A stretch of DNA of 64,000 nt from Actinophytocola xanthii. GTDB taxonomy: Bacteria > Actinomycetota > Actinomycetes > Mycobacteriales > Pseudonocardiaceae. Made by a program: the position numbers and the translations under genes. Below, one piece after another: positions 1 through 64,000 of the stretch (position 1 is its first letter; each line of letters begins with the position of its first letter). The notes beneath the pieces are model-generated. The model made no database searches, was not told where the DNA came from, and saw only the letters and a list, made by a program, of their open reading frames with translations. The DNA lies in assembly GCF_001921205.1 (NCBI RefSeq), contig NZ_MSIE01000001.1, forward strand, positions 1 through 64,000, read 5' to 3'.

Positions 1-282
1 CGGGGTGGGCACGGCGCCGGCCAGCGTCGCCGCGCCGAAGGGCAGCACACCCGTCGCGGCGGCCTGCGGCGGCGGAGCCGGCAGCGGGTCCCCGGCCCCT
101 GCGTCGCCCTGGGTGGGCACCGTCGGCCCGGCCGGGACCGGCTGCGGCAGGCCCGCCAGGGCCAGCAGCAGGCCCTGGAACTCGGCGCCGGCCTCCGCGG
201 ACGAACCGGACCGCTCGCCGGCCGGCTCCTGGGGAGCCGGCACGGGGGCGGAGCCCATCGCGGAGAGGGTCGGCATCGTCAC
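1..282 (-). CDS. fliK: Flagellar hook-length control protein FliK, N-terminal part (runs off left edge)
   Basis: Only the first 94 codons are present. FliK measures hook length and switches the export apparatus from hook to filament substrates. The visible part is a low-complexity Ala/Pro/Gly stretch typical of FliK N-termini, so the assignment rests mostly on position: last gene of the flgB-to-fliJ run, directly after the cell wall hydrolase. I chose the GTG at 282 because GGAGG (289-293) sits 6 bases upstream and the GTGA overlaps the stop of the preceding gene; an ATG at 276 is a less well spaced alternative. The conserved C-terminal domain lies outside the window. Confidence 0.6.
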   Translation of the reverse strand, partial: MTMPTLSAMGSAPVPAPQEPAGERSGSSAEAGAEFQGLLLALAGLPQPVPAGPTVPTQGDAGAGDPLPAPPPQAAATGVLPFGAATLAGAVPTP

Positions 283-1268
283 GGCGTACCTCCGAGCATT
301 CCCATGATCTTGCGGACGTAGTTCTGTGTCTCGGCGTAGGGCGGGATTCCGTCGTAGCGGCGGACCGCGCCCGGACCCGCGTTGTAGGCGGCGAGCGCCA
401 GCGGCACCGAGTCGAAAGTGGACAGATGGCTCTTCAGCAGCCGGGCGGCCCCGTCCACGGCCTGGGCCGGGTTCATCGGGTCGACGCCGAGCCCGGCGGC
501 GGTGGCCGGCATCAGCTGCATCAACCCGCGGGCACCCGCGTGGCTGACCGCGCTCGGGTTGAAGTTCGACTCCGCCTTGGCCACGGCGGCCAGCAGGCCC
601 TGGGGCAGCCCGTGGCGCGCGGTCGCGGTGGAGAACAGGCTCGCGTACGCCCCGCCCGACGGCACCGACGCGCCGCTGACGGAGGCCAGGGACGCGGCGG
701 AGGCGGAGGCCGTGCCCGACGGGAGGATCCGGCGGATCGCCGTCGGCGTCTCGTAGACGTCCTGCACCCGGACGTTCTCGCCCGCCTGCGGTGCGTGGAT
801 CATCTTGCCGTCGCCGATGTAGATCCCGATGTGGTGCACCGGCGAGCCGAACGCCACCAGGTCGCCAGGACGGGCCTGGTCCAGGCTCGGCACCGCGGTG
901 CCGGCCTTGGCCTGGTCCCGGCTCACCCTGGGCAGGGACACGCCGAGGTCGGCGTAGACCCGCTGGACCAGACCGGAGCAGTCGAGCCCGCGCGCCGGGT
1001 CGGTGCCGCCCCACACGTAGGGGACACCGATGTACTTGCGGGCACCCGCCACGACAGCCGTCTCCGAGGCCGCGCCGCCGGTCGCCGCGGCGCCGACGCC
1101 GGTGCTGGCCGAGGTGCCGAGCACGCCCTCCAGCGCCGAGGCGAACCCGGTCCCCGAGGCCGTCGCGGTGGCCCCGGCGGTGGCCGCAGGCGCGGCGGCG
1201 ACCGGCGGCCGGATCATGGTGTTGATCTCCTGCATCCTGGCGGCGATCGCCGCGATGCCCCCGGTCAC
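279..1268 (-). CDS. Two-domain cell wall hydrolase (NlpC/P60 plus lytic transglycosylase) in the flagellar operon
   Basis: A 329-residue protein with two peptidoglycan-cutting domains. Residues about 70-183 are NlpC/P60: catalytic Cys97 in GLDCSGLV and His146 in HHIGIY. Residues about 208-328 are an SLT lytic transglycosylase: catalytic Glu233 in KAESNFNP, then GLMQLMP and AYNAGPGAV. The N-terminal 50 residues carry no clear signal peptide, which suggests export by the flagellar machinery, but this is inference. It sits between fliJ and fliK with 4-base GTGA overlaps on both sides, so it probably opens the wall for the rod, the job done in enterics by the C-terminal domain of FlgJ. The GTG start is fixed by the overlap with the fliJ stop. 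Confidence 0.9.
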   Translation of the reverse strand: MTGGIAAIAARMQEINTMIRPPVAAAPAATAGATATASGTGFASALEGVLGTSASTGVGAAATGGAASETAVVAGARKYIGVPYVWGGTDPARGLDCSGLVQRVYADLGVSLPRVSRDQAKAGTAVPSLDQARPGDLVAFGSPVHHIGIYIGDGKMIHAPQAGENVRVQDVYETPTAIRRILPSGTASASAASLASVSGASVPSGGAYASLFSTATARHGLPQGLLAAVAKAESNFNPSAVSHAGARGLMQLMPATAAGLGVDPMNPAQAVDGAARLLKSHLSTFDSVPLALAAYNAGPGAVRRYDGIPPYAETQNYVRKIMGMLGGTP

Positions 1269-1690
1269 ATCTCGCTCCGCACGTGCCGGGCACCGGTGAT
1301 GTCGTCGGCGCCGCGCTGCTCGGCAGCCAGGTCCGCACGACGGCTGAGCTCAGCGGCCCGCTCGACCAGCTTCTCGACGCTGCGCCGGCGCTGGGCGGCG
1401 GCCCGCAGCTGGTCCTGGTTGGCCAGTGCCTCGGTCCGGGCGGCCCGCTCGGCCTCGGTGGCCACGCTCAGCGCGGACGCGAGCGCCCGGCCGGCCGCGA
1501 CGGCGGCCAGGTAGGCCGTCGTCTCGCCGGCGGGCGGGCCGCTCCACTCGTCGAGCGAGGCGTTGCGCTCGCCGACCCGCGCCGAGGCCCGGCCGACCTC
1601 CGCGTTGGCCCTGGCAAGGTCGCCCTGGGCCACGTTCTCCTGTGCCCGGCGGGCACGCAGCACCGCGCCCAGCCTCGATGAGATGCTCAT
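1265..1690 (-). CDS. fliJ: Flagellar export chaperone FliJ
   Basis: 141 residues, almost wholly predicted coiled coil rich in Ala, Arg and Glu, the size and composition expected of FliJ. FliJ is the central stalk of the FliI ATPase ring and escorts export substrates at the cytoplasmic face of the flagellar export gate. FliJ sequences diverge strongly, so position carries weight: it follows fliI directly. The ATG at 1690 overlaps the fliI stop as ATGA, and its own TGA overlaps the GTG of the hydrolase gene. Translational coupling along the operon is likely. Confidence 0.8.
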   Translation of the reverse strand: MSISSRLGAVLRARRAQENVAQGDLARANAEVGRASARVGERNASLDEWSGPPAGETTAYLAAVAAGRALASALSVATEAERAARTEALANQDQLRAAAQRRRSVEKLVERAAELSRRADLAAEQRGADDITGARHVRSEM

Positions 1691-3003
1691 GTCGCCCCTT
1701 GGTTCAGCAAGTCGTGCAGTGCCCGCCACGATTCGGCGGCCGGCACCTGGTGGTCCACGTCCTGACGCAGGAACGCGGTGATCTGCGGCCACAACGCGTG
1801 CGCCATGTCCGCGTCGGGGTTGGTCCCGGGTACGTACGCGCCGATCTCCACCAGCTCCCGCACGTCCCGGTGCGCGGACATCAGCCGGCGCAGCGTGGAC
1901 ATGTCCGCCCGCTGCTCCGGCGTGGTGATCGCGCGGGTCACGCGGGACACCGACTCGAGCACCTCGATGCTCGGGAAGTGGCCCGCCGTGGCCAGGCGTC
2001 GCTCCAGCACCACGTGACCGTCCAGGATGGACCTCGCGGTGTCCGCGATCGGCTCGTTGTGGTCGTCGCCCTCGACCAGCACCGTGTACAGGCCGGTGAT
2101 GCTGCCGCGGGAGGCCGGGCCGGCCCGCTCGAGCAGCGTCGGCAGCAGCGCGAACACCGAGGGCGGGAAGCCCCGGGTGGCCGGCGGCTCGCCGGCGGAC
2201 AGGCCAACCTCCCGCTGCGCCATGGCGATGCGGGTCAGGCTGTCCATCAGCAGCAGCACGTCGGCGCCGCGGTCCCGGTACCACTCGGCGATGCGGGTGG
2301 CGACGAAGCCGGCCCGCAGCCGGACCACCGGCGGCTGGTCGGACGTGGCGACCACGACCACCGACCGGGCCAGGCCCTCGGGGCCGAGGTCGTGCTCGAG
2401 GAACTCGCGAACCTCGCGGCCGCGCTCACCGATCAGCGCGACGACCGTGATCTGGGCCGAGGTGCCGCGCGTGATCATCGACAGCAGGCTCGACTTGCCG
2501 ACGCCGGAGCCGGCGAAGATGCCGATGCGCTGGCCCTGCCCGCAGGGCACGGCCGTGTCCAGGGCACGCACGCCCAGCTGCAGCGGCTCGGAGATGAGCT
2601 GCCGGTCCAGCGCGGAGGGCGGGGCCAGGTCGACGGTCACCGGCTCGGTGTCGGTCAGCGGCGGGCCGCCGTCCATCGGGCGACCGAGGCCGTCGAGCAC
2701 CCGGCCACGCAGCGAGTCGCCCACCTGGACCCGCAGCGGCGCGCCGGTGCTCACCACCGGGCTGCCGATGCCGACGCCGCGCAGCGGGCCGAGCGGGAGG
2801 CACACGACCCGGTCGGTGCCCAGCGCGACGACCTCGGCCAGCAGGTCGTCTGGCCGGGTGCCGATCGAGACGAGGTCACCCACGCGGGCGGTCAGCCCGG
2901 CCACCGACACCGAGAGCCCGACGACGCCGGTGACCCGGCCGGTGACGCTGGGCCGTGCGGCGGGCAGCAGCTTCGCGATGCGGTCCTTCAGCAGGTCGTT
3001 CAC
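1687..3003 (-). CDS. fliI: Flagellum-specific export ATPase FliI
   Basis: 438 residues, the usual FliI length. The Walker A motif GSGVGKSS lies at 165-172 (Lys170), Walker B LLLMDSLTR around 250-258 (Asp254), and the beta-barrel N-terminal domain occupies about 1-95. FliI is a hexameric ATPase related to F1-beta that supports flagellar type III export with FliH and FliJ. The family-typical stretch GERGREVREF is present at 192-201. The start is GTG, overlapping the fliH stop as GTGA. Confidence 0.97.
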   Translation of the reverse strand: MNDLLKDRIAKLLPAARPSVTGRVTGVVGLSVSVAGLTARVGDLVSIGTRPDDLLAEVVALGTDRVVCLPLGPLRGVGIGSPVVSTGAPLRVQVGDSLRGRVLDGLGRPMDGGPPLTDTEPVTVDLAPPSALDRQLISEPLQLGVRALDTAVPCGQGQRIGIFAGSGVGKSSLLSMITRGTSAQITVVALIGERGREVREFLEHDLGPEGLARSVVVVATSDQPPVVRLRAGFVATRIAEWYRDRGADVLLLMDSLTRIAMAQREVGLSAGEPPATRGFPPSVFALLPTLLERAGPASRGSITGLYTVLVEGDDHNEPIADTARSILDGHVVLERRLATAGHFPSIEVLESVSRVTRAITTPEQRADMSTLRRLMSAHRDVRELVEIGAYVPGTNPDADMAHALWPQITAFLRQDVDHQVPAAESWRALHDLLNQGAT

Positions 3004-3677
3004 TGGGCCAGCTCCGCTCGGACACGTCGGACGGCGGCGGCGAGCGTGCCGTCGACGGTGGTGACCTCGGTCTCGGCGAGGGCGCCGCCGCGCTCGACGG
3101 TCGGGTCGGCCATCAGCGTCACCGTGCGACCGTGGGCGAGCTCGGCCAGACCGGCCGAGAGCAGCTCGGCGTGGTCGGTCGGGTTCAACCGCACGGTCAC
3201 CGGGGCCGTCGCCGGCAGCTCGGCGAGGGTGCGGTCGACGCCGGCCCTGGCCGCGCCGACCAGGTCGGCCGCGACGGTGGCGCCGGCCATGGCCTCGCCC
3301 AGCTCGACGGCCGCGGTGACGGTGGCGTCGAGGACGTCCTCGGCCCGCTGCACGGTCGTGGTACGGACCTGGTCGGCCGCCGCGGCCAGCGCGGCGAGCG
3401 CCAGCGACGCGCGGCTGTCCCGCTCACGCAGCATCCGGTCGAGCTCGTCGCCGGCACGCCGACGGGCGTCGGCCGTGGCCGCACGAGCCTCGCGGATGCC
3501 CTGGGCCCACCCGGTGGCGTAGCCCTCGGCGTGCGCGACGTCCCGCTTGGCGCGCGGGGTGACGGCCGCGGCGACCTGCGGCCCGGCTGGCTCGCCGAGC
3601 CGGAACGGGACCGCCACGTCGTGCTCGCCGTGCCGCAGCACGGTGCCGACGGGGCTGCGCTCAGCTGACGAACTCAT
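3000..3677 (-). CDS. fliH: Flagellar assembly protein FliH
   Basis: 225 residues, largely helical with a long central coiled coil (about 40-140) and a more ordered C-terminal region, as in FliH, the negative regulator and membrane tether of the FliI ATPase. It lies between fliG and fliI, the standard order. I prefer the ATG at 3677 because GGGGAGG sits 8 bases upstream; a GTG at 3686 would lie inside that ribosome-binding site. The gene therefore overlaps fliG by 17 bases. Confidence 0.88.
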   Translation of the reverse strand: MSSSAERSPVGTVLRHGEHDVAVPFRLGEPAGPQVAAAVTPRAKRDVAHAEGYATGWAQGIREARAATADARRRAGDELDRMLRERDSRASLALAALAAAADQVRTTTVQRAEDVLDATVTAAVELGEAMAGATVAADLVGAARAGVDRTLAELPATAPVTVRLNPTDHAELLSAGLAELAHGRTVTLMADPTVERGGALAETEVTTVDGTLAAAVRRVRAELAQ

Positions 3678-4695
3678 CCTCGTCACCTCCCCTGATCAGC
3701 ACGATCTCGCCGGACTCCTCGCACTTGCGGATGACCGCGATGATGCGGGCCTGGGCCTCCTCGACGGCGCTCAGGCGAACGCTGCCGAGCACGTCGATCT
3801 CGTCGACCAGGTTCTCCGCGGCACGCTCGGACAGGTTGCGCAGGACCTTGTCCCGAACGTCCTCCCGCACACCCTTCAGCGCGGTGGCGAGGTCGGCGTT
3901 CTCCACGCCGCGCAGGACGAGCTGCATGGACCGGTCGTCGATGTTGACGATGTCCTCGAACATGAACATCAGGCTGCGGACCTCGTCGGCGAGTTCCGGC
4001 GAGCGCGCCGTCAGTCCGTCCAGAATGGACTTCTCGGTGCTGCGGTCGGCCCGGTTGATGATCTCCACCAACGGCTGCACGCCGCCCACGTTGGACTGCT
4101 CGGTGGGCTGCAGCAGCGAGGAGAGCTTGCGCTGCAGCACGTTCTCGACCTTGCGGATGATCTCCGGCGAGGGCTGGCCCATCTTGGCGACCCGAAGCGC
4201 GACGTCGGTCTGCCGCTCCTGGGACAGTCCGGAGAGCACCATCGAGGCGAGCGCGGCCGGCATGTGCGCGATCACTAGTGCGATCGTCTGCGGGTGCTCG
4301 TCCACCAGGTACGAGTGCAGCTGCCGGGGGTCGGCGCGGTGCAGGAACCGGAACGGCATCTCGACCATCGTCGCGCCGATGCGGCTCACCATCTGGTCCG
4401 CCCGGTCCGCACCGAGCGTCTCGATCAGCAGCTCCCGCGCGTACTCCATCCCACCGCGGGCCAGGTGCTTGCGAGCCTTGGCCATCATGTGGAACTCGTC
4501 CAGAACGGCGCCGGACACGTCGCCCTTGACCTCGCCCAGCCGGACGATCTCCGCGGACAGCGCCTCGACCTCCGCCTCCCGCATGCGGGAGAGAATCTTG
4601 GCCGAGCCCTCCTTGCCAACCTGCAGCAGCAGTACGGCCGCCTTGCGCAGGCCGTCCATTTCCTTGCTGATGGGTAGTGCCTGGTCGACCGACAT
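3661..4695 (-). CDS. fliG: Flagellar motor switch protein FliG
   Basis: 344 residues with the full FliG layout: N-terminal FliF-binding domain, middle domain with the family motif EHPQTIALV, and C-terminal domain rich in the charged residues that face the stator. FliG couples ion flow through the stator to rotation and, with FliM/FliN, sets rotor direction. The ATG at 4695 overlaps the fliF stop (ATGA) and has AAGGAG 9 bases upstream; an in-frame ATG 27 bases upstream lies inside fliF and lacks this spacing. fliM and fliN are not in the window. Confidence 0.96.
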   Translation of the reverse strand: MSVDQALPISKEMDGLRKAAVLLLQVGKEGSAKILSRMREAEVEALSAEIVRLGEVKGDVSGAVLDEFHMMAKARKHLARGGMEYARELLIETLGADRADQMVSRIGATMVEMPFRFLHRADPRQLHSYLVDEHPQTIALVIAHMPAALASMVLSGLSQERQTDVALRVAKMGQPSPEIIRKVENVLQRKLSSLLQPTEQSNVGGVQPLVEIINRADRSTEKSILDGLTARSPELADEVRSLMFMFEDIVNIDDRSMQLVLRGVENADLATALKGVREDVRDKVLRNLSERAAENLVDEIDVLGSVRLSAVEEAQARIIAVIRKCEESGEIVLIRGGDEDEFVS

Positions 4696-6347
4696 CAGAC
4701 GCTCTCCTTCGTGGCGAGCCACCCACGCAGCAACTGGGCGACCTCATCGGGCTGCTCGTCGACCAGCGCCTCGATCTCCTCGAGCTTGCGCTGCTGCTCG
4801 TCGCTGGGGCCGTAGCCGGCGCCGGGACCGAGCTGGCCCTTGGTGTCCGGGGCGGACAGCTCCTTGGTCGCGTCGTTCTCGATCATGTCGAGCTTGGCGC
4901 GCTCCAGCTGGGCCTTGATCGCCTCCAGCGTCCGCTCCTCGGACTGGGCGGCCAGGGCGCGCTTGCGCCGGCGGCGCAGGACCAGCAGCAGGAACAGCAG
5001 CAGCAGGATCCCGCCGAGAGCACCGGCCGCGGTCTTGATCAGCGAGATCATCTCCGCCTGCTCGGCCTCGGCCTGCGCCGCCGCGAGCTCCTCCTTGGCC
5101 GTCTCGGCCGCGGACTGGTCGAACGGCATCGCGCTCACCGCGAGCGTGTCGCCGCGGGTGGTGTCCAGGCCGACCGCCGAGGAGGCGAGCTGGCGGACCT
5201 GGGCCATGTCGACCTTCGCCGCCGTCGCCGAGTCCAGCAGGACGGCGACACCGAGCTTGCGGACCTTGCCCGGCGCGGACTGGCGGGTCTCGATGACGCT
5301 GTTCACCGCGTTGTCGCGCACCTCCTTGGTCTGCTGGTAGGTGCCGTTGCCGCCGTTGGCGCCGCCGGTCACGCCGGCCGTCGTGCCGTTGGTCTGGCCG
5401 AGGACGCCGCCGGCGTTGTTGTTGCCGCCGGCACCGGTGCCGGTGTACTTCTCGTCGGTCGTGCTCTCCGAGAGCGGCGCGGTGTCCTCGTCGGAGGTGT
5501 AGGTCTGGCTCTTGGTCTCGGTCTTGTCGAAGTCGAGGTCGGCGGTCACCTGGACGACCGCGTGGTTCGGACCGACGACCTGGGTCAGCATCTCCTGGAG
5601 CGATCCACTGAGCCGGTCCTCGTAGTCCGTCGTGGCCTGGTCGCTTCCGCCGCCGCCGCTGCCGGTGACAGCCTGGCCCGGCGCCGCGAGCACCTTGCCG
5701 TTGGAGTCCGCGACGGTGATGTCGTCGGTAGCCAGACCCTCCACACTGGACGCCGTGAGGTGGACGACGGCCTGCACGGTGTCCGCGCTGACCGGCTTGC
5801 CGGGGCTCTCGGCGATCATGATCGCCGCCGTCGGCTTGCTCGCGTCGTCGGAGAACACGTCCTTCTCGGGGATCACGAGGTGCACGGTCGCCGCGTTCAC
5901 ACCGTCGATCGACTCGATGGTCTTGGAGAGCTCGCCCTCCAGGGCGCGCTGGTAGCCGACCTGCTGCATGAACTCGGAGGTGGTGACGCCCTGCTGGTCC
6001 AGCAGGGAGTAGCCGGTGTCCTCCTGGGCCGGCAGGCCGGCCGCGCTCATCTTCAGGCGCAGCGAGTAGATCTGGTCCTTGGGCACCTGCACCGTCTGCC
6101 CGCCGTCGGTGAGCTCGTAGGGCACACCGGACGCGTCGAGCTGGTCGACGATCGCGCTGGCGTCCTTCGCGGCGAGGTTGCTGAACAGTGGTGAGTAGGT
6201 GGGCTTGGACAGCCAGGACGCGAACACCCAGACGCCGATGACGATCGCGACGACGCTGACCAGACCGATCATGCGCTGGCTGAACGACAGCGCCCGAACC
6301 TTGTCCCCGACTCGACGAGCCGACGCGAGCAGACGCTCCTGGTTCAT
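4695..6347 (-). CDS. fliF: Flagellar MS-ring protein FliF
   Basis: 550 residues. A membrane segment at about 26-45, the YscJ/FliF ring-building domains (YSPLFSNL, about 50-230), a Gly/Asn/Ser-rich linker around 295-330, a second membrane segment at about 431-457 followed by a basic stop-transfer stretch, and a C-terminal tail that binds FliG. FliF forms the membrane ring on which the rotor and export gate assemble. The ATG overlaps the fliE stop by four bases. Confidence 0.97.
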   Translation of the reverse strand: MNQERLLASARRVGDKVRALSFSQRMIGLVSVVAIVIGVWVFASWLSKPTYSPLFSNLAAKDASAIVDQLDASGVPYELTDGGQTVQVPKDQIYSLRLKMSAAGLPAQEDTGYSLLDQQGVTTSEFMQQVGYQRALEGELSKTIESIDGVNAATVHLVIPEKDVFSDDASKPTAAIMIAESPGKPVSADTVQAVVHLTASSVEGLATDDITVADSNGKVLAAPGQAVTGSGGGGSDQATTDYEDRLSGSLQEMLTQVVGPNHAVVQVTADLDFDKTETKSQTYTSDEDTAPLSESTTDEKYTGTGAGGNNNAGGVLGQTNGTTAGVTGGANGGNGTYQQTKEVRDNAVNSVIETRQSAPGKVRKLGVAVLLDSATAAKVDMAQVRQLASSAVGLDTTRGDTLAVSAMPFDQSAAETAKEELAAAQAEAEQAEMISLIKTAAGALGGILLLLFLLLVLRRRRKRALAAQSEERTLEAIKAQLERAKLDMIENDATKELSAPDTKGQLGPGAGYGPSDEQQRKLEEIEALVDEQPDEVAQLLRGWLATKESV

Positions 6348-6667
6348 CCTTGCAGCCTCATGATCTCGTTGAAGGCGTCGACGGCCTTGTTGCGCACGGC
6401 GACGGTCAGCTGGGTGGTCAGCGAAGCCTCGGTGGCGGCGGCGAGGTACTGGTGGGCGTCGGCGAGGTCACCGGACGCGGCCCTGACGGCGAGGTTGTCC
6501 GCGTTGTCCTGCACCCGCTCGGTGTTGGCGATGGCCTTGCCGATCAGCGCGCCGAAGCCCGTCGCCGCGTTGGCGCTGGCCTGGTCGGTCTCGGTCGACG
6601 CGCTGATCGGGGCGATCGGGGCGGGCGGACCGGCGATGGCGGAGATTCCCGCGATCGGGGCGCTCAT
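6344..6667 (-). CDS. fliE: Flagellar hook-basal body protein FliE
   Basis: 107 residues. The C-terminal half matches FliE: a helix-rich stretch with LTTQLTVAVRNKAVDAFNEI, ending in the typical IMRLQ. FliE joins the MS-ring to the proximal rod and is the first exported rod component. It is coupled by ATGA overlaps to flgC upstream and fliF downstream. The N-terminal 30 residues are Ala/Pro-rich and variable, as is usual. Confidence 0.94.
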   Translation of the reverse strand: MSAPIAGISAIAGPPAPIAPISASTETDQASANAATGFGALIGKAIANTERVQDNADNLAVRAASGDLADAHQYLAAATEASLTTQLTVAVRNKAVDAFNEIMRLQG

Positions 6668-7059
6668 GCGTTCTTCCCGAGCTGCAGCGCGGCCTCATAG
6701 GCACCGTGGGCGCGGTCGGCGACCGCGAGGTTGGCCTGGTACCCGCGCTGGGCCATGATCAGGTAGCCCATCTGCTCGCTCAGGTCCATGTCCGGGTAGC
6801 GCACGTAGCCCTGCTCGTCGGCCAGCGGGTGGTTCGGCTCGAGGACCAACCGGCCTTCCGCGTTACCGGCGGGGGTCGAGGCCACGACCGCGCCGCCGAA
6901 GTCGCCGGCGATCGGCTGGGCCTGGATGAACCGCTCCTGGAAGGCGGGGCCGGTGGTCGGCGAGGCGTCGTTGATGTTGGCGATGTTGTCGGACACCGCG
7001 TCGAGCCACTTGCGGTAGACGGCGACGCCCGAGGCGGCCACACCGATGTTGTCAAACAT
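6664..7059 (-). CDS. flgC: Flagellar basal-body rod protein FlgC
   Basis: 131 residues. N-terminal rod signature (SGVAVYRKWLDAVSDNIANI) and C-terminal heptad helix (MAQRGYQANLAVAD) typical of axial rod proteins. FlgC is a proximal rod subunit exported by the flagellar type III system. The start ATG at 7059 overlaps the flgB stop as ATGA. Confidence 0.96.
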   Translation of the reverse strand: MFDNIGVAASGVAVYRKWLDAVSDNIANINDASPTTGPAFQERFIQAQPIAGDFGGAVVASTPAGNAEGRLVLEPNHPLADEQGYVRYPDMDLSEQMGYLIMAQRGYQANLAVADRAHGAYEAALQLGKNA

Positions 7060-7412
7060 CACCGACCACCCTTCAGCACCGTGCTGATCAGGCCGTACTG
7101 GTCGTCCTTGGCGCGGAGCATGAGCTTGAACCGCAAGCCGGTGTCCATACTGGAGAGGGTCTCCTCGTCGATGTTGACGTTGTTGCCGTCCTGGCGGGGA
7201 GCGAGGTTCGACCGCGTCTCGGCGAACTCGACGGAGGACTCCACCTCGGACCCGTTGGCGACCGCGTCGCGCAGCTGGTTCTCGAAGTCGAGCCGGCCCG
7301 CGGTGAACCCGGGGGTCTCGATGTTGGCGAGGTTGTTCGCGGAAACGCGCTGGCGCATGGCCAGGCCATTCAGTGCGGTACGCACCGCGGCGGAAGCGAC
7401 ATCGTCGAACAC
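7059..7412 (-). CDS. flgB: Flagellar basal-body rod protein FlgB
   Basis: 117 residues. Contains the rod signature NNLANIETPGF and the C-terminal helix ending in the LMLRAKDDQYGLIS region. FlgB is the most proximal rod subunit. I chose the GTG at 7412 because AGAAGGG lies 8 bases upstream. It heads the long flgB-to-fliK transcription unit and is preceded by a FliA-type promoter at 7489-7515. Confidence 0.93.
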   Translation of the reverse strand: MFDDVASAAVRTALNGLAMRQRVSANNLANIETPGFTAGRLDFENQLRDAVANGSEVESSVEFAETRSNLAPRQDGNNVNIDEETLSSMDTGLRFKLMLRAKDDQYGLISTVLKGGR

Positions 7413-7488
7413 GGCCACAGCCCTTCTGCTTTGCCGTCGTGCGCCGATCCGTGGCGAGGAGGTGAGCGATCCGTGCTCTCTGCCTGTC

Positions 7489-7515
7489 CAATCGGCACCC
7501 GGCGGGCCGGGCTGA
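7489..7515 (-). promoter_or_regulatory. FliA/WhiG-type promoter for the flgB operon
   Basis: On the minus strand the sequence reads TCAG, 15 bases, GCCGATTG, close to the sigma-28 consensus TAAA-N15-GCCGATAA. It lies 77 bases upstream of the flgB start, just after the end of the small gene at 7529. The same element, with identical spacing, lies ahead of fliC and flgN, which makes chance unlikely. Confidence 0.75.
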
Positions 7516-7528
7516 GAAGTTTTCCCTG

Positions 7529-7852
7529 CTACATCGCGCAGTCGACGTAGCTTGGCCGGGGCGCGTCCCGGCCGTCGTCGAGCCGGTTGAGCACGGCGGC
7601 CTGCCGGGCGGTGCCGGTGATCGTGGTGGCGAGCTGCTGGGCGACGGCCAGCTGACGACGCAGGACCTCGTCCGCGCGGGGACGCAGGTCCAGGGGAAGA
7701 GGGCCGAGCCCGGCAGGTGGCTGCCACGGGTCGGTCAGGGGAAGGTCGCGCATCCGGTGCTCCTCGGCGAGCAGCTCCTCGGCGGCGACCACGTCGGCCT
7801 CCAGGGCGTCCAGTGCCTCTACCCAGGCCCGGCGCCACTGGGGGGCGGTCAT
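7529..7852 (-). CDS. Small flagellar-cluster protein, FliT-like position
   Basis: 107 residues, helical, rich in Ala, Leu and Glu, with no recognisable motif. It overlaps the fliS stop by four bases (ATGA) and occupies the place where fliT stands in many flagellar clusters, so a small chaperone role for FliD or another late substrate is plausible. This is inference from position; the sequence alone does not prove FliT. ATG at 7852. Confidence 0.7.
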   Translation of the reverse strand: MTAPQWRRAWVEALDALEADVVAAEELLAEEHRMRDLPLTDPWQPPAGLGPLPLDLRPRADEVLRRQLAVAQQLATTITGTARQAAVLNRLDDGRDAPRPSYVDCAM

Positions 7853-8250
7853 GCCGGAGCGCCGATGCCCGCAGCCGGTGCCTGGGCCTCGACGACCTGG
7901 CGCCACGTGTCCCGCAACGGTTCGGCCACCGCGAGGCTCGCGGTGATCTTCTCGACGTCCTGGCGCAGGTTGGCGTCCATGAGCTCGGCGAGCAGGAACG
8001 AGTAGATGTCGGCGAGCTGCTGGCCGGCCGGCCAGTCGTCGGTGCGCAGCGAGCCGCGCAGCTCGAGCAGGATGTCCTGGGCGTGCAGCAGCGCCGCCGA
8101 CGCGGCGTCGCGGCGGCCGTCGGTGGCGGCCGCGGCGGCGCGCTCGAGGTCGAGGCAGAGCCGGTCGTAGAGCATGACGAGCAGCCGGCCGGGCGAGGCC
8201 GTGCTGATCGAGTCGGTCAGGTAGCGCTGGTGGAACGCGGCGGGCGACAT
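7849..8250 (-). CDS. fliS: Flagellin export chaperone FliS
   Basis: 133 residues. Matches FliS: N-terminal YLTDSISTASPGRLLVMLYD and four-helix bundle layout. FliS binds the disordered C-terminus of flagellin, prevents premature polymerisation and delivers it to the export gate. It follows fliD by 7 bases and overlaps the next small gene. Confidence 0.95.
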   Translation of the reverse strand: MSPAAFHQRYLTDSISTASPGRLLVMLYDRLCLDLERAAAAATDGRRDAASAALLHAQDILLELRGSLRTDDWPAGQQLADIYSFLLAELMDANLRQDVEKITASLAVAEPLRDTWRQVVEAQAPAAGIGAPA

Positions 8251-8257
8251 GGATACC

Positions 8258-9556
8258 TCAGCTCGTGGTGGGCAGGCTTCCCAGCTGGCTGGACAGCCAG
8301 CTGGACTGGTCCTTGAGCCGGCCGAGTGCGGTCTCGAGGTTCGTGTACTGGCGCTGGAGGCTGACCTTCTTGGCGGCGAGACGCGTGTCCCAGTCGTCGA
8401 TCTCCTTGTTGAGCCGACGCATCGTGGTGTCACCGCCCTGAACGGCGAGGGTGAGCTTGCCACTCGTCGAGTCGGTCGCGTCGACGGCGATCTTGCGGTA
8501 GGTCTCGGCGAAGCCGCCCTTGACGGCGGTCTGCACCTTGGCCGGGTTCGCCTCGTAGGCGGCGAGGAACGCGGCCCGGTCGAACGACAGCGTGCCGGAC
8601 CGGTCCAGCTTGACGCCCACCCCGCTGAGGCTGCCGAACCCGGAGACGCCGTTGCTGACGCCGGACTGGAGCTGCTGGCGCAGCCCTCTGGTCAGCGAGT
8701 TGCCGGTGAGCGGCCCGCCGGTCTTGGTCGCGCTGTTGTAGGAGCTGGCCGAGTCGATCTGCAGGGCGGCGGAGTTGATGGCGGAGACGAGCGCCTGCAT
8801 CGCGTCGGCGAGCGCGCCCGTGTCCGGTGAGGTGCTCACGGTGACGTTGTTGGCGACGGCTGTCGCGCGGATCGTCACCCCGGGCAGCAACCCGCTGAAC
8901 GTGTTGTCCTTGCTCGTGAGCTTGTAGCCGCCGGCGGCGGCGTCGCCGACGGTCAGCTCCGCGTCGGCCCCCTGGGACAGCACGGAGGTCGGCTGGGAGA
9001 GCCCCGACACCGTGAACGCCTGGGCGGCGCCGGTGGAGGCGGAGGAGAACTGGACGACCGGACCGTCGCTGGTGGTGAGAACGCTGGCACGCACGCCGAG
9101 GTTCTTGGCGTTGACCGCGTCGGCGAGGCCCTGCGGGGTGTCGGTCGTGACCGCGATGTTGGTGGCGGTGCCGCCGACGGTGAGGGTCACCGAGCCGTTC
9201 GTCGTCATCGACCCTGAGGTCGGCGCCTTGCTGGTGACCACGTGCTGGGAGGCCAGGCGGACCACGTTGAAGGTCGCCGAGCCGGTGGTGGCCGCGGTGC
9301 TGGCCGATGCCGAGACCGCGGAGGAGTTGGAGCTGGTGGCCTTCACACCCTGCCAGGTGTTGGCGGAGGTGAGGGCTTCGGCCGCGGAACGGACCGCGAC
9401 CATCCGGGCGTTGACACCCTGGTAGGCGTTCTGCACCGTCTTGTGCTCGGAGACCTTCGTCTTCAGCCGGCTCTGGGGAGCACCCTCGACCTGCAACAGC
9501 TGGCTGATGATGGTCGTGGTGTCGAGTCCCGTGACGAGTCCGTCGACGCTTGCCAT
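8258..9556 (-). CDS. fliD: Flagellar filament cap protein FliD
   Basis: 432 residues. N-terminal FliD signature (DGLVTGLDTTTIISQLL), central Ser/Thr/Ala-rich domains, and a C-terminal coiled-coil region (LAAKKVSLQRQYTNLETALG) as in HAP2 proteins. FliD caps the filament tip and helps flagellin fold and add. The gene lies after fliC but is separated from it by a strong hairpin, so it needs its own promoter or read-through; a CCGAT element is present at 9614-9621 without a clear upstream partner. Confidence 0.95.
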   Translation of the reverse strand: MASVDGLVTGLDTTTIISQLLQVEGAPQSRLKTKVSEHKTVQNAYQGVNARMVAVRSAAEALTSANTWQGVKATSSNSSAVSASASTAATTGSATFNVVRLASQHVVTSKAPTSGSMTTNGSVTLTVGGTATNIAVTTDTPQGLADAVNAKNLGVRASVLTTSDGPVVQFSSASTGAAQAFTVSGLSQPTSVLSQGADAELTVGDAAAGGYKLTSKDNTFSGLLPGVTIRATAVANNVTVSTSPDTGALADAMQALVSAINSAALQIDSASSYNSATKTGGPLTGNSLTRGLRQQLQSGVSNGVSGFGSLSGVGVKLDRSGTLSFDRAAFLAAYEANPAKVQTAVKGGFAETYRKIAVDATDSTSGKLTLAVQGGDTTMRRLNKEIDDWDTRLAAKKVSLQRQYTNLETALGRLKDQSSWLSSQLGSLPTTS

Positions 9557-9647
9557 GTGTCCGTTCCCTTACCCGTTCCTGGATGTGCTTACGACGGTGT
9601 GGTGTGGACTGTGTAATCGGAACAATGCTGGCCAGGCCAGCCAGGAA

Positions 9648-9678
9648 GCCGGGAGGGCGGGGGCATCGCCCTCCCGGC
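9648..9678 (-). terminator. Intrinsic terminator after fliC
   Basis: Perfect 12-base-pair stem (9648-9659 with 9667-9678), all but fully G/C, around a 7-base loop, starting 11 bases after the fliC stop codon. Only a short TT follows in the minus direction, which is common for terminators in high-GC actinobacteria. It should let flagellin be made in large excess over fliD. Confidence 0.8.
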
Positions 9679-9688
9679 TGCCCCGTTA

Positions 9689-10864
9689 TCAGCCGCGCAG
9701 CAGCTGCAGCACGGACTGCGGGGCCTGGTTGGCCTGGGCCAGCATCGCGGTGCCGGCCTGCGACAGGATCTGCGACCGGGTGAACTTGACCATCTCGTTG
9801 GCCATGTCGGTGTCGGTGATCGCCGACTTGGACGCCGAGAGGTTCTCCACCTGGACGTTGATGTTGTTGATCGTGTGCTCGAACCGGTTCTGGTAGGCAC
9901 CGAGCTGAGCACGCGCCGTCGACAGGCTCTTGATCGCGTTGTCCAGCGAGGTGATCGCGTTCTGGGCGTTCACCGTGCTGTCCACCTTGACCGTGGAACC
10001 GACGCCGAGGCCGGCGCTGTCGAACCCGGTGGCGGTCGAGCCGCTGACACCCGCCGTGGCGGTGCCCGCGGTCAGACCGGCCGCGCTCGAGGTGACCGAG
10101 ATCGTCTCGTCGGCGGCGACCTTCGAGGCGATCTTCAGCGTGCCGGACTCGTTGGTGGCAACGAACGACGAGCGGAAGCCCTCGTTGCCGTTGAGCTGGC
10201 TGACCACGTCGTCGAGGTCAGCCGGGTTGCTCAGCTTCACCGTGGCGCCGGTGCCGTTCAGCGTGGCCGAGATGGTCTCGCCGTCAAGGGCGTTGCTGAA
10301 CGTGCCGGTCACGGTGTTGCTGGCCTTGGTGCCGGTCGTACCGAACACCGACGCGTCGAGCTTGACGTCGATCCGGTCGTCCATCGTGTTGTTGGCGCCG
10401 ACCTGGAACGTGCCTTCGTACGCGGTGCCGCCAGGAGTACCCACCGACAGCAGCTTCTGGCCGCCGAAGGAGGTCGTCTTGGCGATCCGGTCCAGCTCGC
10501 TCTGGAGCTGGCCGAACTCGGTCTGGGCCGCGGCCTGGGCGTTGGTGTCCTGGGAGCCGCCGTTGGCAGCCTGCACCGCGAGGTCACGCATGCGCTGCAG
10601 GATTTCCGCCGACTCGTTCAGGGCACCGTCCGCCGTCTGGACGACGTTGACGCCGTCCTGGGCGTTGCGGGTCGCGACCTTCAGGCCACCGATCTGGGAC
10701 TGGAGCCCCTGGGCGATCGAGAGGCCGGCGGCGTCGTCAGCTGCCCGGTTGATCCGGAGGCCAGACGACAGCTTCTCCAGGGATCCCTGCATCTGCTTGT
10801 CGTTGACCGACAGGTTCCGGTAGGCGTTCATTGCCGCGATGTTGGAATTGATGCGCAGACTCAT
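9689..10864 (-). CDS. fliC: Flagellin
   Basis: 391 residues. Conserved D0/D1 ends: N-terminal SLRINSNIAAMNAYRNLSVN and LSSGLRINRAADDAAGLSIA, and C-terminal helix ending ANQAPQSVLQLLRG. The central region (about 175-300) is Thr/Ser/Gly-rich, exposed and variable. It is the only flagellin gene in the window and forms the filament. The start has a near-perfect ribosome-binding site, AAGGAGG, 8 bases upstream. A FliA-type promoter and ANGGA motifs in the leader point to sigma-28 transcription and CsrA control of translation. Confidence 0.97.
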   Translation of the reverse strand: MSLRINSNIAAMNAYRNLSVNDKQMQGSLEKLSSGLRINRAADDAAGLSIAQGLQSQIGGLKVATRNAQDGVNVVQTADGALNESAEILQRMRDLAVQAANGGSQDTNAQAAAQTEFGQLQSELDRIAKTTSFGGQKLLSVGTPGGTAYEGTFQVGANNTMDDRIDVKLDASVFGTTGTKASNTVTGTFSNALDGETISATLNGTGATVKLSNPADLDDVVSQLNGNEGFRSSFVATNESGTLKIASKVAADETISVTSSAAGLTAGTATAGVSGSTATGFDSAGLGVGSTVKVDSTVNAQNAITSLDNAIKSLSTARAQLGAYQNRFEHTINNINVQVENLSASKSAITDTDMANEMVKFTRSQILSQAGTAMLAQANQAPQSVLQLLRG

Positions 10865-10874
10865 TGAAATTTCC

Positions 10875-10906
10875 TCCTTGAATCGAGTCCTTGCCGGTCC
10901 CTCCGT
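10875..10906 (-). promoter_or_regulatory. Candidate CsrA-binding sites in the fliC leader
   Basis: Within about 50 bases of leader the mRNA has three ANGGA motifs: ACGGA (10902-10906), AAGGA (10888-10892) and AAGGA (10875-10879), the last inside the ribosome-binding site. Two or more spaced GGA motifs, one covering the Shine-Dalgarno, is the arrangement by which CsrA blocks flagellin translation in Bacillus subtilis. csrA and its antagonist fliW lie 5 kb away in the same island. Confidence 0.55.
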
Positions 10907-10922
10907 GGTCCGGCACCCGTAC

Positions 10923-10949
10923 TCATCGGACAGTGGGGGGTTGTCTTGA
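10923..10949 (-). promoter_or_regulatory. FliA/WhiG-type promoter for fliC
   Basis: Minus strand: TCAA, 15 bases, TCCGATGA. It lies 59 bases upstream of the fliC start, placing the transcript start about 50 bases before the ATG, which gives a leader long enough for the ANGGA sites. Same spacing as the flgB and flgN elements. Confidence 0.78.
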
Positions 10950-10970
10950 GGTTTTCGAGTACGAGTTTTT

Positions 10971-11843
10971 TCAGGCGGTGCGAGCGACCGGCATACCGGT
11001 CGCCGTGGTCTGGGCCAGGCGGGTGCGCAGCGTGCCGTGCGCGGCCACTGCCGCGTAGTAGGAGGCACGCCGACGCGCGGCGCAGCCCTCGGGACGGGTG
11101 GCCGAGGCCACCCGCTCCGGGTCCAGTGCGGCGTTCATGCCGTCGCGCAACAGCGCGGTGGCCTCGGAACGCAGCTGGGAGACGCGGGACTCGGTGACAC
11201 CGAACTCCTCGGCCAGCTCGCTCATCGACCGGTTCTGGAAGTAGTAGGCCTCGATGACGGCCTTGAGCCGCTCAGGGAGGTTGGCGATCGCGTCGTGCAG
11301 GTAGCCCACGCGCTCGCGGTCGAGGACCATGTCCTCTGGGGAGGGTCCGTTGTGCGCGGTGGCGGTACCGGCGCCGTCGACCCCGTCGGGGAAGGCGGCC
11401 TGCAGGCTGAGCAGCGTCGCGCGCTGCACGTCGTCGCGGACCGCCACGACCTGGCGGGCGTCGGTGTCCAGCCGGGTGGCGAGCTCGGCGGCGGTGGGCA
11501 CCCGGCCGTGGTCGGCGACGAACTTGTCCCGCTCGGCCTCGATCCGGCGGACCTTGCCCCGCACCGAGCGGCTCGCCCAGTCCAGCCCGCGCAGCTCGTC
11601 GAGCAGGGCGCCGCGGATGCGCATCGAGGCGAAGGCGCCGAACGGGGCGCCGCGGGAGGGGTCGAAGCCGCGGGCGGCGGTGACGAGGGCCTCGGAGCCG
11701 GCCGAGAACAGGTCCTCGCGGCGGACGTGCGCCGGAACCCGGGCGAGCATCTCGCGGACCAGGTGACCGACCATCGGGAGGTGGGCCGTGACCAGCTCGT
11801 CCACGGTGGACGCCGGCTGCTGGGGCTGGGCTGGCTTCGTCAT
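10971..11843 (-). CDS. fliA: Flagellar/developmental sigma factor of the FliA-WhiG type
   Basis: 290 residues. Region 2 (about 17-90, with REDLFSAGSEALVTAARGFD), region 3 (GKVRRIEAER to LATRLDT) and region 4 with a helix-turn-helix (MSELAEEFGVTESRVSQLRS). FliA and WhiG proteins direct RNA polymerase to TAAA-N15-GCCGATAA promoters. The gene sits between fliC and the divergent flgN operon, both preceded by such elements, so it probably drives the whole island. The tail after region 4 (about 50 residues) is longer than usual. No flgM-like anti-sigma gene is visible in the window. Confidence 0.93.
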   Translation of the reverse strand: MTKPAQPQQPASTVDELVTAHLPMVGHLVREMLARVPAHVRREDLFSAGSEALVTAARGFDPSRGAPFGAFASMRIRGALLDELRGLDWASRSVRGKVRRIEAERDKFVADHGRVPTAAELATRLDTDARQVVAVRDDVQRATLLSLQAAFPDGVDGAGTATAHNGPSPEDMVLDRERVGYLHDAIANLPERLKAVIEAYYFQNRSMSELAEEFGVTESRVSQLRSEATALLRDGMNAALDPERVASATRPEGCAARRRASYYAAVAAHGTLRTRLAQTTATGMPVARTA

Positions 11844-11963
11844 GGTGGTGGTCCTCTCGCTGGTCGCCGTCCTCGGTGCGGCGATTTCCAGCCTCGGGCG
11901 CCACGGGTGCAGCTCGGTTGCCTCCTCGGTTGTCGTTCCGTTGTGGATCGGCCGAAAAAGTCC

Positions 11964-11990
11964 TCAGGTGCGTCCCGGCCCTGCCGATGG
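11964..11990 (+). promoter_or_regulatory. FliA/WhiG-type promoter for the flgN-flgK-flgL-fliW-csrA operon
   Basis: Plus strand: TCAG, 15 bases, GCCGATGG, ending 42 bases upstream of the flgN start. The same TCAR-N15-KCCGAT layout is found before fliC and flgB. Confidence 0.75.
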
Positions 11991-12032
11991 GAGCTGTAGC
12001 AGGCAAGAGGCAGCAGGTCGGGAGGGCTTTTT

Positions 12033-12518
12033 ATGAGCGTCGTGGAAACGTCCACGATCTTGTGGCGGCAGCGGGAGCTTCTCTCGATGCTGCTGTTCAA
12101 ACTGGATGTGGAGAGCCTTGTACTGTCCGCGGGACGCAGCCGCTGGCTGGGCGCGGCCACCTACGAGGTCGAGCTGGTTCTCGAGCAGGTACGCGAGAAC
12201 GAGGTGCTCCGAGCGATCGCCGTCGACGAGCTCGCCGACCTCCTGGGACTCCCGCCGGGTCCCAGCCTGGCCGACCTCACCGACGCCCTCGACGAGCCAT
12301 GGCGTTCCACCTTCGCCGACCACCGCAAGGAGCTGATCTCGCTCTCCGCCGAGATCGACGCCGCGGTGCGCACCAACCGCGGCCTGCTCACCTCCGGCCA
12401 GCGCGCGGTCCAGGAGGCCCTGCACACGGTCACCGGCTCGAGCGACCTCTACCGGCAGGACGGCACCACTGCCCCGGCAGGCCACCGCTCCGCCCGACTC
12501 TTCGACGAGGCCATCTGA
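12033..12518 (+). CDS. flgN: FlgN-like chaperone for hook-filament junction proteins
   Basis: 161 residues, helical, with the FlgN-type N-terminus LWRQRELLSMLLFKLDVESL. FlgN keeps FlgK and FlgL soluble before export. It is immediately upstream of flgK, which starts on the last base of its stop codon (TGATG). A GGGAGGG ribosome-binding site precedes the ATG. FlgN proteins diverge strongly, so the call rests on the N-terminal pattern and position. Confidence 0.85.
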   Translation: MSVVETSTILWRQRELLSMLLFKLDVESLVLSAGRSRWLGAATYEVELVLEQVRENEVLRAIAVDELADLLGLPPGPSLADLTDALDEPWRSTFADHRKELISLSAEIDAAVRTNRGLLTSGQRAVQEALHTVTGSSDLYRQDGTTAPAGHRSARLFDEAI

Positions 12519-13891
12519 TGAGCACGTTCTCCGGGCTGAACACGGCCCTGACCGGGCTGCGCGCCCAGCGCCAGGGCCTCGAGCTCGCCGGCCAGAACAT
12601 CACCAACGCCAACACCGAGGGCTACAGCCGCCAGCGGGTCGAGCTGACCGCGGTCGGCGGCGCCACCGCCGCCATGTACGCCACGGCCGGTACCGACACC
12701 GGCGGGGTCGTGGTCTCCCAGGTCACCCGCATCCGCGACGCCTACCTCGAGGCCAGGGGGCACACCGAGCACGAGCGGCAGGCCGGCCTCGGTCAGCAGT
12801 ACCTGGTCATCTCCGAGATCGAGCGCGTGTTCTCCGAGCCGAGCGTGAACGGCCTGCAGGCCAAGCTCAGCCAGCTCTCGGACGGCTTCGCCGACGTCGC
12901 GGACAGCCCCGGCGACTCCGCCGCCCGCACCCAGCTGCTCACCCGGGCGAGCATCGTCACGGCCTCGCTCAACTCGAGCGCCACCGAGCTCTCCGGGCAG
13001 TACACCGCCCGCCGCGACCAGCTGACCGCCACGGTCGACGAGGTCAACAACGCGGCCGCCCGCCTCGCCGCGCTGAACGAGACCGTGTCCCGGGCGACGC
13101 TGGCCGGCGTGAGCACCAGCGAGCTCAGCGACCAGCGGGACCTGCTCGCCATGCACCTGGTCGAGCTGACCGGCGGGACCGTGTCCCGCGGGCCGAACAA
13201 CTCCCTCAACGTCTCGATCGGCGGCAGCCCGCTGGTCAGCGGCATCACCGCGCGCTCGCTCGTCGCCACCGGCAGCACGACGCTGGCCGGTCAGGCAGGC
13301 GACCCGGTGGGGCTGCGCTGGTCCGACACGAACACCGCGGCCGGACCCGTCGGAGGCCAGATCGGGGCGCAGCTCGGCTCGCTCAACACCACGCTGCCCA
13401 GCTACCTGGGCGACCTCGACCGCGTCGCGGCCACCCTGGCCAGCTCGGTCAACGGCCTGCACACGACGGGCTACACGTCGGCGGGCGCCCAGGGTGGTGC
13501 CTTCTTCTCCGGCACCACCGCCGCGAGCATCTCCGTCGCGATCACCGACCCGAGCGCGGTGGCCGTCTCCAGCAGCGCGTCGCTCGCCCTGGACGGCGGC
13601 GTCGGCGACCGGCTCGCCCAGCTGGGCGGCACCGCGGGCAGCGCCGACGACGTCTACCGGGTCGTGGTGTCCCGCCTCGGCGGGCACGTCCAGTCGACCG
13701 AGCAGCTGCTCAACACCCAGAACGCGATCACGAACCAGGTGGACTCCGCGCGGCTGTCCAGCGCCGGGGTCAACATCGACGAGGAGCTGACCTCGATGCT
13801 CACCTACCAGCGGGCCTACGAGGCGTCGGCGCGGACCATGAGCGCCATCGACTCGATGCTCGACACGCTGATCAACCGGACGGGGGTCTGA
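12518..13891 (+). CDS. flgK: Flagellar hook-associated protein FlgK (HAP1)
   Basis: 457 residues. N-terminal signature GLNTALTGLRAQRQGLELAG followed by NITNANTEGYSRQRV, and C-terminal YQRAYEASARTMSAIDSMLD, both diagnostic of FlgK. FlgK is the first hook-filament junction protein. It is translationally coupled to flgN upstream and 2 bases from flgL downstream. Confidence 0.96.
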   Translation: MSTFSGLNTALTGLRAQRQGLELAGQNITNANTEGYSRQRVELTAVGGATAAMYATAGTDTGGVVVSQVTRIRDAYLEARGHTEHERQAGLGQQYLVISEIERVFSEPSVNGLQAKLSQLSDGFADVADSPGDSAARTQLLTRASIVTASLNSSATELSGQYTARRDQLTATVDEVNNAAARLAALNETVSRATLAGVSTSELSDQRDLLAMHLVELTGGTVSRGPNNSLNVSIGGSPLVSGITARSLVATGSTTLAGQAGDPVGLRWSDTNTAAGPVGGQIGAQLGSLNTTLPSYLGDLDRVAATLASSVNGLHTTGYTSAGAQGGAFFSGTTAASISVAITDPSAVAVSSSASLALDGGVGDRLAQLGGTAGSADDVYRVVVSRLGGHVQSTEQLLNTQNAITNQVDSARLSSAGVNIDEELTSMLTYQRAYEASARTMSAIDSMLDTLINRTGV

Positions 13892-13893
13892 CG

Positions 13894-14787
13894 ATGGTGT
13901 CGCTGAACCGGGTCACCGAGCAGTCGACCTCGGCCAGGGTGCTCGCCGGGCTGCAGAATGGGCAGAGCAGGCTCGAGCGGCTGCGCGAGCAGGTGACCAC
14001 CGGCAAGCAGGTCGGCAAGCCGTCCGACTCGCCGATCGGCACGATCTCGGCCATGGAGATCCGCTCCGACATGGCGACGCGTGGGCGCTACGCCCGCAGC
14101 GCGACCGACGGCGTGGCCCGGCTCGGCACTGCCGAGAACGCGCTCACCACCGCCAGCGACCTGATCAACCAGGTGCGCGACCGCGTGCTGCAGGGCATGT
14201 CCTCGCCGGCGGCCGGCGACCCGGCCGCCCGGGAGGCGATCGCCAGCGAGATCGCCGCGCTGCGCGACACCCTCCTGTCGGTCGGCAACACCACCTACCT
14301 CGGTCGCCCCGTGTTCGGCGGCACCACCTCCGGTGAGCAGGCGTTCGACACCACGACCGGGGCGTACATCGGCGACAGCGGCCAGGTCCAGCGCCGGGTG
14401 GCCGACGGCGTGCAGGTGCGCGTGGACGTGCCGGCCAGCGTGTTCGGCACTGGCTCCAACCAGCTCTTCGCGGTCCTGGACTCGGTCGTCGCCAAGATGA
14501 AGACCGACCCCACCACTCTGTCGGGTGACCTCGATCGGCTGGACTCGGCCCAGCGCGCCGTCAGCACGGAGATTGCCGGCGTGGGTACGCGCTACAGTCA
14601 GCTCACCTCGGCGAGCGACGCGGCGGAAGCCCAGACGGTCTCCCTGACCTCCCGGTTGTCCGACATCGAGGACGTGGACCTGGCGAAGGCGGTGATCGAC
14701 CTGCAGACGCAGAACGTGGGCTACGAGGCTGCCCTCGCCGCCACCGCGCGAGTGGTGCAACCCTCCCTGCTGGACTTCCTCCGATGA
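13894..14787 (+). CDS. flgL: Flagellar hook-associated protein FlgL (HAP3)
   Basis: 297 residues with flagellin-like ends: N-terminal RLERLREQVTTGKQVGKPSD and C-terminal LSDIEDVDLAKAVIDLQTQN. FlgL forms the second junction layer between FlgK and the filament. The stop overlaps the fliW start (ATGA). Confidence 0.95.
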   Translation: MVSLNRVTEQSTSARVLAGLQNGQSRLERLREQVTTGKQVGKPSDSPIGTISAMEIRSDMATRGRYARSATDGVARLGTAENALTTASDLINQVRDRVLQGMSSPAAGDPAAREAIASEIAALRDTLLSVGNTTYLGRPVFGGTTSGEQAFDTTTGAYIGDSGQVQRRVADGVQVRVDVPASVFGTGSNQLFAVLDSVVAKMKTDPTTLSGDLDRLDSAQRAVSTEIAGVGTRYSQLTSASDAAEAQTVSLTSRLSDIEDVDLAKAVIDLQTQNVGYEAALAATARVVQPSLLDFLR

Positions 14788-15194
14788 CGGCGACCGTGCT
14801 GGCCGAGCCGGAGCTGCCGACCATCGAGTTCACCAGCCCGATGCCCGGCTTTCCGGAGCACCGGCGGTTCGTCCTGGTCAACGCGGGCGAGGACGGGCTG
14901 ATCTACACGCTGCGCTCGGTGGACGACCCGGAGCTGCGGTTCCTGGTCGTCCCGCCCGCGCCGTTCTACCCGGACTACGCGCCCGAGGTGGGCGACCAGG
15001 TGATCGAGCAGCTGGCGAGCACCCGACCCGAGCGGGACCTGCTGGTGCTGCTGGTCGTCACCGTCGGCGAGCGCGCCGACGAGGCCACGGCCAACCTGCT
15101 CGCGCCGGTGATCCTCGACCGCTCGACCCGACGTGCGGTACAGGTCGTCCTGCAGGAGGATCTGCCGGTACGCGCCCCGCTGCTGGACGCGTAG
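14784..15194 (+). CDS. fliW: Flagellar assembly factor FliW
   Basis: 136 residues. Matches Fli[20 protein letters not shown], then [16 protein letters not shown] and LLVLLVVTV. FliW binds CsrA and lifts its block on flagellin translation; free flagellin in turn sequesters FliW, so flagellin production tracks secretion. It directly precedes csrA, the classic pair. Confidence 0.95.
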
Positions 15195-15216
15195 GAACGA
15201 GAAGGGGACGAGGCGC

Positions 15217-15468
15217 ATGCTGGTGCTGACCCGCCGGGCCGGGGAGAGCGTCCGGATCGGCGACGAGGTCACGGTGACCGTGCTGGACGTGCGGGGGGAC
15301 GTCGTCCGGGTGGGCATCCAGGCGCCTCGCTCCGTTCCCGTGCACCGGGACGAGGTGTACCGGGAGCTGCGCGCGGCCAACCAACAGGCCGTCGTCTCCA
15401 GCGACGCCGCGGCCGACGCGCTCAGCGCCGCCCTGCGTCGAGCCGGGCGGACGGCGACGCACCCCTAG
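15217..15468 (+). CDS. csrA: Carbon storage/translation regulator CsrA
   Basis: 83 residues beginning [18 protein letters not shown], the CsrA RNA-binding fold, with VPVHRDEVY as the conserved VxRxE region (here HRDE). AAGGGGACGAGG precedes the ATG. The C-terminal tail (about 20 residues after the core) is of the length seen in FliW-regulated CsrA proteins. Likely target: the fliC leader at 10875-10906. The stop codon overlaps that of the convergent kinase gene. Confidence 0.95.
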
Positions 15469-17036
15469 CCCGCACCCCTGGCCGGCAGGTAGACCCGGAT
15501 CGTCGCGCCGGTCGGCGCCGCCTCGACGTGCAGCTCGCCCCCGTGGCGCTTGGCGATGGACTGGGCCAGCGCGAGCCCGAGGCCGACCCCGATCCGGTCA
15601 GCACCGGGGCCCTGGCCCGACTCGGTCTCGGCGAGGATCGCCGTGAACACGTTGCCCGACTCCTCCGTGGGCAGGTCGGCACCGCTCACGATGAAGTTCC
15701 AGCAACCGTCGACGACCTCGTTGCGCACCGCGATCCGCGCGCCCGACCCGGAGGCGGCAACCGCCCCGGACAGCACGTAGTGGACCAGCTTGGCGAGCCA
15801 GTCGGGATCGCCGACGACCTGGCTGGGCCCCCCGTCGGCGCCCGCGTCGCTCACCGTCAGCTCGTGCGGGACACCCTCCTCGCGCAGCAGCCGCACCCGT
15901 TCGGCGAGTAGCTCGCTGGTGTCGACATCGTGTGCGGCCAACGGCAGCTGGTTCGCCTCGAGCCGCGCCAGCACGAGCAGGTACTCGACGATCACCATCA
16001 GACGACCGGTGTTGCGCGCGAGCGCGGCCACGATCTGGCCGCGGGTCTCCTCGTCGGCCACACCCTCGGCGAGCGCCTCGACGAGGCTCGACGCGGCCGT
16101 GAGCGGGGTGCGCAACTCGTGGGACACCGTGGCCAGGAACTGGTTCTTGAGCGTGCCCAGCTCCGCGAGCTCCCGGTTGCGCGCCTCGAGCGCGTGCCGG
16201 GCCGCCGCCCGCTCGGTGACGTCCCTGGCGAGCATCAGGTGTGCCCGGGTCCGGCCGTCGAGGGTGACCGGCAGGTAGTCGGCCTCGTAGATCTCGTCGT
16301 TGGGCACTGCGACCTCCTCGGCCAGCACCGGCCGACCCCCCGCGATGCCGCGCCGGGCGAACTCGATGGCCTCCCGCACGACCTCCCTCGCCTCCGGCGG
16401 CGCCCGATCGGCCAGCTCCGGCAGCGTGATGCCGGTCAGCGACCTCGGCTCGACCTCGTCGAGCCGCATGAAGGTCAGCGCCGTGGCGTTCACGTCCTCG
16501 ATCCGCAGCTCCTCGCCGACCAGCATGATCCCGACGTTGAGCGAGTCGATCAACGTGCGCAGCCGGGCCGACTCGACCCGCAGCCGCTCCTGGGTCTCCT
16601 GCAGCGAGTTCATGTCGATCGCGTAGCGGATCGCCTCCCGCCGAGCACGGGTGGGGTCCGCCTCCGCCAACCTGCCCGCGATCGCCTGCGCCACGACCTG
16701 TGCGGTCTGCATCAGCTCCGGGCGGGCCACGCCGGGCCCGGACAGCTCGAGCAGGTGCTCGTCGCCGACCGGAACCGCTGTCCTCCCGGCCTGGCGCGAG
16801 CGCGCGGTGCCGGTGGGGACGAGACGTGCGGAGATCACCCCGGGGAGGGTGGCTAGCTCGTTCACCACCTCGAGGATCGCGACGTCGTTTGCCCGCTGCT
16901 GGTCGGCGAGGCGGTGCAGCATCACACCGGTCCGCTCCACCAGCCACATCGGCCAGCCGCTGCTTGGTTTGGACGGATACGCGCCGTGCACGGCGTTGGG
17001 CACCGGTCGAATCACCTTCCCACTGCTGTCATCCAC
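15465..17036 (-). CDS. PAS-domain histidine kinase homologue with a degenerate ATP-binding domain
   Basis: 523 residues, soluble. A PAS-like domain (about 158-280), a HisKA dimerisation domain with [15 protein letters not shown] (phospho-acceptor His306), and an HATPase-like domain (about 380-520). The G2 box GVGLGLALA (483-491) is intact, but the N box, which should hold two Asn, reads [13 protein letters not shown] (417-429), and the DxGxG box is replaced by VSGADLP (450-456). Compared with the intact neighbour at 17207 these losses suggest it cannot bind or use ATP normally. Its role may be as a partner or decoy. The GTG at 17036 has no well placed ribosome-binding site; a GTG about 33 bases inside is possible. 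Confidence 0.85.
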
Positions 17037-17206
17037 GCGCGGCTCACAACGCCCCCTTCGGGTAGCCCTTCAGCACAACGCGCTACCAATTCCACAGTCG
17101 GGTGAACCTCATTGGAAATACCCGCCTCGGACCTGCCTGCACGTCTGTCTGCACGTACGGTGAACCTAGGCCATTCGGCGGGAATCCACAGAGGAGGCAG
17201 GTCGGC

Positions 17207-19015
17207 GTGGCGGATTCCCAGCACGGTACCGCTGGTGTCGAGAACTCCGTGGCCGACGTCGTGATGGCGGCGGCGGAGCTCACGTCGAGTCCAGTTCCCG
17301 CCGACGAGAGCCTCATCGCCAGGATGGTCGACACCCTGCTCGGCGCCGGCGGCGTGCACGACGTCCGTCGGGTAAGAGTCCAGCGTGGACAATATGACGA
17401 CTCGGTCGGCAAGTTCCGCAGAGGCCAGCGGATCCTGCACCGCGTCCGCATCCCGGGCACGGGCGAGGCCATCGAGGCCGAGCTGGCCGACCCGCACGAC
17501 CGGGAGTGGGCCGGCGACGACCAGGTGCGGCGTATCCACTCCACGCTGACCCTGGTCTCCGCCGCGACCAGCGCGCCGCCCAGTACCGACCCGATCGAGC
17601 AGCTGCTCTGGAACACCCGGGCCGTGGTGGTGCAGCTCCAGCGCGACCGGTGGTCGATCCGCTCGGCGACCGGAACCCGCCTGCTGGGCTACACCTCCGA
17701 GATCGCCCGGCACCAGGACCCGCTGTCCTTCGTGGATCCCCGGGACCGGCCGTCGGCGCTGCGCGCCTACGTCGAGACGCTCACCGGCCGGGTGCACAGC
17801 CGCACGCTCGACCTGCGGGTGCTCAACTCCGAGGGCGGGTATGTCGTACTGGAGTCCACGTTCGTGAACCTGCCCAGCGGCGGGGGGCGCCGCAGCGTGG
17901 CGTTGTACGGGTTGGACGTCACCGAACAGCGGGCGGACGAGGCCCGGCTGCGTGAGCTCGTGATGCGGCTGCGCGGTGCGGTCCTGGTCGTCGATGAGAC
18001 CGGCCACATCAGACTCGCCAACGAGGCCTTCACCCGTATGTTCGGCGCGCGTGCCGGCGACTGGCAGGGGCAGCACCAGCGGGAGGCACTGCGCGCGGTC
18101 GTGGCGGCGAGCCTGGACGACGACGTGACCCGTCAGCAACTCGCGACCTTCGCCCGCGCGCGCAAGCACCGAGTCGGCCGGATCGACCTCGCCGACGGCC
18201 GGGTGATCGACCTGGACCGCACCCCGCTGGTCGAGCACGGCCTCGAACTCGGTGCCCTGTGGCAGTTCCGAGACGTGACGGCGGAGGTGGCCAGCCCGCA
18301 CGAGGCCGACGCCGGCACGTCCGCCGAGCGCCAGAACCGCGTACTCGCAACGGTCTCCCACGAGCTGCGGACACCGTTGACCGCGATTGTCAGCTTCGCG
18401 GAAATGCTGGTCGATCCGTGCTCGGGGGAGCTGACCGACACCCAGCACGCGGCGGCGGAGGTCATCGCCCGCAACACCCGCCGGTTGCTCAGGCTCGTCG
18501 ACGACCTGCTGCTGCTCTCCCGGCTGGAGAGCGCCCGGCTGCCGGTACGGCGCGGCGAGGTCGACCTCGCCGGGCTGGTCGCCACGGCCGTCGCCGACCG
18601 GCAGTTCGAGGCCGAGGCAGCCGAGATCGAACTGGCCAGTGAGACCTCGGTCGGACCGTCGCTGGTCGGTGACCCGGGTCGGCTCGCCCAGGTGGTGGAC
18701 AACCTCATCCGCAACGCGATCAAGTTCTCCGCCCGGGGTGGTCTGGTCAAGGTGACCGCGCGCGCCGAAGGTCCATGGTGGACGATTAGGGTGACCGACT
18801 CCGGAATGGGCATCCCGCCGGCGGAGCTGGAGCACGTCACCGCCGGTTTCGAGCGTGGCTCGAACGCGCTCGCGGCCGGGGTTGCCGGCAGTGGCCTCGG
18901 GCTCGCCATCTGCCGGGAGCTGGTCGAGCTGCACCACGGCTCGATGACGATCGAGAGCACCGTCAACGTCGGGACCGAGGTGACGGTCACTCTGCCGGCA
19001 CGGGGAGGAGAATAA
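17207..19015 (+). CDS. Soluble PAS-domain histidine kinase
   Basis: 602 residues. One or two PAS-like domains (about 140-270 and 275-360), HisKA with [16 protein letters not shown] (His385), and a complete HATPase: N box VVDNLIRNAIKFS, G1 DSGMGI, G2 GSGLGLAI. No membrane segments. I chose the GTG at 17207 because GAGGAGG lies 9 bases upstream. Its TAA overlaps the ATG of the response regulator at 19015, so the two form a two-component system. It diverges from the degenerate kinase at 15465 and is similar to it in layout. Confidence 0.92.
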   Translation: MADSQHGTAGVENSVADVVMAAAELTSSPVPADESLIARMVDTLLGAGGVHDVRRVRVQRGQYDDSVGKFRRGQRILHRVRIPGTGEAIEAELADPHDREWAGDDQVRRIHSTLTLVSAATSAPPSTDPIEQLLWNTRAVVVQLQRDRWSIRSATGTRLLGYTSEIARHQDPLSFVDPRDRPSALRAYVETLTGRVHSRTLDLRVLNSEGGYVVLESTFVNLPSGGGRRSVALYGLDVTEQRADEARLRELVMRLRGAVLVVDETGHIRLANEAFTRMFGARAGDWQGQHQREALRAVVAASLDDDVTRQQLATFARARKHRVGRIDLADGRVIDLDRTPLVEHGLELGALWQFRDVTAEVASPHEADAGTSAERQNRVLATVSHELRTPLTAIVSFAEMLVDPCSGELTDTQHAAAEVIARNTRRLLRLVDDLLLLSRLESARLPVRRGEVDLAGLVATAVADRQFEAEAAEIELASETSVGPSLVGDPGRLAQVVDNLIRNAIKFSARGGLVKVTARAEGPWWTIRVTDSGMGIPPAELEHVTAGFERGSNALAAGVAGSGLGLAICRELVELHHGSMTIESTVNVGTEVTVTLPARGGE

Positions 19016-19722
19016 TGGCGAAGATTCTTGCCGTGGAAGACGAGCCCGACATCGCCCTGGCGCTCCGACTCATCTTCGAGCGGGCGGGTTACGAGTTCGT
19101 CTCCTGCGCCGACGGCCGAACCGGACTGCGCAAGGTGCACGAGGAGAAGCCGGACCTGGTACTGCTCGACGTCGGACTGCCCGGAATGGACGGTTGGACG
19201 GTGCTGGAGCGGATCCGCGACCTGGCCGACCTCCCCGTGCTGATGCTGAGCGCCCACGGGCAGGAGACCGACAAGGTCCGCGGCCTGCGAGCCGGCGCCG
19301 ACGACTACGTGACCAAGCCGTTCACGAACAACGAGCTGCTCGCGCGGGCCGAGGCCCTGCTGCGGCGCGCCGGCAAGGCCGCGGGCGGCAACGAGCTCAC
19401 GGACTCCTATGACGACGGCATGGTGCGCATCGACCGGCGGGCCCGGTCCGTCCACGTGACGACGGCGGAGGGCGAGCAGGAGGTACGCCTGACGAGCATG
19501 GAGTTCCGGCTGCTCAACGTGTTCGTCACCCACACGGGGGCGGTGCTCTCGGCGCAGCAACTGCTCAGCCAGGTCTGGGACGACCCGACCGGCCTCGGCC
19601 CGGACCGGGTGAAGTTCGCGGTGCTCCGGCTGCGACGCAAGTTGGGCTGGGAGGGCGACCAGTCGCCGATCGAGGCGATCCGCGGCGTGGGCTACCGGTA
19701 CCGGGGTACGTCGACGGGCTGA
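19015..19722 (+). CDS. OmpR-type response regulator
   Basis: 235 residues. Receiver domain with acidic DE pair at the start, phospho-acceptor Asp52 (LVLLDVGLPGMDG) and Lys101 (VTKPF), then a winged-helix DNA-binding domain from about 130 with VKFAVLRLRRKLG and the closing GVGYRYRG. TAATG overlap with the kinase gene shows it is the cognate partner. Targets are unknown; the flagellar island nearby is a candidate but this is inference. Confidence 0.95.
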   Translation: MAKILAVEDEPDIALALRLIFERAGYEFVSCADGRTGLRKVHEEKPDLVLLDVGLPGMDGWTVLERIRDLADLPVLMLSAHGQETDKVRGLRAGADDYVTKPFTNNELLARAEALLRRAGKAAGGNELTDSYDDGMVRIDRRARSVHVTTAEGEQEVRLTSMEFRLLNVFVTHTGAVLSAQQLLSQVWDDPTGLGPDRVKFAVLRLRRKLGWEGDQSPIEAIRGVGYRYRGTSTG

Positions 19723-19844
19723 GCACATCCCGCTCTCCAACTGGGTCCGCTTGTGATCCTCCGCTCGTGACCATCCGATTGTCGGTGGTGACGGGCGCAG
19801 CGCGGGTGCACGACGGGTGCAGTTCGGTTGCGGGCGCCCGACGG

Positions 19845-20057
19845 TCAGGCCTGCCCGAACCTGGCCAGGTCCTTGCGGGCGACCGGCGCCGGGGCCAACC
19901 GCTCCTCGGCGCGCGCGCCGACGTGCGTCGGCACCGCCGAGGGGCCGAGCTCCTCGGTGAGGATCAGGTCGATTCGCGCGCTCGCCTGACGGCAGCGGTG
20001 AGCCGCCAGCGCGGTCAGCACCGCGGCCAGCGCCACGATCATGATGGTAAGCAACAT
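19845..20057 (-). CDS. Small membrane protein with ASARIDLIL motif
   Basis: 70 residues: one N-terminal membrane helix (about 2-20), then RQASARIDLILTEEL and an Ala/Pro/Arg tail. A strong AAGGAGG lies 9 bases before the ATG. The segment after the helix is almost identical to the end of the protein at 63026 (ASAKIDLILAEEL), so both belong to one small family whose function I do not know. Confidence 0.75.
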   Translation of the reverse strand: MLLTIMIVALAAVLTALAAHRCRQASARIDLILTEELGPSAVPTHVGARAEERLAPAPVARKDLARFGQA

Positions 20058-20278
20058 TTCCGCTCACCTCCTTCGGTGTTCACTGTGCACCGAGGAAGGG
20101 CCGGAAAGAAGACCTCGAGCGGCGCCGCAACCGTGCGGCACCCGTTGCGCTACCGAACTGCTCCGAACCCGACGGACGGGGGTCCCACCGGAAACCGAGA
20201 TGCACCCGTAAATGCCACCGACGAGCAACGGACGGCAGAGAACGTGGAGATATCCGATTTCCGACGAAGGGTATTCCC

Positions 20279-21058
20279 ATGGTCCGCACGGTCCTCGCGA
20301 TGCTCGCGTTCGCCGCTGTCGCCACCGTCGGCGACGTCGCCGTGGAGCCGGTCGTGGCGCACGCCGCGGACGACGTCCACGTCGTGGGTGAGGCGATCAT
20401 CGCCGGACCGACTGGGGCGTTCGCGGCGTCGACGACGGCGAAGGCGGCGGCGAAGGCCGCGGCCCCCGGATGTGACGACCGGAGCTACGCGCTCTCCCCG
20501 TGGCGGGTGGACAAGCCCTACCAGTGGACCTACAACCCCAAGGGCACGCCCGCCTCGGTCGCCGCCACCGCGCTCGGCGCGATCCAGCGGGGGAGCACGA
20601 CGGTCTCCAGCGGCCGCAACCGCTGCCGCACCACCACCCGGCTGACCACCACCAACCAGTACAAGGGCACCACCACGCGCGTGGCCCAGGTGTCGGCCAG
20701 CGGGACCTGCGCGGGCAACGACGGCGTGAGCGTGACCAGCTGGGGCCGCCTCCCCAGCGCCTACCTCGCCTACACCTGCGTGTACTACCGGAGCAACGGC
20801 ACCGTGATCGCCTCGGACATGCTGATCGACAACAGCGTGCACGCCTGGGCGACGACGCTGCCGGCCCGGTGCGTGAAGACCTTCGACCTCGAGTCCGTCG
20901 TCGTGCACGAGCGCGGCCACACCGCCGGGATCGGCCACGTCGAGCAGGTCCGGAGCGTGCAGCAGACGATGAGCCCCAGGAACCAGCCGTGCTCGACCAC
21001 CAAGCGGCTGCTCGGTGCGGGCGACCTGGCCGGCCTGCGCGCTCGCTACGGCGCCTGA
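20279..21058 (+). CDS. Secreted zinc metalloprotease (metzincin-like)
   Basis: 259 residues. Signal peptide with cleavage probably near VAHAAD (about 28-30). The zinc site is VVHERGHTAGIGHV: His210, Glu211, His214 and His220 fit HExxHxxGxxH, and Met231 in QQTMSP could be the Met-turn. The protein has several Cys that may form disulphides outside the cell. Overall layout resembles matrixin-like or snapalysin-like extracellular proteases of actinobacteria, though I cannot assign the exact family. Its 3' end overlaps that of the convergent methyltransferase gene by 13 bases. Confidence 0.85.
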   Translation: MVRTVLAMLAFAAVATVGDVAVEPVVAHAADDVHVVGEAIIAGPTGAFAASTTAKAAAKAAAPGCDDRSYALSPWRVDKPYQWTYNPKGTPASVAATALGAIQRGSTTVSSGRNRCRTTTRLTTTNQYKGTTTRVAQVSASGTCAGNDGVSVTSWGRLPSAYLAYTCVYYRSNGTVIASDMLIDNSVHAWATTLPARCVKTFDLESVVVHERGHTAGIGHVEQVRSVQQTMSPRNQPCSTTKRLLGAGDLAGLRARYGA

Positions 21059-21879
21059 CCTCCGGTCTTCCTGGCCACGCCGGCGTAGAGCGCATCCTCC
21101 TCCGCGATCCGCCCGCCGGGCTCCCCCGCGGCCCCGCCGTCCGGATGCCACTGCGAGGTGGTGACCAGCCCTGGCGGTACCAACTCGAAGTCGCCGAACA
21201 GGCGGAGCACCTCCTCGCGGGTCCTGGTGCAGAGGGTGTTCTGCGACTGGTTGATCTCGCCGAGCAGCCGCTTCCCGTCGTAGATGGCGAAGTCGTCGGT
21301 GAAGTGGGAAAGGGCGAGGTAGCTCCCGGGGGCGAGTGCCGCGCGGTAGGCGGCGAACACCCCGTACGGGTCCTGGTCGTCGAGGATGTAGTGGCCGATG
21401 GTGACCGCGAGCAACCCGATCGGACGGTCGAAGTCGAGCAGCCGCCTGGTCTGCTCGTCGCCGAGGACGATCCCCGGCATCGTGACGTCGGCGTGCACCA
21501 TGGCGGCACGGTCGTTGCCGTTCAACAGCAGCCGGCTGTGCGCGACGGCGACGTGCTCCATGTCCACATAGACCACACGGGTCTCGGGATCGACCTCCTG
21601 CGCGATCTCGTGCACGTTGCCGACCGTGGGGATCCCCGAGCCGAGGTCGAGGAACTGCCGGATCCCCCGCTCCATCAGGTACAGCACCACCCGGCGCATG
21701 AACGCCCGGTTGTTCACCGCGACCTTGCGCGCGTTCGGCTCCACCTTCATCAGGTGCGCCGCGAACTCGCGGTCCACCGCGAAGTTGTGGTTGCCACCGA
21801 GGAGGTAGTCGTAGAGCCGGGCCGCGCTCGGCTTCTCCAGGTCGACCGACGTGGGAACCCAGTTGGTCTGCGCCGTCAC
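21046..21879 (-). CDS. SAM-dependent methyltransferase of the DUF574 family
   Basis: 277 residues. Matches the abundant actinobacterial family: PSAARLYDYLLGGNHNFAVD near the start, the SAM motif QFLDLGSGIPTVGNVHE and VVYVDMEHVAV, then HYILDDQDPY and ALSHFTDD. The substrate is unknown. The start is GTG with GGGAGG 7 bases upstream. It stands alone, divergent from the response regulator at 21980. Confidence 0.92.
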   Translation of the reverse strand: MTAQTNWVPTSVDLEKPSAARLYDYLLGGNHNFAVDREFAAHLMKVEPNARKVAVNNRAFMRRVVLYLMERGIRQFLDLGSGIPTVGNVHEIAQEVDPETRVVYVDMEHVAVAHSRLLLNGNDRAAMVHADVTMPGIVLGDEQTRRLLDFDRPIGLLAVTIGHYILDDQDPYGVFAAYRAALAPGSYLALSHFTDDFAIYDGKRLLGEINQSQNTLCTRTREEVLRLFGDFELVPPGLVTTSQWHPDGGAAGEPGGRIAEEDALYAGVARKTGGQAP

Positions 21880-21979
21880 CGGCCTACCTCCCGCATCTCG
21901 GGCCCCTGCGCCCCGTCGGACAACCTTACTGATCGTGGGAAGCGCGCGACAACAGCGTCCCGGTCGCTACCCTCGCGGC

Positions 21980-22666
21980 ATGGTCGAGCCTCCCCGCATC
22001 CTGGTGGTGGACGACGACGCGCGCATCCGCGAGCTGCTCGAGAGCACACTTCGCTTCGCCGGGTTCGACGTGACCGTGGCGGCCTCGGGGCGGGAGTGCC
22101 TCGACCTCGTCGGCACCTCCGCGGTGGACCTGGTCCTGCTGGACGTGGTGCTCCCCGACCTCGGCGGGTTCGAGCTCGTGCGGTTGCTGCGGTCCCGGCG
22201 AGACCAGGTCCCGGTCGTGTTCCTGACCGCTCGTGACGGCGTCGACGACCGGATCGCCGGGCTGGGCGTGGGTGGCGACGACTACGTCACCAAGCCGTTC
22301 GACGTCGGTGAGGTCGTCGCGCGGCTGACCGCCGTACTGCGCCGGACGCGGGGTGGTGGGAACGCGCCCGAACCGCTGCGGGTGGACGACCTCGTACTCG
22401 ACCCCGAGGCGCACCGGGTCACCCGAGGGGATCGGGAGGTGGAGCTCTCCCCCACCGAGTACCGGCTCCTGCACTACCTGATGGTGAACGCCGGGCGGGT
22501 GGTGTCCAAGGCGCAGATCCTCGACCACGTGTGGCAGTACGACTTCGGCGGTGACGGGGCGGTGGTGGAGAAGTTCATCTCGACCCTGCGCCGCAAGGTC
22601 GACGCCGATGCGCCGGCGCTGATTCGCACCGTGCGCGGGTTCGGCTACACGGTTCGCGGCGGATGA
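21980..22666 (+). CDS. OmpR-type response regulator
   Basis: 228 residues. Receiver with VVDDDARIRELLE, phospho-acceptor Asp55 and VTKPFDVGE; winged-helix domain from about 130 ending in TVRGFGYTVRGG. It resembles the MprA/TcrA type. Its stop overlaps the ATG of the kinase gene by four bases (ATGA). Confidence 0.94.
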   Translation: MVEPPRILVVDDDARIRELLESTLRFAGFDVTVAASGRECLDLVGTSAVDLVLLDVVLPDLGGFELVRLLRSRRDQVPVVFLTARDGVDDRIAGLGVGGDDYVTKPFDVGEVVARLTAVLRRTRGGGNAPEPLRVDDLVLDPEAHRVTRGDREVELSPTEYRLLHYLMVNAGRVVSKAQILDHVWQYDFGGDGAVVEKFISTLRRKVDADAPALIRTVRGFGYTVRGG

Positions 22667-24084
22667 GGGTCCGGTGGCCGCGCAGCATCCGCGGCCGGCT
22701 GCTGACCGGGGTCCTCGGTCTGTCCCTGGTCGCGCTGCTGGTGGCCGAGGTGGCGGTCCTGCTGGCCTTCCGTGACTACCTCGGCGACCGCACCGACCGG
22801 CAGCTGCGGGCGATCGGCGAGCGGATCGAGGAGGCCCTCGCCGGGCGCGGCCAGCTGCGCGTGCGCGAGGGACAGGTGGCCGCCCTGGTCCCGGACGGCG
22901 TCGTGGTGCTCGTCCGCGGGGAGGTCCGCGGCGAGGAGCGACCGCTGGTCTCCATCGCGGCCAGGGGCGGGGAGACCAGCACACTCGGCGGGCTGACCCG
23001 GACCGAGCCGGTGACCGTGCGGGGCGCGGACCGCGACCTGCGTGCGGTCTCGGTCCCGGTGCCGGGCCTTCGCCTGGTGCTGGACGGGGAGCCGGTCGCG
23101 GCGAACACGGCGGTGATCGCGCTGGACGTGAGCGACGAGCAGGACGCCCTGCGCAACCTGGTCACGATCGAGCTGGTCGTCGCCGGGGTCGCGGCCGTCG
23201 TCCTGGTCCTGGTGTCCGGAACGGTGCTGCGCGTGGGGCTCCGGCCCCTACGGGCGATGGCCGCCTCCGCCGAGGACATCGCCTCCGGTCGGCTCGGCAC
23301 GCGGCTGCCGCAGTCGCCGCCCGACACCGAGACCGCCGCCCTGGCCGCCGCCCTGAACCGCGCGTTCGACGCCAGGGAGCGGGCCGAGCGCGGGCTGCGG
23401 GACTTCGTCGCCGACGCCTCGCACGAGCTGCGCACCCCGCTCACGCTCATCCACGGCTGGGCCGACCTGTCCCTGCAGGGCGGGCTGCCCGACGGCGAGC
23501 GGACCCAGGCGGCGATGGAGCGCATCGCCACCGAGTCGGCGCGGATGCGCGCGCTCGTCGACGAGCTGCTGCTGCTCGCCCGGCTCGACGCCCGGCAGCC
23601 GCTGGCCAGGGACCTGGTCGACCTCGGACCGGTCGTGGACGAGGTCCTCGCCGACGCCCGCGTCGTGGCGCCGGACCGGGCCATCAGCCGCGAGGGCGTC
23701 GAGGGCGCCGTCGTGCGCGGCGACGAGGCCAGGCTGCGCCAGGTGGTGCGCAACCTGGTCGGCAACGCCACCCGCCACACCCCGCCGGGCACACGCGTCC
23801 GGGTGGGACTGGAGGTGGGCGAACGGGTCACGCTGCGGGTCCGTGACGACGGCCCGGGCATCCCCGACGAGGAGCTGCCGCGGGTGTTCGAGCGCTTCCA
23901 CCGCGCGGGACGCGAGCGGGCCGGGGGCAGCGGTCTCGGGCTGTCCATCGTGGCCGCCGTGGTCGAGGCGCACGGGGGGACGGTGCGGGCCGAGGCCTCG
24001 GCGACCGGCGGCACGGTCTTCGTGGTGGCGCTGCCTCGGGCCGATCTTCAGGAAACCCTCAGCTCGGGCACCGGCCGGCGGTAA
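22663..24084 (+). CDS. Membrane sensor histidine kinase
   Basis: 473 residues. Membrane helix at about 13-36, an extracytoplasmic sensor domain (about 37-165), second helix at about 168-190, HAMP, HisKA with [14 protein letters not shown] (His254), and HATPase with VVRNLVGNATRH, DDGPGI and GGSGLGLSI. Cognate partner of the regulator at 21980. It is followed by a lipid-binding protein and an MMPL transporter on the same strand, which could be targets or part of the same envelope response. Confidence 0.94.
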   Translation: MRVRWPRSIRGRLLTGVLGLSLVALLVAEVAVLLAFRDYLGDRTDRQLRAIGERIEEALAGRGQLRVREGQVAALVPDGVVVLVRGEVRGEERPLVSIAARGGETSTLGGLTRTEPVTVRGADRDLRAVSVPVPGLRLVLDGEPVAANTAVIALDVSDEQDALRNLVTIELVVAGVAAVVLVLVSGTVLRVGLRPLRAMAASAEDIASGRLGTRLPQSPPDTETAALAAALNRAFDARERAERGLRDFVADASHELRTPLTLIHGWADLSLQGGLPDGERTQAAMERIATESARMRALVDELLLLARLDARQPLARDLVDLGPVVDEVLADARVVAPDRAISREGVEGAVVRGDEARLRQVVRNLVGNATRHTPPGTRVRVGLEVGERVTLRVRDDGPGIPDEELPRVFERFHRAGRERAGGSGLGLSIVAAVVEAHGGTVRAEASATGGTVFVVALPRADLQETLSSGTGRR

Positions 24085-24107
24085 GGCGGAGCTGATGGTC
24101 TGTCCGG

Positions 24108-24821
24108 GTGCGAGTTCGAGTGCGACGGTGGCTGGTCGTCGCGGTGGCCGGCCTGGTGGTCGTGCTGGTCGCGGCCGACCGGGTGGCGGTGCAGGTGGTC
24201 GAGCGACGCTTGGCGGGGCGGTTGTCCTGCGGCGCCGCCGAGGTCGACGTGTCCGGCTTCCCGGTGCTGACCCAGCTGGTGTCCGGCGAGCTCGACGAGG
24301 TCACCGTGGACACCTCGCGGGGAGAGGTCCGGACCCGGCTCACGTTCCTGGACCTCGCGCTGGGCGAGGACCGCGGCGCCGCGGCCCTGCGGGTGGTGAC
24401 CACCGTGCCCTGGGCGACGATGACCGAGCGGATGACCGAGCGAATGGCCGAGAAGGGCCGGCGGTTCGCGGTCGGGCCGAACGGCTCCCGGGTGGCGATC
24501 GTGACCGGCCGGAGCGGGGTGACCGTGCTCGCCGGCGTGGCGGTGGACGGGGACCGGATCCGGCTGGAACCCGAGGCCGTCCAGATGTTCGGGCAGGAGA
24601 TCCCGCTCGACGGCCTGGAGGGGGCCGCGGGCCTGGCCCGGATCCCCGATGATGTGACCCTTCCGCTGCCCACGCTGCCGAGCGGGGTGCGGGCGACCGG
24701 TGCCGAGGTCACCGACGCCGGCCTCGTCGTGCGGGCCGAGGGCTCGGACGTGCGGCTGTCCGGGGGCGTCGGCGCCGGGCGGTGCGGGGACGAACAGGAC
24801 CGGGAACAGGAAGGTGCATGA
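24108..24821 (+). CDS. DUF2993 (LmeA-like) membrane-anchored lipid-binding protein
   Basis: 237 residues. N-terminal signal anchor (about 7-24) after an Arg-rich start, then the DUF2993 pattern: an AEVDVSGFPVLTQLVSG segment and a long beta-rich lipid-binding domain. LmeA-type proteins handle phospholipids or mannolipids in the actinobacterial envelope. The GTG at 24108 has no close ribosome-binding site, and a GTG 12 bases downstream is possible. The MMPL gene starts 1 base after its stop, so transport and lipid binding may be linked. Confidence 0.8.
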   Translation: MRVRVRRWLVVAVAGLVVVLVAADRVAVQVVERRLAGRLSCGAAEVDVSGFPVLTQLVSGELDEVTVDTSRGEVRTRLTFLDLALGEDRGAAALRVVTTVPWATMTERMTERMAEKGRRFAVGPNGSRVAIVTGRSGVTVLAGVAVDGDRIRLEPEAVQMFGQEIPLDGLEGAAGLARIPDDVTLPLPTLPSGVRATGAEVTDAGLVVRAEGSDVRLSGGVGAGRCGDEQDREQEGA

Positions 24822-24822
24822 A

Positions 24823-27189
24823 GTGCTGGCGACTCTGGCCAGGTGGTGTGGACGACACCGCGGACTCGTGGTCGTGCTGTGGCTGGTGGGGACGGCCCTG
24901 CTGCTCGTGGGCTCGAGGATGGTCGGCGCGGACACCGCGGACGACATCTCGGTCCCGGGCAGCGACAGCGCGGCGGCCAACGAGCAGCTGGGCGCCGTGG
25001 GCCGGCCGGGCGGGGCACCCTCGGAGCTGGTCCTGCACGGCCGCTCGCTCGACGATCCCGCCGTCGCCAGGGCGCTGCGTGAGACAGTCGCGGCGATCTC
25101 CGCGGTTCCCGGCGTCGGCACGGTGCCCGAGCCCGTCCAACCCAACCCCGACCGGACCGCGGCACGGCTGACCGTCCCGCTGGAGGAGGGCGAGCGCGCC
25201 GACAAGCGGCTGGCCCGCGAGGTCCTGGACGCCGCCGCTCCGGCCGAGGACGCCGGTCTGGAGGTCGCGCTGGGCGGGGCGCTCGGCCGGCAGCTGTCCG
25301 CGGTGGACTCCCGGACGAGTGAGATCATCGGGATCGTCGCGGCGCTGCTGGTGCTGCTGCTCGCGTTCGGCTCGGCCGTCGCCGCCATGCTGCCGGTGGC
25401 CACCGCGCTCGTGGTGGTGGTCGGTGGGCTGGCCGGGCTGCAGGTCCTCGCCAGCGCGGTGGACATCCCCGACGTCGCGCCGACCCTCGCTGCCATGATC
25501 GGGCTGGGCGTCGGGGTGGACTACACCCTGTTCCTGGTCAACCGGCAGCGGCGGCTGCTGGCCGCTGGCATGTCCCCGGAGCAGGCGGTGCCCCGCTCCT
25601 GCGCCACGGCCGGGGCGGCCGTCGTCTTCGCCGGCGCGAGCGTGGTCGTGGCGATCTCCGGGTTGATGATCACCGGGGTGGACCTGGTCTCCTGGCTGGG
25701 CTGGAGCAGCGCGCTGCTCGTGGTCGGTGCGGTGCTCTCGGCGGTCACGCTGGCGCCGGCCATGCTCGCGCTCGCCGGCCGGCGGCTGAACCGGGGGCGG
25801 GCCGCGGCCGCCACCGACGCCGACCTCGACCGCGGCGGCTGGGGGCGCTTCGCCGGCCGGGTCACCCGTCGCCCGGCGACCGTCGCGCTCGGCAGCGCGC
25901 TGCTGCTGCTCCTGCTGGGTGCGCCCACCCTGACCCTGGACCTCGGCCAGTCCGACGCGGGCGACCGCAGCCCGGACCACCAGCTGCACCGGTTCTATGA
26001 CGCCCTCTCCACCGGCTGGGGCCCGGGCGAGAACGGTCCGCTGTCGGTTGTGGTGCCCGACGCCGAGCGGGCCGCACCCGTGGCGGCCGCGATCGGCTCG
26101 ACCGAGGGCGTCGCGTCGGTCGGCCCGCCGAGGGAGCTGGGGTCGGGCGCGGTGTCGCTGCGGGTGGTGCCGACCACGGCCCCGTCGGACCCGGCCACCA
26201 CCAATCTGGTCCACCGGCTGCGGACCGAGGTTCTGCCCGAGGTGGGCCCGGCGCACGTCGGGGGTGCGACGGCCACCCGGATCGACCTCGCCGAGCGGAT
26301 CACCGCGCGGCTGCCCTGGCTCGTGCTCACCGTCGTCGGCGTCGCCTGCCTGTTGCTGCTGCTGGCCTTCCGGTCGATCCTGCTGCCGCTCAAGGCCGCG
26401 CTGATGAACCTGGTGTCGGTGTGCGCGGCCTACGGCGTGGTGACGGCGGTGTTCCAGTGGGGCTGGGGAGCGTCGCTGCTCGGCCTGGACGGACCGATGC
26501 CGATCGACAGCTACGTGCCGATGGTGCTGTTCGCCGTCCTGTTCGGACTGTCCATGGACTACGAGGTCTTCCTGCTGTCCGCGGTCCGCGAGCACTGGCG
26601 GCGCGACGGTGACAACGACGCCGCCGTACGCCGGGGCGTGGCCGAGACCGGTGGCGTGATCACCTCGGCGGCCCTGATCATGGTCTGCGTCTTCGCGAGC
26701 TTCGTGCTCGTGGGTGAGCCCCAGGTGAAGGTGTTCGGCGTCGGCCTGGCCACCGCGATCATCGTCGACGCGACGATCGTGCGCTGCCTGCTGGTCCCGG
26801 CGACGATGGTCCTGCTCGGCCGGTGGAACTGGTGGCTCCCCCGCTGGCTCGACCGCCTGCTGCCCCGCGTCCTGGACCACGGCGAACACGATGCTGACGA
26901 CGCGGGCGGCTCAGATGGTGATCACGACCTTGCCGAACGCTCGGCGCGAGGCGTAGTGGCGGTAGGCGGCGGGGGCGTCGTCGAACGTGAACACGCGGTC
27001 GATGACCGGGCGCAGCCGGTTGACCTCGACGGCGCGGTTCATCGCCAGGAACTGGGCCCGGCTGCCGACGGCGACGGCCCGCACGGTGGCACCCGAGGAG
27101 AACAGCACGCGGGGATCGATGGGCGGCGCGGCACCGGAGACGAAGCCCACGCAGGCGACGTGTCCCGCGGTTCGCACCGCGCGGAGTGA
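24823..27189 (+). CDS. MMPL/RND-type transporter with an abnormal C-terminal tail
   Basis: 788 residues. Two repeats, each a membrane helix, an extracytoplasmic loop and five more helices. Family motifs are GLGVGVDYTLFLVNR in repeat 1 and FGLSMDYEVFLLSAVREH in repeat 2. MMPL proteins export lipids or small molecules using the proton gradient. The GTG at 24823 has AGGAAGG 8 bases upstream. The normal end of the family is reached near residue 686 (WLDRLLPRVLDHG), but the frame stays open for about 100 more residues into the antisense of the pseudogene at 26911. This tail is Asp/Gly/His-rich and unlike the family, so the original stop was probably lost. Confidence 0.9.
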   Translation: MLATLARWCGRHRGLVVVLWLVGTALLLVGSRMVGADTADDISVPGSDSAAANEQLGAVGRPGGAPSELVLHGRSLDDPAVARALRETVAAISAVPGVGTVPEPVQPNPDRTAARLTVPLEEGERADKRLAREVLDAAAPAEDAGLEVALGGALGRQLSAVDSRTSEIIGIVAALLVLLLAFGSAVAAMLPVATALVVVVGGLAGLQVLASAVDIPDVAPTLAAMIGLGVGVDYTLFLVNRQRRLLAAGMSPEQAVPRSCATAGAAVVFAGASVVVAISGLMITGVDLVSWLGWSSALLVVGAVLSAVTLAPAMLALAGRRLNRGRAAAATDADLDRGGWGRFAGRVTRRPATVALGSALLLLLLGAPTLTLDLGQSDAGDRSPDHQLHRFYDALSTGWGPGENGPLSVVVPDAERAAPVAAAIGSTEGVASVGPPRELGSGAVSLRVVPTTAPSDPATTNLVHRLRTEVLPEVGPAHVGGATATRIDLAERITARLPWLVLTVVGVACLLLLLAFRSILLPLKAALMNLVSVCAAYGVVTAVFQWGWGASLLGLDGPMPIDSYVPMVLFAVLFGLSMDYEVFLLSAVREHWRRDGDNDAAVRRGVAETGGVITSAALIMVCVFASFVLVGEPQVKVFGVGLATAIIVDATIVRCLLVPATMVLLGRWNWWLPRWLDRLLPRVLDHGEHDADDAGGSDGDHDLAERSARGVVAVGGGGVVEREHAVDDRAQPVDLDGAVHRQELGPAADGDGPHGGTRGEQHAGIDGRRGTGDEAHAGDVSRGSHRAE

Positions 27190-27653
27190 CTCCTCGAGCA
27201 GGCCGGCGACGTCGACGACGCGGTCGGCGCCCCGGCCGCCGGTGAGCTCCCGGACCTCCTGGGACCAGTCGGGCGTGGCGCGGTAGTCGACGACCTCGTC
27301 GGCACCGAGCTCGGCCAGGCGGGCGGCCTTCGCCGCGCTGCTCGTCGTGGCGATCACCCGCGCCCCGAGAACCTTGGCGAACGCCAGCGCGAACAGCGAC
27401 ACCCCACCCGACCCCTGCACGACGACGGTCTGCCCGGGACGGAGCCCGGCGCCGTCGCCGGTGAGCGCGTTCCAGGCGGTGACCGCCGCGCAGGGGGAGC
27501 GTCGCCGCCTCGGCGAAGGAGAGGTGGCCGGGAACCGGGACGAGGGCGTGCTCGTCGAGCAGGGCGAGCTCGGTGAGCATGCCGTCAGGGAACCGGGTCC
27601 TCGTGCTCGCGGATCTCCAGCCCGCCGGTGCCGGTGAGGTGGTAGCTGCGCAT
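26911..27653 (-). pseudogene. Broken medium-chain dehydrogenase/reductase (quinone reductase-like)
   Basis: The intact C-terminal two thirds carries the NADPH fold (QTVVVQGSGGVSLFALAFAK) and ends AFGKVVITI. Upstream there are two lesions. A run of five G at 27493-27497 has one base too many, moving the frame between FAEAATLP and CAAVTAWNAL. Further upstream the N-terminus starting at 27653 (MRSYHLTGTGGLEI) hits a stop after 22 codons and resumes at about residue 85 of a normal protein (DGMLTELALLDEHALVPVP), so roughly 60-75 codons are missing. The gene starts 2 bases after the SnoaL-like gene, with which it formed an operon. A sequencing error could explain the G run but not the deletion. Confidence 0.82.
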
Positions 27654-27655
27654 GC

Positions 27656-28051
27656 TCAGCCGCCCACTCGCTCGGCGGCCAGCGGCACCTCGCCGGCGGT
27701 CTTGCTGTAGCCGAGGGCCTCCACGACCAGGCCGTCACGCACCTGCATCAGGTTCACCCCGCGTACCGAGTCGGTCGGCCCGTCGCCGAAGTGGTACCGC
27801 CAGCGAATCGTCGCGCGGTCACCGGCGACCACGACCTCCTCCGGCTCGAACCGGGTCGTGCGGTCCTCGGCGAGCGCGCGCCAGAACGCCAGGCAGGCCT
27901 CGCGTCCGACGTAGCGGGCGCCGTCCGGAGCCGGTTGGACGGCCTCCATCACGCAGTCCGCACCGACCAGGTCGAGCAGCGCGTCGGCGTCGTGGCCGGT
28001 GAAGGCGTGGTTGAAGCGGGCGATGACGTCGGCGGTGGAGCGGGGAGCCAT
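27656..28051 (-). CDS. SnoaL-like (NTF2-fold) protein
   Basis: 131 residues with the NTF2-like pattern: VIARFNHAFTGHDADALLDL, CVMEAVQPAPDG and FWRALAEDRTTRFEPEEVVV. Such proteins act as isomerases, hydrolases or carrier-like binding proteins; the substrate is unknown. I chose the ATG at 28051 because GGAGG lies 5 bases before it; an ATG at 28063 would also read in frame. It is divergent from the TetR gene at 28136 and shares the operator-like region between them. Confidence 0.82.
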   Translation of the reverse strand: MAPRSTADVIARFNHAFTGHDADALLDLVGADCVMEAVQPAPDGARYVGREACLAFWRALAEDRTTRFEPEEVVVAGDRATIRWRYHFGDGPTDSVRGVNLMQVRDGLVVEALGYSKTAGEVPLAAERVGG

Positions 28052-28068
28052 GAGCGCCTCCATGAATA

Positions 28069-28109
28069 GACCGGTCGATCTACTGGACCATATCGACCGG
28101 TTGATCTAC
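28069..28109. promoter_or_regulatory. Tandem operator-like repeats between SnoaL-like gene and tetR
   Basis: Two copies of GACCGGTYGATCTAC in direct orientation at 28069-28083 and 28095-28109, 26 bases apart, differing in one base. Each contains the palindromic core ACCGGT. They fill the gap between the divergent SnoaL-like and TetR genes, the usual site for a TetR operator. Confidence 0.65.
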
Positions 28110-28135
28110 CCGTCAACCAGTGGGAGGCTGGGTCG

Positions 28136-28711
28136 GTGACCTCCCGTGCCACGACCGCCGGCCCGCGCGAGCGCCTGCTGGAGGCGGCCAAGCGGCTGAC
28201 CTACACCCGGGGCGTCGGCGTGGGTATCGACGCCCTGCTGAGCGCCTCGAACGTGGCGCGGCGGTCGCTGTACGAGCACTTCGGCGGCAAGGACGGCCTC
28301 ATCGCCGAGGTACTCCGGCTCGCCGCGGAGGAGGACGAGGCCACCTACCGGCGGACGATGCGGGCCGCGGGCGGGAACCCGCGAGACCGGCTGCTGGCGG
28401 TGTTCGACGCACTGGCCAAGGTCGTGGCCCGGCCGGATTTCCGGGGCTGCCGCTATCTCGCCGCCGACCTCGCCCTGGCCGATCCGGACCATCCCGGCCA
28501 CGCCGTGACCCGCGAGTACCGCCAGCGCGTGCACCACCTGCTCGAGCGGGAGCTGGCCGCGCTCGGCCACCCCCGGCCGGACCTCGCCGCGGACCAGCTC
28601 CTCCTGCTCATCGACGGCACGCTGGCGGCCGGAGCGACCAGGCCCGACTCGCGCCCCGCGGCGTCGGCCCGCCTGCTCGCGGAACAGATCCTCGACGCGG
28701 GCGCGGCCTGA
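28136..28711 (+). CDS. TetR-family transcriptional regulator
   Basis: 191 residues. Helix-turn-helix at about 28-55 (VGIDALLSASNVARRSLYEH FGGKDGL split over two helices), preceded by PRERLLEAAKRL. The C-terminal ligand domain has CRYLAADLALADP. GTG start with GGGAGG 8 bases upstream. It probably represses the divergent SnoaL-like/oxidoreductase operon through the repeats at 28069-28109. With the oxidoreductase broken, the locus may no longer be useful. Confidence 0.9.
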   Translation: MTSRATTAGPRERLLEAAKRLTYTRGVGVGIDALLSASNVARRSLYEHFGGKDGLIAEVLRLAAEEDEATYRRTMRAAGGNPRDRLLAVFDALAKVVARPDFRGCRYLAADLALADPDHPGHAVTREYRQRVHHLLERELAALGHPRPDLAADQLLLLIDGTLAAGATRPDSRPAASARLLAEQILDAGAA

Positions 28712-28722
28712 TCTCCACCGCC

Positions 28723-29421
28723 TCAGGCCGGGGACTGTGCGGCCACGATGCGATCCAGCCACTCCCCCAGCAGGCCGCGTTCGCGCTCGGTCAGCGCGGT
28801 GGTCCCCGGTAACGCGGCCCGCAGCGCGAGGGCGTGCGCGACCGGGCCGTCGGCCGCGGTGTCCCGGTAGGACTCGGTGGTCACGGTGGCGATGATCGAG
28901 TCGCGGGCGATCGCGGACAGGGCGAGGTCGCGTCGGTCGACGGGTTGCGCGATCAGCATGAGCGTCGTGCCCAGGCCGGCGGCGTGGACCAGGTTCGCGG
29001 CGCGGTCCTCGCCGATCCGGAGCCGGCCGGCCTCGGCGACGCGCCGGATCAGGCCGGCGAGGATGGCGGCCGCCTCCCGGGCGGCGGGCGGCTCGGTACC
29101 GGGGCGCTGGTCGCCGTAGATCAACGTGTAGAACGCGGGGTTCGCCAGCCCGAAGTCGACGTGCAGGTCCCACCCGCGGCGCAGGTCGGCGACCGGGTCG
29201 TCGGTGACCGGGTTGGCCGCCTTGCTGCGCAGGTAGGTGGCCATCCCGTAGGCGCCGACGGCGTCCAGCAACCCCTGCTTGTCACCGAAGATCCGGTAGA
29301 TCGTCGGGGCCTGCACCCCTGCCGCCGCGCTGACCGCGCGGGTCGAGACGGCGTCGCGGCCCCCCTCGGTGAGCAGGGTGGCGGCCGCCTCGATGATCCG
29401 GTCCCGGTTGTTCCGCTCCAC
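28723..29421 (-). CDS. TetR-family transcriptional regulator
   Basis: 232 residues. Helix-turn-helix at about 25-50 (VSTRAVSAAAGVQAPTIYRI) and a C-terminal domain with NPAFYTLIYGDQRP. GTG start. A 16-base imperfect palindrome lies 11 bases upstream (29432-29447), suggesting self-repression. It is convergent with the TetR gene at 28136; no obvious regulated partner lies beside it. Confidence 0.9.
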   Translation of the reverse strand: MERNNRDRIIEAAATLLTEGGRDAVSTRAVSAAAGVQAPTIYRIFGDKQGLLDAVGAYGMATYLRSKAANPVTDDPVADLRRGWDLHVDFGLANPAFYTLIYGDQRPGTEPPAAREAAAILAGLIRRVAEAGRLRIGEDRAANLVHAAGLGTTLMLIAQPVDRRDLALSAIARDSIIATVTTESYRDTAADGPVAHALALRAALPGTTALTERERGLLGEWLDRIVAAQSPA

Positions 29422-29431
29422 CTATCGACGG

Positions 29432-29447
29432 TAACACCAAGGCGTTA
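29432..29447. promoter_or_regulatory. Palindromic operator-like site upstream of tetR
   Basis: TAACACCAAGGCGTTA: inner arms AAC-CC and GG-GTT pair, with one mismatched pair and a 2-base centre. It sits between the tetR start at 29421 and the end of the amphi-Trp gene, so it would overlap the tetR promoter. Confidence 0.55.
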
Positions 29448-29460
29448 GCGCTCTCCGGAA

Positions 29461-29724
29461 TCAGACCACGCGCTCCTCGTCGTCGGTGTCGGCGTCGCTG
29501 TGCTCGGCGAGGCTCCAGGAGAGCTGGAACTCGATCTCCTCCTGGTCCTCGTCACGCTCGTGCTCGATGGAGAACCGGGCGCGCGCCGGTACGCGGATGC
29601 GCTCGCCGGCGATCTGGATCCGGAACGGAGTCTCGGTCTCCAGGGCGTCGGCCAGCCGGCGCAGCTTGGCGACAACGTCCGCGGTGGAGTAGATGCGCTC
29701 GACGTCCCTCGGTGCGCTGCTCAC
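29461..29724 (-). CDS. Amphi-Trp domain protein
   Basis: 87 residues. Matches the small amphi-Trp domain family: ADVVAKLRRLADALETETPF, beta strands IQIAGERIRVPARARF, and an acidic segment leading to IEFQLSW. GTG start with CGGAG 7 bases upstream. The family is of unknown function and frequent in archaea and actinobacteria. It diverges from the whiB-like gene. Confidence 0.8.
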   Translation of the reverse strand: MSSAPRDVERIYSTADVVAKLRRLADALETETPFRIQIAGERIRVPARARFSIEHERDEDQEEIEFQLSWSLAEHSDADTDDEERVV

Positions 29725-29800
29725 TGTGTTCTCCGATCTCTCGTGAGGAATTCCGGCGCCACATTGAACCGCGTCGCACCGACGGCGCCCCCGGAAGGCT

Positions 29801-29826
29801 GGAATACGCGCGCGCTCGAGCGTGTT
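29801..29826 (+). promoter_or_regulatory. SigR/SigH-type promoter upstream of the whiB-like gene
   Basis: GGAAT (29801-29805), exactly 18 bases, GTT (29824-29826): a full match to the GGAAT-N18-GTT consensus of the oxidative-stress sigma factor SigR (SigH in mycobacteria). It would give a leader of about 115 bases before the whiB-like ATG. Confidence 0.6.
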
Positions 29827-29947
29827 GACCCGTACGCTTGATCTGTGCCTCCGGTGTCCGAGGCGCATCCCCGACAACCCACCCAGGTGTTCCGCCGGTT
29901 CCGCGCGCCCGGCGAACGCGACACGCCATGAACGGAGGCGGCACGAC

Positions 29948-30205
29948 ATGAGCAAGATGATCGACGACTGGCGGTACCACGCCGCCTGCCGGGACGCCGA
30001 TCCCGAGCTGTTCTTCCCGGTGTCCGAGATCGGACCCGGTGCACGCCAGGCGGAGCAGGCCAAGGCGACCTGCGCCGGCTGCCCGGTACGCGAGCGCTGC
30101 CTCACCTTCGCCGTCGACAACGGCCTGGACCACGGGGTGTTCGGCGGCACCACCGAGCGGGAGCGGCGCGAGCTCGTTCGCCGCTCGCGCCACCGCGCGG
30201 CCTGA
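29948..30205 (+). CDS. WhiB-like iron-sulphur regulator
   Basis: 85 residues. The four cluster-binding Cys are at 14, 42, 45 and 51 (HAACRD, CAGCPVREC-like spacing), followed by the DHGVFGGTT turn at 61-69 and a basic tail RRSRHRAA. WhiB-like proteins bind a 4Fe-4S cluster and the primary sigma factor to alter transcription. No AT-hook is present, so it is not the WhiB7 type; it resembles the short WhiB1-like class. The SigR-type promoter upstream fits redox control. Confidence 0.93.
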   Translation: MSKMIDDWRYHAACRDADPELFFPVSEIGPGARQAEQAKATCAGCPVRERCLTFAVDNGLDHGVFGGTTERERRELVRRSRHRAA

Positions 30206-30326
30206 CGGTCCGTTACCGGTTCCCGGCGGAAGGTTCCGCTTACCCGGCGCGGCTCGATTCCCGACGATGGTCGGCGAGGACAGCCGAACGAGGCGACACC
30301 GCCTCACCCGAGCCGGGAGGAAATCC

Positions 30327-30710
30327 ATGGGTCCACTCCAGCAGGAGCAGTCCCCACCGCGCCGGGTACGGCGCGGCACGGTGGCCTCGCTCGCGATCGT
30401 CGCCGCGGTGCTGGCCGCAGCGGCGGGTCTGTTCGTCACGCTGGTCGTGACGGAACGGGCCGACACCGCCGAGGTGAACGAGCGGACCGCCGGCGTCGAG
30501 CGCGAGCTCGACGCCGAGCGGGACCGCATCGCCACCAACGAGTCCGATGTGGACGCCCTGGACGCGGAGCGGTCGGCGCTGGAGAGCACCAAGCTGGAGC
30601 TCACGGCGTGCGCCGACCCGGCCAAGGCATCGGTCGTGGCCGCCGAGAGCGGCGACGACGCCGGCCTCGACACGGCCATCCAGCAGATGCTCGTCCACTG
30701 CGGGAGGTGA
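30327..30710 (+). CDS. Membrane-anchored coiled-coil protein, paralogue A
   Basis: 127 residues. Cytoplasmic Arg-rich N-terminus, one membrane helix (about 21-42), then a coiled coil (about 50-90) and a short domain containing LELTAC and ending LVHCGR. GGGAGG sits 6 bases before the ATG. It shares layout and the two Cys contexts with the next protein (ALTAC and FAECR), 5 bases downstream. The C-terminal part should lie outside the membrane, where the two Cys could pair. Function unknown; context suggests a partner of the kinase at 31227. Confidence 0.8.
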   Translation: MGPLQQEQSPPRRVRRGTVASLAIVAAVLAAAAGLFVTLVVTERADTAEVNERTAGVERELDAERDRIATNESDVDALDAERSALESTKLELTACADPAKASVVAAESGDDAGLDTAIQQMLVHCGR

Positions 30711-30715
30711 CCCCG

Positions 30716-31183
30716 ATGACCGACACGCAGAGCCAGGAAACCGTTCGCTACAACGGGTTCCCCTCCCTCGCCGGCCCTGCCCGGGAGAACCCGCCCACCC
30801 CGCCGCGGCCAGAACCGCGACCGCTGTCGTTCGCGCCGCCGTCGGGGCCGCGCCGGAGGACCGCCGTCGTGCTGGCCGTGCTGACGGCGGTGCTGCTCGT
30901 CGGTGCGGGGGTGGCCGCGGGTCTCTACGTCGGTGCCGCCGACGACCGCGCCGTCGCCGAGGAACGGCTGGCCCAGCGCCAGGCCGACCTCGCCGAGGTC
31001 CGCGACCGGGTCGCCAGCAGCGACGACCAGCGGGAACGGGCCGAGCAGGCGAAAACCGCGCTGGAGAACGAGAACGCGGCCCTGACCGCGTGCGTCGAGG
31101 CGGTGCAGCACTACCTGTGGGACGAGCCCGTCGGCGCGGCTCTGACCACGGCGCTGAATACTCTGTTCGCGGAATGCCGGTGA
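30716..31183 (+). CDS. Membrane-anchored coiled-coil protein, paralogue B
   Basis: 155 residues. Pro-rich cytoplasmic N-terminus (about 1-47), one membrane helix (about 49-70), coiled coil (about 75-115) and a C-terminal domain with NAALTACVEAV and the end TLFAECR. Related to the protein just upstream. It lies 43 bases ahead of the kinase-STAND-WD40 gene on the same strand, so the three genes probably form one unit. No known family recognised. Confidence 0.8.
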   Translation: MTDTQSQETVRYNGFPSLAGPARENPPTPPRPEPRPLSFAPPSGPRRRTAVVLAVLTAVLLVGAGVAAGLYVGAADDRAVAEERLAQRQADLAEVRDRVASSDDQRERAEQAKTALENENAALTACVEAVQHYLWDEPVGAALTTALNTLFAECR

Positions 31184-31226
31184 TCCGGCGCCCCGTAGGC
31201 TGAGCCCGGACGACCGGGAGGTCAGC

Positions 31227-34200
31227 ATGGTTGACGCGGTGCCGGAGCTGGGGGCGCCCGAGATGTTCGGGCCGTACCGGCTCGACGGGGTGCTGGGCCG
31301 CGGCGGAATGGGTGAGGTCTACCGCGCGTACGACACGGTGCACCGGCGGACCGTCGCCCTGAAACGGTTGCCGGGCTTCGCGAGCGAGGAGTTCCGGGCC
31401 CGGTTCCGGCGCGAGTCGCGGATCGTCGGCGAGCTGCGCCACCCACACGTGGTGCCGATCAACGACCACGGCGAGATCGACGGCCTGCTGTACCTGGACA
31501 TGCGGCTGGTCGACGGTCCCGACCTCAGGCGGCTGCTGGCCGACGGACCGCTCGAGCCGGCGCGCGCGGTCGGGATCCTCACCCAGGTCGCCTCCGCGCT
31601 CGACGCCGCCCACGCGCGCGGGGTGCTGCACCGCGACGTCAAGCCGGCCAACGTCCTGCTGGACTCCTCGGGCACCGCGTACCTGGCCGACTTCGGCATC
31701 GCCCGGTCGCTCGCCGCCGACGTGACCAGGCTGACCGAGACCGGCGACTACATCGGCACCCTCGACTACATGGCGCCCGAACGCCTCGTGCGCTCCGACG
31801 TCGACGCCGCCTCGGACGTGTACTCCCTGGCGTGTGTGCTGTTCCAGTGCCTGACCGGCCGGGTTCCGTTTCCGGCACAGGACTCCGCGAGCAAGCTCGC
31901 CGCGCAGCTCAACGACCCGCCGCCGGCCCCGTCGCTGTTCGACCGCGCCATCCCACCCGCGATGGACCTCGTGGTGGGCACCGGAATGGACAAGGACCCG
32001 CGGCGGCGCTACCCGTCGGCCGGCGAGCTGATGGCCGCCGCGGCGGCCGTCCTCGCCGAGCCACCCACGGCGACGGTGATCCCGCTGCCGGTCGCCGGCG
32101 ACCCGGGGCAGGGCTACTTCGTCCAGCTGCTGGCGACGGCGGTCGGGCGGCCCGACGCCGACGTGACCAGGACCTCGCCCGACCGCTGCCCGTACCCGGG
32201 CCTGCAGAGCTTCGGTGCCGCCGACAGCGGGTGGTTCTTCGGCCGCGCCCAGGCAGTGCGCGACCTGCTGGCCCGGTTGGCCGGGCAGCGCCCCGAGTCC
32301 GGGCCGCTGCTCGTGGTGGGGGCGTCGGGAGCCGGGAAGTCCTCGCTGCTGCACGCGGGCCTGCTGGCCGCGCATGCCCGTGGCGACGCGGAGGCACCGA
32401 GGCTGGCGATGACGCCGGGCGAACGGCCGGTGATGACGCTGGCCGCCCGGCTGGCCGCGCTGACCGGTGCCGACCCCCAGGGCCTGGCGTGGCGGCTGTA
32501 CCAGCGGCCGGCCGTGTTCGGCGAGCTGTGCCGGGCCGCGGCGGCGCGGTCCAGCGCGCCGCTGCTGGTGGCGGTGGACCAGCTGGAGGAGCTGTTCACG
32601 CACTGCGCGGACGCGCGGGAACGGGAGGCGTTCGCGACCGCGCTCGCCAACGCCTGGCCGGCGCGCGTCGTGCTGGCCGTGCGAGCGGACTTCGTCGAGC
32701 ACTGCATCGCGCTCGCCCCGCTCGCCCCGGCACTCGCCGCGCCCTACGTGCTCGGCCCGCTCTCGGCCGGCGAGCTGGTGGAGGTGATCACCGGACCGGC
32801 CGGGGCGGCCGGACTGACCCTGGAGCCCGGGTTGGTCGACCGGCTGATCACCGACGTCGACGCGGGACGCGATCCCGGCGCGTTGCCGCGGCTGGCCCAC
32901 GCCCTGCGGGAGACGTGGCACAACCGGTCGGGCACCGTGCTCACCCTGGCCGGGTACCAGGCCACCGGCGGGGTCGACCGCGCCGTCGCACTGACCGCGG
33001 ACGGCGTGTACATGCGCCTGGACGAGCAGGACCGGCGCGCGCTGCGCACCGCGATGCTGCGCATGGTCACCCTGCTCGACGGGGGCGGGATCGCGCGGCG
33101 CCGGGCCCACCGGGGCGAGCTACCCCCGCGGCTGCTGGAGAACCTGGTCGCCACCCGCCTGGTCACCGTCGACCGCGACCACGTCACCCTCTCCCACGAC
33201 GCCCTGCTCACCGCCTGGCCACGGCTGCGGGAGTGGGTGGCCGAGGACCGACAGGGCCTGCTGGTCCGCCAACGCCTCCGCGAGGCCGCCGCCGGCTGGT
33301 GGGCCGGCGGCCGGGACCGCGGCGACCTCTACCGGGGGGCCCGCCTCGCCGCCGCCCTCGAGTGGTCCGGCGGACGGTCGGACCTGACGCCGGAGGAGTG
33401 GGCCTTCCTCCAGGCGAGCGACCGGGACCGGCGTCGCACCACCCGGCGGCTGCGCACCCTCGTCGCCGCCCTCGCCACCCTGCTCGTCGTCGCGCTCACC
33501 GCCGGCGTCATCGCCGTCATCTCCCGCAACGACGCCCAACACGAACGCGACCAGGCGTTCTCGCGTCAGCTGGCGGCCGAGTCCCTCAGCCAGGCCTCGG
33601 TGGACCCCGTCGGCGCGATGCGCAGCGCACTGCACAGCTGGCGCGCCGGCCAGACGCCGGAGGCGCGGGGTGCGGTGCTGTCCGCGCCGCTGCTCAGCTT
33701 CCCCGCCGAGATCGACGCCGGGGTGGACCGGGTGATCGCCGCCGACGTGAGCCCGGACGGCAGCCTGATCGCGGTGTCCTCGAGCGACGGCAGGGTCGGG
33801 TTGTGGGACGCGGCGGCACGGCGACGGCTCGAGACCGACATCGCCGGCTCCGGCTCGGTGGTGGCCGTCCGCTTCTCCCCGGACGGCACCCTGCTCGCCG
33901 TGTCCTCGTTGGACAGCGACAGCACCGACGCGAGCGGCGTGGTGATCTGGGAGGTGCCGAGCGGGCGGCGGGTGCGCCGGCTCTCCGACGTCAACCCGGC
34001 GTTCGGACCGCTGGCCTGGCGTCCGGACGGGAAGGGCATCGCGGCGACCTCGGTGACCGCGGACAACACGCCCGGCATAGCCGAATGGGACCCGCGGACC
34101 GGCAACCTCATCCGTTGGGTCGCCCCCGGTGGGAACATCGCCACCAGCCTCGCCTACCACCCGCGCGGGGACCGACTGGCGATCGGACGCGCGGATGGGA

Positions 34201-35693
34201 CGATCGACCTGTGGGACCCGGCGACCGCCACCCGGGTCAGCACGCGGGCCGACCACCGGGACAACACGACCGACCGGGACGGCATACCGATCCAGCTCAC
34301 GATGTCCCCCGCCGGAGACCTGCTGGCGAGCGCGAGCGTGTCGGACAACATGATCCGCTTCTGGAACGCCAGAACCGGCGCGCCCGTGCGCGAGATGGCC
34401 GACGTCACCCGGCACAGCACCGACCCGGGCCAGGGCCCGTCCTCGATCACCTTCTCGGCCGACGGCGCGACCCTCTACACCAACAGCGACCCCGACACGA
34501 TCAGCGTGTGGGACCCGGGCAGCGCGAGCTACCAGGGCGGTCTGCCGCCGGGTCCGCGGGACGGCAGCACCATCGGCGGGACCGTGCTCGCGGTCGCCGT
34601 GGCCGCCGACGGCCGGACCCGGATCGCGGCCAAGAACGACGGCACGGTCCTGCGCTGGTCCACCAACCGGGGCTGGCACACCGAACCCGGTGGCGCGGTC
34701 ACCGGTCTCGCGTTCACCCCGGACGGCAGCGAGGTGACCGCCGGCGACGCCGAGGGCTCGCTGTACTCCTGGGACGTGGCGACCGGTGAGCGCACGGCCG
34801 AGCCGGCGCACGTGGACGGCGGCGTGTTCGCCGTCCGCTACACCCGGCCCGGCGTGCGGATCACCGCCTCGCTCAACGCCACCTTCACCGCCACCCCACC
34901 GCCCAACGGGATCGGGGTGCCGCACACGGTCACGCTCGCCGGACGGGAGTTCCGGGGCGCGATCGCCGTCTCCCCGGACGGCCGCTGGCTGGCCGCGGCG
35001 CACGAGGCGGCGACGACGGCGGCCGACGCGCCCGAGGACAACCGGATCCACGTGTGGGACGCGGAGACGCTCACCGAGCGGGCTGAGTTCGAGCTCGGAC
35101 CGAACAGCCCGGTCGAGCTCGCGTTCTCGCCGGACGGCGACCAGCTGCTGGCGCTCACCAACTCCCCGTTCGACCAGGTCAAGGAGGGCGTCGAGAACGA
35201 CGACAGCGAGGCGAACATGATGACCTGGCAGGTGCCGTCGTTCAGCGGCCCGAAGCGGCGTCCGCTTGGCGATGACACGCTGCTGTCGGTGGTGTACGGC
35301 GCCGGGGGCGACACCCTGGTCACCGGCGGTACCACGGGCAGGATCCAGCTGCGTGACGCGGTGACCGGCGAGCTACGCGAGGAGTTCGGCGAGCACCCCT
35401 CCATAATCCGCCAGCTGGCGATCTCCCCGGACGGACGACTGGTCGCCTCGGTGACCACTGAGGACTCGCTGGTCCGGCTGTGGGACGTCGAACGGCATGA
35501 GCTGGTCGCCGTGCTGCACGGGCACGGTGCCGCGCCGAACCAGATCGAGTTCTCGGCCGACGGGAAGCGGCTGACCACCGGCGGCACCGACACCGACGTC
35601 GGGGTCTGGCACGTCGACCCGGAGGCCGCGGCGGAGGAGCTGTGCGCCAGCCTCACCGAGGCCGGCGTTCCCGACCCCGAACGGCTCTGCTGA
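31227..35693 (+). CDS. Ser/Thr protein kinase fused to a STAND ATPase, membrane helix and WD40 repeats
   Basis: 1,488 residues. Kinase domain at about 15-275: LGRGGMGEVYRAY, Lys46, HRDVKPAN (Asp137), DFG (Asp155), all catalytic residues present. Then an nSTAND1-type ATPase from about 320: CPYPGLQSF, Walker A GASGAGKSS (365-373), Walker B LLVAVDQLEELF (Asp451). A membrane helix lies at about 746-770, followed by WD40 repeats to the end (many SPDG...LWD units). By topology the kinase and ATPase are cytoplasmic and the WD40 sensor is outside, which is unusual. Kinase-STAND-WD40 proteins occur in filamentous actinobacteria and cyanobacteria and some STAND proteins act in phage defence; the role here is unknown. 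Confidence 0.93.
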   Translation: MVDAVPELGAPEMFGPYRLDGVLGRGGMGEVYRAYDTVHRRTVALKRLPGFASEEFRARFRRESRIVGELRHPHVVPINDHGEIDGLLYLDMRLVDGPDLRRLLADGPLEPARAVGILTQVASALDAAHARGVLHRDVKPANVLLDSSGTAYLADFGIARSLAADVTRLTETGDYIGTLDYMAPERLVRSDVDAASDVYSLACVLFQCLTGRVPFPAQDSASKLAAQLNDPPPAPSLFDRAIPPAMDLVVGTGMDKDPRRRYPSAGELMAAAAAVLAEPPTATVIPLPVAGDPGQGYFVQLLATAVGRPDADVTRTSPDRCPYPGLQSFGAADSGWFFGRAQAVRDLLARLAGQRPESGPLLVVGASGAGKSSLLHAGLLAAHARGDAEAPRLAMTPGERPVMTLAARLAALTGADPQGLAWRLYQRPAVFGELCRAAAARSSAPLLVAVDQLEELFTHCADAREREAFATALANAWPARVVLAVRADFVEHCIALAPLAPALAAPYVLGPLSAGELVEVITGPAGAAGLTLEPGLVDRLITDVDAGRDPGALPRLAHALRETWHNRSGTVLTLAGYQATGGVDRAVALTADGVYMRLDEQDRRALRTAMLRMVTLLDGGGIARRRAHRGELPPRLLENLVATRLVTVDRDHVTLSHDALLTAWPRLREWVAEDRQGLLVRQRLREAAAGWWAGGRDRGDLYRGARLAAALEWSGGRSDLTPEEWAFLQASDRDRRRTTRRLRTLVAALATLLVVALTAGVIAVISRNDAQHERDQAFSRQLAAESLSQASVDPVGAMRSALHSWRAGQTPEARGAVLSAPLLSFPAEIDAGVDRVIAADVSPDGSLIAVSSSDGRVGLWDAAARRRLETDIAGSGSVVAVRFSPDGTLLAVSSLDSDSTDASGVVIWEVPSGRRVRRLSDVNPAFGPLAWRPDGKGIAATSVTADNTPGIAEWDPRTGNLIRWVAPGGNIATSLAYHPRGDRLAIGRADGTIDLWDPATATRVSTRADHRDNTTDRDGIPIQLTMSPAGDLLASASVSDNMIRFWNARTGAPVREMADVTRHSTDPGQGPSSITFSADGATLYTNSDPDTISVWDPGSASYQGGLPPGPRDGSTIGGTVLAVAVAADGRTRIAAKNDGTVLRWSTNRGWHTEPGGAVTGLAFTPDGSEVTAGDAEGSLYSWDVATGERTAEPAHVDGGVFAVRYTRPGVRITASLNATFTATPPPNGIGVPHTVTLAGREFRGAIAVSPDGRWLAAAHEAATTAADAPEDNRIHVWDAETLTERAEFELGPNSPVELAFSPDGDQLLALTNSPFDQVKEGVENDDSEANMMTWQVPSFSGPKRRPLGDDTLLSVVYGAGGDTLVTGGTTGRIQLRDAVTGELREEFGEHPSIIRQLAISPDGRLVASVTTEDSLVRLWDVERHELVAVLHGHGAAPNQIEFSADGKRLTTGGTDTDVGVWHVDPEAAAEELCASLTEAGVPDPERLC

Positions 35694-35743
35694 GCGGAAC
35701 CTTCCACCTGCGGTCCGACCTGGGCCCCGCCTAGGTTCGCACC

Positions 35744-36112
35744 ATGGCAACCACGACAGCTCCACGACCGCGGCTGGGCGTCGGCCTCGCCGTGCTGCTC
35801 GGTGTCATCACGCTCGCGAACCTGGCCGCGTTGGGCCTCGCCGTCGCCGCCTGGGCCGACGAGGTCGACCACGGTGCCGAGCTCGGCGACACAGCGCTCA
35901 ACCTGGCCGTGACCGCGACCCTGCTGTCCACCGCGGCGCTCGTCGGCGTGGCCGGCGCGTGGCTGCGCCGGAAATGGGGACCACGGCTCTACGTCGCCGC
36001 CCAGGTGATCGGCTTCGTGCTCCTCCTCGCGCTCGGCGGGGTCGGTCCGCTGACGTTCGTCCCACTGCTGCTGGCCGGGGTGTTGTGGTGGATCGCCGAG
36101 AGCGACTGGTGA
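35744..36112 (+). CDS. Small integral membrane protein
   Basis: 122 residues with four predicted membrane helices (about 11-35, 48-70, 80-98, 101-117). No family recognised. It starts 50 bases after the kinase-STAND gene on the same strand and may belong to the same cluster. Confidence 0.75.
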   Translation: MATTTAPRPRLGVGLAVLLGVITLANLAALGLAVAAWADEVDHGAELGDTALNLAVTATLLSTAALVGVAGAWLRRKWGPRLYVAAQVIGFVLLLALGGVGPLTFVPLLLAGVLWWIAESDW

Positions 36113-36149
36113 CCAGGGCACGCCCTGGAGCACGTCCTAGGGTGGTGCC

Positions 36150-36974
36150 ATGCTCCAGGTGATGGTGCGCGGGGGCGACCTGCACCCCGTGTGCGTGCGC
36201 TCCGGGGAGCGGTTCGTCTTCGGTCGGGACCCGCACGGCGACCGGCCGAGGCCGGGGGTGGTGGCGGTGCGGCTGCCCGGCTGCGCCCCGCACGTCTCGG
36301 GGGTGCTCGCGGAGCTGACCGTTGGTCAGGAGGCCGCGCTGCTGCGCTGGGTGGGCGGCAACGAGGGCCGGCTGTCGAGCCTGCTCGACGCCCCGGGCGG
36401 GGCGCGGCGGGTGACGCTGGTCGCGGCGATGTCGGCGATGCTCGACCCGGGCAAGAACGAGCTCGTGGTGCTGGCCGGCAAGCAGGTGGGCGCCGACCTG
36501 TTCACCGACCTGCTGCTGACGTTCACCGTGACCAGCGGCGAGCCGGACCCGGCGGAGAGCCTGCTCCACCTCCGCCGCGACACCGAGCTGAAACCCCATC
36601 TGCGCAAGGGTTTGCTCACCCGCCACTCGAAGGAGTGGTACGTCGCGCTCGCGTTGGCCGAACCCTGGCTGGCCGGCGACGACGACTCCCCGTTCCCGCC
36701 GACGAACCGGCGGATCTACGAGCGGGTGCGCGAGTGGCGCGCCGGGCACGCCTGGAACCTCGAACGCCCGCAACGAGTCGACGACGCCATCCGTGCCATC
36801 TCCCAGATCGCGTTCGGCGAGCTCGCCGACCCCTACGCCGAAGCACGCGTGGGACGCATCCAGAACCCCCGGTTCGCGGTGGGCAAACGGATCGCCGAGT
36901 ACCGACTGGTCACCGCGGAGGATCTGGACGAGGTGGAGCAGGCTGCCCGGTTCGGCCGAGCGCCGCGGGACTGA
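36150..36974 (+). CDS. Uncharacterised protein with a possible FHA-like N-terminus
   Basis: 274 residues, cytoplasmic. The first 90 residues resemble a diverged FHA fold: FVFGRDPHGDRP (FHA GR), CAPHVSG (FHA SxxH-like, altered) and LLRWVGGNEG (like the W...NG end). The remainder is helical, with NRRIYERVREWRAGH and YAEARVGR. FHA domains bind phosphothreonine, which would fit a substrate or reader of the kinase at 31227. The key Ser/His of FHA are not clear, so this is tentative. Confidence 0.6.
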   Translation: MLQVMVRGGDLHPVCVRSGERFVFGRDPHGDRPRPGVVAVRLPGCAPHVSGVLAELTVGQEAALLRWVGGNEGRLSSLLDAPGGARRVTLVAAMSAMLDPGKNELVVLAGKQVGADLFTDLLLTFTVTSGEPDPAESLLHLRRDTELKPHLRKGLLTRHSKEWYVALALAEPWLAGDDDSPFPPTNRRIYERVREWRAGHAWNLERPQRVDDAIRAISQIAFGELADPYAEARVGRIQNPRFAVGKRIAEYRLVTAEDLDEVEQAARFGRAPRD

Positions 36975-36985
36975 GCCCGCGGCCC

Positions 36986-37531
36986 TCAGCCGCCCTGGAC
37001 CCACATCGAGTAGAACAGCGACGCGCCGTCGCCACAGATGACCTGGGGAATGTCGGGGACGGGGACCTGGCCGCAGGCGTACCCGGCCACGACGAGCGGC
37101 TCGGAGCCGGGATCGGGCGTGGGCCGTTCGGCGTAGTAGTCGACGAGCACGGCTGCGGCCTGGTCGCAGTTCACCCGGCCGCCGGGGGTCTCCACCACGA
37201 CGACCTGCATCCGCTGGTTACCCGGGCCGATGATGAACGGCTGGCAGTACTGCTGGGTCGCGTTCTGGTCGATCGACGTGGGTGGCGCGGGGATCGCGGT
37301 CCCGGACTCCTCGGTCGGCTCCGGCTCCTCCGTTGCCTCATCCGAGGGGTCCGGTGTGGACGTCTCCGCGGTGGGTGTCGCCGAGGTGGGCTCGGGCCGC
37401 TCGGCGCCGGTCGGAGCGCCGGAGACGCTCGACGAGCAGGCCGCGAGCACCGCCAGTAGGCACCCGGTCACCACCCTGGCCAGGACCGCGCGCGGTCGCG
37501 CTCTCCAGGACGTTCCTCCGGTGCGTTCCAT
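36986..37531 (-). CDS. Secreted lipoprotein
   Basis: 181 residues. Signal peptide with lipobox LLAVLAAC (Cys32), then a Pro/Thr/Glu-rich linker (about 40-85) and a small C-terminal domain with four Cys (QQYCQPF, RVNCDQAA, GYACGQ, QVICGDG) likely in disulphides. Ends convergent with the FHA-like gene. No known family. Confidence 0.8.
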   Translation of the reverse strand: MERTGGTSWRARPRAVLARVVTGCLLAVLAACSSSVSGAPTGAERPEPTSATPTAETSTPDPSDEATEEPEPTEESGTAIPAPPTSIDQNATQQYCQPFIIGPGNQRMQVVVVETPGGRVNCDQAAAVLVDYYAERPTPDPGSEPLVVAGYACGQVPVPDIPQVICGDGASLFYSMWVQGG

Positions 37532-37605
37532 CCGCCACCCCCTCCTCCGGCTGCCACAGTAGGCGACCCTCCGTCCACTGTGGTCCTGATTCGGGGAAGC
37601 GACGT

Positions 37606-38688
37606 TCAGTCGCCGCTCGTCCACGCCCTGGACAGCGACACCTTGCCCCCGGTGAGCAGCAGCGAGCCCGAGTAGAGGCGGCTGGCCAGCAGCACGATCA
37701 ACACCACGGTGCCGACGAGCACCCCGAGCGCCAGCAACGCCTCCCACGCCTGCGCCTCACCGGCGAACATCCGCACCGGCATCGCGATGGCCGAGGAGAA
37801 CGGGACGAACGACAGCACCGCCAGCGCGGCCGGGTTGTCGAACAGGAACATCACCGCGAAGTAGGGCCCCATGACCATGATCATCACCAGGCCCATGCTC
37901 GAGCCGAGGTCCTCCTGGCGGCTGACCAGCGACCCGGCGACCGCCCACATGGCGGCCAGCAGGACGAACCCGACGCAGAGGAACGGCACGAACCAGCCCA
38001 GCGCCGGCGCGACCAGCGTGAGCAGCTCGGACTGCCCACCGAGCGAGAGCGCCACCGGCGCGGCCACCGCCAGCACCACGACCTGGCCGATCGTGAGCAG
38101 GCCGTGGCCCACGATCTTGCCCGCGAGCAGCGCGCGCACCGGCACCGTCGAGACCAGGATCTCCACGATCCGCGTCTGCTTCTCGGTCACGGTGCTCTGC
38201 GCGATCGCCGCACCGCCCATTCCGAACATGAGGAACACCAACGCGAAGACCGTGATCACGAGCTGGCGCACGCCCTGGTCCACCTCGGCCGGCTCGAGCA
38301 GGTCGACCGGCGGGGCGGTGGCGAGCTCCGCGATGACGTCGGAGGGCGCGTCGTCGAGCGCGACGACCCGCACCCCGGTGGCGGAGCGGCCCGACTCGTC
38401 GGGGACGACGGCCGCCTCCACCTCCTCGGAGCGGACCAGCTCCGCGGCCTCGTCCAGGTTCCCGACCCTGCGCACGTCCAGGTCCGCACGGGACAGCACG
38501 CGTTCGGCCTGCGGCCCCACCGCGGCGACGCTGTCCCGGTCGCCGCCGAACACCGACGGCAGCACCGCGGCCGCGAACAGACCGAGCACCAACACGCCCA
38601 GGCCGATCCAGAAGCCCTTCGTCCGCAGGAACGTCAGGATCTCCCGCTCGGCGACCAGCCATGTCGCCGAGCCGAACGACCTCGCCAT
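37606..38688 (-). CDS. ABC-2 type exporter permease (NatB-like)
   Basis: 360 residues. One membrane helix at about 27-47, a soluble external domain (about 50-160), then five helices from about 168 with the family stretch VTEKQTRIVEILVSTVPVRA. Typical of ABC2_membrane_3/NatB permeases. The ATG overlaps the stop of the ATPase gene by four bases. Substrate unknown; such exporters often handle sodium, antibiotics or peptides. Confidence 0.92.
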   Translation of the reverse strand: MARSFGSATWLVAEREILTFLRTKGFWIGLGVLVLGLFAAAVLPSVFGGDRDSVAAVGPQAERVLSRADLDVRRVGNLDEAAELVRSEEVEAAVVPDESGRSATGVRVVALDDAPSDVIAELATAPPVDLLEPAEVDQGVRQLVITVFALVFLMFGMGGAAIAQSTVTEKQTRIVEILVSTVPVRALLAGKIVGHGLLTIGQVVVLAVAAPVALSLGGQSELLTLVAPALGWFVPFLCVGFVLLAAMWAVAGSLVSRQEDLGSSMGLVMIMVMGPYFAVMFLFDNPAALAVLSFVPFSSAIAMPVRMFAGEAQAWEALLALGVLVGTVVLIVLLASRLYSGSLLLTGGKVSLSRAWTSGD

Positions 38689-39569
38689 CAGATGACCTCC
38701 CGGAAGATCTCGTCGAGGGTGGGAACGACGGGGGTGAGGGCCCGGACCTCGCCGCGGGAGAGCGCGGCGGCGAGCACGCGCTGCTCGGTGCCCGGCCCCT
38801 CCGGCTCGAACACCGCACGCGAGCCCTCGAGGTCGATGACCCGGATGCCGGGCTGGTCGCGGAGCCAGCCGACGTCGGGCTCCACGACCAGCTCGAACCG
38901 CGGGCTGCTGTGCCGGGCGCGCAGCTCCTCGCGCGCACCGGCCGCGGCGATCGCGCCGCCGGAGATGATCACCAGGTCGTCGCACAACCGCTCCACCAGC
39001 GCCAGCTGGTGGCTGGAGAACAGCACCGGGACGCCGGCTCGCGCCCGGCCACGCAGCACGCCGAGCACGGTCTCCACCGCGATCGGGTCCAGTCCGGAGA
39101 ACGGTTCGTCGAGCACGAGGACGTCGGGGTCGTGCACCAGCGCGGCGGCGATCTGCACGCGCTGCTGGTTGCCGAGCGACAGCGTCTCCAGCCGGTCGTC
39201 CGCGCGCTCGGTCAGCTCGAGCTGCTCGAGGAGCCGGTCGGTGGCCGCGCGGGCGTCGGCCTGGCTCATCCCGTGCAGCCGGCCGAGCCAGACGACCTGC
39301 TCGGCGACCTTCATCTTCGGGTACAGCCCCCGCTCCTCGGGCATGTAGCCGAAGCGCTGGCGCACCGACTGAGTCACCGGCGCGCCCTGCCAGCTGACCG
39401 ACCCGCCGTGCGGTGCCAGCACGCCGAGAATGATCCGCATCGTGGTCGTCTTGCCGGAGCCGTTGGCGCCGAGGAACCCGGTCATCCGCCCCGGCCGCAC
39501 CTCGAAGGACACGTCGCGGAGCACCCGGTGGTCGCCGAAGCTCCGGCTGATCGCGTTCACGCTCAACAT
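38688..39569 (-). CDS. ABC transporter ATPase (NatA-like)
   Basis: 293 residues. Walker A GANGSGKTT (about 34-42), signature LSLGNQQRVQIA, Walker B VLVLDEPFSGLDP and switch SSHQ. The extra C-terminal domain (about 215-293) is typical of drug and Na+ exporters. Partner of the permease at 37606. A two-component system on the same strand directly upstream may control it. Confidence 0.94.
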   Translation of the reverse strand: MLSVNAISRSFGDHRVLRDVSFEVRPGRMTGFLGANGSGKTTTMRIILGVLAPHGGSVSWQGAPVTQSVRQRFGYMPEERGLYPKMKVAEQVVWLGRLHGMSQADARAATDRLLEQLELTERADDRLETLSLGNQQRVQIAAALVHDPDVLVLDEPFSGLDPIAVETVLGVLRGRARAGVPVLFSSHQLALVERLCDDLVIISGGAIAAAGAREELRARHSSPRFELVVEPDVGWLRDQPGIRVIDLEGSRAVFEPEGPGTEQRVLAAALSRGEVRALTPVVPTLDEIFREVI

Positions 39570-39646
39570 GCGCCACACCTTAGGGACGGAGCCGCGCCAC
39601 GCGCGTCCGACGCGCGATCGATCTTCCCGTCCTCCGCGCGGCCGAC

Positions 39647-40315
39647 CTACGGCTCGGCGCCGCCCGGGGCGACCACGCCGTTCTCGTAGGCGTACACGAC
39701 GGCGTGGGTGCGGTCGCGGAGGTCGAGTTTGGTCAGCACGCGCGAGACGTGTGTCTTGACGGTGGTCTCGCCGAGGTGGAGCTCGGCGGCGATCTCGGCG
39801 TTGCTGGCGCCGCGGGCGAGCTGGACCAGCACCTCGAACTCCCGATCGGTCAACTGCGGCGGCCGGCGAGCCGGCCGGGGGCGGGCCGGCTCGGTGAAGC
39901 GGGCGATCACCCGGCGGGTGACCTCCGGGGACAGCAGGGCGTCGCCGCGGGCGACGATCCGGACCGACTCGACCAGGTCCTCCGGGGAGGCGTTCTTGAG
40001 CAGGAAGCCGCTCGCGCCCGCCCGCAGCGCCTCGAACAGGTAGTCCTCCCGGTCGAAGGTGGTGAGGATGACGACCCGGACACCGCCGGCACCGGGGGCG
40101 AGGAGGCGTCTGGTGGCCTCGAGCCCGTCCATCCCGGGCATCTGCACGTCCATCAGCACGACGTCGGGGCGCAGCCGGCGGACCAGCTCGACCGCGGCGT
40201 GCCCGTCGCCGGCCTCGCCCACGACCTCGATGTCCGGCTCCGCGCCCAGGATGACCCGGAACCCGGCACGCACCAGGTCCTGGTCGTCGGCGAGCACGAC
40301 CCGCAGGCTGGACAT
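39647..40315 (-). CDS. NarL/LuxR-type response regulator
   Basis: 222 residues. Receiver with LADDQDLVRAGF, phospho-acceptor Asp56 (VLMDVQMPGMDG) and LKNASPEDLV; C-terminal LuxR-type helix-turn-helix (LTDREFEVLVQLARGASNAE and ETTVKTHVSRVLTKL). Cognate regulator of the kinase 8 bases upstream. Likely controls the ABC exporter downstream. Confidence 0.95.
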   Translation of the reverse strand: MSSLRVVLADDQDLVRAGFRVILGAEPDIEVVGEAGDGHAAVELVRRLRPDVVLMDVQMPGMDGLEATRRLLAPGAGGVRVVILTTFDREDYLFEALRAGASGFLLKNASPEDLVESVRIVARGDALLSPEVTRRVIARFTEPARPRPARRPPQLTDREFEVLVQLARGASNAEIAAELHLGETTVKTHVSRVLTKLDLRDRTHAVVYAYENGVVAPGGAEP

Positions 40316-40323
40316 CGCTCTCC

Positions 40324-41592
40324 TCAGGTGTGGGTGGGGAAGGTGGCGCGGACACGGTAGCCGGCGTCGCGGCGCGGCCCGGCCTCCAGCTCGCCGCCGT
40401 GCACCGCGATCCGCTCGCGCATGCCGAGCAGGCCGAAGCCGTTCGTGGACCCGCCCTCCAGCACGCCCTGCCCGTCGTCGGTCACCTCGACCTCCAGCGC
40501 GGCGTCCAGGTAGCGCACGCGCACCTCGGCTCGGCGCGCGCGGGCGTGCTTGACGACGTTGGTCAGCGCCTCCTGGACCACGCGGTAGGCCGACAGCGCG
40601 ACGGCGTTGGGGACCGGGCGCGGCTCACCGAAGATACCGTGCTCGACCTCGATCCCGGCGGTGCGCGCCCTGAGGACCAGCTCGGGGAGCTGGTCCAGTC
40701 CGGCCGGCGTCTCCCCGGGCGGCTCGCCGTCGGCCTCGGCCCGCAGCACGCCGAGCAGCCCGCGCAGCTCGCCGATGGCGGTACGGGCGGTCTCCTCCAC
40801 CGTGCGCAGGGCCGCGCTGGCCAGCGCCGGGTCGGTCTCGAGCACCCGACGCGCGGCGCCGGCCTGCACGCCCATCACCGACACGTGGTGGGCGACGACG
40901 TCGTGCAGGTCGCGCGCGATGCGCACCCGCTCGGCGATGATCGCGCCGCGGGTGCTGTCCTCCTGGGAGCGGCGCAGCTGCTCCGCGCGGTGCTCGAGCT
41001 GGACCCGGCGGCGCGCGGACTCCCAGGCCGCGTCGCCGAAGAAGTAGGCGGACAGGAAGTACAGGAGGTTGAACACGACGTTGTACAGCACCGCGGCGAT
41101 GACCGGGTCGAACGGACCGACGGCGTCCTCGAACGGCTCCTGCGGCCCCGCGAGGTAACGGATGACGCCGACGCCGAGCCAGGTGAACATGGCCACGATC
41201 ACGGCGATCCGCGACCAGCGCGCGACGGTGCGGTTCCGCTCCCAGGCGCCGCTGGTGTACACCGCGAGGAACAACGCGATCGAGGGCACCAGGTTGTCCC
41301 CGGTCTGCCGCGCCTGCGCCGCGATGTACAGCGCACCGACCACGAGCAGCACGGCGAGCGGAAACCGGCGACGCACGGCCAGCGGCGCGCTGACCGCGAA
41401 ACCCCAGGCCAGCTGCTCCAGCATCGGGGGCGCCGAGCCGAACGTGAAGATCCCGGCGCTGTTCACCAGGAGGATCACCACGACGGCACCGGTCAGCACG
41501 GCGAGCGCGATCAGCACGTCGTGACGTTGCTGGGCCACCGTGGGCCTGGGCCGCACCCACCGGTCCCACTCGGGCTCCGCACCACTCCCCAC
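40324..41592 (-). CDS. Sensor histidine kinase (DesK/HisKA_3 type)
   Basis: About 422 residues from the GTG at 41592, chosen because AGGTAGG lies 9 bases upstream. N-terminal membrane domain of several helices, HisKA_3 with RIARDLHDVVAHHVSVM, and HATPase with VVQEALTNVVKHA, TDDGQG and GFGLLGMRER. Partner of the regulator at 39647. Confidence 0.92.
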   Translation of the reverse strand: MGSGAEPEWDRWVRPRPTVAQQRHDVLIALAVLTGAVVVILLVNSAGIFTFGSAPPMLEQLAWGFAVSAPLAVRRRFPLAVLLVVGALYIAAQARQTGDNLVPSIALFLAVYTSGAWERNRTVARWSRIAVIVAMFTWLGVGVIRYLAGPQEPFEDAVGPFDPVIAAVLYNVVFNLLYFLSAYFFGDAAWESARRRVQLEHRAEQLRRSQEDSTRGAIIAERVRIARDLHDVVAHHVSVMGVQAGAARRVLETDPALASAALRTVEETARTAIGELRGLLGVLRAEADGEPPGETPAGLDQLPELVLRARTAGIEVEHGIFGEPRPVPNAVALSAYRVVQEALTNVVKHARARRAEVRVRYLDAALEVEVTDDGQGVLEGGSTNGFGLLGMRERIAVHGGELEAGPRRDAGYRVRATFPTHT

Positions 41593-41683
41593 GCCGGACA
41601 ACCTACCTGGCGAGGCCGCCGGGAGACCCACGTCACTTCGGCCCGCCGGTTTCGTTTCGGGGGCCGAGGGTAATGGGTCCCCT

Positions 41684-41803
41684 GTGGACCCCAACCCCAT
41701 CTACACCGAGCTGGTCAACGAGCAGCGCGCCCGCACGCTGACCATCCCCGCCGAACCCGACACCGACGCCACCCGCGACCCCGCCCTCGCCGACGCCGGC
41801 TGA
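41684..41803 (+). CDS. Possible short protein
   Basis: 39 residues from a GTG start: VDPNPIYTELVNEQRARTLT followed by an Ala/Asp-rich end. Codon use is that of a coding region and it diverges from the kinase gene with 91 bases between. The ribosome-binding site is weak (GAGGG too far upstream), so this is tentative. Short proteins with a similar IYTELVNEQRART start occur in actinobacteria as far as I recall, function unknown. Confidence 0.4.
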   Translation: MDPNPIYTELVNEQRARTLTIPAEPDTDATRDPALADAG

Positions 41804-41820
41804 CCCAGCCCGCACGCGGG

Positions 41821-42411
41821 CTAGTCCGCGTCGAGGATGGTGCACCAACGCAGCTCGCGCACGAGGGTGATGGCACGTGCCCAACGGATGCCCGGGTCGT
41901 CGTAGGCGATGATCGTTTCCCCCACTGGGATCGGCCCAGCGTGTCCGCTCCGGTACAGCAGGCCCTGAACTCCGACAATCGGGGAGGAGCCTACGCGGAT
42001 GACCGCGGCACCCCTCCTGAGCGCTGGACAGGCGCGGCTCGCCACCCGGACACACGGGACACAGATCGGCGGCTCGGTGACAGCCATGTTCTCCGGCCAC
42101 CTGGGCCAGTCGGTGCGATGGTCCTTGAGCAGCCACAGGACGCCGTCGTCCGTCACGTCCGCGGGGCCGCCACAGACCTGGCAGAGCAGACGGCGCATGG
42201 CACGTCGCTGGCGGAGCGGGTGCACCTGATCGAACCGGGGCCGGCCCTGTCGTGGCCGGGACGGTTTTCGGAACCACAGGACGCCTCCGTCGTCCCGGTC
42301 GGTGAGGGTCTCGTCGGCGTAGGCGATGCCCCATCCTTTCCGTTCGACGACCGTGCAGGGAGAATCTTCTTCATCGCTCCACGCGGTGATGTAGGGCGCC
42401 AGGTCCGACAT
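41821..42411 (-). CDS. Uncharacterised CxxC protein
   Basis: 196 residues. Two CxxC pairs, Cys77/Cys80 (LLCQVCGG) and Cys117/Cys120 (ICVPC), could bind one zinc. Two similar short blocks, DDGGVLWFRK (41-49) and DDGVLWLLKD (88-97), hint at an internal repeat. It diverges from the zinc-ribbon XRE regulator at 42559; this pairing suggests a shared role or regulation. No family with known function recognised. Confidence 0.75.
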   Translation of the reverse strand: MSDLAPYITAWSDEEDSPCTVVERKGWGIAYADETLTDRDDGGVLWFRKPSRPRQGRPRFDQVHPLRQRRAMRRLLCQVCGGPADVTDDGVLWLLKDHRTDWPRWPENMAVTEPPICVPCVRVASRACPALRRGAAVIRVGSSPIVGVQGLLYRSGHAGPIPVGETIIAYDDPGIRWARAITLVRELRWCTILDAD

Positions 42412-42558
42412 GATGATCAGCTAACGACGCGCCCGTTGTCCTGACCATCACCACGGCGTATCGAGCGCATGCGTCCTGCGTATGGGCGATATTCCCGCTG
42501 GTCAACCGGTCAGTACGATCAATGTGTTCGTGGTGTCGCGATAAGCGAAGGCGGCCGG

Positions 42559-44034
42559 ATGCGGTGTGGAGACGCCCCCAGGTACTGCCGTTGTGGGGTG
42601 CGGCTGACGGCCGACAACACCGGTTCGGAATGCGCGCCCTGCGCGCGGCGGAATCGGGATCGGCTGCTGGCGCCACCCCCGGTGCCGAGCAATTTCTGGC
42701 TCACGCCGCATATGAGGGATGCTTTCGCCGCGCAGCACATCGGACGGGTGGCGCGGGCCTATCGGCGGTATCCGCACCACGCGCCGCGGTATGGCGCCGG
42801 TGGTATTTCCCAGTCGCTGCTCGGACAGTGGCTGGGCCTGACCCAGGCGCAGGTGAGCCGGATCGAAGGTGGTCCGCCGGTGCGGAACATCGACAGTCTC
42901 GCGCACTGGGCTCAGGTGTTGGGGATCCCCGCCGAGCTCCTGTGGTTCGACCTGCCCGGACGCCGGCGACCAGGCTCGACGACCGTGGTCGGCCCGTTGT
43001 CCGACAGCGGCGTTGATCCAGACCTGCGGGACGGTGACTGGACGGGGACGGAAAGCCGGGAACTGGCCGGAATGCTGTGCGAGGATCCGCCGGTGAGTGC
43101 CGAATCGGTCACCCGCCTGGTCCACGCCTGGCTCGTCACCGAGCCACCCCACGTCGTGGAGCGGGCCAGTGGTCGCCGGATCGGGGAGAACCTCGTGAGC
43201 ACGGTCGAACGGCGCACCGCCGAGCTGCGCCGGATCGACGACGTCGTGGCCGGAGGCGACCTGCACGCGCTCGTGGTCAACGAGCTGCGGGCCACCGCCG
43301 CCCTGCTGCGGGAGGCGAGCTACACCGAGGCCCTGGGGCGGCGGTTGCTCACGGCGGTGGGCGAGCTGGCACAGCTGGCCGGGTGGGTCGTCGGCGATGC
43401 CGGGCGGTACGCCTCCGCCGCGCACTACTACCTCGCCGGCGTACGGGCCGCGCACGCCGCCGGGGACGCCGCCCTCGCGGCCAACCTCATCTCGACGCTC
43501 TCCTACCAGGTCAGCAATGTCGGTAGCCCTCGGGAAGCCGTGCTGCTGGCGCAGAGCGCGGACACGGGGGCCCGGCATGCGTCACCGAGGGCGCGAGCCC
43601 TGTTCAAGGAACGCCTGGCCTGGGCCTACGCCAAGGCCGGCGAACGACGACAGGCCGAGCGGACGCTCGTCGCCGTCGAGACGAGCTTCGAGCGCGGCAG
43701 GTCGGACGACGACCCCGAGTGGGTGTACTGGCTCGACGAGGACGAGGTCACGATCATGGCCGGGCGCTGCCACGTCGTGGTGGGCGAGGCCGAGCGGGCC
43801 GTCCAGCTGCTCACCGGCGTGCTCGACGGTTACGACGAGCGGCGGGCGCGTGAGCTGGCGCTGTACACGAGCTGGCTCGCGGAGGCACACCTCGAGCTCG
43901 GCGCCGTCGACGAGGCGGTCGCCGCGGCGGCCCGCGCCCACGAGCTCACCTCACGCACGACCTCCGCCCGAAGCGACGAACGGATGACGACGCTCCGACG
44001 GAAGCTGGCGGCGTTCGGCCAGCGGCTTCCCTAG
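42559..44034 (+). CDS. XRE-type regulator with zinc ribbon and TPR-like region
   Basis: 491 residues from the ATG at 42559 (GAAGG upstream). Cys3, Cys10, Cys12, Cys25 and Cys28 form a small zinc ribbon. A Cro/XRE helix-turn-helix follows (QSLLGQWLGLTQAQVSRIEG, about 82-101), then a long helical TPR-like region to the end (ALGRRLLTAVGELAQLAGWV, RQAERTLVAVETSFE). This is the layout of large actinobacterial XRE regulators linked to differentiation or secondary metabolism. An upstream in-frame ATG at 42469 would add 30 residues without a good ribosome-binding site. Confidence 0.88.
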   Translation: MRCGDAPRYCRCGVRLTADNTGSECAPCARRNRDRLLAPPPVPSNFWLTPHMRDAFAAQHIGRVARAYRRYPHHAPRYGAGGISQSLLGQWLGLTQAQVSRIEGGPPVRNIDSLAHWAQVLGIPAELLWFDLPGRRRPGSTTVVGPLSDSGVDPDLRDGDWTGTESRELAGMLCEDPPVSAESVTRLVHAWLVTEPPHVVERASGRRIGENLVSTVERRTAELRRIDDVVAGGDLHALVVNELRATAALLREASYTEALGRRLLTAVGELAQLAGWVVGDAGRYASAAHYYLAGVRAAHAAGDAALAANLISTLSYQVSNVGSPREAVLLAQSADTGARHASPRARALFKERLAWAYAKAGERRQAERTLVAVETSFERGRSDDDPEWVYWLDEDEVTIMAGRCHVVVGEAERAVQLLTGVLDGYDERRARELALYTSWLAEAHLELGAVDEAVAAAARAHELTSRTTSARSDERMTTLRRKLAAFGQRLP

Positions 44035-44043
44035 GGCGCAAGG

Positions 44044-44619
44044 TCAGGCGCGCGGGCGGGGTCGGCCGAGCAGCCGGCGGCCGGCTGCCAGGAGGTGGCG
44101 GCGCAGCTCGTCGTCGGGGAGGTCGGCCAGGTCGGGTGAGCCGCCGGCCAGGGCGATGCCGGCCAGGGCCACGTGCGCGGCGACCTTGCTCTCGTCGTCG
44201 GCGTCCGGGCCGCAGAGCAGGTCGGTCATGCAGTCCTTGACGTCGTCCTCCCCCTTCAGGGTGCGCTCCAGCGCGCGCGCCACCCCGGGGTCACTCGAGA
44301 ACACGGCGGCCAGCGCCCGGTGCCCGACCACCAGCTCGACCAGGCCGGCGAGCACGTGGTCCACCTGGGCTCCCCGCCGGCGCAGGCCGCGAGCCTCCTG
44401 GACCAGCGCGCCCAGCTGGCGCAGCGCCGGCTCGGCCACCGCCTCGGTGATCTCGTCCTTCGTCTTGAAGTGGTAGTACACCGCCGCCTTGGTGACACCG
44501 AGCGCGTCCGCGATCATCTGCAGCGACGTGCCCTCGACGCCGTGGCGGGTGAACAGGGTCAGCGCCGTCTCGAGCAGCCGGGTCCGCGTGTCGTTGTCAC
44601 GCGCCGTGGTGGCCGTCAT
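44044..44619 (-). CDS. TetR-family regulator of the divergent MMPL transporter
   Basis: 191 residues. Helix-turn-helix at about 32-58 (TSLQMIADALGVTKAAVYYH), preceded by RTRLLETALTLFTRHGV. Divergent from the MMPL gene at 44782 across a region with three repeats and a palindrome, so it very likely represses that exporter and itself. Confidence 0.92.
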   Translation of the reverse strand: MTATTARDNDTRTRLLETALTLFTRHGVEGTSLQMIADALGVTKAAVYYHFKTKDEITEAVAEPALRQLGALVQEARGLRRRGAQVDHVLAGLVELVVGHRALAAVFSSDPGVARALERTLKGEDDVKDCMTDLLCGPDADDESKVAAHVALAGIALAGGSPDLADLPDDELRRHLLAAGRRLLGRPRPRA

Positions 44620-44658
44620 CGAACCTCCTCGCCAACGTTCCTAACCTACTCCCCGCAC

Positions 44659-44741
44659 TTGCCGATCGACAACCCGAGTCCTAGCCGTGTGGCTAGTCAC
44701 ACGCTTGCCGATCGGCTGGAAGAATGCTTGCCGCTCGGCTA
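44659..44741. promoter_or_regulatory. Operator cluster between tetR and the MMPL transporter
   Basis: Three copies of TTGCCGNTCGRC: 44659 (TTGCCGATCGAC), 44705 (TTGCCGATCGGC) and 44728 (TTGCCGCTCGGC), in the same orientation, 46 and 23 bases apart. Each is half or more of a palindrome of the type TTGCCGATCGGCAA. Between the first two lies a perfect inverted repeat CTAGCC-GTGT-GGCTAG (44681-44696). Confidence 0.7.
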
Positions 44742-44781
44742 GTTTCGGCCAGGAGCATCCAACAAGCTTCGGGAGTGTGTC

Positions 44782-46974
44782 GTGGCGACGTTCCTCTACC
44801 GGTTGGGCCGCGCGTCCTTCCGCCGCCGGTGGCTGGTCACCGGTGTCTGGACGGTCCTGCTGATCGTGTTCGGCCTCGGGGCGGTCGGCCTGTCCGGCCA
44901 GCTCAGCAATGCGGTGACGATCCCCGGCACCGAGTCCCAGAAGGCCGTCGACCACCTGAGGTCGACGTTCCCGGAGGCCGGCGTCGGCGGCGCCACCGCC
45001 CGCGTGGCCATCGCCGCCCCCGAGGGCCAGAACCTCACCGCCCCGGCCACCAAGGCCGCCGTCGACGAGGTCGTCGCGGCGCTGCGCGAGGCGCCGGAGG
45101 TGGCCCGGGTGGCCGACCCGTACCAGACCGGGTCGATCGCGCCGGACGGCTCCCTCGCCCTGGTCCAGGTCGGCTACGACAAGCAGGCGTTCGAGCTGAC
45201 CGACGCCGACCGGGAAAGCCTGCTCGAGACCGGCCGGGTCGGCGCGCGGGCCGGGCTGACCGTCGAGTTCGGCGGTGACGCCGTGCGCGGCGCCCCGGAG
45301 ACCGGCACCACCGAGATCCTCGGTGTCGCGGTCGCCGCGCTGGTCCTGGTGATCACGTTCGGCTCGCTGCTCGCCGCGGGGCTGCCGCTGCTCACCGCCC
45401 TGGTCGGGGTCGGCATCGGCCTGGCCGGGATCACCATCGTCTCGGGGTTCACCGAGCTCAACGCGAACACGCCGGTGCTGGCGCTGATGATCGGGCTCGC
45501 GGTCGGCATCGACTACGCGCTGTTTATCGTCTCGCGGTACCGCAACGAGCTGGCCCGCGGCCTGGACCACGAGCAGGCCGTGGCCCGGGCGAGCGGAACC
45601 GCCGGCTCGGCGGTCGTGTTCGCCGGGCTCACCGTGATCGTCGCCCTGGCCGGCCTGACGGTCGTCGGCATCCCGTTCCTGGGCGAGATGGGCGTCGCGG
45701 CGGCCATCACCGTCGCGGTCTCCGTGCTGATCGCGCTCACCCTGCTGCCGGCGGTGCTCGGCTTCGCCGGCGACAAGGTGCGTGCCGGCCGGCTGCCCGG
45801 CCTGCGCGGCGGCCCGAAGCCCGGGCGGGCGAGCATGGGCGAGCGCTGGGCCAGGTACGTCGCCCGGCACAGGGTGCCCGTGCTCGCCGTGGCCGTGGCG
45901 GGGCTCGCCGTGCTGGCCGTCCCGGCCGCCAGCATGCAGCTCGGCCTCCCCAACGACAGCACAGCCGCCCACGACTCCAGCCAGTACCGCGCCTACCAGC
46001 TGGTCAGCGCGAGCTTCGGCCCCGGGGCCAACGGCCCGCTGACCGTCGTCGTGGACGCCGAGGACAGCGACGACCCGCAGGCCGCCGCCCAGCGCGCCGC
46101 CGCGCGGATCGGTGACCTGGACAACGTCGCGGCGGTGATGCCGGCGCGGTTCAACGAGCAGGGCACCACCGCACTGCTGACCGTCATCCCCAGGACCGGC
46201 CCCAGCGACGGCGCGACCGAGGACCTCGTCGCGGACATCCGCACGACGGCGGGCGAGCTGCGCGGCTCCACCGGGGCGGAGATCTCGGTGACCGGGCAGA
46301 CGGCGGCCAACATCGACGTCTCCGACAAGCTCGCCGACGCCATGCTGCCCTACCTGCTGCTGATCGTCGGGCTCGCGTTCCTGCTGCTGATGCTGGTGTT
46401 TCGGTCGATCGTGGTGCCGCTCAAGGCCACCCTGGGCTTCCTCGGCTCGGTGGTGGCGACCTTCGGCGCGGTGGTCGCGGTGTTCCAGTGGGGCTGGCTG
46501 CGCGACGTGCTCGGCGTCGAGAGCATCGGCCCGATCATGAGCATGCTGCCGATCCTGCTGATCGGTGTGCTGTTCGGGCTCGCCATGGACTACCAGGTGT
46601 TCCTGGTGACGAGGATGCGCGAGGACTACGTGCACGGCGCCTCGGCGCAGGACGCGGTCGTCACCGGCTTCGAGCACGGCGCACGTGTCGTGGTGGCGGC
46701 CGCGCTGATCATGACGAGCGTGTTCGCCGGGTTCGTGCTGGCCGAGGACACCCTGATCCAGTCGATCGGCTTCGCGCTCGCGGTCGGCGTGGCGGTGGAC
46801 GCGTTCGTCATCCGGATGACGATCGTGCCCGCGGTCATGGCGCTGCTCGGGCGGCACGCCTGGTGGCTGCCGAAGTGGCTGGACCGCCTGCTGCCCAACG
46901 TGGACGTCGAGGGCGAGCGGCTCGTCGAGCCGCCGCGCGACGAGCAGCCGGACCGCACGCCCGTGCCCGTCTAG
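44782..46974 (+). CDS. MMPL/RND-type transporter
   Basis: 730 residues, full family length. Motifs GLAVGIDYALFIVSRYRNE in repeat 1 and FGLAMDYQVFLVTRMREDY in repeat 2, and the typical end WWLPKWLDRLLPNVDVEG. GTG start. Controlled by the divergent TetR. Such pumps often give resistance to hydrophobic drugs or export lipids. It is intact, in contrast to the tail-extended paralogue at 24823. Confidence 0.95.
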   Translation: MATFLYRLGRASFRRRWLVTGVWTVLLIVFGLGAVGLSGQLSNAVTIPGTESQKAVDHLRSTFPEAGVGGATARVAIAAPEGQNLTAPATKAAVDEVVAALREAPEVARVADPYQTGSIAPDGSLALVQVGYDKQAFELTDADRESLLETGRVGARAGLTVEFGGDAVRGAPETGTTEILGVAVAALVLVITFGSLLAAGLPLLTALVGVGIGLAGITIVSGFTELNANTPVLALMIGLAVGIDYALFIVSRYRNELARGLDHEQAVARASGTAGSAVVFAGLTVIVALAGLTVVGIPFLGEMGVAAAITVAVSVLIALTLLPAVLGFAGDKVRAGRLPGLRGGPKPGRASMGERWARYVARHRVPVLAVAVAGLAVLAVPAASMQLGLPNDSTAAHDSSQYRAYQLVSASFGPGANGPLTVVVDAEDSDDPQAAAQRAAARIGDLDNVAAVMPARFNEQGTTALLTVIPRTGPSDGATEDLVADIRTTAGELRGSTGAEISVTGQTAANIDVSDKLADAMLPYLLLIVGLAFLLLMLVFRSIVVPLKATLGFLGSVVATFGAVVAVFQWGWLRDVLGVESIGPIMSMLPILLIGVLFGLAMDYQVFLVTRMREDYVHGASAQDAVVTGFEHGARVVVAAALIMTSVFAGFVLAEDTLIQSIGFALAVGVAVDAFVIRMTIVPAVMALLGRHAWWLPKWLDRLLPNVDVEGERLVEPPRDEQPDRTPVPV

Positions 46975-46982
46975 CCCAGCGC

Positions 46983-48080
46983 CTACCCCAGGGCCGCTCG
47001 AAGGTCGTTGACCCTGGCCAGCGCGTCTCCGAAGGCACCGGCGTCGAGGGTGCCGTCGGTCAGCGCGCCGGCCAGGGCCTGCGCCGCCTGGTCGCCCTGG
47101 CCCACGTCCCGGGCGGAGGCGAGGATCAGGTCCATCCCGGCCCGGGCGGCGAGCACGGCCCGGTTCCCGGTCGACCCGTGGTCGCGCAGGGCGCCCGCCT
47201 CGAGCGCGTCGGTGATCGTCACGCCGGTGAAACCCGCCCGCGTCCGGAGCTCCTGGACGACGGCCGGCGACAGCCCGGCCGGCCGGGTCGCGTCCAGCGC
47301 CGGGTACACCGCCCAGGACAGCATCACGAGCTGTGCACCGGCGGAGACCGCCGCCGGGTAGGGCGCCTCGTGCACGGTGCGCAGGGCGGACAGCGACACC
47401 GGCAGCGTCACCGGCCGCAGGTCGGTGTTGTCCGCGGTCGTCGCGGGGCCGAGCCCGGGGAAGTGCTTGACGGTCGCGGCGACGCCCTGCGCCCGCTGCG
47501 CGCGGACGTAGTTCGCGCCGAGCGTGGTCACCGTGGCCGGGTCGTCGCCGAAGGAGCGCTCGACGGAGTCCATCAGGTCGCCGGGTGCGTGGAAGACGTC
47601 GAGCACCGGGGCCAGGTTGACGTTCATCCCGACCGAGGCGAGGTTGCGACCCGCGCCGCGCCCGGCCGCGGTGGCGGCCGCGGCCGGGCCCGGCGCCTGA
47701 CCGATGTCCTTGTGCGAGAGGGTGGGCTCTCCGGGCAGGCGGCGCACCAGGCCGCCCTCCTGGTCGGTCATCAGCAGCAAGGGGTGCTCGGCGGGGCTCT
47801 GCGCGGCCGCCGCCCGCAGCTGCGCCACCACCCCGGCGATCTGCTGGAGGCTCGACACGTTCTCCGCGAAGAAGATCACGCCGGCGGCCTCCCCCGCCCG
47901 GATCCGGGCCAGCAGGCTCTGCGGCGGCACCAGACCCGGGTAGGAGTAGACGACCCGCTGGCCCGCGGCCTGCCGCGCGTAGGCGAGGTCCCGCACCTGG
48001 TCGACCGGCGCGCCCAGCGCGGCGGCGGCGCCCAGCGCGACCACGACGGTCAGCATCCGGAAGACCAGCCCAGCTCGCAT
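46983..48080 (-). CDS. Secreted glycoside hydrolase family 3 enzyme (N-acetylglucosaminidase-like)
   Basis: 365 residues with a signal peptide (about 1-24). The GH3 barrel carries TDQEGGLVRRLPG, NLAPVLDV, Lys205-His206 in KHFPGLG and the nucleophile Asp291 in GVTITDALEAG. This fits NagZ-type enzymes that trim peptidoglycan or chitin sugars. The usual GHG of the NagZ acid/base loop is GLG, a variant I believe is common in actinobacterial members. No second GH3 domain. Convergent with the MMPL gene. Confidence 0.9.
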   Translation of the reverse strand: MRAGLVFRMLTVVVALGAAAALGAPVDQVRDLAYARQAAGQRVVYSYPGLVPPQSLLARIRAGEAAGVIFFAENVSSLQQIAGVVAQLRAAAAQSPAEHPLLLMTDQEGGLVRRLPGEPTLSHKDIGQAPGPAAAATAAGRGAGRNLASVGMNVNLAPVLDVFHAPGDLMDSVERSFGDDPATVTTLGANYVRAQRAQGVAATVKHFPGLGPATTADNTDLRPVTLPVSLSALRTVHEAPYPAAVSAGAQLVMLSWAVYPALDATRPAGLSPAVVQELRTRAGFTGVTITDALEAGALRDHGSTGNRAVLAARAGMDLILASARDVGQGDQAAQALAGALTDGTLDAGAFGDALARVNDLRAALG

Positions 48081-48117
48081 CGGTCAACGGTAACTCATTG
48101 ACCCCATAGATCGTGAG

Positions 48118-48336
48118 TTACTGACATGACGCCCTCGCGACCGGTTCCGGCACGGTGTGCTCGCGCGACCGCTCCAGGTCGATCGTGGTGCGCAGGGTGA
48201 CCGGCGGCAGCAGCAGCGCGGCGACCACGCCGACGAGTGCCGCGCCCGCGGCGATCAGGAAGATGTGCGCCGTGGCGTCGCCGTACACGGTCCGCACCAC
48301 CTGCTGGATCCGCGGCGGCAGCGCGGCGAGGCTCAT
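48118..48336 (-). pseudogene. C-terminal remnant of a DHA2-type MFS drug transporter
   Basis: 72 codons with the DHA2 ending: GDATAHIFLIAAGAALVGVV and LRTTIDLE. This is the last membrane helix and tail of a 14-helix drug exporter; the other 400 or so residues are missing. It begins exactly where the plus-strand TetR-like remnant begins, so a deletion probably removed the 5' halves of both genes and the promoter between them. Confidence 0.7.
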
Positions 48337-48454
48337 GGCCGCCACGTTCCTCGCGACGGTGCGCACGGCCGCCGCCCTGTGGCTGGAGAGAGGCGGCGCC
48401 GAGCCCCTGACCGAGGTGATCGACCACCTGCTCGACCGGGTTCGACTGCGCTGA
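48335..48454 (+). pseudogene. C-terminal remnant of a TetR-like regulator
   Basis: 39 codons: FLATVRTAAALWLERGGAEP followed by a Leu-rich helix ending RVRLR and a stop. The pattern fits the last two helices of TetR proteins that sit divergent from MFS exporters. Its DNA-binding domain is missing. The assignment is helped by the abutting MFS remnant; on its own it would be weak. Confidence 0.5.
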
Positions 48455-48473
48455 GCCGGGACGGGGTCCGCGG

Positions 48474-49175
48474 TCAGGCGACGTCCTCGTCCGGCCGGCG
48501 GTGGTAGGTGTTGACGTACTCCTGCCGGGACAGCCGCTGGATCGCGGCCATGACCTCGTCGGTCACCGCGCGGCGGGCCCGAAGGTTGTGCTCGGTCCAT
48601 CCGGAGAAGTCCAGCGGCTCGCCGAACCGTGCGGTGATCCTGGCCGGGCGCGGGATGCGGGCGCCCCGGGGCAGCAGGTTCTCCGTGCCGGTCAGGGCCA
48701 CCGGCACCACTGGTGCGCCGGTCGAGAACGCGAGCACAGCGACACCGGTATGCCCCCGGTACAGGCGACCGTCGAGCGAACGGGTGCCCTCCGGGTAGAT
48801 CGCGAACGCGCCCCCGGCGTTGAGCACCTTCTGCCCCGCGTTCAGCGCGGCCAGCCCGGCGTGGGCGTTGCCGCGCTCGACCGGGACATATCCCAGCCCG
48901 CCCACGAAGGCCGCCATGGCGCGCCCCCGGAAACCGGGCTGGGTGAAGTACTCCGCCTTGCCGAGGAACTGGACCCGCCGGCGGACGACCAGCGAGATCA
49001 CGGCCGTGTCGAGCACGGCGCGGTGGTTGGAGGCGAGGATCACCGGTCCGTCCGCCGGGACGTTCTCCAGACCGACCACCGCCGGCCGGTAGGCCAGGCG
49101 GGCTGCTGGGGCGAGAACATAGCGGACCAGGTGGTGTAACACGCGTTCTCCCGGGATCGGCGCTGTCGACCACAC
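48474..49175 (-). CDS. 1-acylglycerol-3-phosphate acyltransferase (PlsC-like)
   Basis: 233 residues. The HX4D motif is NHRAVLD (His51, Asp56), with AIYPEGTRS at 125-133 and VPVALTGTENL further on. PlsC enzymes add the second acyl chain in phospholipid synthesis at the membrane. Starts ATG at 49175. Confidence 0.93.
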   Translation of the reverse strand: MWSTAPIPGERVLHHLVRYVLAPAARLAYRPAVVGLENVPADGPVILASNHRAVLDTAVISLVVRRRVQFLGKAEYFTQPGFRGRAMAAFVGGLGYVPVERGNAHAGLAALNAGQKVLNAGGAFAIYPEGTRSLDGRLYRGHTGVAVLAFSTGAPVVPVALTGTENLLPRGARIPRPARITARFGEPLDFSGWTEHNLRARRAVTDEVMAAIQRLSRQEYVNTYHRRPDEDVA

Positions 49176-49205
49176 AGCATGCCACGCCCCGTTGGCCCGG
49201 AGCCC

Positions 49206-49379
49206 TCAGACGTCCCGCCAGTCCTCCTCTTCGGACGGGACGGCCAGGCTCTGCTCGCTCACGTCCGCCGGGTTGGCCTCGGCGTCCATCGTGGGCGGGA
49301 TGGCGGGCTCGACGTCGTCGTGCAGGTCCCGCATCTGCTCGAGCACGTCGGCTTCGTTCGCACCGGTCTCGGGGTTCAC
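49206..49379 (-). CDS. Small acidic protein
   Basis: 57 residues, rich in Glu, Asp and Pro: NPETGANEADVLEQMRDLHD and the end SEEEDWRDV. GTG start overlaps the stop of the upstream gene (GTGA), so the two are coupled. No family recognised. Confidence 0.65.
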   Translation of the reverse strand: MNPETGANEADVLEQMRDLHDDVEPAIPPTMDAEANPADVSEQSLAVPSEEEDWRDV

Positions 49380-49828
49380 GTGTCGCTCCTGGTCCACTGC
49401 AGCAGTGCGATTGTCATGGTAAGGGCACGGCGGACGGTGTCCAGCCCGGTGAGTGGGTCGAGCTGGCGCACCGCGAGGTCGAGCTGGAACTCCACGTCCT
49501 CGGCATGGCCGTTGAGGTCGGCCAGCAACGCCCGGATCGTGGCCCGGACCGGTGGAGCCAGGTCGTCGATGGACACCTTGGTGTCGTCGTCGTCGCGCAG
49601 GTCCACGGCGAAGGCCGTGTCGGCTGGCGCGCCTCCCGCGTTGTCGCGCACCGCCTGGGACGCGACCTGGATCAGCTCGGCGACCACCGCCCGCACGTAC
49701 GGGCGGAGCTGGTCTCCCTGGTCCACCACGGTCTCCAACGCTGTCGTCAGGCCGTCGGGGTCGCTGTCCAGCACGCAGTGCACCAACCGATGGGCGGTGG
49801 CCTGTGCCGTTGATCCGTCGCTGAGCAT
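49376..49828 (-). CDS. Uncharacterised small soluble protein
   Basis: 150 residues, helical, with DDDDTKVSIDDLAPPVRATI and a hydrophobic C-terminal helix. AAGGAG lies 9 bases before the ATG at 49828. Coupled to the small acidic protein downstream. No known function. Confidence 0.7.
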   Translation of the reverse strand: MLSDGSTAQATAHRLVHCVLDSDPDGLTTALETVVDQGDQLRPYVRAVVAELIQVASQAVRDNAGGAPADTAFAVDLRDDDDTKVSIDDLAPPVRATIRALLADLNGHAEDVEFQLDLAVRQLDPLTGLDTVRRALTMTIALLQWTRSDT

Positions 49829-49958
49829 CGCTACGTGCTCCTTCCCTCGCGGTCGGGGTGGGAGTGCCCACCCCGACCGGCGACAAACCCCGGCACCCGG
49901 GGCTGAGCACGGTCGGAGAACGGGCACCACCGAAACGACCCCCATCGGCGAACTACAG

Positions 49959-49982
49959 CCGAACTACCAGCCGAACTACCAG
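49959..49982. repeat. 12-base tandem repeat
   Basis: Two perfect copies of CCGAACTACCAG, preceded by one degenerate copy. The array spans the 3' end of the small membrane protein gene (stop at 49976-49978). Possibly slippage-prone; no further meaning seen. Confidence 0.6.
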
Positions 49983-50146
49983 CGGTACCAACGGCCGCTG
50001 CCACCGCCGGCCACCGGCCGACGCATGACGAAGCCGAGCAGCCACACCACCAGCAGCACGCCGGCGACGATCCAGAGCGCCTTCATGGCGAAGCCCGCGC
50101 CGAACAGGGCGAGCACGACCAACAGCACCAGTAAGAGCGGAAGCAT
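49976..50146 (-). CDS. Small hydrophobic membrane protein
   Basis: 56 residues, mostly two membrane helices (about 2-17 and 22-41) with MKALWIVAGVLLVVWLLGFV, then a Gly/Arg/Trp tail. Resembles the small hydrophobic proteins found widely in actinobacteria and firmicutes, linked to envelope stress in some. Function unknown. Confidence 0.65.
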   Translation of the reverse strand: MLPLLLVLLVVLALFGAGFAMKALWIVAGVLLVVWLLGFVMRRPVAGGGSGRWYRW

Positions 50147-50316
50147 GACGGAACTGCCTTTCTGGGGGATACGGGGAATCGGCTGGCCGTCGAAGGGCGG
50201 CCGCCACGCCGGGCTGGTTACCCGTGTTGATCGTTCACAAACCCCGGCCACCGCGGGTTTTACCGGGATCGCGGCGGGTAATGCCTGGAGGAGAGACTTA
50301 TAGGAGAGGTGCAGCC

Positions 50317-50835
50317 GTGGATACCAACAGCTACGTGACCTTCCTGCTGATCGGTACGGTGTTGGTCCTGGTCGACGGCCAGATCATCTACCGCAACGGT
50401 CGTCGCTTCCTGCAGCAGTCCGCGCCCAACGCCTCGGCCGAGTCGCTGACCAAGCTCGTGTCCGTGCTCTTCCACCTCGCCGTGCTGGGCGTGCTCGCGC
50501 TCATCTCCACCATCGACATCCCGGCGGACACCGAGATCGAGGGCATCGTCGTTCGGCTCGGAGTGATCCTGCTGGTGATCGGGATCGCCCACTGGGTCGC
50601 GATCACCGCGCTCACCCGGATCCGCGACCGCCAGGAGTTCGACGGGCTCCACCAGGAGCGCGAGGCCCGCCGGCAGGCACACGACCAGGCGAACGCCGCG
50701 TACGGCACCGTCACCCCCGCGCCGACCGTCACCCCGGCGCCGACCGTTGTTCCGGCGCCGGCGGAGAACCCCGCCTACACCGGCGACAGCGCCACCGCCG
50801 CCATCAACCGGCAGGAGCCCTACCCCCGCACCTAA
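50317..50835 (+). CDS. Membrane protein with Pro/Thr tail
   Basis: 172 residues. Three membrane helices (about 6-24, 48-66, 75-97), a cytoplasmic helix rich in Arg/Gln/Glu, then a tail with repeated TVTPAPTV units. GTG start with GGAGAGG upstream. No family recognised. Confidence 0.75.
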   Translation: MDTNSYVTFLLIGTVLVLVDGQIIYRNGRRFLQQSAPNASAESLTKLVSVLFHLAVLGVLALISTIDIPADTEIEGIVVRLGVILLVIGIAHWVAITALTRIRDRQEFDGLHQEREARRQAHDQANAAYGTVTPAPTVTPAPTVVPAPAENPAYTGDSATAAINRQEPYPRT

Positions 50836-50844
50836 CCCGGCGGG

Positions 50845-51789
50845 TCAGGGGGCGTCGAACAACGCGCTGACCGACTCTCCGTTGTGGATCCGGCGCATCG
50901 CCTCGGCGAGCGCCGGCGCGATGGAGAGCACGGTCAGCTTCGGCGTGTCGGCGTCCACGGGCACCGGCACCGTGTTCGTGCACACGATCTCGAGGACGTC
51001 GGGCTGGTCGCCGATGCGTCCCAGCGCGCCGGCCGCGAACAACCCGTGGGTGCAGGCGACCCGGATGCTCCGGGCGTCGCGCTCGCGCAGCCGGTCCAGC
51101 AGCTCGATCACCGTGCTGCCCTTGGCGATCTCGTCGTCCAGGACGATCACGTCCCGGCCGGCGACCTCGCCGATGATGTCGGAGATCATCACCTTGTCGT
51201 CGGCGAAGCGCTGCTTGGCACCCGCGGCCACCGGCACGTCGAGCAACCGGGCGAAGTGCGAGGCCTCCTTGGCGTTACCCAGGTCGGGTGACACCACGAC
51301 GGTGTTGGACAGGTCCAGCCCGCGGAAGTAGGCGGCCAGCTCCCGCAGCGCGTGCAGGTGGTCCACCGGCACGCTGAAGAAGCCGTGCACCTGCGGGGAG
51401 TGCAGGGTCATGGTCAGCACCCGGCCGGCGCCGGCGGCCACGAGCAGGTCGGCCACCAGGCGCGCGCCGATCGAGATGCGCGGTGCGTCCTTCTTGTCCG
51501 AGCGGGCGTAGGAGTAGTGCGGCAGCACGACCGTGATTCGTGCCGCCGACGCCCCCCGCGCGGCGTCGAGCATCAGCAGCAGCTCGACCAGGTTCTCCTG
51601 CACGGGGGCGACCAGCGGCTGGATCAGGAAGACGTCCCGTTCCCGGCAGTTGGCCTGCAGCTGCACCTCGATGCAGTCGTTGGCGAACCGCTGGACCCGG
51701 ACCGGGCGCAGCGGCACCTCCAGGTTCGCGCAGATCTCGGCGGCGAGCTCGGGATGAGCGCTCCCGCTGAAGACGGCGATCTCCCGCAC
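50845..51789 (-). CDS. Ribose-phosphate pyrophosphokinase (PRPP synthetase) paralogue
   Basis: 314 residues, usual length. Makes PRPP from ribose 5-phosphate and ATP for nucleotide, His and Trp synthesis. Visible: YSYARSDKKDAPRISIGARL flexible loop (92-111), His130, and the PRPP loop VIVLDDEIAKGSTV (214-227). Canonical DLHADQIQGFFD is TLHSPQVHGFF here, and VSPDVGG is VSPDLGN, so it is a divergent copy; a housekeeping prs probably lies elsewhere. Confidence 0.9.
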   Translation of the reverse strand: MREIAVFSGSAHPELAAEICANLEVPLRPVRVQRFANDCIEVQLQANCRERDVFLIQPLVAPVQENLVELLLMLDAARGASAARITVVLPHYSYARSDKKDAPRISIGARLVADLLVAAGAGRVLTMTLHSPQVHGFFSVPVDHLHALRELAAYFRGLDLSNTVVVSPDLGNAKEASHFARLLDVPVAAGAKQRFADDKVMISDIIGEVAGRDVIVLDDEIAKGSTVIELLDRLRERDARSIRVACTHGLFAAGALGRIGDQPDVLEIVCTNTVPVPVDADTPKLTVLSIAPALAEAMRRIHNGESVSALFDAP

Positions 51790-51845
51790 CAGACTCCCCG
51801 CCCTCGACCGGCTCCGACCGGCCGAATGCTACTGGGCCGGCCGGC

Positions 51846-52958
51846 TCACCCCCGAGGGGCCGTCGGGAGCCAGGGGTGGCGCTGAGCCAGCAGCGCACCG
51901 CGCACCACCAGCTCCTTGTACAGCGCGGCGAGCCGACCGGTCAGCACGGCCTCGCGCGGGCTGTCGTCGGCACGCACGAACTGGATCAGCCCGTCGCGCC
52001 GGCCGAGGCTCACGCACTGGTTGATGTACCGGAACCGCAGCGGCGTGGCGGCCCGCCCGGCCTGGCGGGCGCCGATCACGCGGACCGCCCACTGCCCGGT
52101 GGGGAGTCCGGTCGCGCAGGCCATCCGCAGCTCCTGGCCGTTCGACCGGCGAACGGCGGCCGCGTCGCCGACACCGTAGACGTCCGGGTGGGACACTGAG
52201 CGGAGCGTGTCGTCGACGAGCAGCCGACCGTGCTCGTCCACGGCGAGCCCGGACTCGGCGGCCAGCCGGGGCACGGTGAAGCCGGTCGCCCAGACGACCG
52301 TGTCCGCGGCCAGGTGCGCACCGCCGGCGAGCGCCACGCCGTCGGGCAGGACCTCGACGACCCGGGCCCCCTCCCGGACCTCGACCCCCAGCCTGGCGCA
52401 CACCCGGGCGAGGTGGCGGCGGCCGCGCGCGGAGAGACCGGCGCCGAGCACGCCGTCGGTCAGCAGCCGCACCGCCACCCGGGGGTGGGACTCGGCGATC
52501 TCGGTGGCGGCCTCGACACCGGTGAGCCCGCCACCCACGACGCTGACCGTGCCGCCCCGGGCGAGGCGTTCCCGCAGCCGGACCGTCTGCTCGACGTCGG
52601 CCAGGCCGAACGCGTGCTCGGCGGCCCCGGGCACCGAGGCGAGGTCGGCCCGGCTGCCCGCCGCGTAGATCAGCGTGTCGTACCGCAACGGCTCCCCCGC
52701 CGCCAGCTCCACGGTCCGGGTGCGCGGGTCGATCCGGGTGACCCGGTCCACGACCAGGCGGGCGCCGGTGCCCCGCAACAGGTCGGCGAGCGCGTGCTCG
52801 CGCACCCGTTGTCCCGCCGCGACCTGGTGCAGCCGGACCCGCTCGACGAAGCGGTCGCGCTCGTTGACCAGCGTCACCCGCCCGCTGGTCCGCCGGGCGG
52901 CGAGGTTCGCCGCGAGCTGGCCGGCGTAGCCGCCGCCGACCACCACGATGTCCGCCAT
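51846..52958 (-). CDS. NDH-2-like FAD-dependent NADH oxidoreductase
   Basis: 370 residues. FAD motif IVVVGGGYAGQLAA at the start, NADH motif VSVVGGGLTGVEAA in the middle, and the second FAD motif YGVGDAAAV. AAGGAG precedes the ATG at 52958. It diverges from the ferredoxin gene at 53089. NDH-2-type enzymes pass electrons from NADH to quinone; a ferredoxin reductase role is also possible. Confidence 0.88.
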   Translation of the reverse strand: MADIVVVGGGYAGQLAANLAARRTSGRVTLVNERDRFVERVRLHQVAAGQRVREHALADLLRGTGARLVVDRVTRIDPRTRTVELAAGEPLRYDTLIYAAGSRADLASVPGAAEHAFGLADVEQTVRLRERLARGGTVSVVGGGLTGVEAATEIAESHPRVAVRLLTDGVLGAGLSARGRRHLARVCARLGVEVREGARVVEVLPDGVALAGGAHLAADTVVWATGFTVPRLAAESGLAVDEHGRLLVDDTLRSVSHPDVYGVGDAAAVRRSNGQELRMACATGLPTGQWAVRVIGARQAGRAATPLRFRYINQCVSLGRRDGLIQFVRADDSPREAVLTGRLAALYKELVVRGALLAQRHPWLPTAPRG

Positions 52959-53088
52959 GACGTTCTCCTTCCACCGGGTGTCCATCTCGCCGCATTGACT
53001 AGGGAGCGCCTCGATTCGTGACACCACCGCGGCGCGACCTGTCTCACAGGCGCGGTACGGTCACACCGGACAGAGGAGGAGATCCGCC

Positions 53089-53286
53089 ATGCGCGTCGTC
53101 ACCGACACCGCCCGATGCGTCGGAGCGGGGCAGTGCGTGCTCACCGAGCCCGCCGTCTTCGACCAGAGCGACGACGACGGCACCGTCGTTCTGCTCACCG
53201 AGCACGTGGAGGGCGACCAGGTGGCCAACGTCGAGGAAGCCGTGGACATGTGCCCGGCCCAGGCCATCGCCCTGGAAGCGGACTGA
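53089..53286 (+). CDS. 3Fe-4S ferredoxin
   Basis: 65 residues. Cys10, Cys16 and Cys55 (CVGAGQC and MCP) give a 3Fe-4S site, as in ferredoxins that feed cytochrome P450s. GGAGGAG upstream. No P450 gene lies in the window. The flavoprotein divergent at 51846 is a possible partner. Confidence 0.9.
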   Translation: MRVVTDTARCVGAGQCVLTEPAVFDQSDDDGTVVLLTEHVEGDQVANVEEAVDMCPAQAIALEAD

Positions 53287-53292
53287 CGCGAG

Positions 53293-54375
53293 CTACTCCC
53301 CAGCCAGCCGGACGATCGTGCGGCCGCCCTGCCCGAGCCGGTCGAAGGCGGCGTTGACCCCGGTCAGATCGGTGGCGTCGGTGGCGAGAGCGGCGACGTC
53401 CAGCCTGCCCTCGGCCATCTCGTCGAGCAGCCTCGGCACGTCCACGTCGGGATCACTCGAGCCGTAGACGCAGCCCTGGAGCGTGCGGCCGAACCAGTAC
53501 AGCTCCAGGACGTTGAACTCGACGGTGGTCCGCCGGCTGCCGACCCCGATCACGGTGACCGTACCGCCGCGCCGGCTCGCCGACCAGGACGCACGGATCG
53601 TCGCGGGCTGGCCGACGCAGTCGAAGGCGTGGTCGGCACCGCGGCCGCCGGTGAGCCGGCGGATCGACTTGCTGGTGGTCTCGTCCGCGCGGACGAACTC
53701 GGTCGCGCCGTGCAGGATCGCGAGCTGCGCCTTGGACTCGGTGACGTCGACGCCGATGATCGGCGACGCACCGGCCGCGCGCGCCGCCTGCAGGACCGAG
53801 AGCCCGACCCCGCCCAGGCCCATCACGACGACGGACTGCCCCGGCCGCACCCGCGCCGTGTTGTGCACGGCGCCGTTGCCGGTGAGCACGGCGCAGCCGA
53901 GCAGCGCCGCCGTGTCCAGTGGGACGTCGCTGGGGATCGGCACCACGCCCTGTTGCGGAACCACGGTCTCCTCCGCGAACGCGCCGGTGCCGAGCCCCGG
54001 GTGGACCGGCGTGCCGTCGTCCAGCGTCGCGTAGGGCTGACCGGCGCGTTCCTCGGCGTGCTCGCACAGGTAGGGCTCCCCGGCGTTGCAGAACCAGCAC
54101 GCCCGGCAGGCGGGTGCCCAGTTCAGCACGACGTTGTCCCCCACCGCGACCCGGTCGACCCCGTCACCGACGGCGACCACGGTTCCGGCGCCCTCGTGAC
54201 CGAGCACCACCGGCATCGTCGGGGCGAGCGTTCCGTTGGCCAGCGACAGGTCGGAGTGGCAGACACCGGCCGCCACCAGCCGCACCCGAACCTGTCCTGG
54301 GCCGGGGTCGGCGAGCACGATGTCCCGCACCTCCAGCGGTTCGCCCTGCCGCATCAGCACCGCTGCCCTGACCAT
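53293..54375 (-). CDS. Zinc-dependent alcohol dehydrogenase
   Basis: 360 residues. Catalytic zinc ligands Cys39 (GVCHSD) and His60-Glu61 (GHEGAG), structural zinc Cys90, 93, 96 and 104 (ACRACWFCNAGEPYLC), and the NAD fold VMGLGGVGLSVLQAA. Resembles class III or aryl-alcohol dehydrogenases of actinobacteria. GGGAG precedes the ATG. Confidence 0.93.
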   Translation of the reverse strand: MVRAAVLMRQGEPLEVRDIVLADPGPGQVRVRLVAAGVCHSDLSLANGTLAPTMPVVLGHEGAGTVVAVGDGVDRVAVGDNVVLNWAPACRACWFCNAGEPYLCEHAEERAGQPYATLDDGTPVHPGLGTGAFAEETVVPQQGVVPIPSDVPLDTAALLGCAVLTGNGAVHNTARVRPGQSVVVMGLGGVGLSVLQAARAAGASPIIGVDVTESKAQLAILHGATEFVRADETTSKSIRRLTGGRGADHAFDCVGQPATIRASWSASRRGGTVTVIGVGSRRTTVEFNVLELYWFGRTLQGCVYGSSDPDVDVPRLLDEMAEGRLDVAALATDATDLTGVNAAFDRLGQGGRTIVRLAGE

Positions 54376-54538
54376 CGAACTCCCTCGGGTCGCACGCCTC
54401 CCCGCGTCGTCGTGGGGACCGGCCCTCCGACCGAGGCTAGTGCGACCACGGCACGTGGAGAAGGTGGCGAGGACCACTACCGGACTCCGTGTCGGGTTCG
54501 TCCAATGCGGAGGGGCGCGGCAGTGGCAGGCTCGGTGC

Positions 54539-54904
54539 ATGCGATACGGATACCTGGGCACCATGAGGACCCGCCCCGGACGGCGGGACGAGGTCGTGGC
54601 GTTGCTGCTCGGCAACCAGGAGGGGTTGCGCTCGGCCGGCTGCGAGCTCTACGCCGTCGGGACCTCGCCGAGCGAGCCGGACCTCGTGTGGGTCCAGGAG
54701 GTCTGGCTCAGCAAGGCCCACCACGACGCCTCGCTCGAGCTGCCCGATACCAGGGCCGCGATCGCCGCCGCGATGCCGATGCTGACCGGTGAGTTCACCG
54801 GTCAGGAGATCGACATCGTCGGCGGGCTGGGGATCGCGGAGAGCGCGGACGCGGCGGACCCCGCCGCCGCCGGGCCGGAGCACCAGCCGTGGGCGGCGGG
54901 CTGA
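54539..54904 (+). CDS. ABM-domain protein (antibiotic biosynthesis monooxygenase-like)
   Basis: 121 residues. YGYLGTMRTRPGRRDEVVAL, LVWVQEVWLSKAHHDASLEL and the end of an ABM fold. Such proteins act as monooxygenases or quinol oxidases or only bind small molecules. Divergent from the alcohol dehydrogenase. Substrate unknown. Confidence 0.82.
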   Translation: MRYGYLGTMRTRPGRRDEVVALLLGNQEGLRSAGCELYAVGTSPSEPDLVWVQEVWLSKAHHDASLELPDTRAAIAAAMPMLTGEFTGQEIDIVGGLGIAESADAADPAAAGPEHQPWAAG

Positions 54905-54914
54905 CCCGCCCGCC

Positions 54915-55586
54915 TCAGACGTCGAACAGGGACAGGCGGATGTCGCGCGCCTCGGTGAAGTGCGCTATCGCCGCCCGTTCCGCGCTGCCGCTGTCCCTGG
55001 CCTCGATCGCGGTCACCATTCCCCGGTGCTGCTCGTTCGCCCGCTGCCACCGCCCGGGACTGGCCAGCGTGGTCGCCGGGTAGCGGGCCAGGTGCAGGTC
55101 GAGTCGCTCGAGCAGATCGGTCAACGAGACGTTGTGGCTAGCTCGCCAGACCGCGGTGTGGAACTGGCGGTTGCTGTCCACCATCGCGTCGACGTCGCCG
55201 TCGGCGACCGACTCAAGCCGGGCGAGCGACCGGCGCAGCAGCATCAGGTCGTGGGAGCTTCGACGCTCGGCGGCCAGGCGGGCCGCGGTGCCCTCCAGCG
55301 CGATCCGCGCCTCGTAGATGTCGAGCACCTCCTCCGGCCCGCGCTCGCGCACCACCAGGCCGCGCTCGCTGCGCTCGACCAGCCCGTCGTGCTGGAGCTT
55401 CGACAGCGCCTCCCGGATCGGCGTGCGGCTCACCTCGCACCAGTCGGCGAGTGCCGACTCCACCAGCTGCTGGCCCGGTGTCAGGTCTCCGGCGCGGATC
55501 GCCTCCTTGAGCCTCTGGTACGGCGAGATCTTGGTCACCGGAGCAGGCAGAGGTGCGACGGGACGGCCGGCCCTCGCGGTCGCCAT
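54915..55586 (-). CDS. GntR/FadR-type transcriptional regulator
   Basis: 223 residues. Winged helix-turn-helix (YQRLKEAIRAGDLTPGQQL, CEVSRTPIREALSKL) followed by an FCD ligand-binding domain (EARIALEGTAARLAAE, NRQFHTAVWRAS). Divergent from the dehydrogenase at 55739, which it probably controls together with nearby metabolic genes. Confidence 0.92.
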   Translation of the reverse strand: MATARAGRPVAPLPAPVTKISPYQRLKEAIRAGDLTPGQQLVESALADWCEVSRTPIREALSKLQHDGLVERSERGLVVRERGPEEVLDIYEARIALEGTAARLAAERRSSHDLMLLRRSLARLESVADGDVDAMVDSNRQFHTAVWRASHNVSLTDLLERLDLHLARYPATTLASPGRWQRANEQHRGMVTAIEARDSGSAERAAIAHFTEARDIRLSLFDV

Positions 55587-55738
55587 GACACATTACCCCC
55601 CATCGTCGTGCGTCGTGGCGGTAGCAGGTCCGCCGGTACCGGGGCATTGTTGGCCGATTCCGCCCCAGCGTCAACGTTTCCCGCGACGTGGAGAGGCCGC
55701 GACGAGCCGCCCGCGCGGAGCGGAGGTACGGTTCGGCC

Positions 55739-56623
55739 ATGACCCGGATCGCGTTCGTCGGCCTCGGCATCATGGGCCTTCCCATGGCGAAGAACCTCGT
55801 CCGTGCGGGCCACGAAGTGGTTGGCTACAACCGAAGTGAGGCCAAGCGCGGCAAGCTCGCCGACGCCGGGGGCACCGCGGCCGGCTCGGTGCCCGAGGCG
55901 GTGCGCGGGGCCGAGGTGGTCATCACGATGCTGCCGGACTCGCCGGACGTCGAGGCCGTCGTCCTCGGCCGGGAGGGTGTCCTGGACTCCGCCGGACGCG
56001 GCACCCTGCTCGTCGACATGAGCACGATCGCCCCCGCCACGGCACGAACGGTCGCGCAACGCGCGAGCGAGGCCGGGCTGCGCGCCCTGGACGCCCCGGT
56101 GAGCGGGGGCGAGCAGGGCGCCGTCGACGGCACACTCTCGATCATGGTGGGCGGGGAGCGCGCGCACTTCGACGCCGCGCTGCCACTGCTGGAAGTGCTC
56201 GGGGCGACAGTCGTCCACGTGGGACCGGCCGGCGCTGGGCAGACGGTGAAGGCTGCCAACCAGTTGATCGTCGCCGGCACCATCCAGCTGGTGGCCGAGG
56301 CACTGACCTATTTGGACGCTCAGGCTGTCGAGCTGGAGCCCGCGGTACGCGTGCTGTCCGGCGGGCTGGCTGGAAGTGCCGTCCTCGAGCGCAAGGCGAC
56401 CGGGATGCTGGCACGGGAGTTCACCCCCGGTTTCCGGGTCGACCTGCACCACAAGGACCTCGGCATCGTGGTCGACTCCGCGCGGGAGGCCGGGGTGGTG
56501 GTCCCACTCGGCGCGGTCGTCGCGCAGCTGATGGCCGCGGCCAGGGCGCAGGGACTGGGTGAGTTGGACCACTCCGCCCTGTTGCTCGGCGTCGAGCGAC
56601 TCTGCGGCCGTTCGTCCGATTAG
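55739..56623 (+). CDS. NAD(P)-dependent beta-hydroxyacid dehydrogenase (GarR/HIBADH-like)
   Basis: 294 residues. N-terminal FVGLGIMGLPMAKNL, substrate motif DAPVSGGEQGA (118-128) and catalytic Lys171 in GQTVKAANQL. The family includes tartronate semialdehyde reductase and 3-hydroxyisobutyrate dehydrogenase. Likely controlled by the divergent GntR protein. Confidence 0.93.
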   Translation: MTRIAFVGLGIMGLPMAKNLVRAGHEVVGYNRSEAKRGKLADAGGTAAGSVPEAVRGAEVVITMLPDSPDVEAVVLGREGVLDSAGRGTLLVDMSTIAPATARTVAQRASEAGLRALDAPVSGGEQGAVDGTLSIMVGGERAHFDAALPLLEVLGATVVHVGPAGAGQTVKAANQLIVAGTIQLVAEALTYLDAQAVELEPAVRVLSGGLAGSAVLERKATGMLAREFTPGFRVDLHHKDLGIVVDSAREAGVVVPLGAVVAQLMAAARAQGLGELDHSALLLGVERLCGRSSD

Positions 56624-56628
56624 GATAT

Positions 56629-56639
56629 TCTACTGTAGA
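56629..56639. promoter_or_regulatory. Palindromic site upstream of the aldo/keto reductase
   Basis: Perfect palindrome TCTAC-T-GTAGA, 31 bases before the aldo/keto reductase start and 6 bases after the preceding stop, inside a locally AT-rich stretch. A GntR- or LacI-type operator is possible. Confidence 0.45.
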
Positions 56640-56669
56640 CATTTGTTCTTTTGGCGAAATGGAGAAAGC

Positions 56670-57521
56670 ATGCGGACTCGCCGTATCGGCGACCTCGAGG
56701 TCAGCGCCATCGGCCTGGGCGGGATGCCGATGTCCATCGAGGGACGACCCGACCGCGAGCGGTCGATCGCGACCGTGCACGCCGCGCTGGACGCCGGGGT
56801 GACCCTGTTCGACACCGCGGACTCCTACCACCTGCACGCGGACGAGGTCGGGCACAACGAGACACTGCTCGCCGAGGCGATCGCCGGCCACGGCGGCGAC
56901 GTGCTCATCGCCACCAAGGGCGGCCACCTCCGGCCGGGTGACGGGTCGTGGACCGTCGACGGCTCGCCCGAGCACATCAAGAGCGCCTGCGAGGCCTCCC
57001 TGGCCCGGCTGGGTGTGGAGGCCATCGGGCTCTACCAGTTCCACCGCCCCGACCCGACTGTCGACTACGCCGACTCGATCGGCGCGGTGCGCGAGCTGCT
57101 CGACGCGGGCAAGATCCGTTACGCCGGCATCTCCAACGCCACCCCCGACCAGATTCGGCAGGCCGACGAGATCCTGGGTGGACGGCTGGTCAGCGTGCAG
57201 AACCAGTTCTCCCCGGCGTTCCGCTCCAGCGAGCCGGAGCTGGAGCTGTGCGCGAAGATGGGCATCGCGTTCCTGCCCTGGAGCCCGCTGGGCGGCATCT
57301 CCCGCGCCGGCGAGCTCGGCGCCCGGTTCGACGCCTTCGCCGAGGTCGGCCGCGACCACGGCGTCAGCCCGCAGCAGGTGTGCCTGGCCTGGATGCTCGC
57401 GAAGTCCGACGTGGTGATCCCCATCCCCGGCTCCTCCCGCCCCGAGACCATCCGCGACTCCGCCGCCGCCCCCGAACTGACCCTCACCGACGAGGAGCTG
57501 GCCCGCCTCGACAACGCCTAG
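56670..57521 (+). CDS. Aldo/keto reductase
   Basis: 283 residues. Catalytic Asp48, Tyr53 and Lys83 (FDTADSYH and ATKGGH), and the NADPH site PIPGSSRPETI near the C-terminus. GGAG lies 5 bases before the ATG. Its stop overlaps that of the convergent LacI gene. Confidence 0.93.
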   Translation: MRTRRIGDLEVSAIGLGGMPMSIEGRPDRERSIATVHAALDAGVTLFDTADSYHLHADEVGHNETLLAEAIAGHGGDVLIATKGGHLRPGDGSWTVDGSPEHIKSACEASLARLGVEAIGLYQFHRPDPTVDYADSIGAVRELLDAGKIRYAGISNATPDQIRQADEILGGRLVSVQNQFSPAFRSSEPELELCAKMGIAFLPWSPLGGISRAGELGARFDAFAEVGRDHGVSPQQVCLAWMLAKSDVVIPIPGSSRPETIRDSAAAPELTLTDEELARLDNA

Positions 57522-58540
57522 CCGGCGTCCGTCGAGGCGCGGACGACGAGTTCCGGGCGGAAGCGGATCTGACGGTGCACGTGGCCGGGTTCGGCGGCGG
57601 CCTCCTCGAACAGCAGCTGGACGGCGGTGCGGCCGAGCAGCTCCCGCGGCTGGCGGACCGAGGTGAGCGGGACCGCCGCGGCCTCGGCGAAGACGATGTC
57701 GTCGTAGCCGACCACGGCGAGGTCGGCCGGTACGGACCGGCCGAGTCGGGTCATCGCCTGCAGCAGGCCCAGCGCGAGCAGGTCGTTCGCGCAGAACGCG
57801 GCGGTCGGCCGGCGCTCGGCGGGCAGGGCGGCCAGCCGCTCACCCGCCAGCCGGCCCTCGGCGACCTGCAGCGCACCGGTCTCCAGGACCACCAGCGCCT
57901 CGGCCGCCCGACCCGCTTCCGCCAGCGCACGGCACGCGCCGCGGTGTCGGTCGCGCACCTGGGGCACCGACAGCGGCCCGCCGACGAAGGCGATCCGCTC
58001 GTGCCCGGACTCCAGCAGGTGGGTGGCCGCGAGCTGGCCGCCCAGCACGTCGTCGACGGCGACCGAGCAGCGGGAGGCATCGCCGGAGTGCGCGTCGACC
58101 AGCACGACCGGGGTGCCGCTGTCGGGCATCTGGGCCAGCAGCTCCCCGGCGGGGTCGATCGGCGTGATCAACACGCCCTGGACGCGCTGCTCGCGCAGCC
58201 GCTCGAGGTACTCGCGCTCGTGCAGCGGGTCCTGGTCGCTGTTGCAGAGGTAGACCGCGACGCCCTCGGCGCGGGCCGCCTCCTCGACCCCGCGCGCCAC
58301 GTCGTGGAAGAACGGGTTCCCCGCGTCCAACACCACGTAGGCGATGGTCCGGCTGCGCCCCGCCCGCAGCTGGCGGGCGGTCTCGTTGCGCACGAAGCCG
58401 AGCTCGGAGATCGCCTCCTGGACCCGGCGCGTGGTCTCCGCGCTGACCAGGTGCGGCCGGTTGAGCACGTTGGACACCGTCCCCACCGACACGCCGGCCA
58501 GCGCGGCGACGTCCTTCATCCCCGGCGGGCCGCCCGCCAC
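57518..58540 (-). CDS. LacI-family transcriptional regulator
   Basis: About 340 residues. N-terminal helix-turn-helix MKDVAALAGVSVGTVSNVLN, then the periplasmic-binding-protein-like domain (AYVVLDAGNPFFHDVARGVE, FVGGPLSVPQVRDRH, YDDIVFAEAAAVPLTSVRQP). Start uncertain: GTG at 58540 has GGGGAGG close upstream; a GTG at 58561 and an ATG at 58519 also read in frame. It may control the aldo/keto reductase or genes outside the window. Confidence 0.9.
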   Translation of the reverse strand: MAGGPPGMKDVAALAGVSVGTVSNVLNRPHLVSAETTRRVQEAISELGFVRNETARQLRAGRSRTIAYVVLDAGNPFFHDVARGVEEAARAEGVAVYLCNSDQDPLHEREYLERLREQRVQGVLITPIDPAGELLAQMPDSGTPVVLVDAHSGDASRCSVAVDDVLGGQLAATHLLESGHERIAFVGGPLSVPQVRDRHRGACRALAEAGRAAEALVVLETGALQVAEGRLAGERLAALPAERRPTAAFCANDLLALGLLQAMTRLGRSVPADLAVVGYDDIVFAEAAAVPLTSVRQPRELLGRTAVQLLFEEAAAEPGHVHRQIRFRPELVVRASTDAG

Positions 58541-58565
58541 CGCCCCTCCCCGTACGACCACCGGC

Positions 58566-59828
58566 TCACCCCGTCGACTGCCTCGCGCGGTCGCGCAGCA
58601 GACGCCGCTCGACCTCGTTGCGGGTCATTCCGGCCGCCCGGGTGAACTCCTCGCGGGCCTCGGCATGCCGCCCCAGCTTGGCCAGCAGGTCCCCGCGCAC
58701 GGTCGGCAGCAGGTGGTAGCTGCGCAGCGAGGGCTCGTCGACCAGCCCGTCCACGATCTCCAGGCCCACCTCCGGACCGAACGCCATCGACATCGCCACC
58801 GCGCGGTTCAGCTCGATCACCGGTGACGGCACGAGCTGCACGAGCCGCGCGTAGCGGGCCGCGATCCGAGCCCAGTCGGTCTCCTCCGCCGTCCTGGCGC
58901 GGGCGTGGCAGGCGGCGATCGAGGCCTGCAGCTCGTAGGGTCCCGGCTCCCCCGGCAGGCGCTCCGCGCGCTCGAGCGCGGCGAGCCCTCGCCGGATGAG
59001 CAGCCGGTCCCACCTGGAGCGGTCCTGGTCGAGCAGCAGTACCGGCTCCCCCGCCGGACCGGTCCGCGCCCGGGACCGCGAGGCCTGGATCTCCATCAGC
59101 GCCACCAGCCCGTGCACCTCGCGTTCGGCGGGGGCGAGCTCGGCCAGGATCCGGCCGAGCCGCATGGCGTCCTCGCACAGCGACGGTCGCATCCAGTCTG
59201 CGCCGCCGGTGGCGGCATAGCCCTCGTTGAACACCAGGTAGACGACCTCGCAGACCGAGGCGAGCCGCTCCGCGAGCTCCCCGCCCGACGGGACCTCGAA
59301 CGGGACGTTCTTCTTCGCCAGCGTCTTCTTCGCCCGCACGATCCGCTGTGCCACGGTGGGCTCCGGGGTGAGGAACGCGCGCGCGATCTCCTCGGTCGTG
59401 AGACCGCCGAGCAGCCGCAGGGTCAGCGCCACCCTGGCCTCGGTGGACAGCACCGGGTGGCAGGTCATGAACACCAGCCGGAGCAGGTCGTCGTCGATCG
59501 TGCTGTGGATCGCGTCGAAGTCGGGCTCGGCGTTGGGCGGCTCCCGCCGCTCGAGGTCGCGGCCGAGCTCGACGACCTTGCGTTCCAGCGTCTCCCGGCG
59601 CCGGAACTGGTCGATCGCCCGACGCTTGGCGATGGCCATGAGCCAGGCGCCCGGGTTGTCCGGAACGCCCGACTCCGGCCACTGCTCCAACGCCGCGACC
59701 AGCGCGTCCTGCGCGAGCTCCTCGGCCAGCCCGACGTCGTGCACCATCCTGGTCAGACCGGCGATCAGGCGCGGGGACTCGATCCGCCACACCGCCTCGA
59801 CCGTCCGGTTCGCCTCCAGCGTCGCCAC
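58566..59828 (-). CDS. ECF42-type sigma factor with C-terminal TPR-like domain
   Basis: 420 residues. Sigma region 2 (LTRMVHDVGLAEELAQDALV, WLMAIAKRRAIDQFRRRETL), region 4 (LGGLTTEEIARAFLTPEPTV) and a long helical C-terminal extension (about 190-420) with the family stretch YLVFNEGYAATGG. ECF42 factors lack an anti-sigma partner and lie beside DGPF proteins; here two such genes lie just upstream. The GTG at 59828 is the likely start. Confidence 0.92.
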   Translation of the reverse strand: MATLEANRTVEAVWRIESPRLIAGLTRMVHDVGLAEELAQDALVAALEQWPESGVPDNPGAWLMAIAKRRAIDQFRRRETLERKVVELGRDLERREPPNAEPDFDAIHSTIDDDLLRLVFMTCHPVLSTEARVALTLRLLGGLTTEEIARAFLTPEPTVAQRIVRAKKTLAKKNVPFEVPSGGELAERLASVCEVVYLVFNEGYAATGGADWMRPSLCEDAMRLGRILAELAPAEREVHGLVALMEIQASRSRARTGPAGEPVLLLDQDRSRWDRLLIRRGLAALERAERLPGEPGPYELQASIAACHARARTAEETDWARIAARYARLVQLVPSPVIELNRAVAMSMAFGPEVGLEIVDGLVDEPSLRSYHLLPTVRGDLLAKLGRHAEAREEFTRAAGMTRNEVERRLLRDRARQSTG

Positions 59829-59870
59829 GACCCCATCAGAGCAGGTCAGCGGGAAACGCGGCAAGCGGGA

Positions 59871-60299
59871 TCAGCTCTGCTGGTCGGCGATGTGCTCGCG
59901 CATCCGCTCGTGCCGCCCGCGGAGCTCGTCGGTCATCGCCGCCCCGAAGTCGTCGTCGGTGAGCAGCTGCCGGACCTCGACACGCGAGGTCGCGTTCGGG
60001 TCGGCGGGGATCCGCTTGACCCATTCGAGTGCCTCCTCGCGCGAGGTGACCTCGAGCACCCAGAACCCCCCGACGACCTCCTTCGCCTCGCTGAACGGGC
60101 CGTCGACGACCGTCGGCCGGCCGTTCCGAAACTGGACCAGGGCACCCTTCGACGTGGGATGCAGCCCCTCGCCGGCGAGCATGACGCCGGCCTTCACCAG
60201 CTCCTCGTTGTAGCGCCCCATCGCCTCGAGCACCTCCTCCGACGGCTGAAAGGCGTCCGGATCGCTCTCGTCGGCCTTCACGATCACCATGAACCGCAT
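59871..60299 (-). CDS. DGPF (YCII-like) protein
   Basis: 142 residues. RFMVIVKADES start and the family motif DGPFSEAKEVVGGFW. ATG at 60299 chosen because GAGAGGAG lies just upstream. It stands between the sigma factor gene and the second DGPF gene and should be in the same operon. DGPF proteins accompany ECF42; their function is not settled. Confidence 0.92.
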   Translation of the reverse strand: MRFMVIVKADESDPDAFQPSEEVLEAMGRYNEELVKAGVMLAGEGLHPTSKGALVQFRNGRPTVVDGPFSEAKEVVGGFWVLEVTSREEALEWVKRIPADPNATSRVEVRQLLTDDDFGAAMTDELRGRHERMREHIADQQS

Positions 60300-60312
60300 C
60301 GCCTCGCTCCTC

Positions 60313-60732
60313 TCAGTTCCCACCGGTCCGGGCGCGCAGCTCGCGTTCCCGCTCGATCAGCTCCGGCCGCACGTCGAAGTCCTCCGGCTCGGCCACCTGC
60401 CGGATCTCGAGGTCGACGTTGCCGCCGCCGTCGAGCGTCGGCCACCGCTTCACCAGCTCGACGACCTCCTCCAGCGAGTCCGCCCGCACCATCGTGTAGC
60501 CCGCGATGAGCTCCTTGGCCTCGGTGAACGGGCCGTCGATGACGGCGGTCCGACCACCGCTGAACTCGACGATCGCGCCCCTCGACGAGGGGTGCAGCCC
60601 CGTCGCGTCGAGCAGCACGCCCGCCTTGAGCAGCTCCTCGTTGTACCTGGACATGGCATCGACCAGAGCCTCGCTGGCCGGCTCACCGGCCTCGGTGTGC
60701 TCGTCCGCCCTGCGGATGATCATGAAACGCAC
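60313..60732 (-). CDS. DGPF (YCII-like) protein
   Basis: 139 residues. RFMIIRRADEH start and DGPFTEAKELIAGY. GTG at 60732 with GGAGAGG 6 bases upstream. First gene of the DGPF-DGPF-ECF42 operon; an ECF-type promoter lies at 60773-60798. Confidence 0.92.
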   Translation of the reverse strand: MRFMIIRRADEHTEAGEPASEALVDAMSRYNEELLKAGVLLDATGLHPSSRGAIVEFSGGRTAVIDGPFTEAKELIAGYTMVRADSLEEVVELVKRWPTLDGGGNVDLEIRQVAEPEDFDVRPELIERERELRARTGGN

Positions 60733-60772
60733 GTCGTCCCTCTCCTTCGCTTCATCCGGCGACAACCTAGCG

Positions 60773-60798
60773 TCGAAGAGCCGGGACGCCCTTCGACA
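60773..60798 (-). promoter_or_regulatory. ECF42-type promoter for the DGPF/sigma operon
   Basis: Minus strand: TGTCGA (60793-60798), 17 bases, CGA (60773-60775). As I recall, ECF42 factors use TGTCGA at -35 and a CGA-like -10. It lies about 40 bases upstream of the first DGPF gene and suggests the sigma factor drives its own operon. Confidence 0.6.
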
Positions 60799-60881
60799 CA
60801 CTCGCCAGGATTTTTTTCGTGCGGAACCGCGACCGCGGTGACTCGCGGGGACGGTCGGACCCCGCCCCTAGAATCTGCGCC

Positions 60882-62699
60882 GTGACTCTCCCCGCGACCC
60901 CGACGCCCGTGGACACGCTGCGCCGCGTGTTCGGCTACGACGCCTTCCGGGGGAACCAACAGGAGATCATCGACCACGTGGCCGGCGGCGGGGACGCGCT
61001 GGTGCTGATGCCCACCGGCGGCGGGAAGTCACTGTGCTACCAGATCCCGGCCCTGGTCCGCCCGGGTGTCGGCATCGTCGTCTCCCCGCTGATCGCCCTG
61101 ATGCAGGACCAGGTCGACGCCCTGCGTGCGCTCGGCGTGCGGGCCGGCTTCCTCAACTCCACCCAGGACCTCGGCGAGCGCCGGGTGGTGGAGGCGGCGT
61201 TCCTCGCCGGCGAGCTCGACCTGCTGTACCTGGCCCCGGAGCGGTTGACCGTCGAGTCCACCCTGCGCCTGCTCGACCGGGGGACGATCGCGCTGTTCGC
61301 GATCGACGAAGCGCACTGCGTGGCGCAGTGGGGCCACGACTTCCGCCCCGACTACCTCGCGCTGTCGGCGCTGCACGAACGGTGGCCGAGCGTGCCGCGG
61401 ATCGCGCTCACGGCCACCGCCACCGAGGCCACCCGCCGGGAGATCGCCGGCCGGCTGAACCTCGAGGACGCGCGGCACTTCGTCTCGAGCTTCGACCGCC
61501 CCAACATCCAGTACCGGATCGTGGCCAAGAACAAGCCGGAGCAGCAGCTGCTGGAGCTGCTCACCAGCGAGCACAAGGGCGACGCCGGCATCGTCTACTG
61601 CCTGTCGCGGGCCTCGACCGAGCGCACCGCCGCGTTCCTGAGCCAGAACGGAATCGAGGCGCTGCCCTACCACGCGGGCCTGGACGCCGGCACCCGCGCG
61701 CGCAACCAGTCACGGTTCCTGCGCGAGGACGGCCTGGTCGTGGTGGCGACGATCGCCTTCGGGATGGGGATCGACAAGCCCGACGTCCGCTTCGTCGCGC
61801 ACCTCGACCTGCCGAAGTCGGTCGAGGGCTACTACCAGGAGACAGGCCGCGCCGGCCGGGACGGGCTGCCCTCCACGGCCTGGCTCGCCTACGGGCTGCA
61901 GGACGTGGTGCAGCAGCGCAAGATGATCGCCTCCTCGGAGGGCGACCACGCGCACCGGCGGCGGCTCGGCGTGCACCTGGACGCGATGCTGGCGCTCTGC
62001 GAGACCGTCGAGTGCCGGCGCGTGCAGCTGCTGAACTACTTCGGCCAGGCGAGCGAGCCCTGCGGCAACTGCGACACCTGCCTGTCCCCGCCGCAGTCCT
62101 GGGACGGCACGGTCGCCGCGCAGAAGGTCCTGTCGACGGTGTACCGGCTCGACCGCGAGCGCCGCCAGAAGTTCGGCGTCGGGCACGTCGTGGACATCCT
62201 GCTCGGCAAGACCACGCCCAAGGTCAGCCAGCACAACCACGAGTCGCTGACCGTCTTCGGCGTGGGGACCGAGCTGTCCGAGGCCGAGTGGCGCGGCGTG
62301 GTGCGCCAGCTGCTGGCGCAGGGCCTGCTCAGCGTGGAGGGCGAGCACGGCACGCTGGTGCTCACCGACGCGAGCGCGGAGGTGCTCGGCCGGCGCCGGG
62401 AGGTTCGGCTGCGGACCGAGGCCAAGCGCGCGGTGCGTGGGTCGACGCGGCGTGCCGCGGCCGCCGAGGCGGAGCTGCCGGCGGAGGCCAGGCCGGTGTT
62501 CGAACGCCTGCGGGCGTGGCGGGCGGCCACGGCCAAGGAGCAGGGAGTTCCGGCCTACGTGATCTTCCACGATGCGACGCTGCGCCAGATCGCGACCGAG
62601 GCGCCGGCCACGCTCGACGAGCTGGGCACGGTGAGTGGGGTCGGGGAGAACAAACTGGCGAAGTACGGGCAGCAGATCCTCGACACGCTCGCGGCCTGA
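60882..62699 (+). CDS. recQ: ATP-dependent DNA helicase RecQ
   Basis: 605 residues. Walker A PTGGGKSL (44-51), DEAH box (142-145), motif [12 protein letters not shown], zinc Cys (CGNCDTC plus an upstream Cys), RQC winged helix and C-terminal HRDC domain. RecQ unwinds DNA in repair and recombination. GTG start at 60882. Confidence 0.95.
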
Positions 62700-62718
62700 G
62701 GCGTCACTCTTTCTCGCC

Positions 62719-62747
62719 CCACTTCCACCCTGTGGAGTGGTGTTTTT
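62719..62747 (+). terminator. Intrinsic terminator after recQ
   Basis: Stem CCACTTCCAC (62719-62728) with GTGGAGTGG (62732-62740), one bulged base, 3-base loop, followed by TGTTTTT. Starts 19 bases after the recQ stop. Confidence 0.75.
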
Positions 62748-63025
62748 CGGCGAAAAATCCTTACAGTAGATAGACGTGACCCAATCGGAACACCATCCAG
62801 AAGTGAACCACCTTCACTATTGAACCGTGAAAAATCACATCCCGTAACCAATATCGCGAGATGTGCCAGAAATTGCTACCGAGTGTAGATGCAAACGCCT
62901 GACCAGCTGTTTCGTAACGGAGGATCACGCCCCAGCGATCGAATGACCGTCACCAGCGCAACCCGTTACACTCCGTCATAGATTCCCGGATTCAGCCGAA
63001 TTGGTCACCCCTCCGGAGCGACGTC
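62748..63025. other. Intergenic region, comparatively AT-rich, no gene seen
   Basis: About 280 bases with clearly more A/T than the rest of the window and no coding potential. It holds two palindromes, AGTGAA-CCACC-TTCACT (62802-62818) and GTGA-AAAA-TCAC (62827-62838). No tRNA, rRNA or clear att site. It could contain regulatory sites or a small RNA for the genes to the right. Confidence 0.5.
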
Positions 63026-63286
63026 ATGCCACCCCACTCCCGAATGCCGACAGCCGCCCTTTCGAACCGGCCGGCTTACCCCGTCGCGGGGATGGCGGCA
63101 CTGCTGGGAGTCGTGAGCCTGGCCGCCGCGCTTGCCACCTGGCACGGCGCGCCATGGGTCATCGTCGTCCCGGTCGCGGTGGTCCTGGCCGGCGTCACCC
63201 TGTTCCTCGGCGCACGACGCGCGCTGCGGCGCGCCTCCGCGAAGATCGACCTGATCCTCGCCGAGGAGCTGGACCGGACCGAGTGA
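63026..63286 (+). CDS. Small membrane protein with ASAKIDLIL motif
   Basis: 86 residues. Two membrane helices (about 18-38 and 43-63), then RRALRRASAKIDLILAEELD. The end matches the small protein at 19845 (ASARIDLILTEEL). GGAG lies upstream of the ATG. Function unknown. Confidence 0.75.
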   Translation: MPPHSRMPTAALSNRPAYPVAGMAALLGVVSLAAALATWHGAPWVIVVPVAVVLAGVTLFLGARRALRRASAKIDLILAEELDRTE

Positions 63287-63336
63287 CCCTTCCCGCCCCC
63301 CACATCACACCCACCAGAAGTGCCGAGGAGGCCATC

Positions 63337-63411
63337 ATGCGCACCATCCGCGACGACCGCGACCTGTGCTTCGTCCCGTCCCACCAGACGCGGGTTTCAC
63401 CCTGGAGGTGA
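63337..63411 (+). CDS. Possible 24-residue peptide
   Basis: ATG with GAGGAGG 5 bases upstream; peptide RTIRDDRDLCFVPSHQTRVS and four more residues. The strong ribosome-binding site is the main support. It may be a leader for the metalloprotease gene 40 bases downstream or may not be translated. Confidence 0.35.
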   Translation: MRTIRDDRDLCFVPSHQTRVSPWR

Positions 63412-63450
63412 CACCGTCTGGCCGGGTTGTCCGGCTGGGAAGGGATCCGC

Positions 63451-64000
63451 GTGCTGGCCTACGTCGTCGGTGTCCTGCTGTTCGTCCTCGGGGTGTGCCT
63501 GTCGCTGGCTTTGCACGAAGCGGGCCACCTCGTCGCCGCCAAGGCGTTCGGGATGAAGGTGCGGCGGTATTTCGTCGGCATGGGCCCGAAGGTGTTCTCC
63601 TTCCGGCGCGGGGAGACCGAGTACGGCCTGCGGTGGCTGCCGGTCGGCGGGTACTGCGAGATCGCCGGCATGACCACCATGGACGAGCTGGCTCCCGACG
63701 AGGAGCGGCGGGCCATGTGGCGGCAGGCGACGTGGAAACGCACCACGGTCATGCTCGCCGGCCCGGTCACCCACTTCGTGCTCGGCTTCGTCCTGCTCTA
63801 CGCGTTGGCCGTCTCGATGGGCCTGCCGAACCTGGCCGAACGGCCGGTGGTGGCCGGGACCGCCGCGTGCGTGACCGACGCCAGCACCACCAAGCAGATC
63901 ACCGACCCGACCTGCCCGCCCGGGTCGGTGGGCCCGGCCCAGGCCGCGGGCATCCAGGTCGGCGACGAGATCGTGGCGGTCGACGGGACGCCGACGCCGA
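63451..64000 (+). CDS. Site-2 zinc metalloprotease (RseP/Rip1-like), N-terminal part
   Basis: First 183 codons; the gene runs off the right edge. Membrane helix with the catalytic HEAGH (His22, Glu23, His26), PVGGYCEIAGM, and the start of a PDZ domain (GIQVGDEIVAVDGTPTP). Intramembrane proteases of this kind cut anti-sigma factors and other single-pass membrane proteins. GTG start with GAAGGG upstream. Confidence 0.93.
   Translation, partial: MLAYVVGVLLFVLGVCLSLALHEAGHLVAAKAFGMKVRRYFVGMGPKVFSFRRGETEYGLRWLPVGGYCEIAGMTTMDELAPDEERRAMWRQATWKRTTVMLAGPVTHFVLGFVLLYALAVSMGLPNLAERPVVAGTAACVTDASTTKQITDPTCPPGSVGPAQAAGIQVGDEIVAVDGTPTP

Follow-up and report, generated by a model that had tools for sequence, protein, structure and literature searches.

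A predicted kinase-STAND-WD40 receptor and its co-inherited FHA-fold partner in Actinophytocola xanthii and related Pseudonocardiaceae

Introduction

In PkwA from the actinomycete Thermomonospora curvata a Ser/Thr kinase and WD40 repeats share one polypeptide; to our knowledge, PkwA has no STAND module. The title of its reference names only kinase and WD-repeat domains (PMC5587647). KSW (kinase-nSTAND1-TM-WD40), the receptor-like protein described here, resembles PkwA in this combination, and its WD40 part is matched by PkwA chain 5yzv at 6.4e-29 in a PDB profile search. Another comparison is offered by PknE and PknB with EmbR and GarA. In the same type of search PknE (2h34) is the nearest solved structure to the KSW kinase domain (4.2e-78), and FHAL, encoded downstream of KSW, has a predicted fold like those of EmbR and GarA. 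KSW has STAND and WD40 parts where PknE and PknB carry their sensor parts.

The account of nSTAND1 conflict systems by Kaur et al. (2021, PMC8195603) lists S/T/Y kinase and FHA domains among the effectors. KSW shares the nSTAND1 NTPase with these systems, which as outlined there are built around effector-associated (EAD) domains, whereas no EAD domain was found on KSW among the best 25 of 52 Pfam families. Unlike in the systems outlined there, the sensor of KSW is predicted to lie outside the cell.

Kinase-FHA logic is also known from secretion systems. The type VI PpkA-Fha switch (Lin, 2014; PMC3953482) couples a kinase to an FHA protein, a logic shared with KSW-FHAL; in a comparison drawn from the KSW and FHAL genes only, KSW differs from PpkA as described there in that its kinase carries a STAND switch. 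The type VII (T7) systems T7SSd and T7SSe, as presented in the main text of Garrett (2024; PMC11217815), have a TM kinase, an FHA-bearing EssC and WXG100 proteins, as do the FHAL-type T7 loci reported below, which add MoxR, DUF58 and transglutaminase genes. T7SSe has a separate FHA protein, TseJ, composed of DUF6382 and FHA, whereas FHAL matched no Pfam family.

Each of these elements is already known singly, as these sources set out: kinase-WD40 proteins, nSTAND1 proteins whose effectors are kinase or FHA domains, and the control of secretion by a kinase together with an FHA protein (PMC5587647, PMC8195603, PMC11217815, PMC3953482). A literature search outside subscription papers and preprints found no publication on the KSW-FHAL pair. 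Here, anatomy and co-inheritance give good support for a module that pairs a receptor kinase with an FHA protein, and its activity is predicted from sequence. We consider it fairly probable that KSW works as a receptor kinase of NLR-like build that signals from outside to inside, with FHAL as its partner.

Gene organization of the KSW locus

The window is the whole 64,000-nt stretch of A. xanthii DNA analysed (69-77% GC in 2-kb steps), from a draft assembly of 8.34 Mb. ORF calls place a five-ORF cluster on its + strand at 30327-36974 with intergenic gaps of 5 to 50 bases, which confirms the original prediction of five same-strand genes with short gaps. The cluster and its upstream neighbour have the following features.

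29948..30205, + strand: WhiB-like regulator (PF02467, 4.3e-25), upstream neighbour not assigned to the system
30327..30710, + strand: cc1, 127 aa, clade-specific accessory protein
30716..31183, + strand: cc2, 155 aa, relative of cc1
31227..35693, + strand: KSW, receptor-like kinase-nSTAND1-TM-WD40 protein, 1488 aa
31266..32066, + strand: KSW Ser/Thr kinase domain, PknE/PknB-like, aa 14-280 (Pkinase 5.2e-44, PknE 2h34 4.2e-78)
32190..33320, + strand: KSW nSTAND1 NTPase, aa 322-698 (Pfam E 1.7e-110)
33465..33521, + strand: KSW single TM helix, predicted from hydropathy, aa 747-765, cytoplasmic side Arg-rich
33717..35636, + strand: KSW WD40 region, predicted outside, aa 831-1470 (Pfam, 7 stretches)
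35643..35690, + strand: KSW C-terminal tail with the invariant Cys pair C1473/C1488
35744..36112, + strand: mem, small multi-pass membrane protein, 122 aa, recurrent third component
36150..36974, + strand: FHAL, conserved KSW partner, 274 aa, FHA-fold and helical C-terminal domain
36150..36539, + strand: FHAL FHA-fold domain, aa 1-130 (predicted structure)
36612..36971, + strand: FHAL C-terminal domain, aa 155-274, helical and weakly HTH-like

Judged by E-values and by conservation in related genomes, chance is excluded as the source of this anatomy. Unlike T7SSd/e as the main text of PMC11217815 presents them, the KSW locus has no EssC/EccC ATPase or WXG100 gene that could be recognised in the gene calls between 26 and 42 kb of the window. 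ARAGORN called a tRNA-Ser(GCT) at 31500-31595 of the window, within the kinase coding sequence, which is probably a false call. In A. xinjiangensis (L018) a WhiB-like relative is found downstream of the cluster.

Domain architecture and topology of KSW

The Pfam Pkinase match spans aa 17-230 of KSW (E 5.2e-44), nSTAND1 (PF20703) spans aa 322-698 (E 1.7e-110) and WD40 matches in 7 stretches (E 1.7e-38). The Lys, HRD, DFG and APE motifs read from the sequence at K46, 135, 155 and 183 constitute the motif set of a Hanks-type Ser/Thr kinase, and a domain with Walker A (GASGAGKSS, 365-373) and Walker B (D451) has the features of an nSTAND1 STAND NTPase. The KSW alignment contains 38 rows from 37 genes, L190_10 being a shortened repeat of L112_3. 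HRD, DFG, APE, Walker A and D451 are preserved throughout, with Walker A position 369 variable; K46 is kept in 37/37 rows and the activation-loop T170 is invariant.

The top hydrophobic peak (2.46-3.10) lies between the STAND and WD40 parts in 38/38 rows, with 5-8 K/R before the helix and 1-4 after it. C1473 and C1488 are invariant, and the ectodomain has two Cys in 35 rows and six in the other three; such even counts in about 700 ectodomain residues fit disulphides outside the cytoplasm. Hydropathy, charge bias and the Cys pair together predict a single TM helix with the sensor on the extracytoplasmic side. Against the receptor-kinase reading, the helix comes from hydropathy only, and 19/38 rows show an additional peak of lower height (1.71 to 2.28), located 17 times in the STAND part and twice in the WD40 part. 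The original prediction had joined a complete kinase, an nSTAND with Walker A and B, one membrane helix and WD40 repeats on the outside. Pfam matches, motifs and hydropathy agree with this architecture, and the side now predicted for the WD40 repeats is the same. Mean pairwise identity is 36% in the WD40 part vs 64% in the kinase and 60% in STAND. The WD40 part is thus the fastest evolving large part of KSW, as expected of a sensor.

A STAND sensor with a kinase effector may also be read as an anti-phage or conflict system, a role that had been suggested for the locus. nSTAND1 with kinase or FHA effectors is listed in counter-invader systems by Kaur et al. (PMC8195603), and among the best 25 of 35 PADLOC families the candidate model C3a189 'kinase' matches KSW 21-576, into STAND, at E 1.8e-49. 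However, most matches among these 25 lie inside the kinase domain, as expected of any related kinase; the strong PD-T4-6 matches are confined to it, ranging from positions 12-280 of a 458-position model to 7-278 of one with 292 positions, and related kinases are expected to match there too. The WD40 part is predicted outside, KSW and FHAL descend together in stable clades, their flanks partly recur at 2/4 other genus loci, and no toxin-like gene was recognised among the gene calls, which are not a dedicated search. Beyond the PADLOC kinase models (PD-T4-6, C3a189) nothing was found in favour of defence, and we regard it as very unlikely. The outside-predicted sensor, the inside kinase and the partner's relatives in secretion clusters argue for a cell-surface signalling system rather than phage defence.

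Co-inheritance of KSW and FHAL

FHAL and full KSW are present in 5/6 Actinophytocola genomes. The exception, G004 (94% complete, 6% contamination), has neither, and its best KSW match covers residues 283-814 only. By tblastn with eight stretches, all five genes were found in 4/6 genus genomes (the window, G005, G002 and G001) and four of five in G003, which had no mem match. The flanks that recur are those at L018 and L019.

Across the family, FHAL was found in 29/249 Pseudonocardiaceae genomes, belonging to 8/46 genera. KSW was searched with a 924-aa query at E 1e-100 or less, scoring up to three candidates per genome. It matched 63/249 genomes, 28 of them with the kinase-STAND arrangement on our reading and 35 partially. 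Among the 28, 26 have one spanning match, and G070 and G133 were completed from gene calls (L096, L098). All 28 belong to the 29 FHAL genomes (Fisher 3.5e-36, ignoring kinship); in the 29th, G189, FHAL lies beside a T7-type kinase. Among the partial matches, that of G235 is to a kinase-less STAND-WD40 protein. In G172, which has no FHAL, a 3,146-base contig carries a STAND-WD40 fragment whose STAND part shares 54% identity with the window; any kinase junction would lie beyond the contig, and the fragment may represent a KSW that lacks an FHAL. The remaining 33 partial-match genomes were classed from match ranges alone. In a phylum sample, with two candidates scored per genome and a strict cut-off, 1/396 genomes matched, namely the source genome.

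Gene order was examined in 42 fetched and 80 named loci. In KSW-type loci FHAL follows KSW directly or after 1 to 3 small genes, and at L023-L025 and L109-L111 FHAL has no adjoining KSW. The original prediction that the neighbours are conserved with the kinase gene held for the FHA-like partner, which is co-inherited with KSW and adjacent to it in most loci, and failed in part for cc1 and cc2 (10/34 loci) and mem (11/34). The five genes as one obligatory unit were rejected on these counts, cc1 and cc2 occurring only in the window's subclade.

Three KSW genes have no directly adjoining FHAL (L112, L113, L263). At L113 and L263 no FHAL lies near KSW, and at L112 the only one is a kinase-type FHAL some kilobases off, two genes away on the opposite strand. 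These genes, and perhaps G172, count against FHAL as the partner of KSW; the three genes also favour the view that the two are neighbours by inheritance only, with no joint function. The KSW loci come essentially from one family, so the counts are inflated by kinship. Against mere inheritance, the pair persists in both KSW clades, whose flanks differ, and in two-copy genomes, and both members are jointly absent from G004, which makes that view highly improbable and a working KSW-FHAL pair preferable. Divergently oriented to the FHAL-less KSW at L113 (3041-5039) are a kinase gene and another gene whose Pfam FHA match (0.0039) stays below threshold. In the FHAL tree the three loci of JOAA01 (titled Rhodococcus rhodnii NRRL B-16535), namely L114, L148 and L193, cluster with Kibdelosporangium, and this genome is probably mislabelled.

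The FHAL protein

FHAL gave no Pfam, PADLOC or NCBIfam match up to E 1, the Pfam FHA profile matched 0/49 members at E 0.05, a PDB profile search gave no match and hhalign against the EssC FHA returned a probability of 0.3%. The predicted model nevertheless has the FHA beta-sandwich fold seen in EmbR and GarA, which bears out the earlier reading, made from the letters alone, of the fifth protein as FHA-like. The consensus phosphothreonine site of FHA domains comprises the Arg of GR, Ser, His and Asn. Invariant in 49 FHAL rows are G25-R26, H48 and S50; G25-R26 and S50 are kept from the consensus, and its His and Asn are not seen. The lack of these two residues, together with the failure of Pfam, PDB profile search and hhalign to recognise FHAL, counts against the receptor-partner reading.

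The C-terminal domain bears on the output. FHAL could be a phosphorylation-controlled transcription factor like EmbR, its weakly HTH-like C-terminal domain binding DNA. For this part the PDB profile search returned a single row at E 0.29 and Foldseek no result of use, and we regard the idea as rather unlikely. On the preferred reading FHAL is the phospho-reading partner of KSW, whichever output its C-terminal domain would serve.

FHAL in type VII-like loci

Beyond what the original prediction had envisaged, the FHA-like family also belongs to a T7-like locus in other Actinomycetota. Sorted by context, 83 FHALs (80 named, plus the window, L023 and L024, these three labelled by hand) comprise 35 that adjoin KSW, 39 with WXG100-like and/or EssC-sized genes, 2 beside a kinase alone and 7 unclassed, some at contig ends. 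The 1431-aa protein of L144 matches Pfam FtsK_SpoIIIE (1.5e-54) and FHA (4.6e-10), and so does the EssC-sized protein of L023; EssC in other FHAL loci was judged by gene size and motif. Among 27 small proteins picked from 71 small genes in 38 loci, 17 match PF06013 (WXG100) at E 0.01 or less, and the WXG100-like profile matches EsxA structures (2vrz, 1.1e-9). By these profile matches, FHAL loci outside Pseudonocardiaceae hold an EssC-like ATPase and WXG100-like proteins, both T7 features.

Seven further stretches were fetched. Beyond EssC, six have a large TM protein followed by MoxR-, DUF58- and transglutaminase-like genes, as judged by size and N-terminus; at L262 only EssC, a MoxR-like gene, a short gene and a kinase were called. 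Pfam confirmed MoxR, DUF58, transglutaminase and kinase at L256 and found fn3 in 2/3 large TM proteins tested. Gene calls show a convergent kinase with a TM-like stretch in 6/7, and at L260, the seventh, a PF00069 match lies in the stretch with no gene called. The T7-like locus with FHAL, two WXG100-like proteins and an FHA-bearing EssC is seen in Nocardioides, Cellulomonas and others (L256-L262, L144, L163, L183, L188). It is possibly an undescribed subtype; a search of the PMC11217815 main text did not reveal it, and the supplements of that paper may list it.

By extension, KSW-FHAL might control secretion, with FHAL as a T7 adaptor and the new kinase licensing secretion upon ligand binding, as PpkA/Fha do in type VI. 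The 39/83 FHALs in WXG100-like or EssC-sized contexts, the two proteins with FtsK_SpoIIIE and FHA, the EsxA match and the convergent kinase are consistent with this, as is the KSW locus L022/L123, which adjoins weakly WXG100-, EspC- and PPE-like genes. An EssC search scoring three candidates per genome found a cognate EssC (67% identity or more) in only 3/29 FHAL genomes, however (G005, G069, G096), and the same three have an extra FHAL in a T7 context. The only FHA-length EssC of G112, G127 and G147 is a distant one (37-41%). On this distribution most KSW-FHAL pairs lack a cognate T7 system, and FHAL as part of one in every genome was rejected. We consider secretion control by the pair unlikely, and continue with surface signalling by KSW through FHAL. 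Some EssC match occurs in 178/249 family genomes; matches starting near residue 200 or later are common and presumably represent ESX-type EccC. At L022 (8914-11625), beside the second KSW of A. xinjiangensis, a divergent operon has below-cut-off WXG100, EspC and PPE matches.

Trees and the change of kinase

In the FHAL tree (root not placed), the KSW-linked rows form one side of one branch with support 99/95, and the Saccharothrix-type group has support of only 82/72. The KSW tree, its root likewise not placed, has the same two groups, and L112 and L113 fall within the first. The T7 kinases are one family with 55-70% identity. The KSW kinase shares 36-43% identity with them, and 39-40% with the kinases beside FHAL at L024 and L025. 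A T7 kinase that moved along with FHAL was rejected as the origin of the KSW kinase on the 36-43% identity. FHAL stays beside a kinase while the kinase changes, and this is the main reason to regard it as a kinase-responsive partner. Conceivably, though doubtfully, a phosphothreonine adaptor from a still undescribed actinobacterial T7 system was at one time recruited by a receptor kinase of NLR-like build that faces outside, which would couple WD40 sensing to secretion or transcription in Pseudonocardiaceae.

Proposed mechanism

In the proposed mechanism, the WD40 propellers would bind an envelope ligand outside the membrane, and the single TM helix would link them to the STAND switch, which would oligomerise with ATP. 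Oligomerisation would bring the N-terminal kinases together for mutual phosphorylation (T170/T167 loop). The FHA domain of FHAL may then dock on a phosphothreonine of activated KSW or of a KSW substrate, and its C-terminal helical domain would pass the signal on.

STAND proteins have mostly been studied as intracellular sensors. In KSW the switch is predicted to lie between an extracellular WD40 sensor and a kinase, and this one-polypeptide layout with a defined partner makes it a clean test case for STAND-driven kinase activation across a membrane. The FHAL family ties kinase-FHA logic to a T7-like locus in many Actinomycetota, and FHAL is a concrete, testable component for how T7-like systems are switched on.

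Accessory and neighbouring genes

The two proteins encoded upstream of KSW had been read as membrane coiled-coil proteins, and inspection by eye agrees: each is a short protein in which a single hydrophobic segment is accompanied by a charged stretch of coiled-coil-like character. cc1 has a basic N-terminal stretch, one hydrophobic helix, the coiled-coil-like segment and a C-terminal Cys pair; cc2 has the same order after a proline-rich N-terminus, and sequence comparison shows the two to be mutually related. Their relatives are confined to the window's subclade (L114-L122 and L153 among the 34 named KSW loci). Relatives of mem occur in both KSW clades, at loci of Saccharothrix, Prauserella and Actinophytocola, and that of L171 lies upstream on the opposite strand. 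In many loci of Saccharothrix, Umezawaea and Kibdelosporangium, an opposite-strand gene with a signal-like N-terminus lies downstream instead. The downstream gene of L088 (10157-12019) is trypsin-like, and similar genes elsewhere were judged from their N-termini. At this L088 KSW-FHAL locus, a short gene of no recognised family adjoins the trypsin-like protease gene.
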